Of a stretch of DNA of 64,000 bases, positions 1 to 64,000 are shown one piece after another (the stretch's first letter is position 1; each line of letters opens with the position of its first letter). Made by a program: the position numbers and the translations under genes. Location of the stretch: positions 124,001 to 188,000 of the forward strand of contig JAGPUW010000029.1 in the NCBI GenBank assembly GCA_018069465.1, read 5' to 3'. Below the pieces are notes generated by a model. That model was not told the origin of the DNA and searched no databases. It saw only the letters and a program-made list of their open reading frames with translations. The stretch is from Gammaproteobacteria bacterium. GTDB taxonomy: Bacteria; Pseudomonadota; Gammaproteobacteria; Pseudomonadales; Porticoccaceae.

Positions 1-985
1 TGCCCTCGCGAAAAACGCCGTACTTGGCGCAATTCACCGTGCCGATCAATTCCAGCTTCAGGCACTCATTCAAGGGTAAATCGCGACCGCGCTGATTCAA
101 CTCGTAGGCAAGAAAAATCGATGCCGGGCAACCTCGCTTCAAGGTGGCAACAGCGCGGCTCAGCCACTTGTTGTCACCCTCATAGGCGCTAATCGCCGCC
201 ACCACTGCCTCTAAAGTATCGCCCGCAGTGGCCTCGTCTATCCAGGCCATATGGGGTTCGAGTTGGGCGGCGGGCACGAGCGCTTGATGCTGCTTTTGCA
301 AGGCATCCAGCGCCACCGTCATCTGCTTGCGGTCGGTATCGGCATTCGCCGTCCAGTTCAATGTTGCCAGTTGATCGAGCATGGCGGCCTTTTCAGCGTG
401 GGGAATAAACACATCGCCAAGGCCGATATACAGGGCATCGGCGGCATTAATCTGCGCCCCAGTGAGCGCCAGAAATAAACCACTATTGCCACGGGCTTGA
501 TTGAGAAACCAGGTGCCACCGACATCGGGCAACAGGCCAATCGTCACTTCGGGCATGGCAATGCGCGTGCTTTCAGTGACGACGCGAAAATCCGCACCCT
601 CGAATAAGCCCATACCGCCACCCATCACAAAGCCGTTTCCCCAGGCGATGATAGGTTTGGGGAAGTTGTGCAGGCGATGGTTGAGGCGATATTCCCGCGA
701 GAAAAAATCAGTGGCGTAGGCGTTGTAGTTTTCACCGCATTCCACCATAGATTCATAGAGCATGCGAATGTCGCCGCCCGCTGCAAAAGCCCTGTCCCCA
801 GCGCTGTCGAGCAAGATACAGACAACGCTGTCATCGGCCTCCCAAAGCTCCGCCTGGGCGCTGATCATATCGACCATTTCCAGACTGAGGGAGTTCAGTG
901 CTTTTTCGGCATTGAGGGTGGCGATGGCTATTTTTTTGCCGTTGCCACAGGCTTTTTCACTAAATAGTACGGGCTGTTCGGACAC
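1..985 (-). CDS. 3-hydroxyisobutyryl-CoA hydrolase (3' end cut off)
   Basis: Crotonase-fold hydrolase that converts 3-hydroxyisobutyryl-CoA to 3-hydroxyisobutyrate in valine degradation. The reading frame begins at a GTG (983-985) behind a good AGGAG site and runs open to the window edge. About 328 residues are present, so some 40 of the usual ~370 are missing. Family marks are the oxyanion-hole segment FAAGGDIRML near residue 65, the glycine run VMGGGMGLFEGAD, and MPEVTIGLLPDVGGTWF, whose Glu and Asp match the catalytic pair of human HIBCH. It lies 35 bp downstream of the enoyl-CoA hydratase and is the last visible gene of the valine operon. An ordinary enoyl-CoA hydratase is less likely because the PEV..GL.PDVG block is specific to the hydrolase branch. 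Confidence 0.88.
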   Translation of the reverse strand, partial: MSEQPVLFSEKACGNGKKIAIATLNAEKALNSLSLEMVDMISAQAELWEADDSVVCILLDSAGDRAFAAGGDIRMLYESMVECGENYNAYATDFFSREYRLNHRLHNFPKPIIAWGNGFVMGGGMGLFEGADFRVVTESTRIAMPEVTIGLLPDVGGTWFLNQARGNSGLFLALTGAQINAADALYIGLGDVFIPHAEKAAMLDQLATLNWTANADTDRKQMTVALDALQKQHQALVPAAQLEPHMAWIDEATAGDTLEAVVAAISAYEGDNKWLSRAVATLKRGCPASIFLAYELNQRGRDLPLNECLKLELIGTVNCAKYGVFREG

Positions 986-1020
986 GCTTAACTCCTGTTC
1001 TCATTATTTAAAAATAACAA

Positions 1021-1797
1021 TCAGCCATTTTTCCATTCGGGGCTGCGCTTTTCAACGAAGGCGGCAACCCCTTCTTTTTGATCTTCACTGCCCCACAAAT
1101 CCATAAAGGCATCACGCTCATATTTAAAGCCACTGCTCAAACCGCGCTCGCGGGAGGACATCGTTAACTCTTTGCAAATACGCACCGATGTCGGGCTTTG
1201 CTTTTCGACCTTGGCCGTTAATTCCAGGGCTTTTTCCAAAGCCGTACCCTTGGGCACCACTTCCTGAATCAGGCCAATTTGCTCGGCCTTCTCAGCCTTC
1301 ACGCGCTCGCCCAGTAAAATCATGCGCTTGGCCCAGCCTTCCCCGATCAACCAGGGCAGCTGCTGCGTGCCAAGACCGCCGGGCAATAAACCGACGGTGC
1401 ACTCTGGCAGTGCCATTTGTGCCTGCTCTTCGGCAATGCGAATATCGCAGGCCAATGCACACTCAAGGCCACCGCCCATGGCGAAGCCGGTAATGGCGGC
1501 GATGGAAACACCTTGATAACTGGTCAGCGCCTCAAAGGCGACACCGAAGGCTTTAATAAAGTCGAAGGCATCGCCGGTGTTGTCGTGATTAAAGCGCGTC
1601 AGGTCAGCGCCAGCGCTAAAGAATTTCTCGCTTTCACTGGTCAAAATCAGCGCGTAGTTTTCTTTGTCGGCGTTCAGCTCGCCAATCACCTGTTCTAAAT
1701 AGGCCAGGCTCTCCGGTGTCCAGGTATTGGCTGGGGGGTTGTTCATGGTCAGGATTGCGGTGCGACCGCGTTTTTCTACTTTTAATAGCTCGCTCAT
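1021..1797 (-). CDS. enoyl-CoA hydratase (valine/branched-chain operon)
   Basis: A 258-residue crotonase-family protein that probably hydrates methacrylyl-CoA to 3-hydroxyisobutyryl-CoA, supplying the hydrolase encoded just downstream. The N-terminal strand (RGRTAILTMNNPPANTW), the CoA/oxyanion loop (FSAGADL, about residue 61) and the second oxyanion glycines (GFAMGGGLECALACD, about 105-119) are all present. So is the catalytic-region segment MALPECTVGLLPGGLGTQ, with Glu in the expected place. Length is typical. It sits 37 bp after the acyl-CoA dehydrogenase on the same strand. The exact acyl chain cannot be read from sequence; operon position is the main argument for the valine pathway. Confidence 0.88.
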   Translation of the reverse strand: MSELLKVEKRGRTAILTMNNPPANTWTPESLAYLEQVIGELNADKENYALILTSESEKFFSAGADLTRFNHDNTGDAFDFIKAFGVAFEALTSYQGVSIAAITGFAMGGGLECALACDIRIAEEQAQMALPECTVGLLPGGLGTQQLPWLIGEGWAKRMILLGERVKAEKAEQIGLIQEVVPKGTALEKALELTAKVEKQSPTSVRICKELTMSSRERGLSSGFKYERDAFMDLWGSEDQKEGVAAFVEKRSPEWKNG

Positions 1798-1834
1798 GCT
1801 GTCTCTCCTGTACTAGCTCTCGATAATTATTCGG

Positions 1835-3013
1835 TCAGCGGATAATGTCCGTTGCCCCTTCTTCCAAAATACGACGCGCCACAATGACGCGCATGATTTC
1901 GTTGGTACCTTCCAAAATTTGATGTACCCGCGTATCGCGCAAAAAGCGCTCAATCGGATACTCCTTCAAATAGCCGTAGCCACCGTGCAGTTGCAGGGCC
2001 TCGTTACAAACCTGAAAGCCAATGTCGGTGGCAAAGCGCTTGGCCATCGCGCAATACGTACTTTTATCGGCGTCGTTATTGTCCAGCTTAAACGCCGCCA
2101 GACGCACCATCTGCCGCGCCGCAACCAACTCAGTGACCATGTCGGCGAGCTTAAATTGCAGCGCCTGAAAAGCCGCCAGCGGCTTGCCGAACTGCTTGCG
2201 TTCCTGAATATACTGTTGGGCATGATTCAAGGTGGTTTGAGCGGCACCGATGGAGCAGGTGGCGATATTAATGCGCCCACCATCGAGGCCCTTCATGGCG
2301 ATTTTAAATCCTTCGCCCTCAGCGCCGAGGCGATAGTGGGCGGACACGCGCACATCTTCAAAGCTAATGGTGCGCGTCGGCTGACTGTTCCAACCCATTT
2401 TGCTTTCGTTTTTACCGTAACTAATACCGGGTAAATCGGCCGGTATAGCAAAGGCGGTAATGCCGGAGGCACCCGAGTCATTCGCGCCGGTGCGGGCCAT
2501 TAAAACCAGCACATCGGTACTGCCGGCGCCGCTAATAAAACTTTTGCCGCCGTTGAGAATGTAGTCATCCCCAGTGCCCTTTCCATCACGAATAGCCTTG
2601 GTGCTTATCGAGGCCGCATCACTTCCCGCATTGGCTTCAGTCAGGCAGTAGGAAGCCAACTTTTCGCCCACCACTAACTGCTCGCAGAATTCACTGTGCA
2701 CGGCTTCAGTACCCCAGGTACAAGCCATCCACGTCGCCATATTGTGGATGGAGATAAAGGCCGCCGTAGAACTACAGGCCGCCGCCAACTCTTCGAGCAC
2801 AATACTGGCATCGAGGCGCGACATACCCATGCCGCCGAGTTCTTGCGGGCTGTACATGCCACAAAAACCCATAGCACCGGCTGCGGCGATGGCGTCACGG
2901 GGAAAGATTTTTTCCTCGTCCCACTCGGCCGCATAGGGCGCCATTTCACCTTGAGCAAAGGCTCGAGCAGCGTCCTGAAAGGCGCGCTGCTCATCACTAA
3001 GATTAAAATCCAT
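1835..3013 (-). CDS. acyl-CoA dehydrogenase, isobutyryl-CoA type
   Basis: A 392-residue FAD flavoenzyme that introduces the alpha-beta double bond, probably into isobutyryl-CoA. The N-terminal helical domain (FNLSDEQRAFQDAARAFAQ), the flavin/substrate signature CLTEANAGSDA (about 138-148) and the C-terminal LHGGYGYLKEYPIERFLRD block are intact. The catalytic base lies in ILEGTNEIMR near residue 370, the position used by short-chain and isobutyryl-CoA dehydrogenases. It follows mmsA by 14 bp and precedes the hydratase, an order shared with other valine clusters. Substrate assignment rests on this context; a related short/branched-chain specificity is possible. Confidence 0.9.
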   Translation of the reverse strand: MDFNLSDEQRAFQDAARAFAQGEMAPYAAEWDEEKIFPRDAIAAAGAMGFCGMYSPQELGGMGMSRLDASIVLEELAAACSSTAAFISIHNMATWMACTWGTEAVHSEFCEQLVVGEKLASYCLTEANAGSDAASISTKAIRDGKGTGDDYILNGGKSFISGAGSTDVLVLMARTGANDSGASGITAFAIPADLPGISYGKNESKMGWNSQPTRTISFEDVRVSAHYRLGAEGEGFKIAMKGLDGGRINIATCSIGAAQTTLNHAQQYIQERKQFGKPLAAFQALQFKLADMVTELVAARQMVRLAAFKLDNNDADKSTYCAMAKRFATDIGFQVCNEALQLHGGYGYLKEYPIERFLRDTRVHQILEGTNEIMRVIVARRILEEGATDIIR

Positions 3014-3027
3014 AAGCTAGCAAACCA

Positions 3028-4527
3028 CTATTTCAAATTGATGGACATGTTTGGGCCACCGGCCACTTCATCATCAAACCAACGCGCGGTAATGGTTTTG
3101 GTTTCGGTGTAAAAGCGCACCGCCTGCTTGCCGTAGGCGTGCAGGTCACCGTGGAAAGAACCGCGCCAGCCGGTGAAGGAGAAAAACGGCAGAGGCACGG
3201 GAATCGGTACGTTAATACCCACCTGACCAACCAAAATCTCGTGCTGATATTTGCGCGCCGCACCACCGGAAGCAGTGAAAATAGACGTGCCATTACCACG
3301 GAAATCTTCATTAATGGCGGCGATGGCTTCGTCGAGAGTATCGACGGTGAGTAAGCACAGCACCGGGCCGAAGACCTCGTCTTTGTAGATGCTCATATCG
3401 CGCTTCACATCGGTGAAGATGGTAGGGCCAATCCAGTTGCCGTCGGGGTAGCCTTCAACCACACAATCGGAGCCATCGAGCAGGCAGGTTGCGCCATCCT
3501 CCTTGGCTTTAGCGATGGCGGCGGTGATTTTTTCTTTGGCCATGGTATTGGTTTGCGGGCCGTAAGCCGCACCCTTATCGGACCAGATACCGGGGCGAAT
3601 TTTTTCTGCGGCTGCGGCAATATCACCGGCCCACTCCGCTGCTTCACCGACCAAGATCACATTGGGAATCGCCATGCAGCGCTGGCCAGCGGCACCGAAG
3701 GCGGAGCCAATAATGTTGTTCACCACCTGGCTTCTATTGGCGTCGGGCATCACCACCATATGGTTGTTGGCACCGGTCATGCACTGCATGCGCTTCAGGT
3801 TTGCCGTGCCCTTTTGGTAAATGTGCTTGCCTACCGGCACCGAGCCGACAAAAGAGCCCGCGCAAATATCCTGATGCTCAAGCAAGTAATCGACCTGATG
3901 AGCGCCGCCGTGAATAATCTGCATCACACCTTTGGGCGCACCGGCCTCTTCAAACAACTCGACCAAACGGGTTGGTGTTAGTGGGTCGCGCTCTGAGGGC
4001 TTGAGGATGAAGGTATTACCGCAGGCGATGGCCAAGGGGAACATCCACAAGGGGATCATCGCCGGAAAGTTAAAGGGCGTAATGCCCATGCACACGCCGA
4101 TGGGCTGCACAAAAGAATAGGTATCGATTTTACCGGCCACGTTTTCAACGGTTTCACCCATCATCAAACTCGCCACGTTCGCGGCGTGCTCAACCACTTC
4201 AATACCGCGCCACACATCGCCCTTGGCATCTTCAAAAGTCTTGCCCAGCTCCTGGCTGATAATTTCGGCAATTTCGTCGTGGTGCTTTTTCAGCAGGTGC
4301 TGGTAGTTGAGCATAATGCGCGCACGCTGGGGCACGGGCACTTCTTTCCAGGTTTCGAAGGCAGCTTTGGCCGAGGCGATGGCGCGATCCATCTCGGCAT
4401 CGGTCGCAGCGGGCACTTCTGTCAGCAGTTCCTGCGTTGCTGGATTGATCACCTGGGTGCGGGTAGTGCTCTCGCTTTGAATCCACTCGCCTTCAATAAA
4501 TAGGGGTACTATTTTTGGAAATGCCAT
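3028..4527 (-). CDS. mmsA: methylmalonate-semialdehyde dehydrogenase (CoA-acylating)
   Basis: A 499-residue aldehyde dehydrogenase that oxidises methylmalonate semialdehyde to propionyl-CoA with NAD and CoA, the end of valine and a step of thymine/inositol catabolism. MmsA hallmarks are the N-terminal [13 protein letters not shown], the block [22 protein letters not shown], and the nucleophile segment [14 protein letters not shown] with Cys near residue 285. The C-terminal [11 protein letters not shown] is also typical of this subfamily. The full family length is present. It is the first gene of the minus-strand operon and faces the divergent AraC-type regulator across 199 bp, as mmsA faces mmsR in Pseudomonas. 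Confidence 0.95.
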
Positions 4528-4726
4528 TTTGAACCTCGTTTAGTCTATCCGCGCTGCAATAGCGTCGGGGGCAGTGCTTATCATTTGATACGAATTTAAT
4601 CGACGTCCATCTAAGCACAAAAAGAAAAGAAAAAAAATTCACTATCTTGCCCAGTTGATGGACTATATTGCTCTACAATCAACATAAAGCAATAAACTAC
4701 TAAATTATTATCTCACTGTTTTTATT
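4528..4726. promoter_or_regulatory. divergent mmsA / AraC-regulator promoter region with an inverted repeat
   Basis: This 199-bp spacer separates the divergent starts of mmsA and the AraC-type gene. It contains the inverted pair GTCCATC (4605-4611) and GATGGAC (4657-4663) around an A-rich stretch at 4618-4638. AraC-family activators usually bind paired half-sites in such regions, so these are candidate operators. Use of the arms is inference; they are short enough to arise by chance. Confidence 0.4.
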
Positions 4727-5611
4727 ATGAAAAGAGTAGAAATAACCTCCAACTGGCCCTTGCCACCTAAAGGCATTCGTCTTGTTTCGCCCAAATTTTT
4801 GCTCGACACCATGGCCGCCGACCCACTCTCGCAGGACCTTTATCCGCTCGCCACCGGCTTCTACCCCCATGCCAAACACCATCAGATGAGCCGGCAGAAA
4901 AACGCCAACTACCTGTTAATTTATTGTACTGAAGGCCACGGCCAACTCAAGGTCGGCAAGCGCCAATGGGCCATTAAAGCTGGCGATATCATTTCTCTGC
5001 CCGAGGGCCTGGCACACAGCTACAGCGCCGATGAACGCCAACCCTGGAGCATTTACTGGGCCCACTACAGCGGCACATTAGCCCGTGAGTACAGCCAGCG
5101 CATTTGCGCCAACGAACCCTTTGCCCAAATTGGCCTGCAGCCACGCTTGATTGCCGACTTTGAAGCGCTCTTTTCCCTGCGACGCGTGGGCTACTCTACC
5201 GACGCCTACATTCACAGCGCCTGCCAACTGAAGCAAATGCTCAGCTTTATCGCCTATACTGCCCAGCGCCACCAGCCCCAACACGGGCAGGCCATTGATC
5301 TGGTAAAGGTCGAGGAATTGATGCACCTACATCTGTGCGACAGCTTGAACCTGCAAGCACTGGCCGACGACGCCAATTTATCCAAATACCACTTTACGCG
5401 GAAGTTTAAACAACTCACCGGGCACTCACCCATCCAGCATTTTATTCACTTGAAAATGCAGCACGCCTGCCAGCTACTCGACAGCACCAGCCATTCGATC
5501 AAACAAATTGCCGTCGAAACGGGCTACAAAGATGCCTATTATTTTTCTCGATTATTTAAACAGGTAATCGGCATTTCACCCAGTGAATACCGACGCAGCA
5601 AAGCCGCATAA
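4727..5611 (+). CDS. AraC-family transcriptional regulator, MmsR-like
   Basis: A 294-residue regulator with an N-terminal cupin sensor domain (roughly 45-130, including YLLIYCTEGHGQLKVG and AGDIISLPEGLAHSY). The C-terminal double helix-turn-helix (about 195-290) includes LQALADDANLSKYHFTRKFK and the conserved GYKDAYYFSRLFKQ followed by G.SPSEYRR. Family members of this layout sense a small metabolite and activate an adjacent catabolic operon. MmsR does so for mmsAB in Pseudomonas aeruginosa. Its position divergent from mmsA makes activation of the valine operon the likeliest role. No strong ribosome-binding site precedes the ATG. The ligand is unknown. Confidence 0.85.
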   Translation: MKRVEITSNWPLPPKGIRLVSPKFLLDTMAADPLSQDLYPLATGFYPHAKHHQMSRQKNANYLLIYCTEGHGQLKVGKRQWAIKAGDIISLPEGLAHSYSADERQPWSIYWAHYSGTLAREYSQRICANEPFAQIGLQPRLIADFEALFSLRRVGYSTDAYIHSACQLKQMLSFIAYTAQRHQPQHGQAIDLVKVEELMHLHLCDSLNLQALADDANLSKYHFTRKFKQLTGHSPIQHFIHLKMQHACQLLDSTSHSIKQIAVETGYKDAYYFSRLFKQVIGISPSEYRRSKAA

Positions 5612-5702
5612 ACGTTTTTTGTCACTGGGCGAAGGGGAAACACTTGCGCCCGAGCAAGGCCCTACCGCAGGATATACCCATAAAACTAACAGGAGATTGA
5701 AA

Positions 5703-6494
5703 ATGAAACTCGGCTTAACAGGCAAAGTCGCTCTGGTAACTGGCAGCTACCGAGGCACCGGTGAAATTATCGCCCAGCGTCTCGCCGACGAAGGCGCCAT
5801 TGTTATCGCCCACGGCTTTGAAGCTGGCAGCGCAGACCATGTGCTCGTGGAATCCGCGGTACAACACGCCGTTTGGGGCGACCTGTGCACCGAGGCCGGT
5901 TGCGCTCAGGTGGCGGAGCAAGCACTCGCAGCGGCGGGCAGAGTTGACATACTCGTCAACAACTACGGCACCGCCGTGGAGAAGCGCTGGGCCGATGCCG
6001 ACACTGACGACTGGCTCGACATGTATCAAAAAAACGTGTTATCGGCAGCGCGCATGATTCGCCTGCTAACACCACAAATGCGCGAGCTGGGCAGCGGACG
6101 CATTATCCAGCTCGGCACCGTCGGCTCCACCCAGCCCAACCACCTGCGCCCGGCCTACTATGCTTCGAAAGGCGCGCTCGCCAATATTGCCGTCGGCCTC
6201 GCCAAAGAACTGGCGGGCACTGGCATTACCGTCAACACCGTTTCACCCGGCTATATTCGCACCCCCGAAATAGAGGCCAGCTTTCGCGCCAAAGCTAAAC
6301 GCGAGGGCTGGGAGGATGACTGGGAGACGATTGAAAAACGCATCGTCGCCAAACGCTTTCCCAACCCCACCGGGCGCATCGCCACCCGCGAAGAAGTTGC
6401 CGACCTGGTGTGCTTTATCGCCAGCGAGCGGGCGGCCTTTATCAACGGGCAGAATATTCGCATCGATGGCGGCGCCTTGGATATTGTTCATTAA
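5703..6494 (+). CDS. short-chain dehydrogenase/reductase
   Basis: A 263-residue classical SDR. The ATG at 5703 is chosen because AGGAG lies just upstream (5691-5695) and the protein then begins at the Rossmann strand LTGKVALVTGSYRGTG; a longer frame from 5583 would overlap the regulator and add unrelated residues. The cofactor glycines (GSYRGTGE), the NNYG motif, the YYASKGAL active-site Tyr/Lys and the C-terminal INGQNIRIDGG are present. It lies 91 bp after the AraC gene on the same strand, so it may be co-transcribed. It is not MmsB, which belongs to a different dehydrogenase family. The substrate is unknown. Confidence 0.88.
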   Translation: MKLGLTGKVALVTGSYRGTGEIIAQRLADEGAIVIAHGFEAGSADHVLVESAVQHAVWGDLCTEAGCAQVAEQALAAAGRVDILVNNYGTAVEKRWADADTDDWLDMYQKNVLSAARMIRLLTPQMRELGSGRIIQLGTVGSTQPNHLRPAYYASKGALANIAVGLAKELAGTGITVNTVSPGYIRTPEIEASFRAKAKREGWEDDWETIEKRIVAKRFPNPTGRIATREEVADLVCFIASERAAFINGQNIRIDGGALDIVH

Positions 6495-6555
6495 CGTTTA
6501 AAGGTTAGAAATTGTTAAACCCTGTTTACAAGCTATAGCAGGGACAAAAGTTACT

Positions 6556-6585
6556 GTGGCGGGCTCTTATTTAACAGCCCGCTAC
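6556..6585 (+). terminator. hairpin after the SDR gene
   Basis: GTGGCGGGCT pairs with AGCCCGCTAC across a 10-base A/T-rich loop, with one G-T pair. It lies 62 bp after the SDR stop. The following bases lack a strong T run, so intrinsic termination is only possible. Confidence 0.4.
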
Positions 6586-6668
6586 TTACACCTCAGATTT
6601 AATGCAAGCAGCATTGACCCGTAGCGAGGCAATACTGACACTCACTCCTTGAAAATAACTCTGTTTTT

Positions 6669-6874
6669 TTATTCTACATCCAAGGTAAATTTTGAACCGG
6701 GAAGTATGCTACCAGACAGCTCTTTATCGTAAATACGGTACTGCTTTGTTCGATCGCGAGTGTTCAAAATCTGGGCTTTAAACGTCATTCCAACATCATA
6801 AAACTCACGCCTTCAAGCCCCACCTTTAAGTCAAGAAAAGCAGGCAAACTAAAAAGCTGTTGGCGGGGTGTCAT
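6669..6874 (-). pseudogene. short unknown gene with a single frameshift
   Basis: Minus-strand reading from an ATG at 6872-6874 gives M-TPRQQLFSLPAFLDLKVGLEGV before a stop 29 residues in. Shifting by one base at about 6800-6805 restores a continuous frame with EFYDVGMTFKAQILNT, YRIYDKELSGSILPG and SKFTLDVE, ending in TAA at 6669-6671. The interval is 206 nt, exactly one base short of 69 codons, so a single-base deletion would explain it. The joined product looks like a genuine small beta-rich protein or the C-terminus of a larger one; I do not recognise the family. A sequencing error is possible. The rest of the 6495-6883 gap holds only the hairpin noted upstream. Confidence 0.4.
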
Positions 6875-6883
6875 TATTTCAAA

Positions 6884-8302
6884 TCAAGGTTTAGCTACAC
6901 CCACTTTTCGTTGGTAGTTGAGTCGCTTCGCCGCATCGAGCGTTAGCAGCTGCATAAAGTTATGCACCTCACCATCACCTCCTGTGGGCGTGCTGCCATT
7001 GCTCGCACCAAAGACGTTGGTGGGCACGGCGCGTTTTGCGTAGGCATCGGCCCATAAACGCTGAATTTTTACCTCTGCATCGAGCTTTTGTGCCAGGGCG
7101 TTATCCGCCTTTAAGATGACGCGTTTCTGGTAGGCTTCGGCATCAGCTAGAGTGCGCTGGGTATTGGCTTCAATTATGGCCTTTTCATAATTAATGCCAG
7201 CGGTCTCCCGTTCAATCGCCGCCTGCTCTTTAAGCTTTTGGGCTCGGGTTAAGGCCAGTTGTTTTTCCGTCTCGGCTTCAGTGGTGCGCTGTATTTGCTC
7301 GACTTTGGCAGAGGCCTGACGCTGGGCAACTTCGCGCTCACCCTTGGCAATGGCCAGCAAGCGCTGCTCCTCTTCCTGAATACGTTGCTCGCGGGCAATA
7401 GCTCTATCGGCTGAGGCCTTTTGCTTAAGCTGCATGCGTTCTACGAACTTTATGTTGGGGCGCATATCGGTCACCCGTGCATCGACCATGGTGATGCCAA
7501 AGTCGATAAACTTTTGCTCCTTACGACGCGGCTGACCATCTTTATCGAGCAACTTTTTAACCACAAAAACCATCTTCGCACCGTCACCATAACGCTCCTG
7601 ATTTTCGCCGAGTGCCGCATTGGCTGAACTTTTACCGACACGATAACTCTTCGCCAGCTCTTCCTCCCGGCGCACGATAAAAATACCCGTGGTCATCTGC
7701 AGTTCAAACTCGGAATTAAACTCGGTGCGACCACCCGAATAATAAGCTTCGGCACTCATCAGCGACGCGGTGGCCTGCAGGGTTTCTTTAAAAGCGGGGA
7801 TCAAAGCCGTGCGCAGCAGGTTTTCCGGCGTTCTGTATTCATGGGCCAGTTTCAAAAAGTTCTCCTCATCAGTGGGAATGGAGAAACGCACAGTCGCCTC
7901 GGCGTCGGCATCGACCTGGTCGAGAAACATAATGTTGAGCACGGGGAGGTCAGCACTGGTATCACTGGAGTCTGTTTCCGCTTCAACAATGCCACTGGCA
8001 CCACTGGTGGCTTGCACGCTCATCGCCCGCTTCCAGGCGTTATAGCGGCCAAAGGGATAGAATTTATAACCGGGCTCATAAACCACGGCCTCCTGCCCAG
8101 TTACCGTGCGCACGTGATAAACATAACCCGGTTCGGCGTAGAACACGCCTTTACCGACAATGCCAAACAAAAAGGCCACTCCGGCAATAAACAGCAGCAC
8201 CCGCATTAAACCGGGAGATTCTGCTTTATTTTTTAAAGCAAATTTTAAAAATGCAGCCCCTAGTGCAGCCAGTATAGCTATCCCAAAACCCATTGATGAC
8301 AT
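6884..8302 (-). CDS. SPFH/band-7 (prohibitin-like) membrane protein
   Basis: A 472-residue protein. The ATG at 8300-8302 has AGGAGA just upstream; a frame 24 codons longer would run into the divergent promoter. Two hydrophobic segments near residues 5-22 and 34-52 are followed by an SPFH domain (about 60-280, including AEPGYVYHVRTVTGQEAVVYEPG). A long Lys/Glu/Gln/Ala-rich coiled coil runs about 285-410 (REQRIQEEEQRLLAIAKGER, TEAETEKQLALTRAQKLKEQ). Band-7 proteins form oligomeric membrane scaffolds that organise microdomains or guard proteases. The exact partner is unknown. It is divergent from ettA and near the LemA/GIDE pair, other membrane-stress families. Confidence 0.8.
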   Translation of the reverse strand: MSSMGFGIAILAALGAAFLKFALKNKAESPGLMRVLLFIAGVAFLFGIVGKGVFYAEPGYVYHVRTVTGQEAVVYEPGYKFYPFGRYNAWKRAMSVQATSGASGIVEAETDSSDTSADLPVLNIMFLDQVDADAEATVRFSIPTDEENFLKLAHEYRTPENLLRTALIPAFKETLQATASLMSAEAYYSGGRTEFNSEFELQMTTGIFIVRREEELAKSYRVGKSSANAALGENQERYGDGAKMVFVVKKLLDKDGQPRRKEQKFIDFGITMVDARVTDMRPNIKFVERMQLKQKASADRAIAREQRIQEEEQRLLAIAKGEREVAQRQASAKVEQIQRTTEAETEKQLALTRAQKLKEQAAIERETAGINYEKAIIEANTQRTLADAEAYQKRVILKADNALAQKLDAEVKIQRLWADAYAKRAVPTNVFGASNGSTPTGGDGEVHNFMQLLTLDAAKRLNYQRKVGVAKP

Positions 8303-8493
8303 CGTTCTCTCCTTGTAAAAACCGTCGCTATAAAATTGTTGGGCAACATAGCTGGGGTAAACTCTGCTCAGCAAGTGGCAAAGAGAGCATTCACAACAGC
8401 GATCAGAAAATCACCTCAAATCGAGCCAGCACAGCAGCCCCAAACTATTTTCGCTACAATGCTGGCCTCCTTAAATTGCACGATGATGACACT

Positions 8494-10158
8494 ATGGCCC
8501 AGTACGTTTACTCCATGAATCGGGTGGGCAAAATTGTCCCGCCGAAGCGACAAATACTTAAAGATATTTCCCTGTCTTTTTATCCGGGCGCGAAAATCGG
8601 CGTGCTCGGTCTCAATGGCTCGGGAAAATCGACACTGCTGAAAATCATGGCTGGCCTCGACACTGACATTCTTGGCGAAGCTCGCCCCATGGCCGACATC
8701 AAAATTGGCTACCTGGCTCAGGAGCCAGCCCTCGACCCGGAAAAAGATGTGCGCGGTAATGTCGAAGACGGCGTACGTGAGGCCGTCGATGCGCTGCAAG
8801 ATCTCGACGGCGTTTTTGCCGCCTACGCCGAGCCGGATGCTGACTTCGACAAGCTAGCCAAGCGTCAGGGCGAGCTGGAGGACATTATTCAAAGCTGGGA
8901 TGCCCACAACCTCGACCACAAGCTCGATGTCGCCGCCGACGCCCTGCGTCTGCCGCCCTGGGATGCCGATGTCAGCAAGCTGTCGGGCGGTGAAAAGCGC
9001 CGCGTGGCACTCTGTCGCCTGCTGCTGTCGCGCCCCGATATGCTGCTGCTCGACGAACCCACCAACCACCTCGATGCCGAATCCGTTTTCTGGCTCGAAC
9101 AATTCCTGCACAATTTTGAAGGCACCGTGGTCGCCGTGACCCACGATCGCTACTTCCTCGACAATGTCGCCGGCTGGATACTCGAACTCGACCGGGGCCA
9201 CGGCATTCCCTATGAGGGCAACTACACCACCTGGCTCGAAACTAAAGAAGCACGTCTTGAGCAGGAAAAGAAAGGCGAGGCCGCTCACTATAAAGCCATC
9301 AAACAAGAGCTGGAGTGGGTGCGTAAAAACCCCAAAGCCCGACAGGCGAAAAACAAGGCGCGCTTGCAACGCTTTGAAGAAATGAACAGCCGCGAATTTC
9401 AGACCCGCAACGAAACCAACGAAATCTATATTCCACCCGGCCCCCGTCTCGGTGACAAGGTGATTGAAATAGAGCACTTGAGCAAAAGCTTTGGTGAGTC
9501 ACTGTTAATCGACGACCTGTCACTAAGTATTCCCAAGGGCGCCATCGTCGGCATTGTCGGCGGTAACGGCGCGGGTAAATCGACCCTGTTTCGCATGATT
9601 AACGGCGCCGAACAGCCCGACAGCGGCACTATCACCCTCGGCGAAACCGTCAAACTGGCTGTGGTTGAGCAGGGTCGGGAAAACCTCGACGACGACAAGA
9701 GTGTTTGGGAGTCGATATCTGGCGGCCAGGATATCTTGCATATCGGCGACTACGAAGTGAATTCCCGCGCCTACGCCGGACGCTTTAACTTCAAGGGCTC
9801 CGACCAGCAAAAGCGCGTCGGCGACCTGTCGGGTGGTGAGCGTGGCCGCCTGCATTTGGCCAACACGCTGAAACAGGCCGCCAACGTATTGCTACTCGAT
9901 GAGCCCTCCAACGACCTCGACGTGGAAACCCTGCGCGCCCTTGAAGAAGCCACTCTCGCCTTCCCCGGCTGCGTGTTGGTGATCTCTCACGACCGCTGGT
10001 TCCTCGACCGCATTGCCACCCATATTCTCGCCTTTGAAGGTGAGAGCGAAATAGTATTTTTTGAGGGTAACTACACTGACTACCACGAGGACCTCGTCGC
10101 CCGTAAAGGTCAGGACGCCCAACCCAAGCGCGTGAAGCACAAGGCGCTAAAACATTAA
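8494..10158 (+). CDS. ettA: energy-dependent translational throttle protein EttA (ABC-F)
   Basis: A 554-residue soluble ABC-F ATPase, matching E. coli EttA in length. The ATG at 8494 is chosen because the protein then begins AQYVYSMNRVGKIVPPKR as in EttA; an upstream in-frame ATG at 8293 adds 67 unrelated residues. Two nucleotide-binding domains carry Walker A GLNGSGKST and GGNGAGKST and signatures LSGGEKRRVALC and LSGGERGRLHLA. Walker B is LLLDEPTNHLDAES in the first domain and LLLDEPSNDLD in the second. The arm and P-site interaction linker lie between them. EttA binds the ribosomal E site and gates the first elongation steps according to energy state. Confidence 0.96.
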   Translation: MAQYVYSMNRVGKIVPPKRQILKDISLSFYPGAKIGVLGLNGSGKSTLLKIMAGLDTDILGEARPMADIKIGYLAQEPALDPEKDVRGNVEDGVREAVDALQDLDGVFAAYAEPDADFDKLAKRQGELEDIIQSWDAHNLDHKLDVAADALRLPPWDADVSKLSGGEKRRVALCRLLLSRPDMLLLDEPTNHLDAESVFWLEQFLHNFEGTVVAVTHDRYFLDNVAGWILELDRGHGIPYEGNYTTWLETKEARLEQEKKGEAAHYKAIKQELEWVRKNPKARQAKNKARLQRFEEMNSREFQTRNETNEIYIPPGPRLGDKVIEIEHLSKSFGESLLIDDLSLSIPKGAIVGIVGGNGAGKSTLFRMINGAEQPDSGTITLGETVKLAVVEQGRENLDDDKSVWESISGGQDILHIGDYEVNSRAYAGRFNFKGSDQQKRVGDLSGGERGRLHLANTLKQAANVLLLDEPSNDLDVETLRALEEATLAFPGCVLVISHDRWFLDRIATHILAFEGESEIVFFEGNYTDYHEDLVARKGQDAQPKRVKHKALKH

Positions 10159-10181
10159 CTAGCACTTATCCACGGCTATCG

Positions 10182-10227
10182 ACAAGGCTTGCACAGCGGG
10201 TTTTCTACCTGCGCGTGCAAGCCTTGT
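10182..10227 (+). terminator. perfect 13-bp inverted repeat after ettA
   Basis: ACAAGGCTTGCAC (10182-10194) and GTGCAAGCCTTGT (10215-10227) form a perfect stem with a 20-base loop, 23 bp after the ettA stop. There is no T run, so it may be an RNA-stabilising or Rho-dependent end rather than a classical terminator. Confidence 0.5.
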
Positions 10228-10375
10228 AGTGCTATCAATATTATTCATTGTTTGTCATTTCACCCGCGCTCATTCGAGCAAGGGCAGAATCATCTTACTT
10301 ACCGAGAACCACTTCGCGGCTGACCTAGCGGATAAAATCTATGCTTCGCTTTTGTTTATTCCGGTAATTTAAAAC

Positions 10376-10951
10376 ATGAGCATCACCCTGTTTGTCGCCC
10401 TCGGCCTGGCGCTACTGATCATTGGCTACTTTGTCGTTATCTACAACAATTTGGTCGCCATTAAACATCGCGTTGCCAAGGCCTGGGCCAATATTGATGT
10501 ACTACTTAAACAGCGCCACGATGAGCTGCCCAAGCTAGTCGCCACCTGCAAACAATATATGGGCTACGAGCAGGACACACTGGAGAAGGTGATTGCAGCG
10601 CGCAACTCGGTGGCCAGTGCCCGGGAAAGCCAGAATATGAACGCCCTCGGCTCTGCCGAAACCCAACTGCGAAGTGGCCTCGGCAAGTTATTTGCGCTGG
10701 CGGAAAATTATCCCGAGTTGAAGGCCAATGATTCTTTTCAACATTTACAGGCCCGTATTAGTGATCTTGAAAACGGCATTGCCGATCGTCGCGAGCTCTA
10801 TAATGACGTGGTGAATATCAACAACACCCGCATTGAACAGTTTCCCGATGTGCTAATCGCCAGTCGCTTTAACTTTAAAGCTCACGAGCTCCTCGAATTT
10901 TCAGAGGCCGAGCTAAGCGATGTTGACGTTACATCGCTGTTCAAGTCGTGA
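10376..10951 (+). CDS. LemA family protein
   Basis: A 191-residue LemA protein with a short N-terminus, one membrane helix (about 3-22, LFVALGLALLIIGYFVVIYN) and the hallmark NLVAIKHRVAKAWANIDVLLKQRHDELPKLV. A helical cytoplasmic domain ends near FPDVLIASRFNFKAHELLEF. The biochemical role of LemA proteins is poorly defined; they often accompany peptidase or repair-like membrane proteins. Here the partner is the GIDE-domain gene 28 bp downstream, and the two probably form one transcript. Confidence 0.9.
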   Translation: MSITLFVALGLALLIIGYFVVIYNNLVAIKHRVAKAWANIDVLLKQRHDELPKLVATCKQYMGYEQDTLEKVIAARNSVASARESQNMNALGSAETQLRSGLGKLFALAENYPELKANDSFQHLQARISDLENGIADRRELYNDVVNINNTRIEQFPDVLIASRFNFKAHELLEFSEAELSDVDVTSLFKS

Positions 10952-10979
10952 CCGGTAATATGGCAATACACGGGCCCGC

Positions 10980-11945
10980 ATGAACAACTTCTTTTGTCGC
11001 CCGTGCATCGCCGCTGAACCGACAACGCAATTTGTAATTTGGGCGACATTGCTACTGGCCGGGGCAATCTTTGCCTTATATCGGGCCTATAAAAACTTCA
11101 AAAAATCCCGCTTGATCGAGGATATGCCAACCTCCTTAATTCGCTCTGCCAGCCAGGGTTTTACCGAGCTTATCGGCATCGGCAAAACCCATGGCGAACA
11201 CCTCAGCGCCCCGCTCAGCGCCAGCCCTTGTTTGTGGTGGTACTACGCCATCGAGCAGTATAAAAGCTCGGGTAAATCGAGTAGCTGGGTCACGCTGGAA
11301 AGCGGCACCAGTAAACAGCCCTTTAATATCGACGACGCCAGCGGTCTCTGCCTGGTCATGCCCGAAGGTGCCGATCTCACGGCGCGTCACCACAAACAAT
11401 GGCGGGGGCGGCAAAGGCATCCACTGGGCCAGCCGATGACAAATACCGGCGGCACATTGCGGCGCTTACTGACCACGAATATTGGTTTTGGCGCTCGCTA
11501 CCGCTACACCGAGCGCTTGATTAAAGAGCATGACCCACTTTATATACTCGGCCACTTCAGCACCGACAGCACGGGTAAACGCAGCCTCTCCATCAAGAAA
11601 ATGACAGGTAATATACTGCGTTCATGGAAGGGGGATTTCGCGGCTTTGCTGGGCAAGTACGACAGTAACGGTGACGGCGAGCTGGATATCGCCGAGTGGA
11701 AGGACGTGCAACAGGCCGCGAGAAAAGAGGCCTTAAAACAGCAGCATGAAAATTCCCGGCAAGATAAAGAACACGCCATTACCAAACCAGCAGACTCCGG
11801 GCTGCCCTTTTTAATTGGCAGCCAGGAACAAGATGCCCTCAGCGGTCGCTATCGCTGGCGAGCCATTGGCTTCAGTCTCGCCTTCCTGCTCGCCGGTGCT
11901 GCGGCGACCTGGTATATCAGCGCAAGGTTTAGCTCGGGACTGTAA
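10980..11945 (+). CDS. GIDE-domain membrane protein with an EF-hand
   Basis: A 321-residue membrane protein with a helix at about 20-36 and another at about 295-314. The region between (about 55-215, with ASQGFTELIGIGKTHGEHLSAPLS and CLWWYYAIEQYK) resembles the GIDE/BAM domain found in the mitochondrial ubiquitin ligase MULAN and in bacteria beside LemA. Residues 228-239 form a canonical EF-hand loop with D228, N230, D232, G233 and E239. A charged segment (about 240-268) links this to the last helix. No RING domain follows, so it is not itself a ubiquitin ligase. Calcium binding and a LemA complex are inferences. Confidence 0.75.
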   Translation: MNNFFCRPCIAAEPTTQFVIWATLLLAGAIFALYRAYKNFKKSRLIEDMPTSLIRSASQGFTELIGIGKTHGEHLSAPLSASPCLWWYYAIEQYKSSGKSSSWVTLESGTSKQPFNIDDASGLCLVMPEGADLTARHHKQWRGRQRHPLGQPMTNTGGTLRRLLTTNIGFGARYRYTERLIKEHDPLYILGHFSTDSTGKRSLSIKKMTGNILRSWKGDFAALLGKYDSNGDGELDIAEWKDVQQAARKEALKQQHENSRQDKEHAITKPADSGLPFLIGSQEQDALSGRYRWRAIGFSLAFLLAGAAATWYISARFSSGL

Positions 11946-11973
11946 AACCCCGAGTAAGATTTTTGAAAGCCTG

Positions 11974-12243
11974 CTAAATACCTAGATTAGCTAACATCGT
12001 GGCGAGGCTCTCTATCATGCCGGCGATTTTGGGGTGGTCGGTCTCGAAATGAGCAACCTGCTCGCGTAAAGAATCACTGTACTTTTTGGCAGGTTCTGCG
12101 CCCTGCTCAGCGCTGGTCGCATGTTCGATGACCTCGCTCAACAGCCCCCCCACCAGATCACTTCTTTGCGCCTCGATATCACGCGCCTTTTCCAACTCGT
12201 CGCGCAGTGCTTGCGCGTGCTCAAGTAAGCTTTGCTCAGCCAT
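11974..12243 (-). CDS. DUF4404 family small helical protein
   Basis: An 89-residue protein. The ATG at 12241-12243 follows GAGGGT and gives the typical family start (M-AEQSLLEHAQALRDELEKA); an upstream GTG/ATG extension would add a hydrophobic stretch foreign to this family. It is nearly all helical, with the C-terminal HPKIAGMIESLATMLANLGI typical of DUF4404. Function is unknown. It converges on the GIDE gene from the opposite strand, 28 bp apart. Confidence 0.75.
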   Translation of the reverse strand: MAEQSLLEHAQALRDELEKARDIEAQRSDLVGGLLSEVIEHATSAEQGAEPAKKYSDSLREQVAHFETDHPKIAGMIESLATMLANLGI

Positions 12244-12498
12244 CAATTGACCCTCTTTTTTAATATAGCCGCTGTAAAGCTTGAGTATAACCCCGACGGC
12301 GATAGACATCGCAATAGAGATCAAGTGAAGCCACCCTAAGCCGCCGTATCGACAAACATCTCTTCAGCTCTCACCCATAAAAGGGCCGGCAACGCACCAA
12401 AATATGGCCAATTTTAATAAAAAGGCTAGATATCTCCTGCCTTTTCACTAAAATTGCACACATAATTTTTTTGCAGCCAACTTGGTGCGCTTTTGCGC

Positions 12499-12515
12499 TG
12501 GCCTGTAACAGGCCA
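12499..12515. promoter_or_regulatory. inverted repeat upstream of the ammonium transporter
   Basis: TGGCCTGT-A-ACAGGCCA is a perfect 8-bp inverted repeat 29 bp upstream of the amt start. The tight spacing looks like a repressor site or a 5'-leader hairpin. Nearby GGTGC (12484-12488) vaguely resembles an NtrC half-site, but no second half-site is clear. Confidence 0.35.
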
Positions 12516-12544
12516 TCAAGCCAACAATCAACAGGCGACATTTA

Positions 12545-13855
12545 ATGCTTCCACCTCTCCAGAAACTCCTGCCCAGCGCTAGCTTACTAACACTTCTTAT
12601 GACCCCAGCCCTCGGCTTTGCCGATGAGCTCAACAGCGCCAATACCGCGTGGATTATGACCTCCACCGCGCTAGTGCTGTTTATGACCATCCCCGGCCTG
12701 TCACTGTTTTACGGCGGCCTGGTGCGTAGCAAAAACGTATTGTCGGTGCTCATGCAGTGCTTCGCCATCACTTGCGGCGCCTCTGTAGTGTGGCTGGTGT
12801 GCGGCTATAGTCTGGCCTTCGGTGACGGTGGCAGTCTCAACAACTGGATAGGCAGCCTCGATCACGCCCTGTTCGCCAATATGGGCGAAGAAAGCCTCAG
12901 CGGCGATATCCCCGAAAGTGTCTTCGCCATGTTCCAAATGACCTTCGCCATTATCACCCCGGCGCTGATTGTCGGCGCCTTCGCCGAGCGCGCACGCTTC
13001 TCGACCATGATGGTGTTCAGCATGCTCTGGCTGCTGCTGGTCTATGTGCCCATCACCCACTGGGTTTGGGGCGGCGGCTGGCTTGGCCAAATGGGCCTGC
13101 TCGACTTTGCCGGCGGCACCGTAGTCCACGTTACCGCAGGTGTTGCAGCACTGGTCGCGGCCATGGTGATTGGCAATCGCAAAGGCTTCGGTACTCAGGC
13201 GATGCCACCCCACAACATGACGATGACAGTGATGGGCGCAGGCATGCTCTGGGTCGGCTGGTTTGGTTTTAATGGCGGCTCTGCACTGGCTGCCAATGGC
13301 GATGCCGGAATGGCGATGCTGGTCACCCATATTTCAGCCGCCGCTGGCTCACTGTCGTGGATGATGATGGAGTGGATTCGCCACGGCAAACCCTCGGTAC
13401 TGGGTATTGTTACCGGTATGGTTGCCGGGCTGGGCACCATCACCCCCGCATCGGGCTTTGTCGGCCCCGGTGGCGCATTGGTGATCGGCTTTAGCGCTGG
13501 CATCGTCTGCTACTTCGCCACTCAAGCCATCAAGCAAAAGTTCAAAATTGACGACTCCCTCGACGTCTTCCCCGTACACGGTGTCGGCGGCATACTCGGC
13601 ACCCTGCTAGCCGGTATTTTTGCCTCCGGCCAACTCGGTGTCTTCAGCGGCCAGGGCTATGCCGAGGGCATGGCGATGGGTTCGCAATTGGGCGTACAGG
13701 CGATAGGCGTCGCTGCCACTTTCGTCTATACCGGCATCGTCACCTACCTACTGCTGAAAGTGCTCGACGCACTAATGGGCCTAAGGGTGAGCAGCGACGA
13801 AGAGACCGAAGGGCTGGATATCGTCCTCCACGACGAGCGCGGTTACGACCTGTAA
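12545..13855 (+). CDS. amt: ammonium transporter (Amt family)
   Basis: A 436-residue inner-membrane ammonium channel. An N-terminal signal-like segment (about 1-26, ending LGFADE) is followed by eleven membrane helices. Amt signatures include GLSLFYGGLVRSKNVLS, FAGGTVVHVTAGVAALVAAM (first pore histidine) and VFPVHGVGGILGTLLAGIFA (second pore histidine). Amt usually works with the PII protein GlnK; no glnK adjoins it here. The gene is the left neighbour of the accessory island, whose first repeat begins about 60 bp after its stop. Confidence 0.95.
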   Translation: MLPPLQKLLPSASLLTLLMTPALGFADELNSANTAWIMTSTALVLFMTIPGLSLFYGGLVRSKNVLSVLMQCFAITCGASVVWLVCGYSLAFGDGGSLNNWIGSLDHALFANMGEESLSGDIPESVFAMFQMTFAIITPALIVGAFAERARFSTMMVFSMLWLLLVYVPITHWVWGGGWLGQMGLLDFAGGTVVHVTAGVAALVAAMVIGNRKGFGTQAMPPHNMTMTVMGAGMLWVGWFGFNGGSALAANGDAGMAMLVTHISAAAGSLSWMMMEWIRHGKPSVLGIVTGMVAGLGTITPASGFVGPGGALVIGFSAGIVCYFATQAIKQKFKIDDSLDVFPVHGVGGILGTLLAGIFASGQLGVFSGQGYAEGMAMGSQLGVQAIGVAATFVYTGIVTYLLLKVLDALMGLRVSSDEETEGLDIVLHDERGYDL

Positions 13856-13916
13856 ATTGAACACACACGTGTCGGTGGATAACCTCTGCCACCGGCACGT
13901 GATTACTATCGATTAA

Positions 13917-14005
13917 TATCAGGACAGCCACTCTAAAACCACCTCCGTAGGCCGTGCCGATTTTGCAGATGGGCGCTTGCGATGGGTGTTCTAACTAACA
14001 CAGCG
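13917..14005 (+). repeat. island repeat copy R1
   Basis: First of a family of about 90-100 bp interspersed repeats. It opens with ATCAGGACAGCCACTCTAAA and closes with GATGGGTGTTCTAACTAACA, so its outer ends are imperfect inverted copies (AGGACA.CCA against TGGGTGT.CT). The interior has TAGGCCGTGCCGATTTTGCA and GGGCGCTTGC, conserved in the other copies. Compared with R2 and R3 it lacks an internal segment of about 10-13 bp. It ends 14 bp before the antitoxin start. Confidence 0.8.
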
Positions 14006-14019
14006 AATCACTGCGCTTT

Positions 14020-14172
14020 ATGGATACGCACGACGACTGGATTCACGAAGTGAAGTTGGCTCACCTACGCAAACAACTGAAAGTTGGCACTGATCAACTA
14101 GACCGTGGCGAAGGCATTGTGATTGAATCGAAAGCAGCTCTGGATTTATTGTTTGACGATATTAAAGACTAA
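14020..14172 (+). CDS. ParD-like antitoxin, C-terminal part only
   Basis: A 50-residue protein. Its core (VKLAHLRKQLKVGTDQLDRG, then ALDLLFDDIK) resembles the toxin-wrapping C-terminal half of ParD/CC2985 antitoxins. The N-terminal ribbon-helix-helix DNA-binding domain expected of the ~80-residue family is missing, and the upstream frame meets a TAA inside repeat R1. It may have been truncated by the repeat, or be a short naturally DNA-binding-free antitoxin. It is followed directly by the ParE-like frame. Confidence 0.55.
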   Translation: MDTHDDWIHEVKLAHLRKQLKVGTDQLDRGEGIVIESKAALDLLFDDIKD

Positions 14173-14469
14173 GCATCTCACCAGCTAGTCATAGCGCCTG
14201 CCGCAAAAAATAACCTTAGAAATATTTACCAATATGGCCTGCGCCAATGGGGGCAAGCTCAACCAGATAGCTACCTGACTGCTATTAAAGACCAATTTTG
14301 GTCACTGACCGAGCAGCCGCTAATGGGCGTCGAACGCTCCGCACTCCCGCCCAATACCAGAAGCCTGGCCATTCAAAGCCATATTTTATTTTATCGAGTG
14401 ACTGCCGGACAGCTTGAAATCATTCGCATACTGCACAGCCGCCAAGACCCGCAACGTCACCTAAAATAG
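14173..14469 (+). pseudogene. ParE-like toxin lacking a recognisable start codon
   Basis: Immediately after the antitoxin TAA, in the same frame, 98 codons encode a clear ParE/RelE-fold toxin. It reads SHQLVIAPAAKNNLRNIYQY, then QPDSYLTAIKDQFWSLTEQP, LPPNTRSLAIQSHILFYRV and IEIIRILHSRQDPQRH, with the usual final Arg/His region intact. No ATG, GTG or TTG occurs before an internal ATG near residue 47. The junction reads TAAGCATCTCACCAG; inserting GT after CAT-like bases would recreate GC-ATG-TCT-CAC, so a 2-base loss of the start is a plausible cause. It is probably silenced, unless a rare start codon or stop readthrough is used. Confidence 0.65.
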
Positions 14470-14610
14470 CGCGAGCGGGCTGATCTTGCCCGTGCCCAGC
14501 GTTACAGGCCTTATGGGCTTAGCCACACCCTAAACGCCATTCCTCTCTCTCCGGCTTTGTCGCATCCAATGAGGCCATCTCATCGCATGGGTGAATCACC
14601 TCTCGAACCC
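14470..14610. other. spacer between toxin and repeat R2
   Basis: This segment has no convincing coding frame or known element. It carries GCATGGGTGAATCACC shortly before R2, weakly like a repeat end (TGGGTG). Together with R2, R3 and R4 it makes up the non-coding 14470-15139 stretch. Confidence 0.3.
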
Positions 14611-14712
14611 TATCAAGACACCCACTCTAAACCGCCTCTTTAGCCCTCACATCCCTAGGCCGTGCGAACTTTGTAGATGAGCGCTTGCGATGGGTGTCCT
14701 AACTACACTGCG
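14611..14712 (+). repeat. island repeat copy R2
   Basis: This full-length copy opens TATCAAGACACCCACTCTAA and closes GCGATGGGTGTCCTAACTAC. The interior holds CTCTTTAGCCCTCACATCCC, TAGGCCGTGCGAACTTTGTA and GATGAGCGCTTGCGATGGG. The outer ends are inverted (GACACCCA against TGGGTGTC). Confidence 0.85.
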
Positions 14713-14770
14713 TAAATAAAAGCACTTATTGTACCAACTATCCATTTTCATATTCGGGCACCGCAGTACT

Positions 14771-14873
14771 ATCAGGACACCCACTCTAAACCACCTCTTT
14801 AGCCCTCGCCTCCCTAGGCCGTGTGGGCTTTGCAGATGAGCACTTGCAGTGGGTGTCCTAACAGAGCTCTGCG
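14771..14873 (+). repeat. island repeat copy R3
   Basis: The best-formed copy has perfect 10-bp inverted ends, AGGACACCCA (14774-14783) and TGGGTGTCCT (14850-14859). The interior carries CTCTTTAGCCCTCGCCTCCC and TAGGCCGTGTGGGCTTTGCA. It is 58 bp after R2. No open frame is convincing; a minus-strand frame across R2-R3 is an artefact of the repeated sequence. Confidence 0.85.
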
Positions 14874-14930
14874 TCACTTAAAATAGCTCAAAACGCAACA
14901 TCAACCAGTTGCAGAGCTCTACAGCCCTAC

Positions 14931-15020
14931 TAGCGCACCCACTCTAAACCACCCCGTTAGCCCTCGCCGTGCGGATTTTCATACAGGCGCTTGTGATGGG
15001 CGTCCTAACTAAACTTGGCG
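14931..15020 (+). repeat. island repeat copy R4
   Basis: A shorter, more diverged copy: GCACCCACTCTAAACCACCC, GTTAGCCCTCGCCGTGCGGA, GGCGCTTGTGATGGG and CGTCCTAACTAAAC. Like R1 it lacks the segment around CTCCCTAGG. It borders the methyltransferase promoter region on its left side. Confidence 0.8.
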
Positions 15021-15076
15021 TTAAAGCGAAAAAGAAGACACGGAGAAAATTTCCGTCTGGTTACATTTGCTCGGGC

Positions 15077-15104
15077 TTGACCTGCTTATATGCACAGCTA
15101 TAAT
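15077..15104 (+). promoter_or_regulatory. sigma-70-type promoter of the methyltransferase
   Basis: TTGACC (15077-15082), a 16-bp spacer and a perfect TATAAT (15099-15104) lie 35 bp upstream of the methyltransferase ATG. The element sits between repeat R4 and the gene, so the system appears to bring its own promoter. Confidence 0.7.
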
Positions 15105-15139
15105 GGTACTTACTGTAGGTTTCGATAAGGAAACTCAAA

Positions 15140-16561
15140 ATGAGTACCGAAATTACCACCAAAGACGCTGCAAATCAATTAAGTATAAGCGAACAGCGGG
15201 TAAGAACCTTATGCAGAACAAGTGATTTGGATGCTAGAAAAATCGGAAACTCTTGGGTTATCACCCAGAAAAGTTTGGATGTATACGGGCTAAAAACAGC
15301 ACACAAAGTAGCAGAAGACCATCCAGCCTACAATGTGGGTAAGAAAAAACCAATAGCTTTAAGCTTTTTTTCAGGTGCAATGGGGCTTGACTTAGGTATA
15401 GAAAAAGCAGGTTTTGATATTCGACTTGCATGTGAAGTAGATAAATTTTGCCGCCAAACTATAGCTTTAAATAGGCCTGATACAGCTTTGTTAACGGACA
15501 TCAATCAATACGCCGCTAGTGATGTTAGAAAAGCCGCTGGCTTAGCTAAAGGCGATGATGTTGACCTAATAATGGGAGGGCCCCCATGCCAAGCGTTTAG
15601 TACTGCTGGAAAAAGAAAAGGTCTGGAAGATGAGCGGGGAAATGTATTTATTAAGTATATTGATCTAGCTCTAGAATTAAATCCAAAATATTTTATAATT
15701 GAAAATGTACGAGGTTTGCTTTCTTGCCCAATGATGCATAGGCCTCACGATCAAAGGGGCAGCAAATTCCCTGATCTTTGTGAAGATGAACTTAAAGGAG
15801 GGGCTCTAAATTTTATTATAAATAGGCTAGAAAATTCCGGCTATGGCTATTCATTTAATTTGTATAACTCAGCAAACTTTGGAACACCTCAGGTAAGAGA
15901 AAGGGTAATTATTGTTTGCTCTCGTAACGGACGTAAACCACCATTTCTAACACCTACTCACTCCGAAAATCCCGAGCATGGCCTACCAAAATGGAATACA
16001 GTAAAAGGCTGTATTGCTAAGCTAACAGAGCACAATCATCTAAACTTTCCAGAGAAGCGCCTCAAGTATTATAGACTACTTAAATCCGGACAAAATTGGA
16101 AAAACTTACCTATAGATTTACAGAAAAAAGCCATGGGTAAATCTTATTATTCTGGCGGCGGAAAAACAGGTTTTTTGAGGCGACTAGGATGGGACAAGCC
16201 TTCCCCGACATTAGTGACTCATCCGACTATGCCTGCAACAGACCTTGCTCACCCGGAAGAAGATCGACCACTTTCGGTTGAGGAGTACAAGAGAATTCAG
16301 GAGTTCCCTGACTCATGGGATCTTGCAGGGCCGATTATTCAACAGTATAAACAGGTCGGCAATGCCGTACCTTTAAGTCTTGGTCATGCTGTAGGTAAAT
16401 TGATTTTTAACTTGTTGCATGAAATAGAAACATTACCTTTCAATAACTTCAAATATTCACGATACAAGCACACGAGCGATTCTGACTGGAGAGCGCAATT
16501 TGATAGAGAGATTTTTGCACATCAAGTAAAGCCAGAACAGCACGAATTAGGATTTGGCTGA
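15140..16561 (+). CDS. DNA (cytosine-5) methyltransferase with N-terminal HTH
   Basis: A 473-residue C5-cytosine methyltransferase, the modification half of a type II system. An N-terminal helix-turn-helix (about 5-50, [20 protein letters not shown]) resembles MerR/excisionase DNA-binding segments and could make it autoregulatory. Catalytic motifs follow: I at 74-83 ([10 protein letters not shown]), IV at 146-154 with catalytic Cys150 (GGPPCQAFS), VI (IIENVRGLL, about 186-194), VIII (QVRERVIIV) and X ([13 protein letters not shown]). AAGGA precedes the ATG. The gene is visibly more AT-rich than its neighbours, a sign of transfer. The partner nuclease suggests a SinI-like GGWCC specificity; this is inference. 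Confidence 0.92.
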
Positions 16562-16582
16562 AAGACAACCCCTAATTCATTC

Positions 16583-17313
16583 TTAGCTCCAAGGATTATT
16601 TGGCTCTACAGCTAGACAACCTGGATTAAACGAAATAGTTTCACGAACAAACCACACAAAAGATTCCTCAGATAAAGTTGCTGTACCGCATATTTCATTT
16701 AAAGATTCCCACATATACTCAATTCTGCCTGCTTTAATCCGAAACCATTTTTCTATTTCCGTCCCATTACGAACAGCACTACTTGAACTGTTTTCCGAAT
16801 TACTACGATTTTTTATCTGCAGTAGGCGACCACTCTCATGGACAAAGTCAACAGACTTAACAGTTTCACCCCAAGCACAATGCCACCCAAATCCGCGAAG
16901 ATTTTCAGACAAATATTCTTCCAAAATCAAACCAAGTATATTTTCAGCAGACATTCCAAGCCGGTGAGCATAGGTGATTTTATTTAAGTCATCACAGCTT
17001 AACTTCTTTATTCTAGCACCAATTATTCCTTCTATTATCGGATCAGCCACTGTCCCAGGGAGATTCGACACTCGATTACTAGCGCGCCCATTCTTACCTC
17101 CTTCATATTTTAAAAGCCATTTTTTATAACGGAGTTTTCATCATCTCTATTGCCGCCAATATTGCCTGGCACTCTTTCGAGATCATTTGCTATCACATGA
17201 AAAACAAAAGATACCCCATCATTCCAGCGGATATTATTCTCCTCGGCTACACGCATAGCTGTAGCTATTGATTGAGCTGTGCCAAGATTTTTAATTGCTT
17301 GTTTTAACTTCAA
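16583..17313 (-). pseudogene. SinI-like type II restriction endonuclease, frameshifted
   Basis: Two overlapping minus-strand frames make one gene. The first, from ATG 17311-17313, encodes about 67 residues (KLKQAIKNLGTAQSIATAMR ... DENSVIKNGF) and stops at 17110. The second continues in the -1 frame as YKKWLLKYEGGKN and NLPGTVADPIIEGIIG, then runs to the stop at 16583. The switch lies at an A6 run (17120-17125, T6 on the plus strand). One extra A would join them into about 244 residues, close to the ~230 of SinI-family enzymes. The core VDFVHESGRLLQIK fits a variant PD-(D/E/Q)xK site, and NSENSSSSAVRNGTEIEKWF looks family-specific. It converges on the methyltransferase 21 bp away. Options are inactivation, slippage-controlled expression or a sequencing error. 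Confidence 0.65.
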
Positions 17314-17426
17314 GTAATACTCCGGTTTTTAATATTGGCGTGAGGCACTAACATCTCAAACACCGGCCTGGTGAAGTCGGCGGCTTTACTAGGCCAGCGT
17401 GCTTTGGCTTGTTAGCATGCAGATGC

Positions 17427-17460
17427 TATCAGGACATCCAATCTAAACCAACTCAATCTA
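17427..17460 (+). repeat. left-end fragment of the island repeat (R5)
   Basis: ATCAGGACATCCAATCTAAA (17428-17447) matches the left end of R1-R4 with two changes; the rest of the element is missing. It marks the far side of the restriction-modification pair, so repeat sequence lies on both sides of that cargo. The remainder of 17314-17538 holds no gene I can support. Confidence 0.6.
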
Positions 17461-17538
17461 AGACCACCACTACCTTTGAACTGTACTATTTAGCAATGGG
17501 CCATCTGTACGACCGCAAGCCCAATAAAGAACCTGCCG

Positions 17539-18429
17539 CTATTCCCCCCGCGCCGCTTCCAACTGCTCACAAAGAATTTCCGCGCCCTCTAAGATACGCG
17601 GAGTGTGGCGCTGTAAGACGCTAGCAGGCACAAAATAAAGCCGCTTCGATTTCACCGCATCCAGCATCGGCCACGCCTGCCAGGCCTTCAGCCATGCGCG
17701 GCGCTGCAGCTCTTCGCCACTGGCAACAATCACCTGCGGGTTAAGTGCAATCACCGATTCGACACTGAGCTTCGGCACCAGCGGCAAGGCCGTGGCGAAA
17801 ACATTGCGCCCCCCACAAAGTGTGGTCACTTCAGAAATCAGGTGTTCACCATTAATGGTGAGCAGGGGCTCATTCCAAATCTGATAAAACACCGACAGTG
17901 GCTGTTGCTGGCTGTAGCGGCGGCGCAAATCCAGTAGCTTGTGCCGATACTGAGCCGCAACTTGCTCGGCCTGCGACTGCCTTCCCGACAGGCGACCGAG
18001 CTGCTCCAGTGTTTGCTCAATGGCGGCCAGAGTATCCGGCTCATCGACATAAACCTTCAGGCCCAGCGCCTTTAACCGGGCAATCATCTCGCCACCATTA
18101 CCTGTCTGCCAGGCCAGTACCAGATCGGGTGCTAGATTCACAATGGCCTCGTAAGAGATCGAGTTATAGGCGCCCACCCGTGGAATTTGTAGTGCCACTG
18201 GGGGGTAGTCGCTGTACTCAACGGTGCCGACAATCTGCTCGCCCGCACCTACGGCAAACAACAGCTCGGTGAGATGGGGGCTTAAACTGACGATGCGTTG
18301 CGCAGGCTGGCCGAGTGTTAGCGCAGTACCCGAGCTGTCGGTAACACTAATCTGCGCCCGCACCGGGCCAGCAAGGCAAAGCACAAGCAGCAAGGCTAAG
18401 TGCGCTTTCTGCCGCACAGCCAGCAACAC
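17539..18429 (-). CDS. btuF: cobalamin-binding periplasmic protein, second tandem copy
   Basis: A 296-residue class III substrate-binding protein with a signal peptide (about 1-25, ending VRAQ). The BtuF/FhuD fold is marked by QRIVSLSPHLTELLFAVGAG, TVEYSDYPP, IPRVGAY and SISYEAIVNLAPDLVLAW. The C-terminal lobe has LCGGRNVF and LSVESVIALNPQVIV. It would hold B12 for the BtuCD transporter. It is the last gene of the operon and a tandem paralogue of the next gene upstream, sharing its layout and most motifs, for example the ends EQLEAARGE and QQLEAARRQ. Confidence 0.85.
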   Translation of the reverse strand: MLLAVRQKAHLALLLVLCLAGPVRAQISVTDSSGTALTLGQPAQRIVSLSPHLTELLFAVGAGEQIVGTVEYSDYPPVALQIPRVGAYNSISYEAIVNLAPDLVLAWQTGNGGEMIARLKALGLKVYVDEPDTLAAIEQTLEQLGRLSGRQSQAEQVAAQYRHKLLDLRRRYSQQQPLSVFYQIWNEPLLTINGEHLISEVTTLCGGRNVFATALPLVPKLSVESVIALNPQVIVASGEELQRRAWLKAWQAWPMLDAVKSKRLYFVPASVLQRHTPRILEGAEILCEQLEAARGE

Positions 18430-18515
18430 TAAAAAACCACCAGCGGCGTGCCATTCGGGTCAGACTCGATTGATCCTGCTACTTTCTTCGCAAGCTCGAT
18501 AAAAAACCCGCCCCT

Positions 18516-19421
18516 CTACTGCCTCCGCGCCGCTTCCAGCTGCTGACAAAGAATTTCCGCCCCCTGCAACAATCTCGGGCTGTGGCGCACGAGCAGGTCG
18601 GGGGGCAGAAAGTAAAGCCGATCTGTTTTTACGGCGTCTATCATCGGCCAGGCGCGCCATTGCTTGAGCACGCGGGCGCGCTCTCCCTGTGTGCCGCTGG
18701 CCACCATCAACTGCGGATTCGCGGCAATCACTGACTCGGCACTGAGCTTCGGCACCAGTGCCGGGGCATCGGCAAAGACATTGCGCCCGCCGCAGAGTTG
18801 GATCACTTCCGACACCAAATGCTGGCCATTGAGCGTTAACAGGGGGTCATCCCACACCTGATAAAACACCGACAGTGGCTGCCGTCCGCTGTAGCGACGG
18901 CGCAGGTCTGCCAGTGTTTGTCGGTATTGTGCCGCCGCCTGCGCGCCCTGTTCTGCTGTGCCCGCCAACTGGCCCAGCCCCTCGATAGTGGTCGCAATAT
19001 CGTCGAGGCCCGCCGGGGCATCGACATATACGTTTAAGCCCAGTGCCTTGAGGCGCGCAATCATTTGCGGGCCATTGCCACTTTGCCAAACCAGCACTAA
19101 ATCTGGCGCGAGGCCGACAATGGCCTCGTAGCTGATGGCATTATTGGAGCCGATGCGGGGGATTTTTAGGGCCTCGGACGGGTAGTCGCTGTAGTCCACG
19201 GTGGCGACTATTTGGCCACCGGCACCGGCGGTAAACAGTAGCTCGGTAAGGTGGGGGGCGAGGCTGATAATACGCCGCGCGGGCTGGGCCAGTTGCACGC
19301 TTGCACCGCTGCCGTCGATAACACTAACAGCGGCTTGAATCGGTGGGCAGCTTAGCCCCAATAATGTTGCCAGCCAGTAGCTCGCCCACAAAATACGCTT
19401 TAGCTTTGCCCTGACTTTCAT
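18516..19421 (-). CDS. btuF: cobalamin-binding periplasmic protein, first tandem copy
   Basis: A 301-residue periplasmic B12-binding protein with a signal peptide (about 1-30, ending PIQAA). Core motifs are RRIISLAPHLTELLFTAGAG, TVDYSDYPSEALKIPRIG, AISYEAIVGLAPDLVLVW, YQVWDDPLLTLNGQHL and LCGGRNVFADAPALVPKLS. Its ATG overlaps the btuD stop by four bases (ATGA), showing translational coupling. The second copy lies 86 bp downstream. Either copy could be the main B12 binder; a split between cobalamin and cobinamide or other corrinoids is possible but not shown. Confidence 0.88.
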   Translation of the reverse strand: MKVRAKLKRILWASYWLATLLGLSCPPIQAAVSVIDGSGASVQLAQPARRIISLAPHLTELLFTAGAGGQIVATVDYSDYPSEALKIPRIGSNNAISYEAIVGLAPDLVLVWQSGNGPQMIARLKALGLNVYVDAPAGLDDIATTIEGLGQLAGTAEQGAQAAAQYRQTLADLRRRYSGRQPLSVFYQVWDDPLLTLNGQHLVSEVIQLCGGRNVFADAPALVPKLSAESVIAANPQLMVASGTQGERARVLKQWRAWPMIDAVKTDRLYFLPPDLLVRHSPRLLQGAEILCQQLEAARRQ

Positions 19422-20215
19422 CTTAGCTTTTTATCACTTTCATTCTGTATCACCAGTGGCGCGCCACTTTGCGGGTGGGCGAGCAGCTGCACATCGACAT
19501 CAAACACCGCTTTCACCGCCGCGACTGTCAACACTTCGGCGGGTGGGCCGCTGGCGACCACTTCGCCTGCGCGCATCAGCAACAGGCGGTCGGCACAGCG
19601 CGCCGCTAAATTCAGATCGTGAACCACCAGACACACGCCCACCCCCTCGGCGGCAAAGCCTTTGACCACGTCCAGCAATAGCGCTTGATGGGCGAGGTCG
19701 AGGGAGGCCGTGGGTTCATCCAGCAGTAAGTAGCGCTCGCCGTGGGCCGAGGGCTGCCATATTTGCGCCAGCACTCGGGCCAGATGCACGCGCTGCTGCT
19801 CGCCACCCGACAGGTCGGTGTAACAACGGCCGCGCAAATGCCCGCTATCGACGGCGGCTAGAGCGGCGCTAACAATTTGCTGATCGCGCTGACGACCGCT
19901 GGCGTGGGGGCTGCGGCCCAGGGCCACGACATCTTCCACGGCAAAGGCAAAGTTCAGACTAGAGTGCTGGGGCAAGACCGCGAGGGTTTGGGCGCGATCT
20001 TGTGCTCGCCACTGTGACAGCTCGCGCCCATTCAAACTCACCCCGCCGCTACTCGGGCGAACGTCAGCACTTAAGAGGCGCAGTAAGCTGGTTTTACCCG
20101 CACCATTGGGCCCGCAAATCGCGGTAATCTCGCCGCCCTTTAAGGTCAGGCTGGTCGGCTGTAAGAGCACGCTTTTACCGACACGCAAAGTGGCCGCCGC
20201 TGTGTTTAAACTCAT
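19418..20215 (-). CDS. btuD: cobalamin ABC transporter ATP-binding protein
   Basis: A 265-residue ABC ATPase of the iron-siderophore/B12 class. The ATG at 20213-20215 lies one base after the btuC stop and starts the protein at the family N-terminus; a longer frame would translate btuC in another frame. Walker A (GPNGAGKTSLL), the Q-loop (AVLPQHSSL), the signature (DLSGGEQQRVHLARVLA), Walker B (YLLLDEPTASLD) and the switch His (CLVVHDLNLA) are all intact. With BtuC and BtuF it powers B12 import across the inner membrane. Confidence 0.92.
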   Translation of the reverse strand: MSLNTAAATLRVGKSVLLQPTSLTLKGGEITAICGPNGAGKTSLLRLLSADVRPSSGGVSLNGRELSQWRAQDRAQTLAVLPQHSSLNFAFAVEDVVALGRSPHASGRQRDQQIVSAALAAVDSGHLRGRCYTDLSGGEQQRVHLARVLAQIWQPSAHGERYLLLDEPTASLDLAHQALLLDVVKGFAAEGVGVCLVVHDLNLAARCADRLLLMRAGEVVASGPPAEVLTVAAVKAVFDVDVQLLAHPQSGAPLVIQNESDKKLR

Positions 20216-20216
20216 A

Positions 20217-21338
20217 CTAAGCCGCCGTCCGGCGCTGGCGGGCCAGCAGTGAAAAGAAAAACGGCACGCCGAGCAGGGCGGTGACAATGCCCACCGGCAA
20301 CTCAGCCGGGGCCACCACCAACCGGGACAGGGTATCGGCAAACACTAGCAAGCTAGCACCCAGCAGGGCCGAAGCGGGTAGCAAATAGCGGTGATCGGGA
20401 CCGATAACCAGCCGCACAATATGCGGCACCACCAGCCCGACGAAGGCGATGGCCCCCGCCACCGCGACCGAAACGCCAATACCGAGGGCGGTGAGCAGCA
20501 CCACCCGGCGCTTCAGGTGTTCGACATCGATGCCCAGAAAGCGCGCCTCCGACTCGCCCAGCAGCAAGGCATTCAGCGCCCGGCTCTGGCCCAGCAAGCC
20601 AGCCAGCAGCAGCGCCAGCGCCGTGCCCGCCATCCACACTCGCGGCCAGTTGGCACCGTCGAGCCGGCCCATTTGCCAGAGGCTAATGCGCCGTAGCATT
20701 TCGTTGTCGGCATAAAAACTGAGCAGACTATTGCCCGCCCCCGCCAGTGCGCTAATGGCAATGCCCGCCAGCAGCATGGTCGCCACCGAGGTGCCCGAGC
20801 TTGAATTGCCGCCGCCCGTCGCCAGCCGATACACCACCAGCACCGCCAACGAACCGCCGATAAAGGCACCACCGGCCATTAGCGGCAGGCCCAGCGCCTC
20901 GGGCAACACGGCCTGGGAGAGCACGGTCTGAGACAAGTGGCCCAGCGTGCCGCCCGGCAACAATACGCCAGCCGTAAAAATCATCAGGCTGGCGCCAAGA
21001 GAGGCCCCCGCCGATACGCCGATCAGGGAGGGGTCGGCCAGTGGATTGCGAAACAAGCCCTGCATCGCCGCCCCGCAAAGGGCCAGACTGGCACCGACCA
21101 GAGCGGCGAGTAACATGCGCGGCAGGCGAATCGCGGAGACGATCAATAGATCGCGCTGCAAGCCCTCACTCGTTTGAACAGTAAAACCAAAAACAGTCGC
21201 CAGGCCATCCAGTAGGCTTGAAAGCGGGATGGACACCGGCCCGAGCATAGCCCCACTCAACATCGCCACCACAAGCAGTACCAAGCCTGAGCACAGCAAC
21301 ATTTTTGGCGAACACAGGCGCAAGTCAGTTAGCCTCAT
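20217..21338 (-). CDS. btuC: cobalamin ABC transporter permease (FecCD family)
   Basis: A 373-residue polytopic permease with about ten membrane helices. FecCD marks include [47 protein letters not shown] (listed here only as a landmark spanning about 70-116), the coupling region [16 protein letters not shown], and [21 protein letters not shown] near the C-terminus. It overlaps the cobQ end by 14 bp and is followed immediately by btuD, so the three are one transcription unit. Confidence 0.9.
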
Positions 21339-22965
21339 TCAGCGCGACGAATGCGTCGGCTTGTTGTTCGCCAGCCCTGGGGGCTAACTGCAGGGCGGGA
21401 AATAAAGCGGCAATATCCAGCTCTTGTTCAAGGCAATCGGCCAACCGCTCAAGATCCTGTTCACGGCGCTGGGCGATATCCACCGCCGCTGCCTCGCCCC
21501 TCTCCAACTGAAAGCCCGCCCATTGCAGCAACGCCGCGCAGGCCTCTGGCCCATCGAACAGGCCATGTAGATAAGTGCCGAACATCTGACCGTCGGCCGA
21601 TACCGCGCCATCATGGCGGCCTTCTGCCAGTATCAGCGCCGGTCGCGCCAGGCCCGGCCCGCGACTCACTCCACAGTGAATTTCATAGCCGCTTACCGGT
21701 ACTGGTGGGTTAAGTGAATCATCACTATCATCACGACTACTATCATCGCAACTAGAGGAGGCCAGCAGCGTTGTCGCCAGCTGCCCGCTCGCCTCCCCCA
21801 ACTGTTTATGCGGGACGAGCAGAGTGTCAATATCGAGCCAGCCAAGACCGCTAGAGTTTCCGGCCCGCCCCTCGATGCCCTGCGGATCGGCAATGCTCTT
21901 GCCGAGCATTTGAAAGCCGCCACAAATGCCGATCAGCCGCCCGCCATAGCGCAGATGTTTGGCGATAGCCTCCTGCCAGCCATTGCTGCGCAACAAGGCG
22001 AGGTCGGCACGCACACTTTTTGTGCCGGGTAAAATAATCAGATCGGCGGCGGGCAGGGGGCTTTGTGGGCCAATAAATTCAAGATCGACCTGGGGGTGAA
22101 GCCGCAGGGCGTCGAAGTCGGTGTGATTGCTGATGCGCGAAAATACCGGCACTACCACTTTGAAGCGTCGAGGCGTATCGCCAGAGCGGCCAATGGCATT
22201 TTCACCCGCGCACTGAAAGCTGTTGATGGCATCCTCAGCATCGAGATATAGCCCCTGTAGATAGGGTAAAACAGCCAGCACGGGTTTGCCGGTTCGAGCC
22301 TCTAGCCAATCGAGGCCCGGTTGTAGCAGGGCCAGGTCACCGCGAAATTTATTGATCACGAAGCCCACCACTCGCGCCTGCTCAGATTCAGAGAGTAGTG
22401 CCAGGGTGCCGACCAGATGGGCAAAAACCCCACCTTTGTCGATATCGGCCACCAAAATAACCGGGCAGTCCGCCCGCTCGGCAAAGCCCATATTGGCGAT
22501 GTCGTTTTCGCGCAGGTTGATCTCCGCCGGGCTGCCCGCGCCCTCGACGATCAGCGCGGCATAGCGGGAGCAAAGGCGCTGCCATGAGCTCATCACCGCC
22601 TCCATCGCCACTTTTTTGTAATCGTGAAATTGCTCGGCATCCATCGGTCGAAAGACCTGCCCGTGAAGAATCACCTGGGCCCCGGTATCGCTTTCGGGTT
22701 TCAGCAGTACTGGGTTCATATCGCTGTGCGCTTTTAAATAGCAGGCCTGTGCCTGCAATGCCTGGGCGCGGCCAATTTCACCGCCGTCGACAGTGACCGC
22801 ACTATTGAGCGCCATGTTCTGGGGTTTGAAGGGAGCCACCGCCACACCGCGTCGCGCCAGCGCCCGGCACAGACCCGCCACCAAAGTAGTTTTGCCCGCA
22901 TCGGACGTGGTGCCTTGCACCATTAATGCCACCGGCTTTTGAGGGCGCATATCAGCAGTCGTCAT
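21325..22965 (-). CDS. cobQ: cobyric acid synthase
   Basis: A 546-residue glutamine-dependent amidotransferase (CobQ/CbiP) that amidates adenosyl-cobyrinate a,c-diamide at four side chains. The N-terminal dethiobiotin-synthetase-like domain carries [20 protein letters not shown] and [12 protein letters not shown]. The C-terminal class I glutaminase domain has the Cys nucleophile in [12 protein letters not shown] and His in TYLHGLFDG. An unusual Ser/Asp-rich stretch ([15 protein letters not shown], coded near 21720-21770) is inserted before the conserved SGYEIHCG. No other corrin-ring genes are visible, so the role is salvage, or completion of a pathway encoded elsewhere. Confidence 0.93.
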
Positions 22966-23054
22966 TCGTCACGGTCATCAATACTCGGTAATCTATACAT
23001 TGAAATCAAAGCCTAGTCATCAAAGCTCAGCTATTAATGTTCATCCATTAATGT

Positions 23055-23690
23055 TCAGTAGTCGACGCCGAGGCGCGCTTTGATGCCACTCTTATAGGCG
23101 TGCTTAATATCTTTGATTTCAGCCACCGTATCGGCCAATGCCTGCAAGGCACTGCCGCCGCCACGACCGGTGACCACCACCGATTGCTCGGGCGGGCGAT
23201 TTTTCAGAGCTTGCAGCACCCGGCTTTCATCCAGATATTTAAAGCCCAGCATATAGGTCAGCTCGTCGAGTACCACCAGATGCAGGCTGTCATCGGCGAG
23301 CATGCGCTCGGCCACCGCCCAGGTCGCTTCAGCAGCGGCAATGTCAGCGGCTCTGTCTTGGGTTTCCCAGGTAAAGCCGGTGCCCATTTGGTAGAGCTCG
23401 ACCTCGGGGTGGTGCTCGCGGATGAAAATTTCTTCACCCGATAACTGCACACCCTTAATAAACTGCACGATGCCGACTTTGTGCCCGTAGCCGAGGCTGC
23501 GCATCACCATGCCGAAGGCGGAGCTACTTTTGCCCTTGCCGTCACCGGTGAGCAAAATCAGCACGCCGCGCTCTTGCACAGCGGCGGCAATGCCCTGGTC
23601 GACCTGGCTTTTCTGCTTTTCCATTTTGCGCTTATGGCGCGCTTGCTTATCCTGCGGCTCGTCCATCGGTGGCTCTCGTTGCGCTTCCAT
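23055..23690 (-). CDS. cobO: cob(I)yrinic acid a,c-diamide adenosyltransferase
   Basis: A 211-residue CobA/CobO/BtuR-type ATP:corrinoid adenosyltransferase that attaches the 5'-deoxyadenosyl ligand. The P-loop LLTGDGKGKSSSAFGMVMRSLG, VGIVQFIKG, VVLDELTYML and VVVTGRGG are all characteristic. The N-terminus has a charged extension (about 1-35), and an in-frame ATG at residue 9 is an alternative start. It lies 24 bp after btuB and 89 bp before cobQ on the same strand. Imported corrinoid would be adenosylated here. Confidence 0.92.
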   Translation of the reverse strand: MEAQREPPMDEPQDKQARHKRKMEKQKSQVDQGIAAAVQERGVLILLTGDGKGKSSSAFGMVMRSLGYGHKVGIVQFIKGVQLSGEEIFIREHHPEVELYQMGTGFTWETQDRAADIAAAEATWAVAERMLADDSLHLVVLDELTYMLGFKYLDESRVLQALKNRPPEQSVVVTGRGGGSALQALADTVAEIKDIKHAYKSGIKARLGVDY

Positions 23691-23714
23691 TAATAGTCAT
23701 TCAATACCTGGCGA

Positions 23715-25607
23715 CTAAAAGCTATACCTTAGCCCGGCGTAGGCCCCAGAGCCACCGGTGTTGTAGCCGGTCACTTCTTCGTAATCGACATTGCCGGCAT
23801 TTTCGACGCGCCCGTATATTTCGGCCTGCTTAGTGAGCTGATAACTGGCGCTAATATCGAGCACCACGTAGTCGTCGAGATCGAGCCGCCCAACACCATA
23901 GACTTCGTCTTCACTGGCCGCCGAATAACGCAGGTTGGCGAGTAGTGTAAAACGCTGGTCGGCGCTGGTGAACTCGCCGCCGAGATTGGCGATTTTTTCT
24001 GGGCGGCGGATACGCTGCACATCATCGGGGGTTTCGGTGTCGTTATAAGTGGCATTGCCAAACACGCGCCATTGCTTGGCGAGGGGATAGTCAAAAAACA
24101 GCTCGACACCCGTCGACTGGCTATCGCCCTCTGCCTGTAAATAACCGTAGAAATTAATCAGGTCAAAATAGATTTCATCTTCAATGCGCTGGTTAAAGTA
24201 AATTGCACCCAACTCCAAACCACTGGCGGCGTAATAGCTGACACCCACATCAAAACCCTTGCTGGTTTCTTCATCGGGGGCAAAACCCGCAGCCGGACCC
24301 CATGCCCACGGACCATTGTTATAGGCTAATTCATTCAAGCTCGGCGCACGAAAGCCGGTGCCGTAACTGCCGTGGTATTTGAGCGTGCCACCGCTACCCA
24401 GGTCTTGCAGATAGGCGCTAGTGAAGCGGTAGCTGAGGTGCTCACCAAAGTCATCGTTGTCGTCATAGCGCAGACCCGCAGTAATAAACAGCTGGTCAAT
24501 CGGCGAGCTTTGATATTCGAGGAAGTAGCCCTGCTGGTCGCGCTCTAGCGATGATCCAGCGCCGCTGACAATTTCTTCCTGCTCAACATCGACGCCGTAA
24601 ACCAGTGTGAAAGCGGAAAAGTAATCGCTACTGCCGGTGTATTCAAAACGCTCAATTTCCCCGTCCGTTGAATACGACGGCGTGCCTGCCGCATAGTTGT
24701 CGCTAGTCATCTCCGTGTTGCTATAGGCCAGGTTGTGGTCGAAGTGCTCGCTCTTGTAATCGGCCGATACCCGCCAGGACGTTTGCTCAACATTGCTATC
24801 GCAATCGTGGCTGGTGGGGAAACCGCAGTTATCGAATTCCACGTCGGCGTCGACATCCCTCGCCACCACTTGCAGGCGCAGGGCTTCGCTAAGATTCCAG
24901 CCGAACTTACCGTGCAGGGTGGTGTTGTCGTAGCCGTCATCATCTTTCAAGATATTGTCGGCAGTTCTGGTGTTAAAGCCATCACTACTCAGGTCGGTGG
25001 CCGAGAGGTAAAAGTCCATCTGCTCATTGCCGCCGCCAACATTGCCATGTAATTGCTGGGTGCCGTAGCGACCACTCTCCACACTCAACTGACCAGACAA
25101 GGCATCACCACCGCGCGGCGTAAACAGGTTGATCACACCACCCGCATCAGCGCCATACATCAAACCCTGGGGGCCACGCAGTATCTCTATGCGGCTGATA
25201 TCCTCACTGGCGAGTAAATGCTGCACTCGCGGCCCCACCTGTGGGCCCGTCGGATCAGATAATTTCATGCCATCAAGACGCACCTGCGTACGAAAACCCT
25301 CTTCACCACGAATGCGCACCGTGGCCACCTGCCCCAGCCCACCGTTACTGCTCGCCGCCACACCCGGCTGAGTGCGGAGTAAATCGACCACAGAAATGTA
25401 GGCGCGCTGTTGAATTTCTTCAGCGTCGATCACCGTTACCGATGACCCGACCTGACTCAAAGGCATGGCCACGCGACTGGAGGAAACGATCACCTCGTGC
25501 AAAGTAGACGAGTCTGGCGCTGGTAAGGCTTCAGCGTAAGAGGGACTGGCCGGCATTACCGCCGGCAAAAGGCACGACAACGCCAGACTGATTGACTTAA
25601 TTTTCAT
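23715..25607 (-). CDS. btuB: TonB-dependent cobalamin receptor
   Basis: A 630-residue outer-membrane receptor. The ATG at 25605-25607 is chosen because GGGAGA precedes it and a signal peptide follows (KIKSISLALSCLLPAVMPAS ... SYAEA); the 41-codon longer frame lies in the leader. A TonB box-like EVIVSSSR is followed by a plug domain (about 55-165, VVDLLRTQPGVAASSNGGLG, RIEILRGPQGLMYGADAGG) and a 22-strand barrel ending in the aromatic-terminal GLRYSF. The cobalamin riboswitch lies 173 bp upstream, making B12 the likely ligand. It leads the uptake operon. Confidence 0.92.
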   Translation of the reverse strand: MKIKSISLALSCLLPAVMPASPSYAEALPAPDSSTLHEVIVSSSRVAMPLSQVGSSVTVIDAEEIQQRAYISVVDLLRTQPGVAASSNGGLGQVATVRIRGEEGFRTQVRLDGMKLSDPTGPQVGPRVQHLLASEDISRIEILRGPQGLMYGADAGGVINLFTPRGGDALSGQLSVESGRYGTQQLHGNVGGGNEQMDFYLSATDLSSDGFNTRTADNILKDDDGYDNTTLHGKFGWNLSEALRLQVVARDVDADVEFDNCGFPTSHDCDSNVEQTSWRVSADYKSEHFDHNLAYSNTEMTSDNYAAGTPSYSTDGEIERFEYTGSSDYFSAFTLVYGVDVEQEEIVSGAGSSLERDQQGYFLEYQSSPIDQLFITAGLRYDDNDDFGEHLSYRFTSAYLQDLGSGGTLKYHGSYGTGFRAPSLNELAYNNGPWAWGPAAGFAPDEETSKGFDVGVSYYAASGLELGAIYFNQRIEDEIYFDLINFYGYLQAEGDSQSTGVELFFDYPLAKQWRVFGNATYNDTETPDDVQRIRRPEKIANLGGEFTSADQRFTLLANLRYSAASEDEVYGVGRLDLDDYVVLDISASYQLTKQAEIYGRVENAGNVDYEEVTGYNTGGSGAYAGLRYSF

Positions 25608-25779
25608 GATATTTCTCCCGCGCTCACACCCGAGCGCATAATCAGCACAGTGACTGATACGACTAAGAAAGACTGCGGGGAGAACTGAGAAAGGAAACAG
25701 TAAAAGGCGCCCATTGAAAAAATGAGCCACTCTATTTTGACCAGACCAACCACACCCCGTAGTTTGTTTATTTGCGTAG

Positions 25780-26025
25780 TGAGGGGCCGGTCTCCGGACT
25801 GATGAGTAGATGCTCTGATCGCCTTCCCATGCAGATGCACAGTGGCTTGATGATCAGATCATTGAGCTCAGGCGCTGCAAATACAGCACAAAAACTCTCT
25901 CATTTACCGTTGCGGGGGCAGTGTTGGCCTTGTCTTGCGCCTAAGAACAGCGACAATAACGCACCAACTTCCCGTTTAACCCCGGCGCTAAAACAACACC
26001 GGGGAACCTCTTACCTTTGCAAGGC
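25780..26025 (-). ncRNA. cobalamin riboswitch (AdoCbl type)
   Basis: Read on the minus strand, the conserved blocks occur in order: GGTAAGAGGTTCCCCGGTG, AAACGGGAAGTTGGTG, CCAACACTGCCCCCGCAACGGTAA, GCCACTG with CATGGGAAGGC (B12 box), and AGTCCGGAGACCGGCC. These match the cobalamin aptamer, including the long P2 arm formed by CCCCGGTG and CGCCGGGG. The leader then runs about 170 bp to btuB. No clean T-tailed terminator is visible between, so control may act on translation or through a longer-range structure. It should lower expression of btuB and its operon when B12 is plentiful. The 25608-26092 gap holds no gene. Confidence 0.92.
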
Positions 26026-26092
26026 GCGCAAACTACGTGGCGCAAGGGACTTTGTCAAACGCCGAGACTTATCAAGCGCCTGGTCAGCTATT

Positions 26093-26470
26093 TCAAAGTA
26101 CCTTTTGCAGCCCAGTCACAAAACCCGAAAGGTAGGACAAGAGCCAGACGCTCCAGACAAAGAAACCAAAGCGGTGAGTAGCGATAGCTTGTTGTTGCTT
26201 ATTGATAAAGATGAACAACACCCATAAAAAATGTAGCGACATCAGTATTAATGCGGCAAAGCCAAAAATAGCATGGGGCGTTAGTACGATGGCGCCAATA
26301 AATCGAATCGTTATCCAAACCCCTAGCGCATCCGAGCTAACCCCTAAAAAGAATACAATAATCTGCCATAACTTTAATTGTGGCGCCTGTCGTCCACTCC
26401 AGATTGCGGTGGAATATAAAATTAAAGCCAGGGTAAAAAAGACAGTCGCGATGATAATTTCTATGGGCAT
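26093..26470 (-). CDS. HsmA-like (TIGR03987) small membrane protein
   Basis: A 125-residue protein with four predicted membrane helices (about 4-22, 35-57, 63-90, 103-120), rich in aromatic residues. SDALGVWITIRF and TPHAIFGFAALILMSLHFLW match the pattern of the TIGR03987/HsmA family, whose function is unclear. It reads toward the riboswitch on the same strand. An upstream palindrome (26492-26513) could be its operator. Family assignment is from recall of motifs. Confidence 0.65.
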   Translation of the reverse strand: MPIEIIIATVFFTLALILYSTAIWSGRQAPQLKLWQIIVFFLGVSSDALGVWITIRFIGAIVLTPHAIFGFAALILMSLHFLWVLFIFINKQQQAIATHRFGFFVWSVWLLSYLSGFVTGLQKVL

Positions 26471-26491
26471 AATTCGGTATTAACTGAGTAG

Positions 26492-26513
26492 TTAGCCAGT
26501 ACAGTCTGGCTAA
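26492..26513. promoter_or_regulatory. palindrome upstream of the HsmA-like gene
   Basis: TTAGCCAG-TACAGT-CTGGCTAA has perfect 8-bp arms and a 6-bp spacer, 22 bp upstream of the HsmA-like ATG. The geometry suits a dimeric repressor. No regulator gene adjoins it. Confidence 0.35.
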
Positions 26514-26670
26514 GAAGTAGCTGTTTATTGTAAACGATTGGGGGCACTCTGACGCCAACAACAACGCTAGAGAGCGGCTTATGTCAGCCCACCCAGCGCC
26601 ACATTTATTACTGTGGCTGGCGAATAACAAAGCGTAGTATGAAGCATGACGACAAATACCGGATTGACAA

Positions 26671-27117
26671 ATGACAACAAGCCACTCAACAAAAAACCTC
26701 TCTGCTAGTTTGCTTTCTATTAAAGCCCTGCCCCTGTTACTTTTATTCACACTGCCCAACACTGCCCTTGCCAGCAGCCTAACGCAGGCCACTAACACCT
26801 TGTGCAGCAAAATAAAGTCCTGTGCCACGGCGCAAATGGTACAGCAGCAACTACCCCCGGTGATGCTGCAAATGATGACAGCTATGCTGGACGACACCTG
26901 TAGCGATATTATTTTACCCTACGCCAATAAAGCCACTAATGCCGGGCTGGAGAAAAAGTCTATTGCCTGCATAGAGAGCATTAACACCCTCAGTTGCAGC
27001 GCTGTTATGAAAGGTGCGGGGGGCGAGACAAGCGAGTGCAAAGCCCTGGAGAGGGCCGCCAACGAGGCGGGTATCAATACCAATATTGAGGCCTCCGGCG
27101 TGAAAGTCACTCCCTAA
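26671..27117 (+). CDS. secreted six-cysteine protein, unknown function
   Basis: A 148-residue protein with a signal peptide (about 1-35, SIKALPLLLLFTLPNTALAS). The mature part is helical and holds six cysteines (TLCSKIKSC, DDTCSDI, SIACIES, LSCSAV, SECKAL), an even number that could form three disulfides in the periplasm. No family is recognised. It lies 69 bp before the first acyl-CoA synthetase on the same strand and may share its transcript. Confidence 0.65.
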   Translation: MTTSHSTKNLSASLLSIKALPLLLLFTLPNTALASSLTQATNTLCSKIKSCATAQMVQQQLPPVMLQMMTAMLDDTCSDIILPYANKATNAGLEKKSIACIESINTLSCSAVMKGAGGETSECKALERAANEAGINTNIEASGVKVTP

Positions 27118-27186
27118 AATAGCGACCCGGCACCTCGCTGCGAGCAAGAGCTTTGGCTCCCTAAAAATAAAAAAGGACGTGCAAGC

Positions 27187-28950
27187 ATGGCGCAAACAGT
27201 AATGGCTGTAATGGAGGCTAGCGCCGCTAAAGGCGCAGCACTGCCTGCATTGCGAACAAAAAATCACGGCCAGTGGCAGACCACTACCTGGGCTGAATAT
27301 CGCGCCGAAACCCGACTCGTCGCTCGGGCCTTGATGGCCCTTGGCCTCGGCCCCAAAGAGGGCGTCATCATTATTGCGGAGAACTGCCACCAGTGGTTTA
27401 TTGGCAATATCGCCGCCATTTATAGCGGTGCGATACCGGTCGGCATTTACACCACCAGTAGCCCCGAACAATGCCAGTACATCGCTGAAAACTGCGATGC
27501 AAGGATCGCCATCGTTGATAATAGTGCGCAACTGGCCAAGCTTAAGGCCATTGCCGAGCAGCTACCCAAACTGCGAGCCATCGTGATGATAAAAGGTGGG
27601 GATAGCGCAGAGCACATACACAGCTGGGACGAACTGCCCGAGCTCGCCGAACACGTGTCGGAGCAAGCACTCGATGAACGCATTAAGGCCCGGCAGCCCG
27701 AGGACATCTGTACGCTAATTTACACCTCGGGCACCACTGGCAAGCCAAAGGGCGTGATGCTCAGCCACAGCAACCTTACCTGGATGGCCCAAAATAGCGT
27801 TGAAACGTATCACTGCAACTCCGATGAGCGCATCATCAGCTATCTGCCCCTAAGCCATATCGCCGAGCAAATATTCAGCCTCTATATACCGCTGTATTGT
27901 GGCGGCTGCACCTCCTTCGCTGAAAGCCTTGGTTTACTCGGCAACAACCTGCGCGAAGTTCGCCCTACCAGTTTTGTTGCCGTACCCCGAGTATGGGAAA
28001 AAATTCAAAGCAAAATGCTCATCGCCGGTAACGCCAGCCCGCCACTGCGCAAAAAAGTGGTCGCCTGGGCACGAAACTTAGGTCTTGCCGGTGGTTATGC
28101 ACTACAACAAAACAGGACTCCGCCCTTATTTTACAAGCTCGCCGAGAGGCTTGTTTTCTCCAAAATTAGGCGCGAGCTAGGCTTTGATCGCTGTCGCAAC
28201 CTGCTCTCTTCTGCGGCACCGATTTCCATCGACACACTGGAGTTCTTTCTCAGCCTGGGTCTGCCCATCTGCGAAATCTACGGCATGAGTGAATGCTCTG
28301 GCCCCGCGACCGTCGGTCTTGCCAATAATTACCACACCGACAAACTGGGGCTCTGTCTTCCCGGTGCAGAAATGCGTATCGCGCAAGACGGCGAAATACT
28401 GATGCGCGGCCCCCATATTTTTGCCGGTTACATAAAGAATGAGGCCGCCACCCGCGCAGCCATCGACAGTGATGGCTGGCTGCACACCGAAGATATCGGC
28501 ACAATTGATAGCCATGGTTTCCTGCAAGTCACCGCTCGCAAGAAAGACCTTATCATTACCTCCAGCGGCGAAAATATCGCCCCACAACTTTTGGAAGGCA
28601 AAATAAAAGCGCTTAGCGCCGTCAGCCAGGTTGTGGTGATTGGCGACCAGCGTAAATACCTGACCGCCCTCATCACGCTTGATCCCGAAACTCTGGATAG
28701 CACACTAGGCTGCGCGGGTAGCCAAGCGATGGGGCTAGAGGCGGCGGCGCAGTGCAAGCAGTTACAAGGCTATCTTCAGCAACAAATTAACGCCATTAAT
28801 AAAAACCTGGCCCAGGTGCAGAGCATAAAAAAATTCACTATTCTGGCTGATGATTTCAGCATTGCAGGCGACGAACTAACCCCGACCATGAAGATAAAGC
28901 GCAATATCGTCAGTCTTAAATATCAGGCACAAATTAGTGCCATGTATTAA
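27187..28950 (+). CDS. long-chain acyl-CoA synthetase, bubblegum-like, copy 1
   Basis: A 587-residue AMP-forming ligase that activates fatty acids to CoA thioesters. The phosphate loop TLIYTSGTTGKPKGVMLSH (about 178-196), the central EIYGMSE, GWLHTEDIG and the catalytic-lysine region LTPTMKIKRN are intact. Segments such as WFIGNIAAIYSGAIPVGIYT and SPEQCQYIAENCDA are typical of the bubblegum/FadD15 branch. A second copy of similar length lies 3.1 kb away on the same strand with the NarK- and TauE-like genes between. Chain length and the reason for duplication are unknown. Confidence 0.9.
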   Translation: MAQTVMAVMEASAAKGAALPALRTKNHGQWQTTTWAEYRAETRLVARALMALGLGPKEGVIIIAENCHQWFIGNIAAIYSGAIPVGIYTTSSPEQCQYIAENCDARIAIVDNSAQLAKLKAIAEQLPKLRAIVMIKGGDSAEHIHSWDELPELAEHVSEQALDERIKARQPEDICTLIYTSGTTGKPKGVMLSHSNLTWMAQNSVETYHCNSDERIISYLPLSHIAEQIFSLYIPLYCGGCTSFAESLGLLGNNLREVRPTSFVAVPRVWEKIQSKMLIAGNASPPLRKKVVAWARNLGLAGGYALQQNRTPPLFYKLAERLVFSKIRRELGFDRCRNLLSSAAPISIDTLEFFLSLGLPICEIYGMSECSGPATVGLANNYHTDKLGLCLPGAEMRIAQDGEILMRGPHIFAGYIKNEAATRAAIDSDGWLHTEDIGTIDSHGFLQVTARKKDLIITSSGENIAPQLLEGKIKALSAVSQVVVIGDQRKYLTALITLDPETLDSTLGCAGSQAMGLEAAAQCKQLQGYLQQQINAINKNLAQVQSIKKFTILADDFSIAGDELTPTMKIKRNIVSLKYQAQISAMY

Positions 28951-29249
28951 ACGCCCCTCTGTTACGCCTCTCATGAGGGGATTAGCTACCCCGCCAGTTG
29001 TAGCCCCCATTAGCCGTCATTTCTTTACCGGCAGCTATTGTGACTCGAACTGGTGCATAAAAATATTTATGCCCCGCCTTTGCTCATCCGACTAGTGTGC
29101 AAAGCTCTAATCTGTACAATTCTCAAACGCACACAAAACGCCTAAGCCATTGTTTTCTATCAAATTAGTAAAGTTGGCCTGCTAGTTGCTATATCCAGCA
29201 CATATTACTTATGTAATACCGTCACTGACGACAACCCAAATAGAGACCC

Positions 29250-30725
29250 ATGATGAGTGAACCCCAGCTAAAACTGCTGAATTTTTCGGACAGTTCAATC
29301 AAAACCCTGCACGTCGCATGGTTTGCCTTCTTTTTGACCTTCGTTATGTGGTTCAGCCACGCGCCAATGAAGCCCTTCATTATGGCCGCTTTTGATATGA
29401 GCAATGCCCAATGGAAGGCCCTGCTGATTCTCAATGTGGCCTTGACCATTCCCGCCAGAATTGTCATCGGCATTCTGGTCGATAAGTTCGGGCCGAGGAT
29501 TGTTTACAGCGGGCTGTTAATTTCCTCTGCCTTTTTATGCTGGGGTTTCGCCTTTGCCCAAAGCTACGAGCAATTGGCCCTGTTTCGCTTTCTCTGTGGC
29601 TTTATTGGCGCTGGTTTTGTGATTGGTATTCGCCTGGTTGGCGAATGGTTTCCGGCAAAAACTGTTGGCTTAGCCGAGGGCATCTACGGCGGCTGGGGTA
29701 ACTTTGGCTCTGCTGCTGCCGCGTGGACACTACCCGCTGTTGCGGCCTATATGTACGGCGGCGACGATGGCTGGCGCTATGCCATTGCCACGACTGGCGT
29801 GGTGGCTTTTTTCTACGGCTTTGTCTTTTATAGAGTGGCTCGCAATACACCGAAGGGCTCAACGTATTTCAAGCCTAAAAAGTCTGGCGGTCTCGAAGTA
29901 TCGAATAAGAAGGATTTCTATCTTTATCTCGCCATGAACATACCCATGTATTTAGCGCTGGGCGTACTCGCATGGAAACTGTCATCACCTGCCGTCGGCC
30001 TGCTGACAGACACTTATACGCAAATTATCTGGTTAATTCTGGCCGTGCTTTTTGTCTATCAGGTTTACAGTATTTATCAGGTCAATAAAGAGCATCTCGA
30101 ACACAGCCTGCCCGAAATTGAGCAATACAAATTCAAACAAGTGGCCATTCTGGACTGGGCTTACTTTGTGACCTTTGGGTCTGAGCTGGCCGTGGTTTCA
30201 ATGTTGCCCGCCTTTTTTATGGAGACTTTTGATCTCAGTCCAATCGAGGCCGGCATGCTCGGTGGCGCGTTCGCCATTATGAATTTAGTCGCCCGCCCCG
30301 GTGGTGGTTATCTCTCGGATAAATTTGGCCGCAAGAAAACCATGTCCATTCTTATCGGCGGCTTAACCATTGGCTATTTAATACTGTCCACGGTTGAAAG
30401 CAGCTGGAGCATCCCCCTCGCCGTGGCTGCGGTAATGTTCTGCTCGTTCTTTGTGCAGGCTGGCGAAGGCGCTGTATTTGCCATGGTGCCACTGGTCAAG
30501 CGCCGCATGACGGGCCAGATTGCCGGCATGGTCGGCGCCTACGGCAACGTCGGTGGCGTGACCTTCCTCACCGTTTATTCCTTCGTTGAGACCTCAACTT
30601 TCTTTATGGTTATTGCCGCTGCCGCAGCGGTTTGCCTGGTGCTGGTGCAGTTTATTGAAGAGCCCAAAGGCCACATGCACGAAGTGCTTCCCGACGGAAC
30701 TGTACAGCTTATTGAAGTGTCATAA
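29250..30725 (+). CDS. NarK-like major facilitator transporter
   Basis: A 491-residue MFS protein with about twelve helices. Two glycine-rich segments, [12 protein letters not shown] (helix 5 region) and [12 protein letters not shown] (helix 11 region), match the nitrate signature of the nitrate/nitrite porter family. The MFS loop motifs are DKFGPR and the second-half DKFGRKK. An additional hydrophobic pair near residues 225-275 lengthens the middle loop. Nitrate or nitrite transport is the family expectation, but no nitrate or nitrite reductase is in the window, so another anion is possible. The start used is the second of two ATGs near 29250. Confidence 0.75.
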
Positions 30726-30744
30726 GCCCTGTTTAAAACCTAAA

Positions 30745-30776
30745 ATAGCGGGCTTGTGTAGCAATAAGCCCGCTAT
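30745..30776. terminator. bidirectional hairpin between convergent genes
   Basis: ATAGCGGGCTT pairs perfectly with AAGCCCGCTAT around a 10-base loop, flanked by A-rich and T-rich ends. It lies between the convergent NarK-like and TauE-like genes and can serve both strands. Confidence 0.75.
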
Positions 30777-30789
30777 ATTTACAGCCCCA

Positions 30790-31593
30790 CTAGAGCACTG
30801 AAAAAAGCATCTTCACACCCAGCACGACGAGCAGTACCGCGAATATTTTTTTCAATATCGGCACCGGTAAACGATGCACCATTCGCGCACCAAGAGGCGC
30901 CGTAAAAAAGCTCGCCGCCGAAATTAATAACACGGCGGGTAGATAAATAAAGCCAAAGGTATAATTTTCTGGCGATGAATTTTCCCAGCCATTGAGTAAA
31001 TAGCCCAGCGTACCCGCTACAGAAATGGGCAAGCCGATGGCGGCGGAGGTGCCAATCGCCTTTCTAATTTCAACATTCTGCCAGCTGAGAAAAGGCACGG
31101 TTAAAGAACCGCCGCCAATCGATACCAGGGCCGATATTGCACCAATACCCGAGCCCGCCGCCAATAAGCCAGCACTGCCCGACAGCTCGCGACTCGGCTT
31201 GGGCTTTTTATTGAGAAACATTTGCACCGATACCGCGCCCATAAAGAGCGCAAAAAATATCGCCAATTGTGCCGAGCTAATATATTTAGCCACAAAGGTC
31301 GCGACAAAAGTGCCGACAATGATGCCCGGTGTCATGCCTCTGACCACCGGCCAAAGTACTCCGCCGTTGGCATGATGAGCCCGCAAGCTGGCTAGCGAGG
31401 TGGCAATAATGGATGCCATAGAAGTCCCCAGAGCCAGGTGAACAACGCTATCGAGGGGCACACCCTGGATTAAAAAGATCGAGGTCAGCGCGGGCACCAT
31501 AATACCGCCACCGCCAATGCCCAGCAGCCCCGCCATAAAGCCGACAAAAGTGCCCAGCACCAGAAAGCCCGCTATCCATTCAGGATCTAACAT
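30790..31593 (-). CDS. TauE/SafE (TSUP) anion permease
   Basis: A 267-residue membrane protein with about eight helices. Both family half-signatures are seen: GLLGIGGGGIMVPALTSIF near the start and ALVSIGGGSLTVPFLSWQN in the second half. TSUP proteins move sulfite, sulfoacetate or related small organic anions; the substrate here cannot be read. A small two-helix gene lies 27 bp upstream on the same strand. Confidence 0.85.
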   Translation of the reverse strand: MLDPEWIAGFLVLGTFVGFMAGLLGIGGGGIMVPALTSIFLIQGVPLDSVVHLALGTSMASIIATSLASLRAHHANGGVLWPVVRGMTPGIIVGTFVATFVAKYISSAQLAIFFALFMGAVSVQMFLNKKPKPSRELSGSAGLLAAGSGIGAISALVSIGGGSLTVPFLSWQNVEIRKAIGTSAAIGLPISVAGTLGYLLNGWENSSPENYTFGFIYLPAVLLISAASFFTAPLGARMVHRLPVPILKKIFAVLLVVLGVKMLFSVL

Positions 31594-31620
31594 ATTACTT
31601 GCACCGATCTTTCCTCATCA

Positions 31621-31830
31621 TTACTGGCGCCCAAAAAAACGGGGCAATGACATCAAAATAATACCCACCACAACCAGGGCAAAAACATTTGCGACAAAGT
31701 AGGGATAAATGATTAACGCGATACCCGTATAACGAGCGACGGTGTGGTCTTGTCTCTTACCATAAATAAAATAAGCAAAGCCTATAGACCCAAACAAAAG
31801 CGCCCAAAGCATCATAGCTGTATCAAACAT
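31621..31830 (-). CDS. small two-helix membrane protein
   Basis: A 69-residue protein with hydrophobic segments at about 5-22 and 38-60. The pattern WALLFGSIGFAYFIYGKRQD with a central basic loop is common in small bacterial inner-membrane proteins of unknown role. It probably shares a transcript with the TSUP permease downstream. Confidence 0.6.
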   Translation of the reverse strand: MFDTAMMLWALLFGSIGFAYFIYGKRQDHTVARYTGIALIIYPYFVANVFALVVVGIILMSLPRFFGRQ

Positions 31831-32059
31831 TGAATTTCACTCCGCTCTCATCGCCAAAAATACTGCCCAAAATGGGCCATATACCCTTTAGCCAGCTCAT
31901 CTAAAACCCTTAATACAATAGCCATTATCTGGCCAAATTAGCGCTCAGCCATGGGCGGAATGACGCTCTCGGGCATCACTCAAAAAGGCAGCGGGCTCTT
32001 AGACAAGCCACCCACAAGGGCGTAGGATCAAAGCCATAATTATAAGGAGGGAGCGCGCC

Positions 32060-33847
32060 ATGACCAGCACTGTTATGGAAGCAATGGATACTTGTGCTGC
32101 GAAATTTGCAGCCTTGCCCGCGCTAAGATCGAAGATCAAGGGCCAATGGCAGACCGTCACCTGGGCAGAGTATCACGCCCAAATCCGCTTAGTAGCCCGG
32201 GCAATGATGGCCCTTGGCCTGGCGCCGAAAGAGGGTCTTGCCATTATCGGCAACAACTGTCCCCAGTGGTTTATTGCCAATAATGCGGCCATCTACAGCG
32301 GGGCGCTGCCAGCAGGCATTTACGCCACCAACAGCCCTGAGCAATGTCACTATATCGCTGAAAACTGCGACGCGACTATCGCCGTCGTTGAAAACAGCGA
32401 ACAACTGGGGAAGTTCCAAGTCATTGCACATCGGCTGCCCAAGTTGAAAGCCATTATCGTGATGACCGAGAGGGTCGATACCTCGGTGAATAGCGCCGCC
32501 ACTCCGCAACAGATTGTCGCCTGGAAGGATCTTCCCGCGCTTGCCCAGCAGGTTTCTGAAGAAGCGCTAGACTCTCGCATTAAGGCGCAAACAGCGGATG
32601 ACATTTGCACGCTTATTTACACTTCGGGAACCACCGGCAACCCAAAGGGGGTGATGCTCAGTCATCGAAATCTGACCTGGTCAAGCAAAACGGCGATTGA
32701 CTTTTTCGCCCTCACATCCGACGACCGCGTTATCAGCTATCTACCACTGAGTCATATCGCCGAACAAATCTTTACTCTCCACATGCCTATGTACTCCGGC
32801 GGCTGTACCTCCTTCGCTGAAAGCTTAGACCTGCTCGGCGATAACCTTCGCGAAGTAAGGCCGACTCGTTTCTTAGGTGTACCAAGAGTCTGGGAGAAGA
32901 TTCAAGCCAAAATAGTCGCCGCTGGCCAGGCCAGTCCACCGCAGCGCAAAAAAATCGTCGCATGGGCACGCAAACAGGGCCTTGCCGGCGGCTACGCCAA
33001 ACAGCAAGGCCAATCACTACCGTTATTTTTTGGTGTCGCCAATAAACTGGTTTTTTCAAAAGTCAGACAGCAACTCGGCTTCGACCGATGCCTTCATCTG
33101 CTGACCGGTGCCGCCCCTATTTCACTCGATACTCTGGAATTTTTTCTGAGCCTGGGCCTACCCGTTTGCGAAATCTACGGCATGAGCGAATCCTCGGGCC
33201 TGGCCAGCATTTCCCTCGCCAATGACTGTCGCACCGGTAAACTGGGTCGCGCCATCCCCGGCACTGAGATGCGCATCGCCGCAGATGGCGAAATCCTGCT
33301 GCGCGGCCCTCACGTCTTTGCGGGCTATCTTAAAAAGCCAGCCGCTACTAGCGAAACGATTGATAGCGAAGGCTGGCTGCACTCTGGCGATCTCGGCGAC
33401 ATTAATAGCGAGGGCTACCTGCAAATAACCGGCAGGAAAAAAGATATTATCATTACCTCTGGCGGTGAAAATATCGCACCGCAACTATTGGAAGGAAAAA
33501 TAAAAGCCATTGCCGCCATTAGCCAGGTCGTGGTTATCGGCGATCAACGCAAGTACCTCACCGCCCTGATTACCCTCAATGCAGAAACCTTAGACAGTGA
33601 GCTGGTCTATGCTGGCAGCCCGGCCTGTGGGGCGGCAGAAGCGGCAAGCTGCGACAAAATGCTCGCCTACCTGCAAAGCCAAATTGATGACGTTAATAAA
33701 AGCCTCGCCCAGGTTCAGACCATTAAAAAGTTCACCGTATTAACGGCAGACTTTAGTATTGAAGGCGATGAATTGACCCCGACCATGAAAGTAAAACGCA
33801 ATGTCGTCAGTATTAAGTACGAAGCAGAAATTGCGGCCATGTATTAA
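32060..33847 (+). CDS. long-chain acyl-CoA synthetase, bubblegum-like, copy 2
   Basis: A 595-residue paralogue of the synthetase at 27187-28950, colinear throughout. The phosphate loop TLIYTSGTTGNPKGVMLSH, EIYGMSESSGLAS, GWLHSGDLGD and LTPTMKVKRN are intact, so both copies look active. AAGGAGG precedes the ATG. It is eight residues longer, mainly through a short insertion near residue 137 (VDTSVNSAATPQQ). The likely role is fatty acid activation feeding beta-oxidation such as the operon at 43.5-48.6 kb. Confidence 0.9.
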   Translation: MTSTVMEAMDTCAAKFAALPALRSKIKGQWQTVTWAEYHAQIRLVARAMMALGLAPKEGLAIIGNNCPQWFIANNAAIYSGALPAGIYATNSPEQCHYIAENCDATIAVVENSEQLGKFQVIAHRLPKLKAIIVMTERVDTSVNSAATPQQIVAWKDLPALAQQVSEEALDSRIKAQTADDICTLIYTSGTTGNPKGVMLSHRNLTWSSKTAIDFFALTSDDRVISYLPLSHIAEQIFTLHMPMYSGGCTSFAESLDLLGDNLREVRPTRFLGVPRVWEKIQAKIVAAGQASPPQRKKIVAWARKQGLAGGYAKQQGQSLPLFFGVANKLVFSKVRQQLGFDRCLHLLTGAAPISLDTLEFFLSLGLPVCEIYGMSESSGLASISLANDCRTGKLGRAIPGTEMRIAADGEILLRGPHVFAGYLKKPAATSETIDSEGWLHSGDLGDINSEGYLQITGRKKDIIITSGGENIAPQLLEGKIKAIAAISQVVVIGDQRKYLTALITLNAETLDSELVYAGSPACGAAEAASCDKMLAYLQSQIDDVNKSLAQVQTIKKFTVLTADFSIEGDELTPTMKVKRNVVSIKYEAEIAAMY

Positions 33848-34000
33848 TTTTAATGTTTAATGGCAACAAAAAATCAAGCCCCTGTCCCTCCATTAATAGC
33901 CTCTATTCGGCTCTAGTGTCGATGAAGGAATAACCCTGTATATCCTCTGACGTTTTATTGTCAGTAATAATTTCTGTGGATTTAATTTTCTTTGCGCCCA

Positions 34001-35374
34001 CTAAAAATCAAAAATATCCAGCGCTTCACTCAATTTATGCACCGCAATCACTTCCATGCCGTCAATTGGCTGACGCGGGGCGTTGCCCGCTGGCACGATG
34101 GCACGCTTAAAGCCGTGCTTGGCCGCTTCGCGCAAACGCTCCTGACCGCTGGGCACCGGACGAATTTCACCGGACAGACCCACCTCGCCAAACACCATCA
34201 AGTCACGAGACAGAGGGCTATCGCGAAAGCTGGATACCACCGCGAGTATCAGCGCCAGATCGGCACTGGGCTCCAGTACTTTGACGCCACCGACGACGTT
34301 AACAAAGACATCCTGATCACCCACCATTAAACCGCCGTGGCGATGTAGTACTGCCAGCAGCATCGCCAGTCGGTTGTGATCCAGGCCAACAGTGACACGT
34401 CGTGGATTGCCGAGACTGCTGTCGTCGACCAGAGCCTGAATTTCCACCAGTAGCGGGCGAGTACCCTCCCACACCACCATCACCACGCTGCCCGAGGCGA
34501 TTTCTTCCCCGCGCTGCAAAAAAATAGCCGAGGGATTGGCGACTTCTTTTAAGCCCTGCTCTGTCATCGCAAACACGCCCAGCTCGTTAACCGCGCCAAA
34601 GCGGTTTTTGTGGCTGCGCAGGGTGCGAAAACGGGTATCGGCGGTGCCTTCGAGCATCAGTGAGCAGTCGATCATATGTTCCAGTACTTTCGGCCCGGCC
34701 AGTGAGCCCTCTTTGGTGACGTGGCCCACCAGCAGCAAAATAATGCCGTTCTGTTTTGCCAGGCGAATCAACAGCGCTGCACTCTCGCGCACCTGGGAAA
34801 CACTGCCCGGCGCCGAACTGATATCTTCGCAGTGCATCACTTGAATGGAGTCGACCACCAGTATTTTTGGCCGCTGGCGCTGCGCCGTGGCACACACCGT
34901 TTCGGCTGAAGTCTCCGCCATAATATTGACTTTATGGGTCGGCAGGCCAAGGCGCTTGGCCCGCATGGCGACCTGCTGGGGCGACTCTTCTCCGGTGACA
35001 TAAAGACAGCTGTGGCTCTGCGCCAGGTGACAGAGAGTTTGCAGTAGAAGGGTACTTTTACCCGCCCCCGGCTCACCGCCGATCAACACGCAGCTGCCCG
35101 TCACCAGCCCGCCACCGAGCACCAGATCAAACTCACCGGCACCGGTGGCAATACGCGGCAACTCGTCAATTTCAATATCCGACAGCAAGCTGACATCACC
35201 ACCCACAGCCCCGGAATAGCCACTGCGGCCCCCACCTGAGGGCGCTTTGACGACAGCCATGCGCACTTCACTGAGGGTGTTCCAGGTGTTGCACTCACTG
35301 CACTGGCCCTGCCATTTTGTATAATCTGCGCCGCAATCGTTGCAAACGTAAGCCGAGCTTTTCTTTTTTGCCAC
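34001..35374 (-). CDS. radA: DNA repair protein RadA
   Basis: A 457-residue RecA-like branch-migration ATPase. An N-terminal zinc finger (CNDCGADYTKWQGQCSEC, about 11-28) is followed by Walker A (GGEPGAGKSTLL) and Walker B-like ILVVDSIQVM. The RadA-specific KNRFG appears in LRSHKNRFGAVNELGVF. A Lon-protease-like C-terminal domain contains VNVVGGVKVLEPSADLALI. Length and motif order are standard. RadA processes recombination intermediates. Its neighbour on the other strand is a primosome-related pair. Confidence 0.96.
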   Translation of the reverse strand: MAKKKSSAYVCNDCGADYTKWQGQCSECNTWNTLSEVRMAVVKAPSGGGRSGYSGAVGGDVSLLSDIEIDELPRIATGAGEFDLVLGGGLVTGSCVLIGGEPGAGKSTLLLQTLCHLAQSHSCLYVTGEESPQQVAMRAKRLGLPTHKVNIMAETSAETVCATAQRQRPKILVVDSIQVMHCEDISSAPGSVSQVRESAALLIRLAKQNGIILLLVGHVTKEGSLAGPKVLEHMIDCSLMLEGTADTRFRTLRSHKNRFGAVNELGVFAMTEQGLKEVANPSAIFLQRGEEIASGSVVMVVWEGTRPLLVEIQALVDDSSLGNPRRVTVGLDHNRLAMLLAVLHRHGGLMVGDQDVFVNVVGGVKVLEPSADLALILAVVSSFRDSPLSRDLMVFGEVGLSGEIRPVPSGQERLREAAKHGFKRAIVPAGNAPRQPIDGMEVIAVHKLSEALDIFDF

Positions 35375-35527
35375 GCGCTATTCCACCTGTGATCGAGAGC
35401 CCGCATCCTACCGTGGCTGTCGCGGCGGGACAATCATCTCACCGGTCCCGCCATGCTCGCTACTTTGAGTCACCACTTCTCCCCCACCACAGACCCTAAG
35501 TTGGGGCAAATCTGCTAGAGTATTGCC

Positions 35528-36718
35528 ATGTCACTGATCCCCGAAAAACCCCTGCTTTTTTACCCCCAGCTCGCCGCTGCGCTGGGTCTTGAGGAGGCTG
35601 TCATGGTGCAAACCCTGAAAGCCTTTATCGAGTACGGCGAAGGCGATAGCCAGCACGGTTTTACGTGGTTCGAGGCCAGTGCCGACAAACTTTTACAAAC
35701 CCTGCCCTTCTGGCAGGAGGCCGATATTCAACGCATCAGCGCCAACCTGCGTGAGCAGGGCATATTGCTGATCGGTGCCCAGACCTTTCAGCAGGGTGAA
35801 CGCTTTCGCTTTGCTATTAATGAACAAGACGCCAACGTGGCGTCAGCGCAAACAGCGGCAAGCCCACAGCCACAGCCAAACCCTCCCTTAAGCACGGCGC
35901 CACTAGCCCCCCCCGTAAGGGCAATCGCCCCTGCGGCTGCGGTGCAAAGGGCACAGGCTATTACCAAAGGCTGGCAGCCAGAAAACGACTTGCTCGCCCA
36001 GCTCGCCCAGTACGGTATTCCCCAGGACTTTGCCCTGCAGCAGGTCGGCGAGTTTGTCACCTACTGGACCGAGCGCAATGAGCCTCGCTATAGCTGGGGC
36101 TCGCGCTATCTCAAACACGTCCTGCGCCTGTGGCGTCAGCAGGAAACCCGCAGCGCGCGCCAAAGCAAAGAAGTGGCGATGAGTGAGGGCTGGCAACCGA
36201 GCATCGATGCCCTCGACATTCTCACCGTGCAGGCGGGCATTAATCGCAACTTTGTCGAAGATGCCATTCCCGAATTCATCCTTTACTGGCAGGAGCGCGG
36301 CACCAATTCCAGCACCTGGAATTCGCGCTTTATTCAACACATCAAACGCCAGTGGGCGAGCTACACCCACACCCTGCAAATGGATACCACACCACGCCCT
36401 ATCAGCGACAGCTGGCAGCCCGATGAAACCGTTTTCGACATTTTGAAAATGGGTAATATCGACCGCCACTTTGCACAAAACCTGGTGCCCGAATTTATTG
36501 TCTACTGGAAGGACAGCGGCCATCTGGTCAGCTCGTGGAATACCAAGTTTCTCCAGTTTGCGAAAAAACAATGGGCCTACACTCACCAGCAGGCGGTCAA
36601 CACTGCCGACACCAACACAATGACGCACAGCCATGGCAAACAACGATCTGATCGACCAAGTAGTACACGACATAGAAACCTTACCGAAGAGCTCAGCGAC
36701 CGCAGCTGGGCAAGCTGA
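35528..36718 (+). CDS. DnaT-like protein with three DNA-binding repeats
   Basis: A 396-residue protein. Residues 1-100 form a winged-helix-like N-terminal region, followed by a Pro/Ala-rich linker (about 105-145). Three copies of the DnaT C-terminal DNA-binding domain follow at about 148-203, 221-278 and 296-351. Each has a W-Q-P start, a middle V/I-P/G-E-F-x-x-Y-W and a basic R/K-rich end after a W-x-x-x-Y/F. E. coli DnaT carries one such domain and loads the replisome at restart. The product probably binds single-stranded DNA during primosome assembly. Its 3' end overlaps the lambda-P-like gene by 86 bp. Whether the copies bind co-operatively is unknown. Confidence 0.8.
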   Translation: MSLIPEKPLLFYPQLAAALGLEEAVMVQTLKAFIEYGEGDSQHGFTWFEASADKLLQTLPFWQEADIQRISANLREQGILLIGAQTFQQGERFRFAINEQDANVASAQTAASPQPQPNPPLSTAPLAPPVRAIAPAAAVQRAQAITKGWQPENDLLAQLAQYGIPQDFALQQVGEFVTYWTERNEPRYSWGSRYLKHVLRLWRQQETRSARQSKEVAMSEGWQPSIDALDILTVQAGINRNFVEDAIPEFILYWQERGTNSSTWNSRFIQHIKRQWASYTHTLQMDTTPRPISDSWQPDETVFDILKMGNIDRHFAQNLVPEFIVYWKDSGHLVSSWNTKFLQFAKKQWAYTHQQAVNTADTNTMTHSHGKQRSDRPSSTRHRNLTEELSDRSWAS

Positions 36719-37280
36719 AGACGATGCTCTGGTAGACACCATTAACCAGATCTTTGCCCTCTTTCGGATAAATTTTCACAACCAGTTTTACGCCGCTTTC
36801 AACGACACCTCTTTGCTCAACCAGGCAAAGCGCCTGTGGCTCGATGCGCTGCGCAACTACCCGGTGGAATATTTGCTACTCGGTGCGCGACAAATTATCG
36901 AGCAGTCGGAATACCTGCCCACCCTGCAAAAAATGATCAGCTGCTGCGATGATCAGGGCTCGCGTATCGGCCTGCCCACCCCCCGCGATGCCTATCTGCA
37001 AGCCTGTCTTGCGCCCCACCCCAAAGCCGCACACAACTGGCGCCACCCTGCCGTTTATTTTGCCGGGCAAAAAACCGGCTGGTTTGATCTGGAAAACCAC
37101 AACGAAAAAACCACCTGGCCCATCTTTAAGCGCCACTATGAAGAGCTGCGGCGCAAAGTGCTGTGTGGAGAAAATCTCAAAATTGAAGTGCCGCCTGAAT
37201 TACCCCCACCCGGTAAACCCCAGTCTAAAGACGAACGGCTTAAACAAATGCAGGCGCTGCGTAGCAAGTTGGACTTATAG
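36633..37280 (+). CDS. lambda replication protein P-like helicase loader
   Basis: A 215-residue protein resembling phage lambda P, which loads DnaB helicase. The central helical part (LFRINFHNQFYAAF, LWLDALRNYPVEYLLLGARQ) and the C-terminal block LPTLQKMISCCDDQG, RDAYLQACLA, HPAVYFAGQKTGWFDL fit that family. Chromosomal copies occur in some gammaproteobacteria without a prophage. It starts inside the DnaT-like gene in another frame, with no clear ribosome-binding site, so translation is probably coupled. With the DnaT-like protein it would form a DnaB-loading module. No other phage genes adjoin it. Confidence 0.75.
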   Translation: MANNDLIDQVVHDIETLPKSSATAAGQAEDDALVDTINQIFALFRINFHNQFYAAFNDTSLLNQAKRLWLDALRNYPVEYLLLGARQIIEQSEYLPTLQKMISCCDDQGSRIGLPTPRDAYLQACLAPHPKAAHNWRHPAVYFAGQKTGWFDLENHNEKTTWPIFKRHYEELRRKVLCGENLKIEVPPELPPPGKPQSKDERLKQMQALRSKLDL

Positions 37281-37341
37281 GCTTTAACAAATCCCCGCAA
37301 AAATACTAAACCAAAACTAAAAATAACAAGGAAGAAAAATA

Positions 37342-38088
37342 ATGAGCAAACAACAAATAGCACTCGTCACCGGTGGCGCCAGAGGCATTGGCGAAGCCAT
37401 TTGCCGAATATTGGCGGCCGCTGGCCACAAAGTCGTTGTCACCGACATATCGGTCGACGCCGCTAGCAAGCTCGCCACCGAACTCAATGGCCTGGCCGTG
37501 GAAATGGATGTCACCTGCGCCAACTCAGTAAATAGCGCAGCGGCAAAAATTAAAGCCGAAATTGGCGAGCCAACGATCATCGTCAACAATGCCGGCTGGG
37601 ATAATTTAATGCCCTTTCTCGATACCGATGAAGATTTTCAGGAAAAGGTCATCGCCATTAACTACGCCGGCCCAGTGCGGGTTTGTCGTGCCTTTTTACC
37701 CGGTTTAATCGCCAATGGCAGTGGCCGCATTATTAATATTGCCTCCGATGCCGGGCGCATTGGCTCGGCCCTCGAAGCCATTTACTCCGGCACCAAGGGC
37801 GGTTTAATCGCTTTCTCTAAAACCCTGGCCAGAGAATATGCGCGCAACCAAATTACCGTCAACAGCGTTTGCCCCGGCTTAACCGACACGCCACTGATTG
37901 GTGAAATCACGGCTATTAACCCAATTGCTGACAGAGGCATTAAAGCGATTAAAAAATCTTTGCCACTTGGCCGCATGGGCCAGCCGGAAGATATCGCCCA
38001 CGCCGTCGCCTTTCTCGCCTCGGAAAATGCAGGCTATGTCACCGGCCAGACTATCTCCGTTAGTGGTGGCGTATCGATGGCGGGCTAA
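37342..38088 (+). CDS. BadH-like short-chain dehydrogenase
   Basis: A 248-residue classical SDR with a good AAGGAAG site before the ATG. It has the cofactor loop TGGARGIGEAI, NNAGW, the active-site IYSGTKGGLIAFSKTLAREYA and the C-terminal VTGQTISVSGGVSMAG. NNAGWD, SDAGRIGS and VCPGLTDTPL closely follow 2-hydroxycyclohexanecarboxyl-CoA dehydrogenase (BadH) of benzoate degradation. Without the rest of that pathway the substrate is a guess; another 3-hydroxyacyl-CoA is possible. It ends at a strong hairpin. Confidence 0.85.
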   Translation: MSKQQIALVTGGARGIGEAICRILAAAGHKVVVTDISVDAASKLATELNGLAVEMDVTCANSVNSAAAKIKAEIGEPTIIVNNAGWDNLMPFLDTDEDFQEKVIAINYAGPVRVCRAFLPGLIANGSGRIINIASDAGRIGSALEAIYSGTKGGLIAFSKTLAREYARNQITVNSVCPGLTDTPLIGEITAINPIADRGIKAIKKSLPLGRMGQPEDIAHAVAFLASENAGYVTGQTISVSGGVSMAG

Positions 38089-38123
38089 GCCTGCTTAGGG
38101 AAGCTACAAGCATTGCGCACGAC

Positions 38124-38163
38124 TTTTATGACCGGGGTGAATTAACTCGCCCCGGTCATAAAA
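38124..38163. terminator. strong bidirectional terminator
   Basis: TTTTATGACCGGGG and CCCCGGTCATAAAA pair perfectly over 14 bp around a 12-base loop, with T and A runs built into the stem ends. It separates the BadH-like gene from the convergent hybrid kinase. Confidence 0.85.
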
Positions 38164-38218
38164 GCAAAATATCTAATAGATTTATTTTTATCGAAGAAAA
38201 ATCAAGCCAGCCACCAGA

Positions 38219-41209
38219 TCAGTCCTGATCCAGTAGCTCCCGCACCCGCTCCAGTAAAACCTGCGAACTATAGGGTTTGACCAGCGCCTTCGATTTGAGG
38301 GCTTGATCAGGCTGGGCCAAATGACTTGTTTCGTCAAAACCACTGACGATCAGTATTTTTGTAGCGGGAAACTCAACTCTAATTTTATGAGCCAGCTCAT
38401 AACCGTCCATGCCGGGCATAATCACATCGGAAATCACTAAGTCTACCGCGTTGTTGCGCAGCAGGCTCAAAGCCTCATCGCCATTGCCTCCACACAAGAC
38501 CTTATAACCCTGACCGTTTAATACATCTCTGGCCAGGGCAAGCAAACTGGGCTCATCATCGACCACGACTATTGTTTCACTACCGCCCAACAAGTCCATA
38601 TCCGCAGCTACAAATTCTTTGCCACGCTGTGCCCCCCCGGTATGGCGCGGAAAATAGAGGCTAAAGCGAGTGCCGGTCTGCAGTTGCGAATACACCTGAA
38701 TAGCGCCCTCGCTGCGCTCAACAAAGCCATAAACCTGGCTTAAGCCCAGGCCTGTCCCCAGCTCGCCCTTCGTGGTAAAAAAGGGATCAAATATTTTTTC
38801 GACGGTGGCTTTATCCATGCCCTTACCCGTATCGGAAACACATAGCCTGACATAATCACCAGCAACAACACCCAGGCTCTGCGCGTCGAGGGTGCTCAAG
38901 CTTTGATTCGACGTGTCTATATGCAGAACCCCGTCGCTAGCATCCATTGCGTGCATGGCGTTAATGCATAGATTCATCAACACATCTTCAAAGTCACCTT
39001 TATCGACCCAAATTGGCCACAGTTGTGCCTGTAATTCCATTTTGACGGAAATTCTTGCGGTGACAATTTTTTCCAATAAAGGTCGCTGATCGACTAACAG
39101 GGCATTGACGTCGAGAGCCACTGCTTCGATCGAGTGTTGTTTTGAAAAGGCTAATAATTTTTTCGTCAGCGCTGTTCCTCTTTCACCTGCCTGGCTAATT
39201 TGTTCGGTATAGCCGAGCAGTTTTGGTTGCTCTAACAGCGCATTGTGTAAGAGCTCTGAATAGCCAAGGACAATACCCAGCATATTGTTGTAGTCGTGGG
39301 CTATACCACCAGTCAACTTCCCCAGGGCATCCATTTTCTGACTGCGGCGCAATTGTTCTGCCGTTTTTTTCTCGTCAGTTAAGTCGTGAATGGAGGCGAT
39401 AAAAAACATTTTATCGCTGCCAGTTCTAGAAGCGGTAGTGACAGACAATCTAACCGGAAAATGATCTCCGTCCTTGTCCATCATCAAAGTTTCATGGGCC
39501 CGATCAATTATCTCAACATCTAAACCCCCAGCACTTTGATTCAAAAACTGCTGGTAGTCACTGGCAACTTGCGGCGGCATGATCAACCGAAAGTGCTTGC
39601 CAGTAATATCTTTTGCAGAATATCCAAAAAGTCTTTCTGCCGATAAATTAAAACTCAAAACAATACCATCTTCATCCACGGTAATAACCGCGTCCAGCAG
39701 ATTATCAAGAAGCTGCTGTTGTTCAAGCTGCTGTTCGTGGTTTTTTTCTTCAGCTCGCACGCGCTGTGAAATATCATCAACCAAAGAGGCCGCACCAATA
39801 ACCTGACCCTCTTCATCGACTAAAGGTGTGTTGTACCATTCACAGACCAGTATTTCCCCACTCTTGGTGGTGTTCTCATTAACCTGGTGGGTCACGGTCT
39901 GGTTAGTCAATAAGCGTAGCCGAATATTTTCCACCTCGAGCTCCACCTCAGGCGCCACGATCAATTCGGTGGCATTAAGCCCAACGGCCTCTTCTTTGCT
40001 GTAACCAAAGATTTTTTCCGCCGCCGGATTCCAGTCCGTAACGACAAGGTTTCGATCCCATTCAATCACGGCTAAGGGAGTCTGTTCGATATGAAGTTTT
40101 AAGCGCTTTTCACTGTCGCGTAACTCCTTGCGCATGCGGTATTGATCAGTCACATCATGAAACACAAGAATCGCGCCAATGATGGTATTGCCATTGCGTA
40201 TTGGCGCGGCACTGTCAGCAATTTGATATTCCATTGATTTTTTTGCCAACAAGGTGGTGTGGTTGCTGAGCGTCACCGTTTCACCTGTCGTCAGGGCTTG
40301 ATGAACCGGGTTGGCAACGGGTTCAAGGGTCCCAGCGTCAACAATGGGAAAGATATCGCGCACCGAGCGACCCAATGCCTCTGTCGCGCTCCAGCCCGTC
40401 AATTTTTCGGCGACGGGATTCATTCGGGTGACCAGCCCCTCGCGGTCGGTCGCTATGACAGCATCACCAATACAATCCAGGGTTAGGGCAAGATTTTCCT
40501 CGCTATCCCTGAGCGCTGCCACAGACTGGCCCAGCTGTTTTTGCATCGTCGTCAATGCCGCGACCAATATATCCAGCTCGTCGGGGCTTTTACCTTTTTT
40601 GTGGGGCCGGTCAAGCACTAACTGCTGACCAAGGCTTGACAGGCCAAGCTCCCGCGCAAAGGCTGAAATGGTAGCCAGGTGGCGAGTGACACGACGCCCT
40701 ACTAATAACAACACCAGCCCTGCAACGAGAAAGGTTTGTAGTGCGACGAGAACAATCAACGACAAGGCATTTTCATAAAGCTGCTGATAAGCATCGGCCG
40801 TTGAGGCTTCAATGACTAAATCGCCAAGCGGATGCAGGCGATCACCAAATTCATAAACAAGGGGGTACGTTTTGACAATCGTGTTTTCAGCCGACTGCCT
40901 ACCCGCCTCAAGCAGTGTCTGCCCATCCTCTAACACAGCGAGATACTCTACGGGCCCAAGATTCAACAGTCCCTCTAAATCGAGCTTTAATGACTCGACA
41001 TCTTCAACCCAAAGACGAGCACTAATACCTGATAAATAAACATCCCTTACCCCATCGAGCTGGGCGTCAATATTTTTTATATTACTTTTCAGGTCGGCGT
41101 ATAAATAAAACCCCGAGCTGGCAATCGTGATAAAAATACTGATCAGAAAAACGGCCAGGCCCAGGCGCCTCGCCAAAGGGCCTGCCCATTCTGAGCGAGA
41201 TATTTTCAT
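38219..41209 (-). CDS. hybrid sensor histidine kinase with PAS domains
   Basis: About 996 residues from the ATG at 41207-41209; a GTG three codons earlier is an alternative. Order: membrane helix (about 15-38), periplasmic domain (about 40-140), second helix (about 148-170), HAMP, then three or four PAS domains (about 230-610, for example NLALTLDCIGDAVIATDREG and LLDNLLDAVITVDEDG). Next come the HisKA phospho-acceptor (GGIAHDYNNMLGIVLG), an HATPase (NLCINAMHAM ... GTGLGLSQVYGFVERS) and a receiver domain whose aspartate lies in DLVISDVIMPGMDG. The output partner is not adjacent. The periplasmic binding protein encoded 63 bp upstream may feed it a signal. Confidence 0.9.
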   Translation of the reverse strand: MKISRSEWAGPLARRLGLAVFLISIFITIASSGFYLYADLKSNIKNIDAQLDGVRDVYLSGISARLWVEDVESLKLDLEGLLNLGPVEYLAVLEDGQTLLEAGRQSAENTIVKTYPLVYEFGDRLHPLGDLVIEASTADAYQQLYENALSLIVLVALQTFLVAGLVLLLVGRRVTRHLATISAFARELGLSSLGQQLVLDRPHKKGKSPDELDILVAALTTMQKQLGQSVAALRDSEENLALTLDCIGDAVIATDREGLVTRMNPVAEKLTGWSATEALGRSVRDIFPIVDAGTLEPVANPVHQALTTGETVTLSNHTTLLAKKSMEYQIADSAAPIRNGNTIIGAILVFHDVTDQYRMRKELRDSEKRLKLHIEQTPLAVIEWDRNLVVTDWNPAAEKIFGYSKEEAVGLNATELIVAPEVELEVENIRLRLLTNQTVTHQVNENTTKSGEILVCEWYNTPLVDEEGQVIGAASLVDDISQRVRAEEKNHEQQLEQQQLLDNLLDAVITVDEDGIVLSFNLSAERLFGYSAKDITGKHFRLIMPPQVASDYQQFLNQSAGGLDVEIIDRAHETLMMDKDGDHFPVRLSVTTASRTGSDKMFFIASIHDLTDEKKTAEQLRRSQKMDALGKLTGGIAHDYNNMLGIVLGYSELLHNALLEQPKLLGYTEQISQAGERGTALTKKLLAFSKQHSIEAVALDVNALLVDQRPLLEKIVTARISVKMELQAQLWPIWVDKGDFEDVLMNLCINAMHAMDASDGVLHIDTSNQSLSTLDAQSLGVVAGDYVRLCVSDTGKGMDKATVEKIFDPFFTTKGELGTGLGLSQVYGFVERSEGAIQVYSQLQTGTRFSLYFPRHTGGAQRGKEFVAADMDLLGGSETIVVVDDEPSLLALARDVLNGQGYKVLCGGNGDEALSLLRNNAVDLVISDVIMPGMDGYELAHKIRVEFPATKILIVSGFDETSHLAQPDQALKSKALVKPYSSQVLLERVRELLDQD

Positions 41210-41272
41210 ACTGAACACAACCTCTCTGAGAAATGCTTTCGCTCAAGCACTCCAGTCACATTAATAATTATT

Positions 41273-42064
41273 TTACTCTTGCCCATCGACAGGCTCTGCT
41301 GCATTGCCAGCAATATGCTGGCTAAAGATTACTTGATAAGAGCCATCTTCCTTCATTTTTTTCAAAGAGCTGGCCAGCAGGGGGACAAGCGCAGCGTGCT
41401 TTGGGTGAAGGTAGGCATAGCCAGGCATAGTTTCCAGAGTCTCGCTTATCACAATACCCTCAGCATTGTGCTTATTCAGGTAGTACTGCCCCATATCACG
41501 CAAAAAAACAGCCATATCTATTCGCTTTTTAAATAGTAGTGAGAACAACTGCTCTTCACTTTTCACTCTTGTCACCAGGGCTTTATCAGGAATACTCGCT
41601 TCAATAATTTTCATACCAATAACAACCCCAACAGATTTCCCGGCTAGTGACTGCCAGCCTTCTGTTAAGTCAATGGCTTGACGAGAAAAAACAACAAATT
41701 CACTTTCAACAAGTGGCTCGGGCACACGCAGTAAAGTCGGGAACTGCTTCTCGATGAAAGGCGTCCTCATCAACTCCCCGTCAACAACACCCGACGAACT
41801 CATTTTTAAACTTCTTTCTGTGGGCACTGTGATCACCTTTAAGGTATAGCCTATGCGCTGCAGCGCCACCCCTAGCAATTCATCAACCAGCCCCGTTTGC
41901 TCTGGCGAGTGATAAAGACCGACCGTCATGTCACCTGTGACCAGGGTCAGCTCGGATTCAGCAAGCGCAGTACCTGGCAGGGTGTTGATGAATAGAAGAA
42001 AACAGCTTGTGTATTTTAAAACCCCTTTTAAAAACAAGGCCATTTGTTTTATGCACGTCGCCAT
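41273..42064 (-). CDS. periplasmic solute-binding protein (SBP_bac_3-like)
   Basis: A 263-residue secreted protein with a signal peptide (about 1-35, ending GTALAE). Its family-3 solute-binding pattern includes GVALQRIGYTLKVITVPTER, WQSLAGKSVGVVIGM, LFSLLFKKRIDMAVFL and a C-terminal SSLKKMKEDGSYQVIF. No transporter permease or ATPase is nearby. It directly precedes the hybrid kinase on the same strand, so a sensor accessory role is likelier than import. The ligand is unknown. Confidence 0.75.
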   Translation of the reverse strand: MATCIKQMALFLKGVLKYTSCFLLFINTLPGTALAESELTLVTGDMTVGLYHSPEQTGLVDELLGVALQRIGYTLKVITVPTERSLKMSSSGVVDGELMRTPFIEKQFPTLLRVPEPLVESEFVVFSRQAIDLTEGWQSLAGKSVGVVIGMKIIEASIPDKALVTRVKSEEQLFSLLFKKRIDMAVFLRDMGQYYLNKHNAEGIVISETLETMPGYAYLHPKHAALVPLLASSLKKMKEDGSYQVIFSQHIAGNAAEPVDGQE

Positions 42065-42194
42065 CTCTTCCCCGCCCCCAAAAATAACTATAAATTAACA
42101 GCTGATGACACGTAACGACGGTAAAGGCGTGTCAGCACGCCATCCTACCTCCGCCGCTGTGAGAAAAAAGGAGGCGGAAAATCATCAGGCTGTA

Positions 42195-42608
42195 TTACCA
42201 GAGCTTCCACCATTTTTGGCTATGCTCTTCCCTCGATTGCTGACCTTTTTCTGAGCCCCGCCCCAGTTCTTTTTGTTCCTGTACGGCCTTTTTTTCCCGC
42301 TGCTTACTTTGCCCTGGTGAAACATTATCTCCAGCACGATTTTCACGGGAGCTTTCATTCTCGCGTTGTCGCCGCTCCTCGTGTTCCTCGCGGCGCTCTT
42401 TTGCAGCATCGTCATCTCGGTTCTCTCGGGTTTTATCACGAGACTCCTGGCGGTATTTATCATCTCGGCCATCGTCACGACTCATCTGGCCCTGCGACTG
42501 CCCTGCGTGCTTACCACCGCCCTGGCTATTACCCTTTGCCCAAACGCCACTACTGGCCACTGTCGCTAGCGCTGTGATAATAAGTCCTGAAAGAATTTTC
42601 TTTTTCAT
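42195..42608 (-). CDS. secreted, highly charged low-complexity protein
   Basis: A 137-residue protein from the ATG at 42606-42608 (GGAG eight bases upstream). The signal peptide (KKKILSGLIITALATVASSG, VWA) is followed by a Gly/Gln-rich start and then an Arg/Glu/Asp-rich stretch without hydrophobic core (RDDGRDDKYRQESRDKTREN, RREEHEERRQRENESS). The end is HSQKWWKLW. It is probably disordered and may bind ions or envelope polymers; no family is recognised. Confidence 0.6.
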   Translation of the reverse strand: MKKKILSGLIITALATVASSGVWAKGNSQGGGKHAGQSQGQMSRDDGRDDKYRQESRDKTRENRDDDAAKERREEHEERRQRENESSRENRAGDNVSPGQSKQREKKAVQEQKELGRGSEKGQQSREEHSQKWWKLW

Positions 42609-42648
42609 CACTTGTTTCTCCAGTCAAATTGCGTCATCAAGTTTAATA

Positions 42649-43470
42649 CTAGCTCTCAACTTTATGCAGATGGATATCCTGCTGAGGATAGGGAATAGAA
42701 ATACCCTCCTGGTCAAAGCGTTTTTTCACAGCCTCTGTTAAATCAAAGTACACCCCCCAATAATCTGCCGACTTAACCCAGGGGCGAACCACGAAATTGA
42801 CACTGCTATCAGCAAGCTCTGACACCGCTATCACTGGCGCGGGCTCTTTCAATATACGCTCATCGGCAGCGACAAGCTCCCCGAGCACACGCTTGGCTTT
42901 ATCAATATCATCGCTATAACCAATGCCCATTATCAGGTCGACTCTGCGGGTATCGTTGGCTGAATAATTGGTAATAATGCCACCGAGAACAGAGGAGTTC
43001 GGCACAATCACTTTTTTATTATCTCCGGTTTTCATCTCGGTGGTAAAGATCATAATATTTTCAATCACCCCCGAGGTACCCGCCATCTCGACGAAATCGC
43101 CGATTTTGAAGGGTTTAAAAATAATGATCAGCACGCCTGCAGCAAAATTCGATAGCGAGCCCTGCATGGCCAAACCTATCGCCAAACCTGCGGCACCAAC
43201 AATGGCCACAAAGGACGCCGTTTGTATACCCACCTGACCCAGTGCCGCAATCACCACAAAGATAAGCAGCGCGTAATACACCATGCTGGACATAAAATTA
43301 ACCAGTGCCGTATCGACCTCCCGGCTAAGCATCAATCGCCTGGTGACATTAGACAGTTTTTTAGCCACCCATTTGCCGATGACAAAAATGAGCAGGGCGA
43401 CAATCATTTTGACGCCATACAAGGTTGCCCAACCAACCATCGTTGTGGTGATCGATTCCAAGTTATCCAT
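42649..43470 (-). CDS. mscS: small-conductance mechanosensitive channel (MscS family)
   Basis: A 273-residue channel; the ATG at 43468-43470 is spaced correctly after GGAG. Three membrane helices precede the pore region VAIVGAAGLAIGLAMQGSLSNFAAG, the MscS pore-helix pattern of Gly/Ala packing. The cytoplasmic beta domain (FVEMAGTSGVIENIMIFTTE, PNSSVLGGIITNYSAN) and mixed C-terminal domain follow. It opens under membrane tension to release osmolytes during hypo-osmotic shock. Confidence 0.93.
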   Translation of the reverse strand: MDNLESITTTMVGWATLYGVKMIVALLIFVIGKWVAKKLSNVTRRLMLSREVDTALVNFMSSMVYYALLIFVVIAALGQVGIQTASFVAIVGAAGLAIGLAMQGSLSNFAAGVLIIIFKPFKIGDFVEMAGTSGVIENIMIFTTEMKTGDNKKVIVPNSSVLGGIITNYSANDTRRVDLIMGIGYSDDIDKAKRVLGELVAADERILKEPAPVIAVSELADSSVNFVVRPWVKSADYWGVYFDLTEAVKKRFDQEGISIPYPQQDIHLHKVES

Positions 43471-43497
43471 TTTCACTCTCCGTCATTCTTTTATTCC

Positions 43498-43537
43498 AAA
43501 AAAAAGGGAATGCACTTATTCAGCGCACTCCCTTTTT
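43498..43537 (-). terminator. rho-independent terminator of the beta-oxidation operon
   Basis: On the minus strand AAAAAGGGAGTGC pairs with GCATTCCCTTTTT (one mismatch) and is followed by a run of eight T. It lies 38 bp past the thiolase stop and 28 bp before mscS, closing the operon. Confidence 0.85.
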
Positions 43538-43574
43538 AACAGCTGAAATACAACTGTCAACTATTACCCGACAA

Positions 43575-44756
43575 TTAGGCCACTTCGAACAGTCCCGCAG
43601 CGCCCATGCCACCACCGACACACATGGTGATAACCACGTATTTTTCACCGCGACGCTTGCCTTCACGCAGTGCGTGACCGACCATGCGGGCACCACTCAT
43701 ACCATAGGGGTGGCCGATGGAAATCGCACCGCCGTTGATGTTGAGCTTCTCATTGGGAATACCCAGCTGATCGCGGCAGTAAATCACCTGCACGGCGAAG
43801 GCTTCGTTTAATTCCCAGACACCGATGTCGTCCATTTTCAGGCCGTTGGCTTTAAGCAGTTTAGGGATGGCGAAGACCGGGCCAATGCCCATTTCCTCGG
43901 GCCCACAACCGGCAACAGCCATGCCACGGTAAATCCCCAGAGGCTCTAAGCCACGCTGTTCGGCAGTTTTACGCTCCATCAGCACACAGGCTGCGGCGCC
44001 GTCAGACAACTGGCTGGCGTTACCTGCAGTGATGCTACCACCTTCAATAACCGGGCCCAGTGCAGCCAGACCTTCAGCTTTCGTGCTCGGGCGATTGCCC
44101 TCGTCGAGCTTGAGTGTTTTCTCAACGCTGGATACTTTTTTGGTCGCCTTGTCCATAACCTGCATGGAGGCGGTGACTTCGACAATTTCGTCTGCAAACA
44201 AGCCCGCTTCCTGAGCAGCTGCGGTGCGCTGCTGGGATAGCAACGAATATTCATCCTGTGCTTCGCGGCTAATGTTATAGCGCTCGGCAACAATTTCAGC
44301 CGTTTGCAGCATGGGGATATAAATATCCTTCTGCATGGCGATCAGTGCTTCGTCCTGGTTGCGATAGCTGTTGGCGTGCTCGTTTTGCACCAGGCTGATG
44401 TGCTCAATACCGCCACCGACCACTGTGGTCATGCCGTCACAAATAATTTGCTTGGCAGCGGTGGCGATAGACATCAAACCGGAGGAGCACTGGCGCTCAA
44501 TACTCATGCCACTGACCGTATCGGGCAAGCCCGCACGCAGAGCAGACAGACGGGCAATGTTGTAACCGGTGGTGCCCTGCTGCAGGGCACAGCCCATAAT
44601 TACGTCGTCAATTTCGGCGGGATCAACACCGGCGCGAGCCACGGCTTCGCGAATGGGAATGGCGCCCAGTGTTGGGCCATTAGTGTCGTTAAAAATCCCA
44701 CGGTAGGCTTTGCCGATGGGGGTACGGGCGGATGAAACTATGACCGCTTCTCTCAT
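43575..44756 (-). CDS. acetyl-CoA acyltransferase (thiolase)
   Basis: A 393-residue thiolase. The ATG at 44754-44756 follows AGGAG and gives the usual [19 protein letters not shown] start; a longer frame adds 20 unrelated residues. Catalytic residues are Cys in [16 protein letters not shown] (about 90), His in [18 protein letters not shown] and Cys in [17 protein letters not shown]. It is the last gene of the operon and would release acetyl- or propionyl-CoA from the 3-ketoacyl-CoA made by the SDR encoded just upstream. Confidence 0.92.
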
Positions 44757-44843
44757 GCTATATAACTCCTGTTGTTTTACTTTGTCTGGGTTTCGTCCGG
44801 GCACGGCACAGACCAAGTAAGGCCTGTGCAGTTTAATTGTTGT

Positions 44844-45749
44844 TTATTGCGCTTTATTTTTCTTGAGGAATTTCTGGGTTTGCTGACCGGCATTGGTTAA
44901 CACGCGCTGGCCTGCTTCGTCTTCCACTTCGGCCCAGCGCGCACGAATGTTTTCGGGGGTACGCTCTTCAGGGGCAAGATAAATACCGTCGGTTTCATAA
45001 ATGCGCGTGGTGGCGTAACCACCGGCACCGGCGGCCAGAATAGTGCGCGTTGGCGCCTCGTCATCGCAGAGGGTGAGCAAGCCGGTGGTGACGGCTTCGG
45101 GGGGCATTAATTCTTCAGCACTCTCGTCAGAGAAAATATCAGCCGTCATCCGCGTGTAAGCGGAAGGCGCCAGTGCGTTGATATGGATACCGTACTTATG
45201 GCCCTCAAGCACCAGTGTATTCATCAAACCGATAACCGACATTTTCGCCGCGCCATAACTGGCCTGCCCGAAGTTGCCGTATAAACCACTGGCCGAGGTG
45301 GTCATCACGATGCGCCCATACTCTTGCTCACGCATCGTGTCCCAAACGGCTTTGGTGCAATTGACCGAACCCATTAAATGCACTTCTACCACCGCGCGGA
45401 AGTTATCGAGATCGGCCTTGGCAAAACTTTTATCGCGCAGTATGCCGGCGTTGTTTATCAGAATATCGACCCGGCCCCACTCGGCTTTCGCCTGCGCAAC
45501 CATGGCGTCTACTTCGTCATAGTTGGCGACGTTGGCGCCGTTGGCGATGGCTTCACCGCCTGCCGCTTTAATTTCAGCAACCACCTGTTCGGCCAATGTC
45601 GCCGAGCTACCACTGCCATCCACCGCACCACCGAGATCATTAACGACGACTTTACAGCCGCGTGCCGCCAGTGCCAGGGCATGAGATTTACCCAGACCGT
45701 TACCAGCACCAGTAACAATTGCCACTCGATCATCAAAACGAATTGTCAT
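44844..45749 (-). CDS. 3-hydroxyacyl-CoA dehydrogenase, SDR (MFE-2-like)
   Basis: A 301-residue SDR of the type fused in eukaryotic peroxisomal multifunctional enzyme 2. The N-terminus IRFDDRVAIVTGAGNGLGKSHAL, VVNDLGGAVDGSG (about 36-48) and NNAGILRDKSF are diagnostic. The active-site Tyr/Lys lies in QASYGAAKMSVIGLMNTL. A C-terminal extension beyond the usual 250 residues matches MFE-2. It oxidises (3R)-hydroxyacyl-CoA, agreeing with the MaoC hydratase gene beside it. Confidence 0.88.
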   Translation of the reverse strand: MTIRFDDRVAIVTGAGNGLGKSHALALAARGCKVVVNDLGGAVDGSGSSATLAEQVVAEIKAAGGEAIANGANVANYDEVDAMVAQAKAEWGRVDILINNAGILRDKSFAKADLDNFRAVVEVHLMGSVNCTKAVWDTMREQEYGRIVMTTSASGLYGNFGQASYGAAKMSVIGLMNTLVLEGHKYGIHINALAPSAYTRMTADIFSDESAEELMPPEAVTTGLLTLCDDEAPTRTILAAGAGGYATTRIYETDGIYLAPEERTPENIRARWAEVEDEAGQRVLTNAGQQTQKFLKKNKAQ

Positions 45750-45788
45750 TTTCCCACTCCAAAAATAATTATTTATAGATGCTTTTAA

Positions 45789-46253
45789 TTAACCTGCAAA
45801 AACCATGTTCAGCCATTCCGCTTTTAATGCGGGCTTGGTTTCACCTTCAATTTCAACGGTGATATCCAGCTTAAACAAATATTGTCCGGGCTTTTTCTCG
45901 GTCGCTTCAAGCAACACGGCATTGGCGCGAATCCGGCCACCCACTTTAACGGGGGTCAAAAACCGCACTTTGTCGAAACCGTAGTTCACGCCCATGGTGC
46001 GATTGGGGACATTGACACCGACACCCTTTTGTAAAAAGTGTGCCAGCATCGACAGGGTTAAAAAGCCGTGGGCGATGGTGCCACCGAAGGGGCTTGCCGC
46101 CGCCTTGACGGGATCGACGTGAATAAATTGATGATCGAGGGTGACATCGGCAAAGTCGTTGACCTGCTGTTGAGTGATTTCAAACCAGTCGGAGGTGCCG
46201 CAGTCATCGCCAATGTGGGACTGTAAATCGCTGGTATTAATTTTAATGGTCAT
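45789..46253 (-). CDS. MaoC-like enoyl-CoA hydratase
   Basis: A 154-residue single hot-dog-fold hydratase. The hydratase-2 catalytic motif appears as FADVTLDHQFIHVDPVKAA (about 34-52: Asp and His with the typical spacing), followed by PFGGTIAHGFLTLSML. Enzymes of this kind make (R)-3-hydroxyacyl-CoA, the substrate of the adjacent MFE-2-like SDR. It lies 39 bp before the SDR and 46 bp after the smaller acyl-CoA dehydrogenase. Confidence 0.9.
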   Translation of the reverse strand: MTIKINTSDLQSHIGDDCGTSDWFEITQQQVNDFADVTLDHQFIHVDPVKAAASPFGGTIAHGFLTLSMLAHFLQKGVGVNVPNRTMGVNYGFDKVRFLTPVKVGGRIRANAVLLEATEKKPGQYLFKLDITVEIEGETKPALKAEWLNMVFAG

Positions 46254-46299
46254 ATTTTATTCCCTTTACATAGTTAATAAATATTTATAGCCAATACAA

Positions 46300-47439
46300 T
46301 CAGTAATTCTGCAAGCTGGCAAAACGCTGCACATGATAGCGTCTATCGCCAAACTGTTGTTCGGCAACCCGCGCCCGCTTCATAAAAAAGCCGATGTCCA
46401 GCTCGTCCGTCATACCAATGCCGCCGTGCAATTGCACACCTTCATTCGTCACGAGGGTAACGACTTCACTGACTTTGGCCTTGCAGACACTGGCCAGCAG
46501 GCTGAGCTTGGTAGAATTTTCATCCAGTGCCTGCAGGGCTTTAATGACCACAGACTTGGCGAGTTCAATTTCACTGAACATATGGGCAGCGCGATGCTGA
46601 AGGCCTTGATAGGAACCAATTAAAGCGCCGTATTGACTGCGCTCTTTCATGTATTGCACGGTGCGCTCGAAGACTTCCTGAGACATGCCCAGCAATTCTG
46701 CCGAGAGATGCACGTTGGCCACATCGGCAAGATAAGTGATCACGCTAGCAGCGCCACCTTTGTCACCCAGCAGAGCATCCGCGGTGAGTTCGACATTATT
46801 CAAACGCACCATGGCGCTGTTGCGGCTATCGGCCAAATGCACCCGTTCGACCTCAACGCCCGCCGCAGAACTATCGATAATAAACAGGCTGATGCCCTGC
46901 TCGTCACTGGCATCACCCGAGGTGCGCGCGCTAACAATAATCTTGTCGGCAATATGGCCATCGCCAACGAACTGCTTTTCACCATTGAGCACATAAGCTT
47001 CGCCGCTGGCCGCCACTGTTGTTTTCACCAGCGTGGGGCGATATTTAGGGCCTTCGTCTAGCGCTACGGCGAACAGTAATGAACCATCGACAATGGCCGG
47101 CAACAGGGCTTTTTTCTGCGCTGATGATGCCGCCGCATTAATGGCCGAAGCAGCCAGTACCGCCGTTGATAACAGCGGAGACGCCGTCAAGGTGCGGCCA
47201 TTTTCTTCCATTATCTGCCCCATACCCACATGGCCAAATTCCAGGCCGCCGTGAGCTTCAGGCACTAAAATCCCGGTCCAGCCCAGTTCGACCATTTGCT
47301 GCCAGGTGCCTTTGTCATAACCCGTCTCGCTGCGCTCATCGCGTAGCTGGCGCAGTTGTGCCACCGGCGCGTGCTCACTCAAAAAACCCTGAGCGGATTC
47401 CTTGAGCATGTTTTGTTCTTCATTGAGTATTAATGCCAT
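46300..47439 (-). CDS. acyl-CoA dehydrogenase, smaller/partner subunit
   Basis: A 379-residue acyl-CoA dehydrogenase fold. The N-terminus ALILNEEQNMLKESAQGFLS and the C-terminal LHGGIGMTDELDIGFFMKRA are clear. The C-terminus lacks the E-G-T/G-x-E loop carrying the usual catalytic glutamate. It is immediately upstream of MaoC and 5 bp after a second, larger acyl-CoA dehydrogenase that has that glutamate. Such pairs form alpha2-beta2 enzymes in steroid side-chain catabolism. A heteromeric role here is inference from layout and the missing residue. Confidence 0.85.
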   Translation of the reverse strand: MALILNEEQNMLKESAQGFLSEHAPVAQLRQLRDERSETGYDKGTWQQMVELGWTGILVPEAHGGLEFGHVGMGQIMEENGRTLTASPLLSTAVLAASAINAAASSAQKKALLPAIVDGSLLFAVALDEGPKYRPTLVKTTVAASGEAYVLNGEKQFVGDGHIADKIIVSARTSGDASDEQGISLFIIDSSAAGVEVERVHLADSRNSAMVRLNNVELTADALLGDKGGAASVITYLADVANVHLSAELLGMSQEVFERTVQYMKERSQYGALIGSYQGLQHRAAHMFSEIELAKSVVIKALQALDENSTKLSLLASVCKAKVSEVVTLVTNEGVQLHGGIGMTDELDIGFFMKRARVAEQQFGDRRYHVQRFASLQNY

Positions 47440-47444
47440 TGCCC

Positions 47445-48632
47445 CTACCCCTTTTGACCCAAGCCGAGAATGCGCTTGCTGATAATATTGAGCTGAATTT
47501 CCGAGGTGCCGCCCTCAATACTATTGCCCTTGGTACGCAACCACTGGCTAGCCAATAAGCCGTTATCAAAAATATCGCCCTCCCAGCCCAAGCCAGCTTG
47601 ACCGTGAATATCGGTCAGCAATTCGTAGCGCTGTTTATTCAGTTCTGTGCCGGCGTATTTGAGCATCGACGACGTTGCACCAGTACCCGTACCGGCCTTG
47701 GTTTCATCGTCAATACGCTCCTGTGTCAGCTCAAAGGCGAGGATATCGATTTCCCACTGGGCGATATCGGTGCGCAGAGCGCTGTCGCCCAGCTGACCAT
47801 TTTCAAGGCCGGAGACATCGATCGCGTGCTGATGCAGGGTTTTTTCGTTGGCGGTGGTCTGACCCATATTGCCGATCATCGCCCGCTCGTGAGTGAGCAG
47901 GTAGGAGGCCAGCTCCCAGCCCTGATTAATCGTGCCGACCAACTGGTCTTTTTCGACGCGCACATTGTCGAGGAAGGTCTCGCAAAACGGCGAGTTGCCG
48001 GAGATCAGTTTAATCGGACTGGTGCGCACCCCCGGCGTGGTCATATCAAACAGCACCAGACTGATGCCCGCGTGTTTTACCGCATCCGGGTCGGTGCGCA
48101 CTAAACAGAACATCCAGTCGGCGCGCTCGGCGTAGGAGGTCCAGACCTTCTGGCCATTAACCTCAAAGTAATCGCCCTTGTCGACACAGCGGGTTTGCAA
48201 ACCGGCCAGGTCGGAACCATAACTGGGCTCACTGTAACCCTGACACCACCAAATTTTGCCCTTCACAATATTGGGAATATGCTGGCGCTTGAGCTCTTCC
48301 GAGCCGTACTGCAATAGCGCCGGGCCAATCATCGACAGGCCCATGCTGAACAAGGGGGGCCGTGCATCGATGCGATACATTTCCTCGCGGAGAATTTTGC
48401 TCTCTTCTTTACTCAGGCCACCACCGCCGTATTCCGCTGGCCAGTCGGGTGCCGTCCAGCCGCGCTCGGCCATGACATCCAACCAGGTTCTTTGATCTTC
48501 ATTCGAGAAGCGCCACTTGGTGCCACCCCAGCATTTATCATCAAACTCCATCACTGGCTCGCGCTGTGACGCCGGGCAATTGGCTTCGAGCCAGGCCCGC
48601 GTTTGCTCCCTGAATTGTTCTAGATCTGACAT
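47445..48632 (-). CDS. acyl-CoA dehydrogenase, larger/catalytic subunit
   Basis: A 395-residue acyl-CoA dehydrogenase. Landmarks are GWTAPDWPAEYGGGGLS (about 54-70), WCQGYSEPSYGSDLAGLQTR (flavin/substrate contact) and the C-terminal IEGGTSEIQLNIISKRILGL containing the catalytic-type Glu. The extended loop pattern is that of the FadE26/28-like branch. It is the first gene of the five-gene operon; the spacer to the next acyl-CoA dehydrogenase is only 5 bp. A palindrome 32 bp upstream may regulate it. Confidence 0.88.
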   Translation of the reverse strand: MSDLEQFREQTRAWLEANCPASQREPVMEFDDKCWGGTKWRFSNEDQRTWLDVMAERGWTAPDWPAEYGGGGLSKEESKILREEMYRIDARPPLFSMGLSMIGPALLQYGSEELKRQHIPNIVKGKIWWCQGYSEPSYGSDLAGLQTRCVDKGDYFEVNGQKVWTSYAERADWMFCLVRTDPDAVKHAGISLVLFDMTTPGVRTSPIKLISGNSPFCETFLDNVRVEKDQLVGTINQGWELASYLLTHERAMIGNMGQTTANEKTLHQHAIDVSGLENGQLGDSALRTDIAQWEIDILAFELTQERIDDETKAGTGTGATSSMLKYAGTELNKQRYELLTDIHGQAGLGWEGDIFDNGLLASQWLRTKGNSIEGGTSEIQLNIISKRILGLGQKG

Positions 48633-48967
48633 AACTAACCCCTTATTTTTTTTGCACTAAATCCTGAAAGCCCTTTCAATGCTGATGACAGCCGGTGCAG
48701 ATCGACAAGTGCTCATTTATTATTGAATGCCTGTGACAAAGACCCCGATCAGCGAGCACCCACCTTGATTTGCGCAATCACAGGAGGCGCTTTTTTGAGG
48801 GAAGAGAGCTACCACCACCAGCCTTTAACAACCGGTTACTATAGAGTAACAAGCAAACTCGGTAAACCGCCGTCATTGACCGGCAGGTATTGTCCGATTG
48901 AACGCGAACAAAGCTGTCGGCATCTTCTCATCCCGCCCCTAAAACACGGTAAAAAGGCTTGCCTCAA
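48633..48967. promoter_or_regulatory. beta-oxidation operon promoter region with palindrome
   Basis: This 335-bp non-coding stretch lies between the acyl-CoA dehydrogenase start and the cti stop. It contains TGAAAG-CC-CTTTCA at 48665-48678, a perfect 6-bp palindrome close to the operon start and a candidate operator for a fatty-acid-type repressor. A plus-strand frame of 98 codons (48723-49019) has no ribosome-binding site or recognisable content and overlaps the end of cti; I do not call it. Confidence 0.4.
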
Positions 48968-51355
48968 TTATCGATTATCGAGGCGATTAAAATCGAGTAC
49001 GCCGGATGACAGGGGATAGCGCTGGCGATAGGCTCGATGAAAAGCATCGCTCTTCACCCAGAAGTCGGCATCTGTTCGCCTCACGCCATAAGCATCGAGC
49101 AGCTGCCCATAGTCACTTTCCGTTTCGATGCCGCTAATCGCATCGACAAAGTTAGCGAGCTGCGCCTCCTCAAGCTGGTAAAAGGCATTGGGGTAGGCAC
49201 CGATAAAACCGGGAACCACCGACAGCGTATCTTCATCCGGCAAACGATTTTTCTGCTCTTTAATCATCGAAGTCATACTGGAATAAGCCCGATTGGCCAC
49301 GAGTGTCAGGTATTCATCGCCCTCATTACTCTCAATTTTTACAAAGGCTATCTCAGGCATAAACGTAACGGCTTTGCCTTTTAGTGTAAGAAGCCGCGCT
49401 AATTGCCCGCGAGTTGCGGCTGAACGAAGGCTCGACATTTGATGCTTTGTCGGCAGTACTTTGTTTAGGCGCTGCGCCAACATGCCAAACAACTCCCGCT
49501 TTTCATCACCACTTTGATAGGCGATCGCCGGTACTGATTTTTTCTCGAAAGCGGGCAAGGTGAGATAACGTTTAATCTCATCGGCATCGACACCCTGGTA
49601 CCAAAACTCTCGCTCCCTGGCCCGCGCCACCGGGGGTAAAAGCTGCAAAAACTTTGCCTCGGCCTCCATGCGTAGAAAATCCATATAAAGACGGGTGAAT
49701 AACTGGTGCCCACCGTTGCCAAAAACATCGTAGCCCGCAACCAGCAGATAGTGGATGCGCTCCAGCAAACCGTAGTCCAGCACCCACGCCGTTTTCGGCA
49801 CCTGCCCGATGAGGCCTTTCTCCACCGTCGCGCTATCCACGTGTCGGAAAATCGTCAAGGCGGCATTGTTATTGCGACCATCACCATCCCATATAAGATT
49901 CAAACTAATATCATCGGCCGCCAGGTGATCAGCAAGGTATTGGCCCTGATCTTCCATAAATTTTTGTTGCTGGTTTTTATAGGTTTTCCAGTGTTTCAGT
50001 GGGCGAAAAATATCCCCGCTACTGGCGGGCAACTCCAGGCTCTCCTCTCGCTGGGCCATGAAATCTTCAAAAACTTCCAAACGCTCGGGATCGGGCTGAA
50101 CAAAAAATACCCAGAAATTATCCTGGATCACACTCAGCGCGATCTGCCCCCGACAAACAGTGCCCTTAATAAAAGCCATAATGGTGAACTGAGCTTCGTC
50201 GAGCAAAAACTGATAACGCGAATGCACAGGTATCTCGTCGAAGGTGACAAAGGGGTTTGACGCGTACTGCACCTCATAAGAGGGCAACTGACTGACCTCA
50301 AAAGGGGCATCGACAAACAGCGTCTGCCAACGCTGCATACGCTGCTCATCGAGCCGATAAGGCATGTGGGTTTTTGTCACAATGGTGCTGAGGACGGGTT
50401 GAATTCGGTAATAAACGCGCTCGACACCGGGGTCATCGTAGGGGCGACGAGTGGCTATCAGCTGAACGGGTTCGCCAGGCGGGGTGGCAGAGCGCACCAG
50501 CGTAAAAAATTGGCGCCTCTCTAAACCGGGGAGTAAATTGGGGAGTAAACCGGGGAATAAATCGGGAAAATAGAGGTGGGCAAAATACAAATGCTCGTAA
50601 AGATAGCGACTGCTCAGCTGTTGTTTTAAGGCATCACCATTGAGGAAAGCCTCCCAGTACTGAATGCGCTCGATGGTTGACGGCAATAACGGCGGGCGGG
50701 CGGTGTACAGGGCACCCTGCTCGAGCCACTGTTTGATGACATCCTGCTCGGCTTGCGCCAGCCCGGGCAAAGCGTAAGGCATGCCCCACAAGGGGTGCTC
50801 TCGGGCAAATTGATTAAAGTTTTCATCCTTGACGCAGGACTGCTCACGCTTCAATGACAGGTCAAAACTGGCCCCCAGCTGCTTTACCTTCGGCAGGGGG
50901 TTTTGCTCTTTCAGCGCCAGCATGCGATACATAAGGCCCGCCTCCCGGTTGGCCTCCACGGTCTCAGCTCGCTCGTTCAACACCGAATAAAAGCCCTTCT
51001 CTCGCCACTCCCCCGTTGTATGGGCATCTTTAAATAGTCGAGTGGTTGGCTCCGCTTGAAGCCGTGTCGAATGATAAACCTTGGCCTTCGAAGCGCCCCG
51101 ATCGATACCCTCAATTGAACTCATTTTTAACTGGCAAGGTGCGTCATAACAGCCGTGGCAAACCACACAACGCCGCTCAAGGATGGGCTTGACCTCGCGC
51201 CAATAATCGATTGCACCGGGTGGTAGAACATCGACTGTTCGCTGGCGAACCGCGACTTTACCGTAGAGGTCCTCGAATTGGATCGCGCCAATGACACTGC
51301 AACCGCCAAGTAATAAAACCACGAGCAGCCAGTAATACTTATTTCTCTTGTCCAA
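48968..51355 (-). CDS. cti: fatty acid cis/trans isomerase
   Basis: A 795-residue periplasmic isomerase that converts cis- to trans-unsaturated phospholipid acyl chains under solvent or heat stress. The N-terminal segment has a lipoprotein-like LLLGGC site. A cytochrome-c-type heme motif CVVCHGCYDAPC (about 63-74) and the family blocks DYWREVKPILERRC, WGMPYALPGLAQAEQDVIKQWLEQG (a landmark at about 190-214), and ILDYGLLERIHYLLVAGYDVFG-like sequence near 545-565 support Cti. The length matches the ~760-residue Pseudomonas enzyme. Nothing adjoins it in the same transcript. Confidence 0.93.
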   Translation of the reverse strand: MDKRNKYYWLLVVLLLGGCSVIGAIQFEDLYGKVAVRQRTVDVLPPGAIDYWREVKPILERRCVVCHGCYDAPCQLKMSSIEGIDRGASKAKVYHSTRLQAEPTTRLFKDAHTTGEWREKGFYSVLNERAETVEANREAGLMYRMLALKEQNPLPKVKQLGASFDLSLKREQSCVKDENFNQFAREHPLWGMPYALPGLAQAEQDVIKQWLEQGALYTARPPLLPSTIERIQYWEAFLNGDALKQQLSSRYLYEHLYFAHLYFPDLFPGLLPNLLPGLERRQFFTLVRSATPPGEPVQLIATRRPYDDPGVERVYYRIQPVLSTIVTKTHMPYRLDEQRMQRWQTLFVDAPFEVSQLPSYEVQYASNPFVTFDEIPVHSRYQFLLDEAQFTIMAFIKGTVCRGQIALSVIQDNFWVFFVQPDPERLEVFEDFMAQREESLELPASSGDIFRPLKHWKTYKNQQQKFMEDQGQYLADHLAADDISLNLIWDGDGRNNNAALTIFRHVDSATVEKGLIGQVPKTAWVLDYGLLERIHYLLVAGYDVFGNGGHQLFTRLYMDFLRMEAEAKFLQLLPPVARAREREFWYQGVDADEIKRYLTLPAFEKKSVPAIAYQSGDEKRELFGMLAQRLNKVLPTKHQMSSLRSAATRGQLARLLTLKGKAVTFMPEIAFVKIESNEGDEYLTLVANRAYSSMTSMIKEQKNRLPDEDTLSVVPGFIGAYPNAFYQLEEAQLANFVDAISGIETESDYGQLLDAYGVRRTDADFWVKSDAFHRAYRQRYPLSSGVLDFNRLDNR

Positions 51356-51618
51356 GCACAGTCCTCAGAAAACCTGACCACAAAAAACCAGCTCAAGTAT
51401 AAATGCTTGCCATACCCTCGCCCAAATTGCCCGGTCACCACTGCCGACGGGCAAGTGTCGAAAGCTTTCTATTGCGGCAATAGTGCTTACGGCATCCATT
51501 TTGCTTATTAGTTACTTATTGAAGTATCGAATGTGTTTACTGCCATGTAACGACAATATTTTGGCATTAAGCGACCAAAAATAGCGATGCCTGCCACCAC
51601 CCGGCAGAGGAAAGAATC

Positions 51619-52110
51619 ATGACGCAAGAAAACAATACACTCAACAAACAAGTCATTACTCACACGCTGAGGGGCCTCGGCTGCTATTCCCAGCGGGCGG
51701 AAAACCTACTGCTGGCGACCATTGTTTTACAGGGGCAGGGCAATGGCTCGGCCAATCACGCCGGCATCGGTCTGTACCAAATAGATGAGGCGAGCCACCG
51801 GCAAGTATGGGATCACTACCTGGCTTTTGACCCCGACCTGGCCAGCGCGGTGCGGGGCCTGGCGTCCCAGAAGGCTTTTTTGCAGGACCCCCATATTGAA
51901 CTGGCGAGTAATCTGGCCTATGCCACGGCGATTGCCTGGATGATCTATCAAAGTCGTGGGCTTGAGCTGCCCTCATCCGACAATGGCGAAACGCTCACCC
52001 AGTGCTGGGCCAAGTACTTTGTGCCAGCAGCGAAGCCCGTGGGCTGCAAGCCCAACACGACCCACTACGATATTGGGCCTGAAAAATGGCGGGCGCTGAT
52101 TGTCGCCTAG
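51619..52110 (+). CDS. orphan protein, possibly lysozyme-like
   Basis: A 163-residue protein preceded by AGGAAAG. The pattern AENLLLATIVLQGQGNGSAN followed by GIGLYQIDEASHRQVWDHYL recalls phage lysozyme-like domains in which a catalytic Glu precedes G-x-x-Q-I/M. Here the residue is Gln (LQGQG), so catalysis is doubtful. A C-terminal WAKYFVPAAKP resembles the same group. No signal peptide is seen. It stands alone between cti and parC; it may be a domesticated phage gene. Family assignment is tentative. Confidence 0.45.
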   Translation: MTQENNTLNKQVITHTLRGLGCYSQRAENLLLATIVLQGQGNGSANHAGIGLYQIDEASHRQVWDHYLAFDPDLASAVRGLASQKAFLQDPHIELASNLAYATAIAWMIYQSRGLELPSSDNGETLTQCWAKYFVPAAKPVGCKPNTTHYDIGPEKWRALIVA

Positions 52111-52142
52111 CCCTGCCCCACCTTGAACGCCTGCTGCTAATC

Positions 52143-52170
52143 CCTTAGACCTTAGACCTTAGACCTTAGA
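52143..52170. repeat. tandem heptanucleotide repeat
   Basis: Four perfect copies of CCTTAGA lie between the stop of the orphan gene and the stop of parC. They are non-coding. Such tracts can change copy number by slippage, but no gene start lies near enough to suggest control of expression. Confidence 0.8.
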
Positions 52171-52179
52171 CACCGAGCA

Positions 52180-54426
52180 CTACACCACCGCTACCCGATC
52201 CACTTTTTGGAAACCCCTCGGCAATTTATTGCCACGCCGGCCACGCTCACCCAGGTAATGCTCTAAGTCCGCAAATTTCACATTGTGGTGACGTTTGCCC
52301 GAGTAAATAACCAGGCTCTGCCCCTCGCCCACCACCGCCACGGTGAGCATATATTCCTCTCGGGCCTGCAGGCGCGATGTCGGAATATTAATAATTCTGT
52401 TGCCCTTGCCCCGCGACAATTCGGGCAAATCGGTGAGCGGGAAGGCCAACATCCGCCCCTCATTGCTGATGGCGACCACCATGCCTGTAGCGACATTCAC
52501 ATTGGCAATGGGCGGCAGTATTTTTCCGCCTTTGGGGATGCTAATCAGCGCCTTGCCGGAGCGATTCTTGGTGTACAAGTCGGCCAAACTGGCGACGAAA
52601 CCGTAACCGGCATCGGTGGCCAGCAATACTTTTTGCTCATCGTCACCCATTAACAGGCCACTAAACGTTGCCCCGGACGGCGCATTCAAACGCCCGGTAG
52701 CGGGCTCACCCTGGCCCCGTGCCGATGGCAGGGTGTGGGCCGCCAGCGCATAGCTGCGCCCGGTGGAGTCGAGTAATATCGCCTGCTGATTACTACGCCC
52801 CTGCACCGCGGCAAAGAAGCCATCGCCCGCCTTGTAATTCAAACTAGCGCCATCCACCTCGTGTCCTTTGCCGGCACGAATCCAGCCTTTTTCGGACAGC
52901 ACGACAGTGACCGGATCAGCGCTCAGCAAGTCCATTTCATTGAAAGCCTGAGCCTCGCTGCGCTGCACCAGCGACGAGCGACGCTCATCACCGAATTCCT
53001 CGGCGATGGCTTCCAGCTCTTTGCGCACCATGGTTTTCAGTCGTCTATCGGAGCTAAGCGTCAGCTCCAGAGCATCGCGCTCGATACTTAACGCATCCTG
53101 CTCGGCGCGAATTTTAAATTCTTCCAGCTTCGCCAGTTGTCGCAGACGCAAATTGAGAATCGCCTCGGCCTGAGTATCCGTGAGATCAAAGCGCTGCATC
53201 AGTTCACCCTTTGGATCCTCTTCCTGGCGAATAATGGCGATGACTTCGTCGATATTGAGAAAGGCTGCGAGCAGGCCATCGAGAATATGCAAACGGGCGA
53301 GCACCCGCTCCAGTCGATACTCGAGGCGACGGCGCACGGTGGCAATACGAAACTGCAACCACTCACCGAGAATGACATTCAGCGGCTTAACGCTGGGCAG
53401 GCCATTCATGCCAATCATATTCAAATTGACCCGGTAGTTGCGCTGCAGATCAGTGGTGGCAAAGAGGTGATCCATCAACGCGTCCAGATCAATCCTGTTG
53501 GAACGCGGCACAATCACCAGCCGCGTAGGGCTTTCGTAGTCGGATTCATCGCGCAAGTCGGCGACCATCGGCAGCTTTTTGGCAAGCATTTGCGCGGCGA
53601 TCTGCTCGAGAATTTTTGCCGGTGAGGCCTGATGGGGCAAAGCGGTGATCACAATGTCGCCATCTTCACGCTGCCATACGCCGCGCATACGCACTGAGCC
53701 ACGGCCCGTTTTATAAACCGCTAATAATTCCTGGGGCGAAGAAATAATTTCCGCCTCGGTCGGATAGTCGGGGCCGGGCAGATGCACGAAAAGATCTTCA
53801 ACCGTCGCCTTGGGGTGTTCGAGCAAGTACACCGTGGCGCTGATAATTTCCCGTAAATTGTGCGGCGGAATATCGGTGGCCATACCCACGGCAATACCGG
53901 TGGTGCCATTGAGTAGTACGTGGGGCACCTGGGCCGGCAGTACCTTGGGCTCTTGCAGCGAGCCATCGAAATTGGGCTGCCATTCAACCGTGCCCTGACC
54001 CAGCTCACCGAGCAGGAGGTCGGCAAACTTATCGAGGCGGGATTCGGTATAACGCATCGCCGCAAAGGACTTGGGATCGTCCGGCGAACCCCAGTTGCCC
54101 TGCCCATCGACCAGTGGGTAGCGATAGGAAAAAGGCTGGGCCATCAACACCATCGCCTCATAGGAGGCACTATCACCGTGGGGGTGAAACTTACCAATGA
54201 CATCGCCCACCGTGCGCGCCGATTTTTTGTGCTTGGAGGTAGAGCGCAGGCCAAGCTCGCTCATGGCGTAAATAATGCGCCGCTGCACCGGCTTCAAACC
54301 GTCGCTGATATGGGGCAAAGCGCGATCGAGAATCACGTACATGGAGTAATCGAGGTAGGCTTTTTCGGCGTACTCGCTGACCGGGCGGCTCTCCGCCTCG
54401 TCAGTGCTAAGTATGGTGTCTGTCAT
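52180..54426 (-). CDS. parC: DNA topoisomerase IV subunit A
   Basis: A 748-residue type II topoisomerase subunit that decatenates daughter chromosomes with ParE. The N-terminal breakage-reunion domain includes [16 protein letters not shown] and the quinolone region [14 protein letters not shown], where Ser and Glu are the wild-type-like residues. The active-site Tyr lies in [10 protein letters not shown]. The C-terminal beta-pinwheel runs about 500-740. parE is not in the window. The following gene on the same strand is 255 bp away. Confidence 0.96.
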
Positions 54427-54681
54427 AGAAAGTCTTTGTTAAAATTTATCAAGCGGGATTGTATATCGCGGGCTATATCGATTTTACCAGTTGCGTATAA
54501 GGCTTAGCACCACTGATAAGAGGAGTAAGCGATTTCAAGCAAGGTATTGTAAGATGTTTTGGAATTGAAGTAATCACGCTGGCCCTTCACTTACCGGGCA
54601 GTTATCCGAACTCCACATGGATTGCCCATGTTAAACAAGACTAGCATCTATGGATAGCCCTTGCGGTGCAGTGCTTTTAAA

Positions 54682-56775
54682 CTACTGCGTTGGTGCAGCA
54701 CCCGCCTTATTGTTGATTAAACTCTCTGTCGCGACCTGTAAAAATGCGTGCAAACGCTCACCTAAAACGCTCGCCTCTTCGCCATCATTAAGTGCCTGCA
54801 CGCCTCGGGAGGCACCTAATTGAAATTGGTACAGCCGCGCTTTCTGGCCCTTCGGCTCGACGAATACCTGCTGGCCACTGACGATAGCAACCGTCTGATC
54901 ACTACCTGAAGGTTTTATCACGCCCACACCCGGGTCACCCTCGGGCAGGCCCAGCAAATCACGACCCCAGCATTGGTGCTGCACCTGTTTTCCGAACCTA
55001 CCCATAATGGTCGGCACCACATCAACCTGGGTAGCCGTAATATTGTTATGGCTACCAAACAGCTCCTGCACCCTGGGGCCAATCAGTAAAATGGGCACAT
55101 TAAAACGGTTTAAATCGATATCGGTCAGTTGTTCCGGTGTGCCAAAGCCGTGATCACCGAGAATGACGAACAACGTTGCGTCGTAATCGGGGAGTTGGCG
55201 CGCTTTGGCAAAGAACTGTCCAAGGGCCCAATCGGAGTAACGCATCGCGGTGAGGTGTTCGTCAAGCGAACCATGGCCGCTTACCGGGTCTACGGGCAAG
55301 GGGTTTGGCAGGGCATAGGGCGTATGATTGGAGAGGGTCTGCAATAGGGCGTACAAGGGTTTTGTGGTATCTCGATTGGCCATTTCTTCAACAGCTCGAC
55401 CAAACATATCCTGGTCGGACACGCCCCAGGTGGGGTCGGAAAACACTGGGTTAACAAAATCTTTGCGCCCAATAAAGGTGGTCATACCCTGGTTGGCAAA
55501 AAAACCCGCCTGATTATCCCAGGCAAAATCGCCGTTGTAGACATACAGGTCGTCAAAGCCCTGGGGGCTAAGGAGTTGCGGTAATCCGGAAAAAGCATGC
55601 TGGCCTTCCGGCTGCTGCATTAAATATTCGAAGCCCGGCAAATTGGGGAAGCACGCCATGGTCGCAAACATGCCCTGGTGGGTGTGCGTACCATTTGAAA
55701 ACGCGTTGGTAAACAACAACCCCTGTTCAGCCAATTCGTCAAAATAAGGGGTGATTTCATCCTCGCTACCAAGCGCACCGACATAGCGCCCAGCGAAGCT
55801 CTCCATCAAAATAACCACCACATTGCGGATGGGCAAAACGCCACTCGCTTGAGGTGTAAAAATCCGCCGCAGCGCTACTTGATCAGCGTCTACCAGCTGA
55901 TCCTCAGGCGTGAGTAGCATCTCGCGAACAACATTAAGGGCACGATCCGCTGGCAATTTTCCGTGCCAGACATTGTCGCCGGATGATGACCAGCGATGAC
56001 GGGCCGCATCAGCTAGTGTCATAAAACCATTTAGGGCCAGCTGGTTGGCAAAGGGCGAATCAGTGATAAAGGCATCACCCCAGCGCAGCGGCGGCCCCTG
56101 ACGCAGAGTGCCACGTGCCGCCGCTGTGGTCACAACCAGGCATAGCAGCATGACCAGCAGGCGCTTATACCATGGGGTATTCGCCTGCGCAGCTCGACCA
56201 TCGGCCAGAGAGTCGACGACTATTACACCGCGGCGCGACATTCGATCACACCAACGCAATGCGCGGACGATTAACCAGGTCGCCAATGACCAGCCCAGCA
56301 AGTAACGCAGGACAGGGAAACCATGCCAGAGCATGCTGAGAACGGTTGTAGGATCTTCACCTAGATATTGAAAAACCAGGCTATTCAAGCGCTGGTGGAA
56401 CTCACGATAAAAATCCAGCTCAAGCGCGCCGAAAAATAATACGACACTGGCAAACAACGTTAACCAGCCAAGCCACAAACCACGCCATGCCATTGCCCGC
56501 ACACTGGTCACCGCAAGGACTAAAGGTATCGTCGCGAAGGCAACCACACGCAAATCAAAACGCAGGCCTCTGCCAAAAGCGGTAACGAAGGTGCTTAAAG
56601 GCGTATCACCGACCAGCTCGTAGTTATACGTCAACAATAGCAGGCGCAGTAGCGTGAACAATATTATCAGTACAGCAACACTGAGCAGGCTAAACGCCAA
56701 ATGACTACGCAAGCCAAGCTGTTGCCCTTCTATTGGGCGCTGCAAATAGTGCCATTGCTTGTCGGATGCACTCAC
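54682..56775 (-). CDS. LTA-synthase-like phosphotransferase
   Basis: About 697 residues from a GTG (56773-56775) that overlaps the dgkA stop as GTGA; a TTG seven codons upstream is less likely. Five N-terminal membrane helices precede a sulfatase-fold periplasmic domain. Metal and nucleophile motifs are VILMESFAGRYVGALG, NGTHTHQGMFATMACF (catalytic Thr), DEHLTAMRYSD and FVILGDHGFGTPEQ. Gram-negative members transfer phosphoglycerol or phosphoethanolamine to periplasmic glucans or lipid A, releasing diacylglycerol. The overlap with dgkA fits that by-product. The acceptor is unknown. Confidence 0.88.
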   Translation of the reverse strand: MSASDKQWHYLQRPIEGQQLGLRSHLAFSLLSVAVLIILFTLLRLLLLTYNYELVGDTPLSTFVTAFGRGLRFDLRVVAFATIPLVLAVTSVRAMAWRGLWLGWLTLFASVVLFFGALELDFYREFHQRLNSLVFQYLGEDPTTVLSMLWHGFPVLRYLLGWSLATWLIVRALRWCDRMSRRGVIVVDSLADGRAAQANTPWYKRLLVMLLCLVVTTAAARGTLRQGPPLRWGDAFITDSPFANQLALNGFMTLADAARHRWSSSGDNVWHGKLPADRALNVVREMLLTPEDQLVDADQVALRRIFTPQASGVLPIRNVVVILMESFAGRYVGALGSEDEITPYFDELAEQGLLFTNAFSNGTHTHQGMFATMACFPNLPGFEYLMQQPEGQHAFSGLPQLLSPQGFDDLYVYNGDFAWDNQAGFFANQGMTTFIGRKDFVNPVFSDPTWGVSDQDMFGRAVEEMANRDTTKPLYALLQTLSNHTPYALPNPLPVDPVSGHGSLDEHLTAMRYSDWALGQFFAKARQLPDYDATLFVILGDHGFGTPEQLTDIDLNRFNVPILLIGPRVQELFGSHNNITATQVDVVPTIMGRFGKQVQHQCWGRDLLGLPEGDPGVGVIKPSGSDQTVAIVSGQQVFVEPKGQKARLYQFQLGASRGVQALNDGEEASVLGERLHAFLQVATESLINNKAGAAPTQ

Positions 56776-57155
56776 CCTCGCAACACGCAAGCCCAAATAC
56801 TAGCAAGTAAAACTAAGGTCACTGATTGAGCGGCACTACCCATATCTTTTGCACGTGCAGATAAAGGGTGCAGCTCCAGCGAAATACGATCCACCGCCGC
56901 TTCAATGGCCGAATTGAGCAACTCAACAACCAATGTCAGTAAGCTGACACCGATGAGCAACGCTCTTTCAGCAGTAGTGATCTCGAGGATTAGCACTATA
57001 GGTATTAATAGCAGGTTGAGAAACAATAACTGACGAAATGCCGCCTCGCCAATAACAGCACCTCGCAGACCGGCCCATGAATAGCCAAAAGCATTGAGGA
57101 CTCGCCGCCACCCTTGTCGGCCTTTTAAACCTGCGGCATCAGCTGAGGTGTTCAT
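56772..57155 (-). CDS. dgkA: diacylglycerol kinase
   Basis: A 127-residue integral membrane kinase with three helices. The signature ELLNSAIEAAVDRI and ELHPLSARAKDMGSAAQSV match E. coli DgkA, including the catalytic Glu/Asp/Asn cluster. It returns diacylglycerol to phosphatidate. Its stop overlaps the start of the LTA-synthase-like gene, implying joint production with the enzyme that generates its substrate. Confidence 0.95.
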   Translation of the reverse strand: MNTSADAAGLKGRQGWRRVLNAFGYSWAGLRGAVIGEAAFRQLLFLNLLLIPIVLILEITTAERALLIGVSLLTLVVELLNSAIEAAVDRISLELHPLSARAKDMGSAAQSVTLVLLASIWACVLRG

Positions 57156-57401
57156 GATTGTCTGGCTTTAAGAAACGCATAACATCTCGCGTATGGCAAC
57201 ATCGCAGCAAAAACCTCATTGAAAGTTCGGGGATTACAATAGCTCGCGCCAGGTGGTCGAATTGTAGAGAAAATGTGAAAAAATTGTTAAATTTTCAAGT
57301 CAATAGAAAGGTGGTGCTCTTAAAGTAGAGTGCTTAACTATTTTAGATAGCGTGCTTTAAGACCGTGGATTCAATTCGTAAGTGCAACAAAAAAACATGA
57401 C

Positions 57402-58469
57402 TTAACCTTCCGATGAACTTTCAATGTATTCAGCTAGCACGCTTTTCACATCTTCGACACTGAGTGATTTTATGCAACGGAAACTCTGTGTGCAGAATTT
57501 TTTTGAACAAGCCTCTTCGCACCTAACTACATTTCGAACAACCCTTGATTTATCGCCTAATGAACCCCAGCGGTGTTCGTCTGTAGGCCCAAATATCGAA
57601 AACACTTGAGCCCCCGCGGCAGATGCCAAATGCATAGGGCCACTGTCATTACCCAAAAAAAACCTGGCTTCAGAAAACAGTGCTATTAACTCGCCCAAAT
57701 TAAGCTCGTCACACAATGATATTGGCTTTTGTGTGCATTGCCTTACAACTTCCTCAATGACTGATCGATCAGATGTACCGGCGCCTATAAAAAGAACTTG
57801 GTAACCCTGGTTCGCCAGCCAATCAGCAGTCCTGGAAAAATTTTCTACAGGCCATTTTTTATAATCTTTTGTGGCACCAGGGTGTATACAGATATAAGGC
57901 CGCCGACTACAGAAACCATGGGATCGAAGAATTTTATTAACTGATGCCCGATGTTTATCAACAGGTTGAAGCCTGGGATATTTAGCTGCTCCATGTATTT
58001 CAAGGAAGTGTTGTGCATATCGATCATATTGATAAAACTGGTGCAGCCTGTCTTCATCACTGTCTATTATTTTGGTATAAAACCTGCCATATGGGCTATT
58101 AGGTAAACCGAAGCGAATGTTAACCCCAGATAAAATGGCCATTACTGTCGATAGTTTCTGGGCATCAAAATTGAGTAATAGTTTAGCCCTGTAAGTACGA
58201 ATTTCACCGTAGAATTCTCTCAGCAAATTCAGCTTACCGAGTGCATTTAAATTTAGTAGTTGGCCCAGAGGGTAATAAAGTACATCTAAAATTTCTGGAA
58301 TCGACTCCAAAATACACCTGTAAGCCTCATCTATTACAACAAGACTTTCACCTTGATTAGCTTTTACCAGGGCGACAATACCGTGTAGGGACACCAGTAG
58401 GTTGCCCATGTGTTTAGTGGGCATCAACAATACCAAGGCGTGATTAAACGGCTTATCGTTTGGTGACAT
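57402..58469 (-). CDS. glycosyltransferase family 9 (heptosyltransferase-like)
   Basis: A 355-residue GT-B fold protein. GT9 features are HMGNLLVSLHGIVALVKANQ near the start, YICIHPGATKDYKKWPVENF in the middle and FFLGNDSGPMHLASAAGAQVFSIFGPTDEHRWG (landmark at about 270-302). The family adds heptose or similar sugars to the LPS core. Codon use is somewhat more AT-rich than the neighbouring genes. It stands 246 bp upstream of dgkA in the minus direction, within the envelope cluster. Confidence 0.88.
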   Translation of the reverse strand: MSPNDKPFNHALVLLMPTKHMGNLLVSLHGIVALVKANQGESLVVIDEAYRCILESIPEILDVLYYPLGQLLNLNALGKLNLLREFYGEIRTYRAKLLLNFDAQKLSTVMAILSGVNIRFGLPNSPYGRFYTKIIDSDEDRLHQFYQYDRYAQHFLEIHGAAKYPRLQPVDKHRASVNKILRSHGFCSRRPYICIHPGATKDYKKWPVENFSRTADWLANQGYQVLFIGAGTSDRSVIEEVVRQCTQKPISLCDELNLGELIALFSEARFFLGNDSGPMHLASAAGAQVFSIFGPTDEHRWGSLGDKSRVVRNVVRCEEACSKKFCTQSFRCIKSLSVEDVKSVLAEYIESSSEG

Positions 58470-58680
58470 AGGAAAAATATGAGCGCTTGGTCAATGGTTA
58501 GTTTTTCGAGTGATCAAAATTGTTTGTTTTGCAGGTAAGCAGCGTTCAATCCCACGTCAAAAATACCAACGTTATATTAAGGTAACCTTAAGATTCTGAG
58601 TGGCGGGGCAACTGTTTTTCTGCAGATCTTAGTGTGGCGCTTGATTTTCTACCCGCAAGCGAAGGCCCTGAAGCTGGCGA

Positions 58681-59649
58681 TTAGAAAACAACGCGGCCGG
58701 TTAGCGTTATCAGGCCAACGGTGATACCCAGTAACATCAGCAGCAAGCTTGAGTTCACTGAATACTTTAATACCCGATAGGCAAAGGGATTAATTTTTTT
58801 GAGTGCCTTGCTTTTCGCCAGAGCAGGGACAAGGCCACGAAATACCCGATTCACCAAACCCGCTTTATCTTGCGCCGTGTTAGGCACGACCGTTTGACCA
58901 ATGAGTGCTTTGTAGAAGACATTAATAGCTCTGCCAAACAGGTTCATGGGGCGTTCAACGTCACACATCAATACTAGCCGACTTTGGTCGGTGTCATTGA
59001 GCACGTAGTGAATATAGGTTTCGTCAAAGAGCAGGGCTTCTCCATCGCGCCATGAATAGCTCTGACCATCGACATTGATAAAGCATTGATCTGAGTTCGG
59101 CGTGGCGAGGCCCAGGTGATAGCGCAAAGAACAGGCGACAGGGTCTGAGTGGCGCGATAACTGAGAATGCGGCGCAATGACAGTAAACATTGCACCATTG
59201 ATAAACTTAAGACCCCCTAACAATTGTTGTGTTTTAGGACAGAGTTGTCGGGCCGATTTGTGATGGTAGCCGTACCAGGTAAGATAAAACTTGCGCCATC
59301 CGTATTTGTGAAAGGTGCGAAACCCAACGTCATAGTAGGCCACCGCGCCTGGCTGATTGAGGGTTTCAAACGTGCCTTGTTCGAGTAATGCACAGCCTTC
59401 ATCCCGAATCATTTGCCAGTTTGCTTTGATTATCTCTAGTTCCTGGAACTCGTTTAAATCCTGTATGGGCTTGCGACCACGCTTTTGCGTAAATAAATAA
59501 AGCAGACAATTTAATGGTGCAGATATGGCCCAACCCTTGCGCACATACTCGGACAGATTATCGTAACGTGTGGTGCCCCGGTAACCGTAGACATAAGCCA
59601 TGGCACCTAGGCTGAACAGTATGATGATGAGCAAGACACTAAGAGTCAT
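58681..59649 (-). CDS. aspartyl/asparaginyl beta-hydroxylase family (LpxO-like)
   Basis: A 322-residue protein anchored by an N-terminal helix (about 3-22) and a C-terminal one (about 297-315). The catalytic domain carries HSQLSRHSDPVACSLRYHLG (iron-binding His and cosubstrate region), SWRDGEALLFDETYIHYVLN (second His) and DQSRLVLMCDVERP (2-oxoglutarate Arg). This is the layout of LpxO, which hydroxylates lipid A acyl chains using iron, oxygen and 2-oxoglutarate. Protein beta-hydroxylation is the alternative; the membrane anchors and envelope neighbours favour lipid A. Confidence 0.82.
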   Translation of the reverse strand: MTLSVLLIIILFSLGAMAYVYGYRGTTRYDNLSEYVRKGWAISAPLNCLLYLFTQKRGRKPIQDLNEFQELEIIKANWQMIRDEGCALLEQGTFETLNQPGAVAYYDVGFRTFHKYGWRKFYLTWYGYHHKSARQLCPKTQQLLGGLKFINGAMFTVIAPHSQLSRHSDPVACSLRYHLGLATPNSDQCFINVDGQSYSWRDGEALLFDETYIHYVLNDTDQSRLVLMCDVERPMNLFGRAINVFYKALIGQTVVPNTAQDKAGLVNRVFRGLVPALAKSKALKKINPFAYRVLKYSVNSSLLLMLLGITVGLITLTGRVVF

Positions 59650-59839
59650 CTGTCTTCATGCTGCTGATGCAGCGCAAAGGCGAGACTTTTGACTAAATAG
59701 AGCATTCCTGCGTGACCCCACATTGTAACGGGCCGCAAATGATTTCAGCCCGCGCTGTTTTTAGCGGAAGTTGACGTTAGCGGGGTCGGCGTTACCACCA
59801 TGTCAAAAAAATGTGGAAACTTTGTTGTCAGCGTTTGTT

Positions 59840-61132
59840 TTACGCTCGAAGGTCGACCACAAAACAACTACCACTGGGGACAAGTGCGCGTAAGTGGATA
59901 GCCCAGCCCTGGTGCTCACACACCCTTCGCACAATAGACAAACCCAGACCTAAGCCGTCCCCTCGTGCGGGATCAGCGCGATAGAATGGATCGAAGATAT
60001 CTGCTTGCTGCTCAGATGAAACGCCGATGCCAGTATCTTCGACCCGGAAGCCGCCTTCCACTAGGATCAGGCGTATCTCACCTGTGTCGGTGTAGTGCAT
60101 TGCATTGCGCAATAAATTGGCCATGACCACGGCCAAAAAGCTGGCGTTGTAGCTGGCCTTTTTATCACGGGTGTTGCCACCAGTGTCGTTTGCCTCTATC
60201 ACTGAGACCAGGCGTAGGCCTTTGGCTTGGGCAAGCGAAGAAAAGCGTTGGATGGCAGCTTCGGCAGCTGTCGCTAAAGACACCCGCACCGCCGTATCAC
60301 CACTTTGAGAATCGCCTCGGGCAAGGAGTAAAAAGGTTTCTACCAATTCGTGAATTTCCGATCCGGCTTTCTGAATACGTTCTAATTGTTTGTGCTGGCT
60401 GGTGCTTAACTCATCCTCTTCCAACAACAATTCACAAGACGATGCAATCACCATCAAGGGCGTTCGCAACTCATGGCTGACATCGCTGGTAAAAAAGCGC
60501 TCCCTGTCGAGGGTGTGTCGCAGGTGCTCCAGAGTGGTATCGAAAGCTGCAGCCAGTTGACCGACTTCGTCATTGGCATAATCCGCTGCTAGCGCAGGCG
60601 CCATGGGTAGCAGTTGATCACTGTGGCGCACCTGTCGAGCAAGCCGCGCGACGGGGGCTATGACCTGCCTGGCAAGCAGCCAGCCCAATACCGAGGCGGC
60701 CAATACGCTAAAAATAAATCCGCCCAAAACACCGTCATACAAGACTTGCTCCCGACGTTCAAAATCGTGTTGCTCCTTGACCAGCAAATAACGCTGACCA
60801 TGCTGGGTTTGCTGAAATACATAAAAGGCCTGGTCTCCCTCGACAAGCTCGGTAAAGCCGTCGTGGCTATTGGTTAGATTGGCTGGAATAGCAGGCCCAT
60901 TCGGGTCGCTGGTATAAAAATGGGTTTTGGCATCCAGATCCAATTGCTGCCAGGTACTCAAATCTTGGGACAAAACTTCGTTCAACTCAGTCGCTGATTC
61001 CTCTGAAACCAGATGGGTTTCAACCCAGCCAACGACGTACACCAGACTTAAGGCAAAAGCACCGCTAACCACCAGAGTAATAGCCACAAAGGCAAAAACA
61101 ATACGTCTTGCCAAACCACGTTTATAACGCAC
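59840..61132 (-). CDS. sensor histidine kinase (OmpR-system partner)
   Basis: A 430-residue kinase starting at a GTG (61130-61132) that overlaps the response regulator end by 11 bp. It has helices at about 12-34 and 150-170 with a periplasmic sensor region between, then HAMP, the phospho-acceptor SDVSHELRTPLMVIASSCEL (about 223-242) and a C-terminal ATPase domain with GDGLGLGLSIVRRVCEHQGW. It is the membrane half of a two-component pair flanked by envelope-modification genes, like PmrB or ColS systems. The stimulus is unknown. Confidence 0.9.
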   Translation of the reverse strand: MRYKRGLARRIVFAFVAITLVVSGAFALSLVYVVGWVETHLVSEESATELNEVLSQDLSTWQQLDLDAKTHFYTSDPNGPAIPANLTNSHDGFTELVEGDQAFYVFQQTQHGQRYLLVKEQHDFERREQVLYDGVLGGFIFSVLAASVLGWLLARQVIAPVARLARQVRHSDQLLPMAPALAADYANDEVGQLAAAFDTTLEHLRHTLDRERFFTSDVSHELRTPLMVIASSCELLLEEDELSTSQHKQLERIQKAGSEIHELVETFLLLARGDSQSGDTAVRVSLATAAEAAIQRFSSLAQAKGLRLVSVIEANDTGGNTRDKKASYNASFLAVVMANLLRNAMHYTDTGEIRLILVEGGFRVEDTGIGVSSEQQADIFDPFYRADPARGDGLGLGLSIVRRVCEHQGWAIHLRALVPSGSCFVVDLRA

Positions 61133-61808
61133 TGTCTGCCCCTGTCAATCGATAGCCTGCTTTGTGAACGGTGTGTAACAAGGGCTTGGTGAAAGGCTTA
61201 TCAATCACCTGACGCAGTTGGTGAATATGGCTGCGCAAACTGTCGCCTATCGGAACGTCATCGTCCCAAAGTGCTTGCTCCATAGCACTACGGCGCACCA
61301 CGGCGGGGCTTCTTCGCATCAATAGTTCGAGGATTTTTAGCCCGGCTGGACTAACTTTGAGGGTTGTGCCATCTCTGGACACCTGCAAAGTATCAAGATC
61401 CAGGCGCAGGTCTTCCACCTCCAGTAGGTGCCCGCTATCGCCACCGGCGCGGCGCAACACGGCCTCAATCCTGGCCACTAGTTCAGACAGTGCAAAGGGT
61501 TTGATCAGGTAATCATCGGCCCCGACATTAAAACCCTGCAAGCGATCAGCCAGAGTATCCCGTGCGGTCAGCATAATGATCGGCGTGCTTTGTCGACCCT
61601 CTTCCCGCAGCCGTTGACAAACCTGATAACCGTCGAGGCCTGGCAACATTAAGTCCAGCACAATCAAATCGTATTGCTCGGAAGTAGCCAGATGCAGCCC
61701 ACTCAAGCCGTCCTGAGCACAGTCCGTGGTAAAGCCTTTTAGCGCCAGATAATCAAGTACGTTTACAAGAATATCCTTGTTATCTTCTATCACCAGAATA
61801 CGTGCCAT
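61122..61808 (-). CDS. OmpR-family response regulator
   Basis: A 228-residue regulator from the ATG at 61806-61808 (GAGGT about ten bases upstream; a GTG two codons earlier is less well spaced). The receiver domain holds the phospho-acceptor Asp in YDLIVLDLMLPGLDGYQV and the conserved Lys in DDYLIKPFALSEL. The winged-helix output domain includes LKVSPAGLKILELLMRRS and SLRSHIHQLRQVIDKPF. It probably controls nearby envelope genes; the 14-bp direct repeat upstream of the next gene is a candidate site. Confidence 0.92.
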   Translation of the reverse strand: MARILVIEDNKDILVNVLDYLALKGFTTDCAQDGLSGLHLATSEQYDLIVLDLMLPGLDGYQVCQRLREEGRQSTPIIMLTARDTLADRLQGFNVGADDYLIKPFALSELVARIEAVLRRAGGDSGHLLEVEDLRLDLDTLQVSRDGTTLKVSPAGLKILELLMRRSPAVVRRSAMEQALWDDDVPIGDSLRSHIHQLRQVIDKPFTKPLLHTVHKAGYRLTGADSAL

Positions 61809-61997
61809 GCTCACATTACCTCGAGCTGCTGATCAAAAATAAGAATTTTTCAAGCCTTTAATTTTATAAAACCGGGATCACACCCGGCTCACTCTAACCC
61901 AGAGGGTCAACGCAAACATACTGATTCTTGCGGCATGGGATTAATTCCAGAAGCCTACAAATATTTTTTCTTCGACATTTTATTGACGATTTCTTGA

Positions 61998-62025
61998 CTG
62001 TCTGTACACACCTGTCTGTCCACAC
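61998..62025 (+). promoter_or_regulatory. 14-bp tandem direct repeat upstream of the LTA-synthase-like gene
   Basis: CTGTCTGTACACAC is followed directly by CTGTCTGTCCACAC, with a further CTGT just beyond (62025-62028). The repeat lies 36 bp upstream of the ATG at 62062, in the spacer shared with the divergent response regulator. OmpR-type regulators bind direct repeats, and the CTGTC half resembles that of PhoB boxes, although PhoB uses 11-bp spacing. Confidence 0.5.
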
Positions 62026-62061
62026 TGTATATCTCTGTACCGTTTCTGGAGGTCTTTCGCC

Positions 62062-64000
62062 ATGGTAGGACAACACTCAAGCCCGGCTCGCTATCTTTTA
62101 TTGATGCTTAGCAGCTGGCTAGTTATTTTCTTGTTTATCCGAACAGCCTTACTGATTTATCACCTAGACGAAGTCGCTATTAATCTGGCTAGCCTGCTGC
62201 AGTTATACGCTGTTGGGCTGCTCTATGATCTGGCTTTTCTTGCTTACGCAGCCCTCCCGTTGGGACTATATATTTTACTTGTTCCAAAGCGACTTTGGAG
62301 CCGAAGTGGGCATCAATGGTGGCTGCAGGGGCTATACGCTTTTAGCCTATTTATTATGCTATTTATTGCCGTTTGCGAGTGGATTTTCTGGGATGAATTT
62401 GGTGTGCGCTTTAATTTTATTTCTGTCGATTACCTGGTTTATTCTGACGAAGTACTCAATAACATTTTACAGTCTTACCCGATTTATCCTCTGCTTACCG
62501 GGCTTACTGTTATTGCACTACTCACTGCATGGTTTCTAAGAAAGCAAACAGAGTGCGCATTGTCTGCCCCCCAGCTACCCTGGCGGCAGCGCCCAGTGGG
62601 GCTTGTCCTTTTATTGGCACCTGCGCTCATCGCCAGCCTGCTCAATCAAAACCTGCGCCAGGTTGATAGCAATACTTACAGGAGGGAACTTTCGAGTAAC
62701 GGCCCTTATCAATTTTTCGCGGCGTTTCGCAACAATGAGCTCGATTACCCCGAGTTTTACGCAACGCTACCCGATGCAAAAGTCGCCCAGCAACTACGCG
62801 CTGAGCTGGCTGAAAGTAATGTCAAATTCATCGGCGAAGACCCCTTAGATATTCGTCGCCTGGTCGACAACCCGGGTGAAAAACGAGATCTCAATGTCGT
62901 TTTGGTGACCGTAGAAAGCTTGAGCGCCAAGTATCTTGGTAGCTTTGGTGACCCCCGCAAGCTCACCCCCAACCTCGATCGCCTGCGCCAGCAAAGCCTA
63001 TTTTTTAACAACTTTTATGCCACGGGTACTCGCACCACTCGCGGGCTTGAAGCCATCACCCTGTCTATTCCACCAACCCCGGGTAGATCTATCGTTAAGC
63101 GCGTTGGCCGGGAGAGCGGTTTTGCCAGCCTCGGTCAACAACTTAACGAGCATGGCTACGACAGTGTGTTTCTCTACGGTGGACGGGGCTATTTCGACAA
63201 TATGAATACCTTCTTTCGCGGTAATGGCTACCGTGTGGTGGATCAAGATAGCGTGTCGCAAGAGAGCATTCACTTTGAAAATGCCTGGGGTATGTCCGAT
63301 GAAGATCTTTACGACCAGGTACTTTGGCTTGCCGATGACGATCACAACAGCGGCAAGCCTTTCTTCTTACAGGTGATGACCACCTCTAACCATCGGCCTT
63401 ACACTTATCCAGAAGGCCGTATAGATATCCCCTCCGGCACAGGGCGAGCAGGTGCGATCAAATATACGGACTACGCCATTGGCCGTTTTCTCGATGCCGC
63501 ACAGGACAAACCCTGGTTTGGCGAAACTATTTTTGTTTTTGTCGCCGACCACACGGCAGGTAGTGCAGGCAAGGAAGACCTACCCATTGCTAATTACCAC
63601 ATTCCTCTGTGGATATACGCCCCCGCTATATTGCCTCCTCGGGAGATAGACCAGCTGAGCAGTCAAATCGATCTGGCCCCAACATTGCTTGGGCTGCTCA
63701 ACATTGATTACACCTCAACATTTTTTGGTTACAACCTACTGCTCGCCAATGGCCCTCCCGGTCGAGCCCTGATCGGTAATTATCAGCATTTAGGTCTGTT
63801 TGACGGGCGCGATGTGGCCATTATTGATCCCGGCGGGGAAGTGCGCATACACAGCAATGCCGTAGCGTCGAGCCGGGAACGGAAGGCGAGTTCAAATGCG
63901 CCTCTGGCAGCAAGAAATATTACTTATTATCAGGGCGCAAGTTATGCCTTGAATAAGAAGCTTCTTTTCTGGCAACAACCCAGCAGGCACATGACTTCAA
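62062..64000 (+). CDS. LTA-synthase-like phosphotransferase (3' end cut off)
   Basis: The frame runs open from the ATG at 62062 (GGAGGT upstream at 62048-62053) to the window edge, 646 codons. Five membrane helices occupy about 1-210. The sulfatase-fold domain begins near 270 with VTVESLSAKYLGSFG (first metal site), then ATGTRTTRGLEAITLS with the catalytic Thr, and later FVFVADHTAGSAG and YHIPLWIYAP. It resembles Gram-negative LTA-synthase-type phosphoglycerol or phosphoethanolamine transferases. It is distinct from the copy at 54682-56775, so the cluster has two. Control by the divergent two-component system is plausible. Confidence 0.88.
   Translation, partial: MVGQHSSPARYLLLMLSSWLVIFLFIRTALLIYHLDEVAINLASLLQLYAVGLLYDLAFLAYAALPLGLYILLVPKRLWSRSGHQWWLQGLYAFSLFIMLFIAVCEWIFWDEFGVRFNFISVDYLVYSDEVLNNILQSYPIYPLLTGLTVIALLTAWFLRKQTECALSAPQLPWRQRPVGLVLLLAPALIASLLNQNLRQVDSNTYRRELSSNGPYQFFAAFRNNELDYPEFYATLPDAKVAQQLRAELAESNVKFIGEDPLDIRRLVDNPGEKRDLNVVLVTVESLSAKYLGSFGDPRKLTPNLDRLRQQSLFFNNFYATGTRTTRGLEAITLSIPPTPGRSIVKRVGRESGFASLGQQLNEHGYDSVFLYGGRGYFDNMNTFFRGNGYRVVDQDSVSQESIHFENAWGMSDEDLYDQVLWLADDDHNSGKPFFLQVMTTSNHRPYTYPEGRIDIPSGTGRAGAIKYTDYAIGRFLDAAQDKPWFGETIFVFVADHTAGSAGKEDLPIANYHIPLWIYAPAILPPREIDQLSSQIDLAPTLLGLLNIDYTSTFFGYNLLLANGPPGRALIGNYQHLGLFDGRDVAIIDPGGEVRIHSNAVASSRERKASSNAPLAARNITYYQGASYALNKKLLFWQQPSRHMTS

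Follow-up and report, generated by a model that had tools for sequence, protein, structure and literature searches.

Among the described systems for loading the replicative helicase, the closest to the locus studied here is the DopC/DopE pair of Cellvibrionales, an adjacent chromosomal gene pair with a lambda-P homologue, found in an order without DnaC/DnaI and DciA. The names dopC and dopE are reportedly those of Brezellec et al. 2017 (Genome Biol Evol 9:1561), and the pair is said to be in print for Cellvibrionales. DopC-DopE is the least studied bacterial helicase-loading system. A full-text literature search, whose reach did not extend to Brezellec 2017, returned no description of tandem DnaT domains.

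Three other systems are useful for comparison. In the mature preprimosome of Escherichia coli, four C-terminal domains of DnaT (primosomal protein i) are described as forming a filament on lagging-strand ssDNA, which PriB hands over to DnaT during filament growth (PMC13377028). Raised DnaT can bypass PriB, and residues F124, Y127, W128 and K143 are all placed in its ssDNA site (PMC4132743). In phage lambda, the C-terminal region of O is held to bind P, and O without its last five residues is reported to be inactive (PMC6022878). Finally, DciA (DUF721) is described as acting in replication initiation, and the Cellvibrionales as lacking dnaC/dnaI as well as dciA (PMC5109545). DopE is counted among the helicase-loader families in a mention of the 'DciA or DopE protein families' (PMC13326638).

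Here, we analysed a window of 64,000 nucleotides, the whole stretch of contig shown above, and compared a gene pair within it to these systems. The pair is in all probability a copy of DopC-DopE, judging by its sequence, and would be the resident helicase loader of the bacterium. DopC-DopE is plausibly of phage origin, and its predicted role in these marine bacteria is to load the replication helicase onto their chromosome. The pair is already known as DopC/DopE; our additions are distribution counts, an old triplication of the DnaT domain, a C-terminal tail and mobile elements that lack P.

The dopC-dopE locus and its chromosomal setting

The gene dopC (35528..36718, forward strand) encodes a protein of 396 aa that consists of a winged helix, three DnaT domains, a linker and a tail. 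Its 3' end overlaps the 5' end of dopE (36633..37280, forward strand, 215 aa) by 86 bp (36633..36718, same strand), and an overlap of comparable size was present in most homologous loci. A lambda-P-family gene thus lies directly downstream of a DnaT/O-like gene, as in DopC/DopE of Cellvibrionales. The nearest named relatives of DopC (best 80 of 510 confirmed relatives) share 79-85% identity with it and come from Cellvibrionales, Porticoccaceae or unplaced Gammaproteobacteria. On this basis the genome probably belongs with Porticoccaceae/Cellvibrionales.

DopE is a helicase loader of the lambda-P family, matching PF06992 with 39.4 bits (cut-off 26) and the 'P-like helicase loader' family phrog_109 with an E-value of 4e-21. 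When its AlphaFold model (mean pLDDT 80.2) was compared to the PDB, the lambda-P chains of 9oa1 (DnaB-lambda P) took ranks 1-3 with E-values of 3.5e-5 to 3.8e-4. The initial annotation had described an 86 bp overlap with a lambda P homologue, and both the coordinates and strand and the family assignment proved right. The pair resembles lambda O and P in the fold and family of P, in the O-P gene order and in a similar O tail, whereas the body of DopC is made of DnaT repeats and has no O-family Pfam match. We consider it very likely that DopE and DopC form a helicase loader, which is predicted to load DnaB at initiation.

Ten flanking proteins were scanned, of which nine belong to metabolic, transport or sensory families and one has no family; none is phage-like. 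These flanks include AMP-ligases, MFS and TauE transporters, SDRs, a sensor kinase, MscS and a thiolase. The family-matched neighbour radA (34001..35374, reverse strand) adjoins the pair in divergent orientation, and its adjacency had been correctly noted before. Among 80 named loci examined, radA was divergent upstream in all 69 where tblastn detected it, at a distance of no more than 252 bp in 36 of these. Applying a 40% coverage filter left radA in 67 of the 80 loci, and six loci had more than 1.6 kb upstream without radA. In 20 larger regions hand-picked from other families, radA was near the pair in 9 of the 12 regions with two to four domains and in none of the 8 with one.

Several other features of the window were observed. 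Two AMP-binding (acyl-CoA-synthetase-like) paralogues of similar length lie a few genes apart at 27187-28947 and 32060-33844. Positions 15001-17000, over an ORF at 15140-16561, have a G+C of 0.40 compared to 0.50-0.60 in most of the window and may be acquired DNA. The window's top G+C (0.64) occurs at 20001-21000 together with a strong AT skew (0.278), beside the overlapping ORFs 19418-20341 and 20217-21338.

Purifying selection acts on both dopC and dopE, with dN/dS values outside the overlap of 0.09-0.13 (6 pairs) and 0.04-0.07 (3 pairs), respectively. A prophage or its remnant, serving phage replication only, could also bring together a DopE of the lambda-P family and a lambdoid O-P gene order. 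This is highly improbable given the flanks without phage-like proteins, the divergent radA upstream and the presence of the pair in 148 of 244 genomes of the order at low dN/dS. The conserved chromosomal context and a near-exclusive distribution with DciA (see below) led us to drop the prophage reading; non-phage flanks, purifying selection and the lack of DciA or DnaC matches in the genome all argue that the pair is not in a prophage. DopC/DopE is a resident chromosomal pair that is vertically kept.

Distribution relative to DciA, DnaC and PriB

The genome that contains the window comprises 3.6 Mb in 49 contigs and is 97.6% complete, so gene absences in it are not absolute. Profile searches of this genome identified no DciA, no PriB over the cut-off and no IstB/DnaC-profile match over the cut-off; the only two IstB/DnaC-profile matches were sub-cut-off and recognisable by eye as DnaA and Lon. 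A PF17948 search found no second DnaT beyond dopC. By these searches, the host resembles those of the described DopC/DopE in being without DciA and DnaC/DnaI, and unlike E. coli, where DnaT works with PriB and DnaC, it has neither of these over the cut-off. The initial annotation had proposed a chromosomal helicase-loader pair, to be checked by looking for dnaT and dnaC elsewhere in the genome. The outcome, together with the non-phage flanks, supports that proposal, and we did not encounter the combination named as speaking against it, canonical dnaT and dnaC together with a prophage context.

Among 244 genomes of the order, DnaT-domain matches were found in 148, DopE in 151 and DciA in 76. 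We did not use absences of PF06992, because the PF06992 search of the window's own genome missed its dopE, which an alignment of DopE recovered. All 148 genomes with DnaT domains also contained DopE, and one of them contained DciA. This genome (G231), the only one with both systems, encodes a DnaT protein without the tail. The three genomes with DopE and without DnaT domains all carry DciA. Fisher's test for DnaT versus DciA yielded 4e-42, which overstates the association because the genomes are related and the co-occurrence counts are not phylogenetically independent. DciA is the alternative in the order, and it is DciA that the pair replaces, rather than the DnaT/DnaC suggested earlier. DciA occupies the same place in related genomes, although it has no sequence relation to the pair.

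PriB was detected over the cut-off in 26 of the 244 genomes and in none of the 148 with DnaT domains; weaker PriB matches, in larger frames, are probably SSB. Neither system was found by these searches in 21 of the 244 genomes, eight of which have PriB. Such genomes, for example those of family f43 (G043, G080, G109), may have a divergent DciA or another loader.

In a class-wide sample of 369 genomes, DnaT domains were found in nine others. Five of these nine encode two or three DnaT domains without a match to DciA, and four of the five show both a P-like ORF and a tail-like end. Four genomes of 0.9-1.5 Mb outside the order (G251, G278, G422, G528) likewise combine two or three DnaT domains with no match to DciA, and three of four small-genome loci (L271, L276, L272, L274) have a P-like ORF.

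DnaT repeats of DopC and their proposed use at oriC and forks

The three tandem DnaT domains claimed by the initial annotation were confirmed by Pfam, which identified three stretches of PF17948 (221.9 bits for the protein, cut-off 25). In the genome profile search, domain 1 (35954..36151), domain 2 (36176..36373) and domain 3 (36398..36592), all on the forward strand, scored 71.0, 92.9 and 79.4 bits, far above chance. PF17948 was the sole Pfam match at E-values up to 1, with no O-family DNA-binding domain in DopC. The NCBIfam equivalog model for DnaT scored DopC at 16.4 bits, below its cut-off of 201, and a profile search retrieved DnaT at an E-value of 0.0074. E. coli DnaT has one such domain compared to three in DopC, and its own partner is DnaC instead of a P protein.

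The N-terminus of DopC, unmentioned in the initial annotation, matches phrog_6493 'DnaD-like helicase loader' over residues 2-84 (E-value 2e-7). We assign to it a DnaD/plasmid-RepA-like winged helix (35531..35818, forward strand, approximately residues 2-97). The AF2 model has a pLDDT of about 90 across residues 20-100, and the best PDB matches of the winged helix are N-terminal domains of plasmid initiators and DnaD, although these are weak with E-values of 0.05 and above. The pTM of the DopC model (0.41) means that it gives no domain arrangement, and a FoldSeek search with it returned nothing under an E-value of 0.001.

The DopC domains keep the F/Y/W/K residues of the ssDNA-binding domain of E. 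coli DnaT: F124, Y127, W128 and K143 correspond to F, Y, W and K/R in each of the three domains of the window protein, while K133, F135 and R146 are mostly lost in the DopC domains. The Tyr-Trp pair of domain 1 is lost in 3 of 24 representatives. Three DnaT domains were found in all 80 named DopC proteins, compared to one, two or four in other families. A single-domain tree of 24 hand-picked representatives grouped domain 3 in one clade (24/24, support 0.98), and likewise domain 2 (24/24, 0.84) and most copies of domain 1 (21/24, 0.75). Some single-domain, four-domain and viral copies fall within these positional clades. The domains are thus orthologous by position, which places the triplication before the split of these families. 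By position-specific profiles, single-DnaT families match domain 1 best (14/14), a weak result given that this domain has the most variable of the profiles.

From the domains, residues, tail and distribution seen in the sequences, we infer the following binding steps. DopE would hold and open the DnaB ring, as lambda P does, while the three joined DnaT domains would coat ssDNA exposed at oriC and probably at collapsed forks. A single DopC chain could then stand in for the polymer that several DnaT molecules build in E. coli, and its tail would capture DopE-DnaB in the manner proposed for P-DnaB and the C-terminal region of lambda O. It is likely that the three repeats represent a pre-joined ssDNA filament. 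Three joined domains without PriB fit the E. coli picture of a DnaT filament, and their union in one chain may be why PriB was not seen in these genomes. They would be a natural DnaT filament of fixed length, suited to testing what length loads DnaB.

We think it reasonably likely that the pair is used at restart as well as at oriC. DnaD acts as a DnaA-side adaptor, and the DnaD-like winged helix of DopC resembles one, so DopCE might instead act only at oriC, with DnaA recruiting it via the winged helix, and have no part in fork restart. The absence of PriB, which hands ssDNA to DnaT in E. coli, from genomes with the pair would agree with this, as would the fact that the pair takes the place of DciA, described as a replication-initiation factor (PMC5109545). 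Conversely, the E. coli protein with a DnaT domain functions in restart, according to PMC13377028. Viral contigs of Mu type carry DnaT domains derived from DopC (see below). Mu replication in E. coli runs through PriA-dependent restart. An action at oriC alone therefore seems unlikely to us, and a use at both sites, with the restart role deduced indirectly, is the preferred reading.

The C-terminal tail of DopC and P-less mobile elements

A variable linker precedes the C-terminal end of DopC, which reads L-x-D-R-S-W-A. The tail of the window protein, EELSDRSWAS (36686..36715, forward strand, residues 387-396), is coded within the overlap and is a proposed docking peptide. A D.[SN]W pattern occurs within the last 20 aa at all 80 named DopC loci, and AF2 places short helices here at low confidence. 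Many single-DnaT families end in DTDW and others in the LTDTSWADGL type. The C-terminus of lambda O (KLDLTNTDWIYGVDL) resembles the DopC tail, and the five-residue truncation of O spares the motif and takes the residues just behind it. E. coli DnaT, which works with DnaC, has no tail of the DopC type at its end.

Viral DopE-like loci (57 of 80 examined) formed 41 clusters, of which 34 had a candidate gene before P. This gene had a tail-like motif in 13 of the 34 clusters compared to 1 of 690 control ORFs. The other 21 had no motif by this test, in part because the longest ORF may be the wrong gene. Four loci (L164-L167) combine P with a DnaT protein that lacks the motif. The negative-control set of genes before viral DnaC homologues consisted of one locus.

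These observations suggest, with fair probability, that the tail is the docking site for DopE. Short acidic-aromatic ends like this one are found in several partner-binding peptides, and the tail could thus bind another partner (DnaB, SSB or PriA) or serve DopC self-assembly. We regard this as the less probable explanation, since the motif is enriched before viral P genes, is missing from E. coli DnaT, and is common to lambda O, which is held to contact P through its C-terminal region (PMC6022878). If the tail is a dock for DopE, replication initiation of a whole order would rest on a short peptide-loader contact, one common to phage lambda and still exploited by phages. At 36633-36710, an invariant Gly within a T-x-A-G-like motif (DopE residues 17-26) lies in a low-confidence N-terminal stretch of DopE, a possible partner site for the DopC tail.

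We found no phage with three DnaT domains. Of 50,697 'phages' records, 46 match DopC, none over 80% of its length, and all 40 matches listed are confined to its first 103 residues or fewer. Five IMG/VR records, with two DnaT domains each, were identified by the DopC profile. The earlier suggestion that the pair was taken from a phage is therefore plausible for DopE, as a member of the lambda-P family, and for the tail; a phage origin of the triple-DnaT protein was not found, and the two-domain viral copies look like captures of host DopC.

Five viral contigs (L149-L153), found by the DopC profile and DnaT-domain patterns and not by the tail, encode two DnaT domains and a DopC-type tail. No DopE match was found in these records, which may be fragments, and this search had no positive control, though its query matched in 151 genomes. 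GemA of Mu follows the DnaT gene in all three contigs tested (L150, L152, L153), and L152 also encodes an AAA protein and a transposase-like protein, the latter just below the Pfam cut-off. Position-specific profiles assigned the domains of L150, L151 and L152 to DopC domains 1 and 2 (margins 10-21 bits) and those of L149 to domains 2 and 3 (23-25 bits), while the second domain of L153 was equivocal. These viral domains have the appearance of pieces captured from a host DopC.

Two further elements have a known host. In G029, a DnaT protein by a serine recombinase ends in ESLTDRSWAKD, the host DopC in RLTDRSWAAG, and the genome has one DopE. In G177, which has exactly one DopE, two tails (MDVGNTDW and MNVGDMDW) were seen on a lambda-O-like protein encoded near a CI-type repressor, compared to MDIKDTDW on the host DopC. 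These seven mobile-element DnaT proteins, for which no P gene was detected, have a DopC-type tail, which is of the host's type in both cases with a known host. With host-tail matrices, the seven scored 19-25 bits with one host type and <4 with the other, while 21 proteins with their own P, chosen largely for ending in a motif, scored at most 16.5 bits. Of 153 control segments, which include the motif-ending proteins themselves, three reached 12 bits or more. Two DnaT proteins with neither motif nor P in the locus (L168, L169) count against the tail idea. Additional scans for relatives of the two prophage-type proteins found four distant loci for one and none for the other.

On balance, the tail sequences lean towards a lineage-specific dock for DopE-DnaB, with P-less elements hijacking the host loader via a host-type tail and at least two having recaptured pieces of DopC. 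The recaptured pieces look like domains 1-2 with the tail in Mu-type contigs and domains 2-3 with the tail in another. Two genomes of family f35, G034 and G128 (loci L046, L050 and L255), had four and six matches to DnaT and five and ten to DopE, respectively, many of them phage-type or duplicated pairs beside the resident pair.
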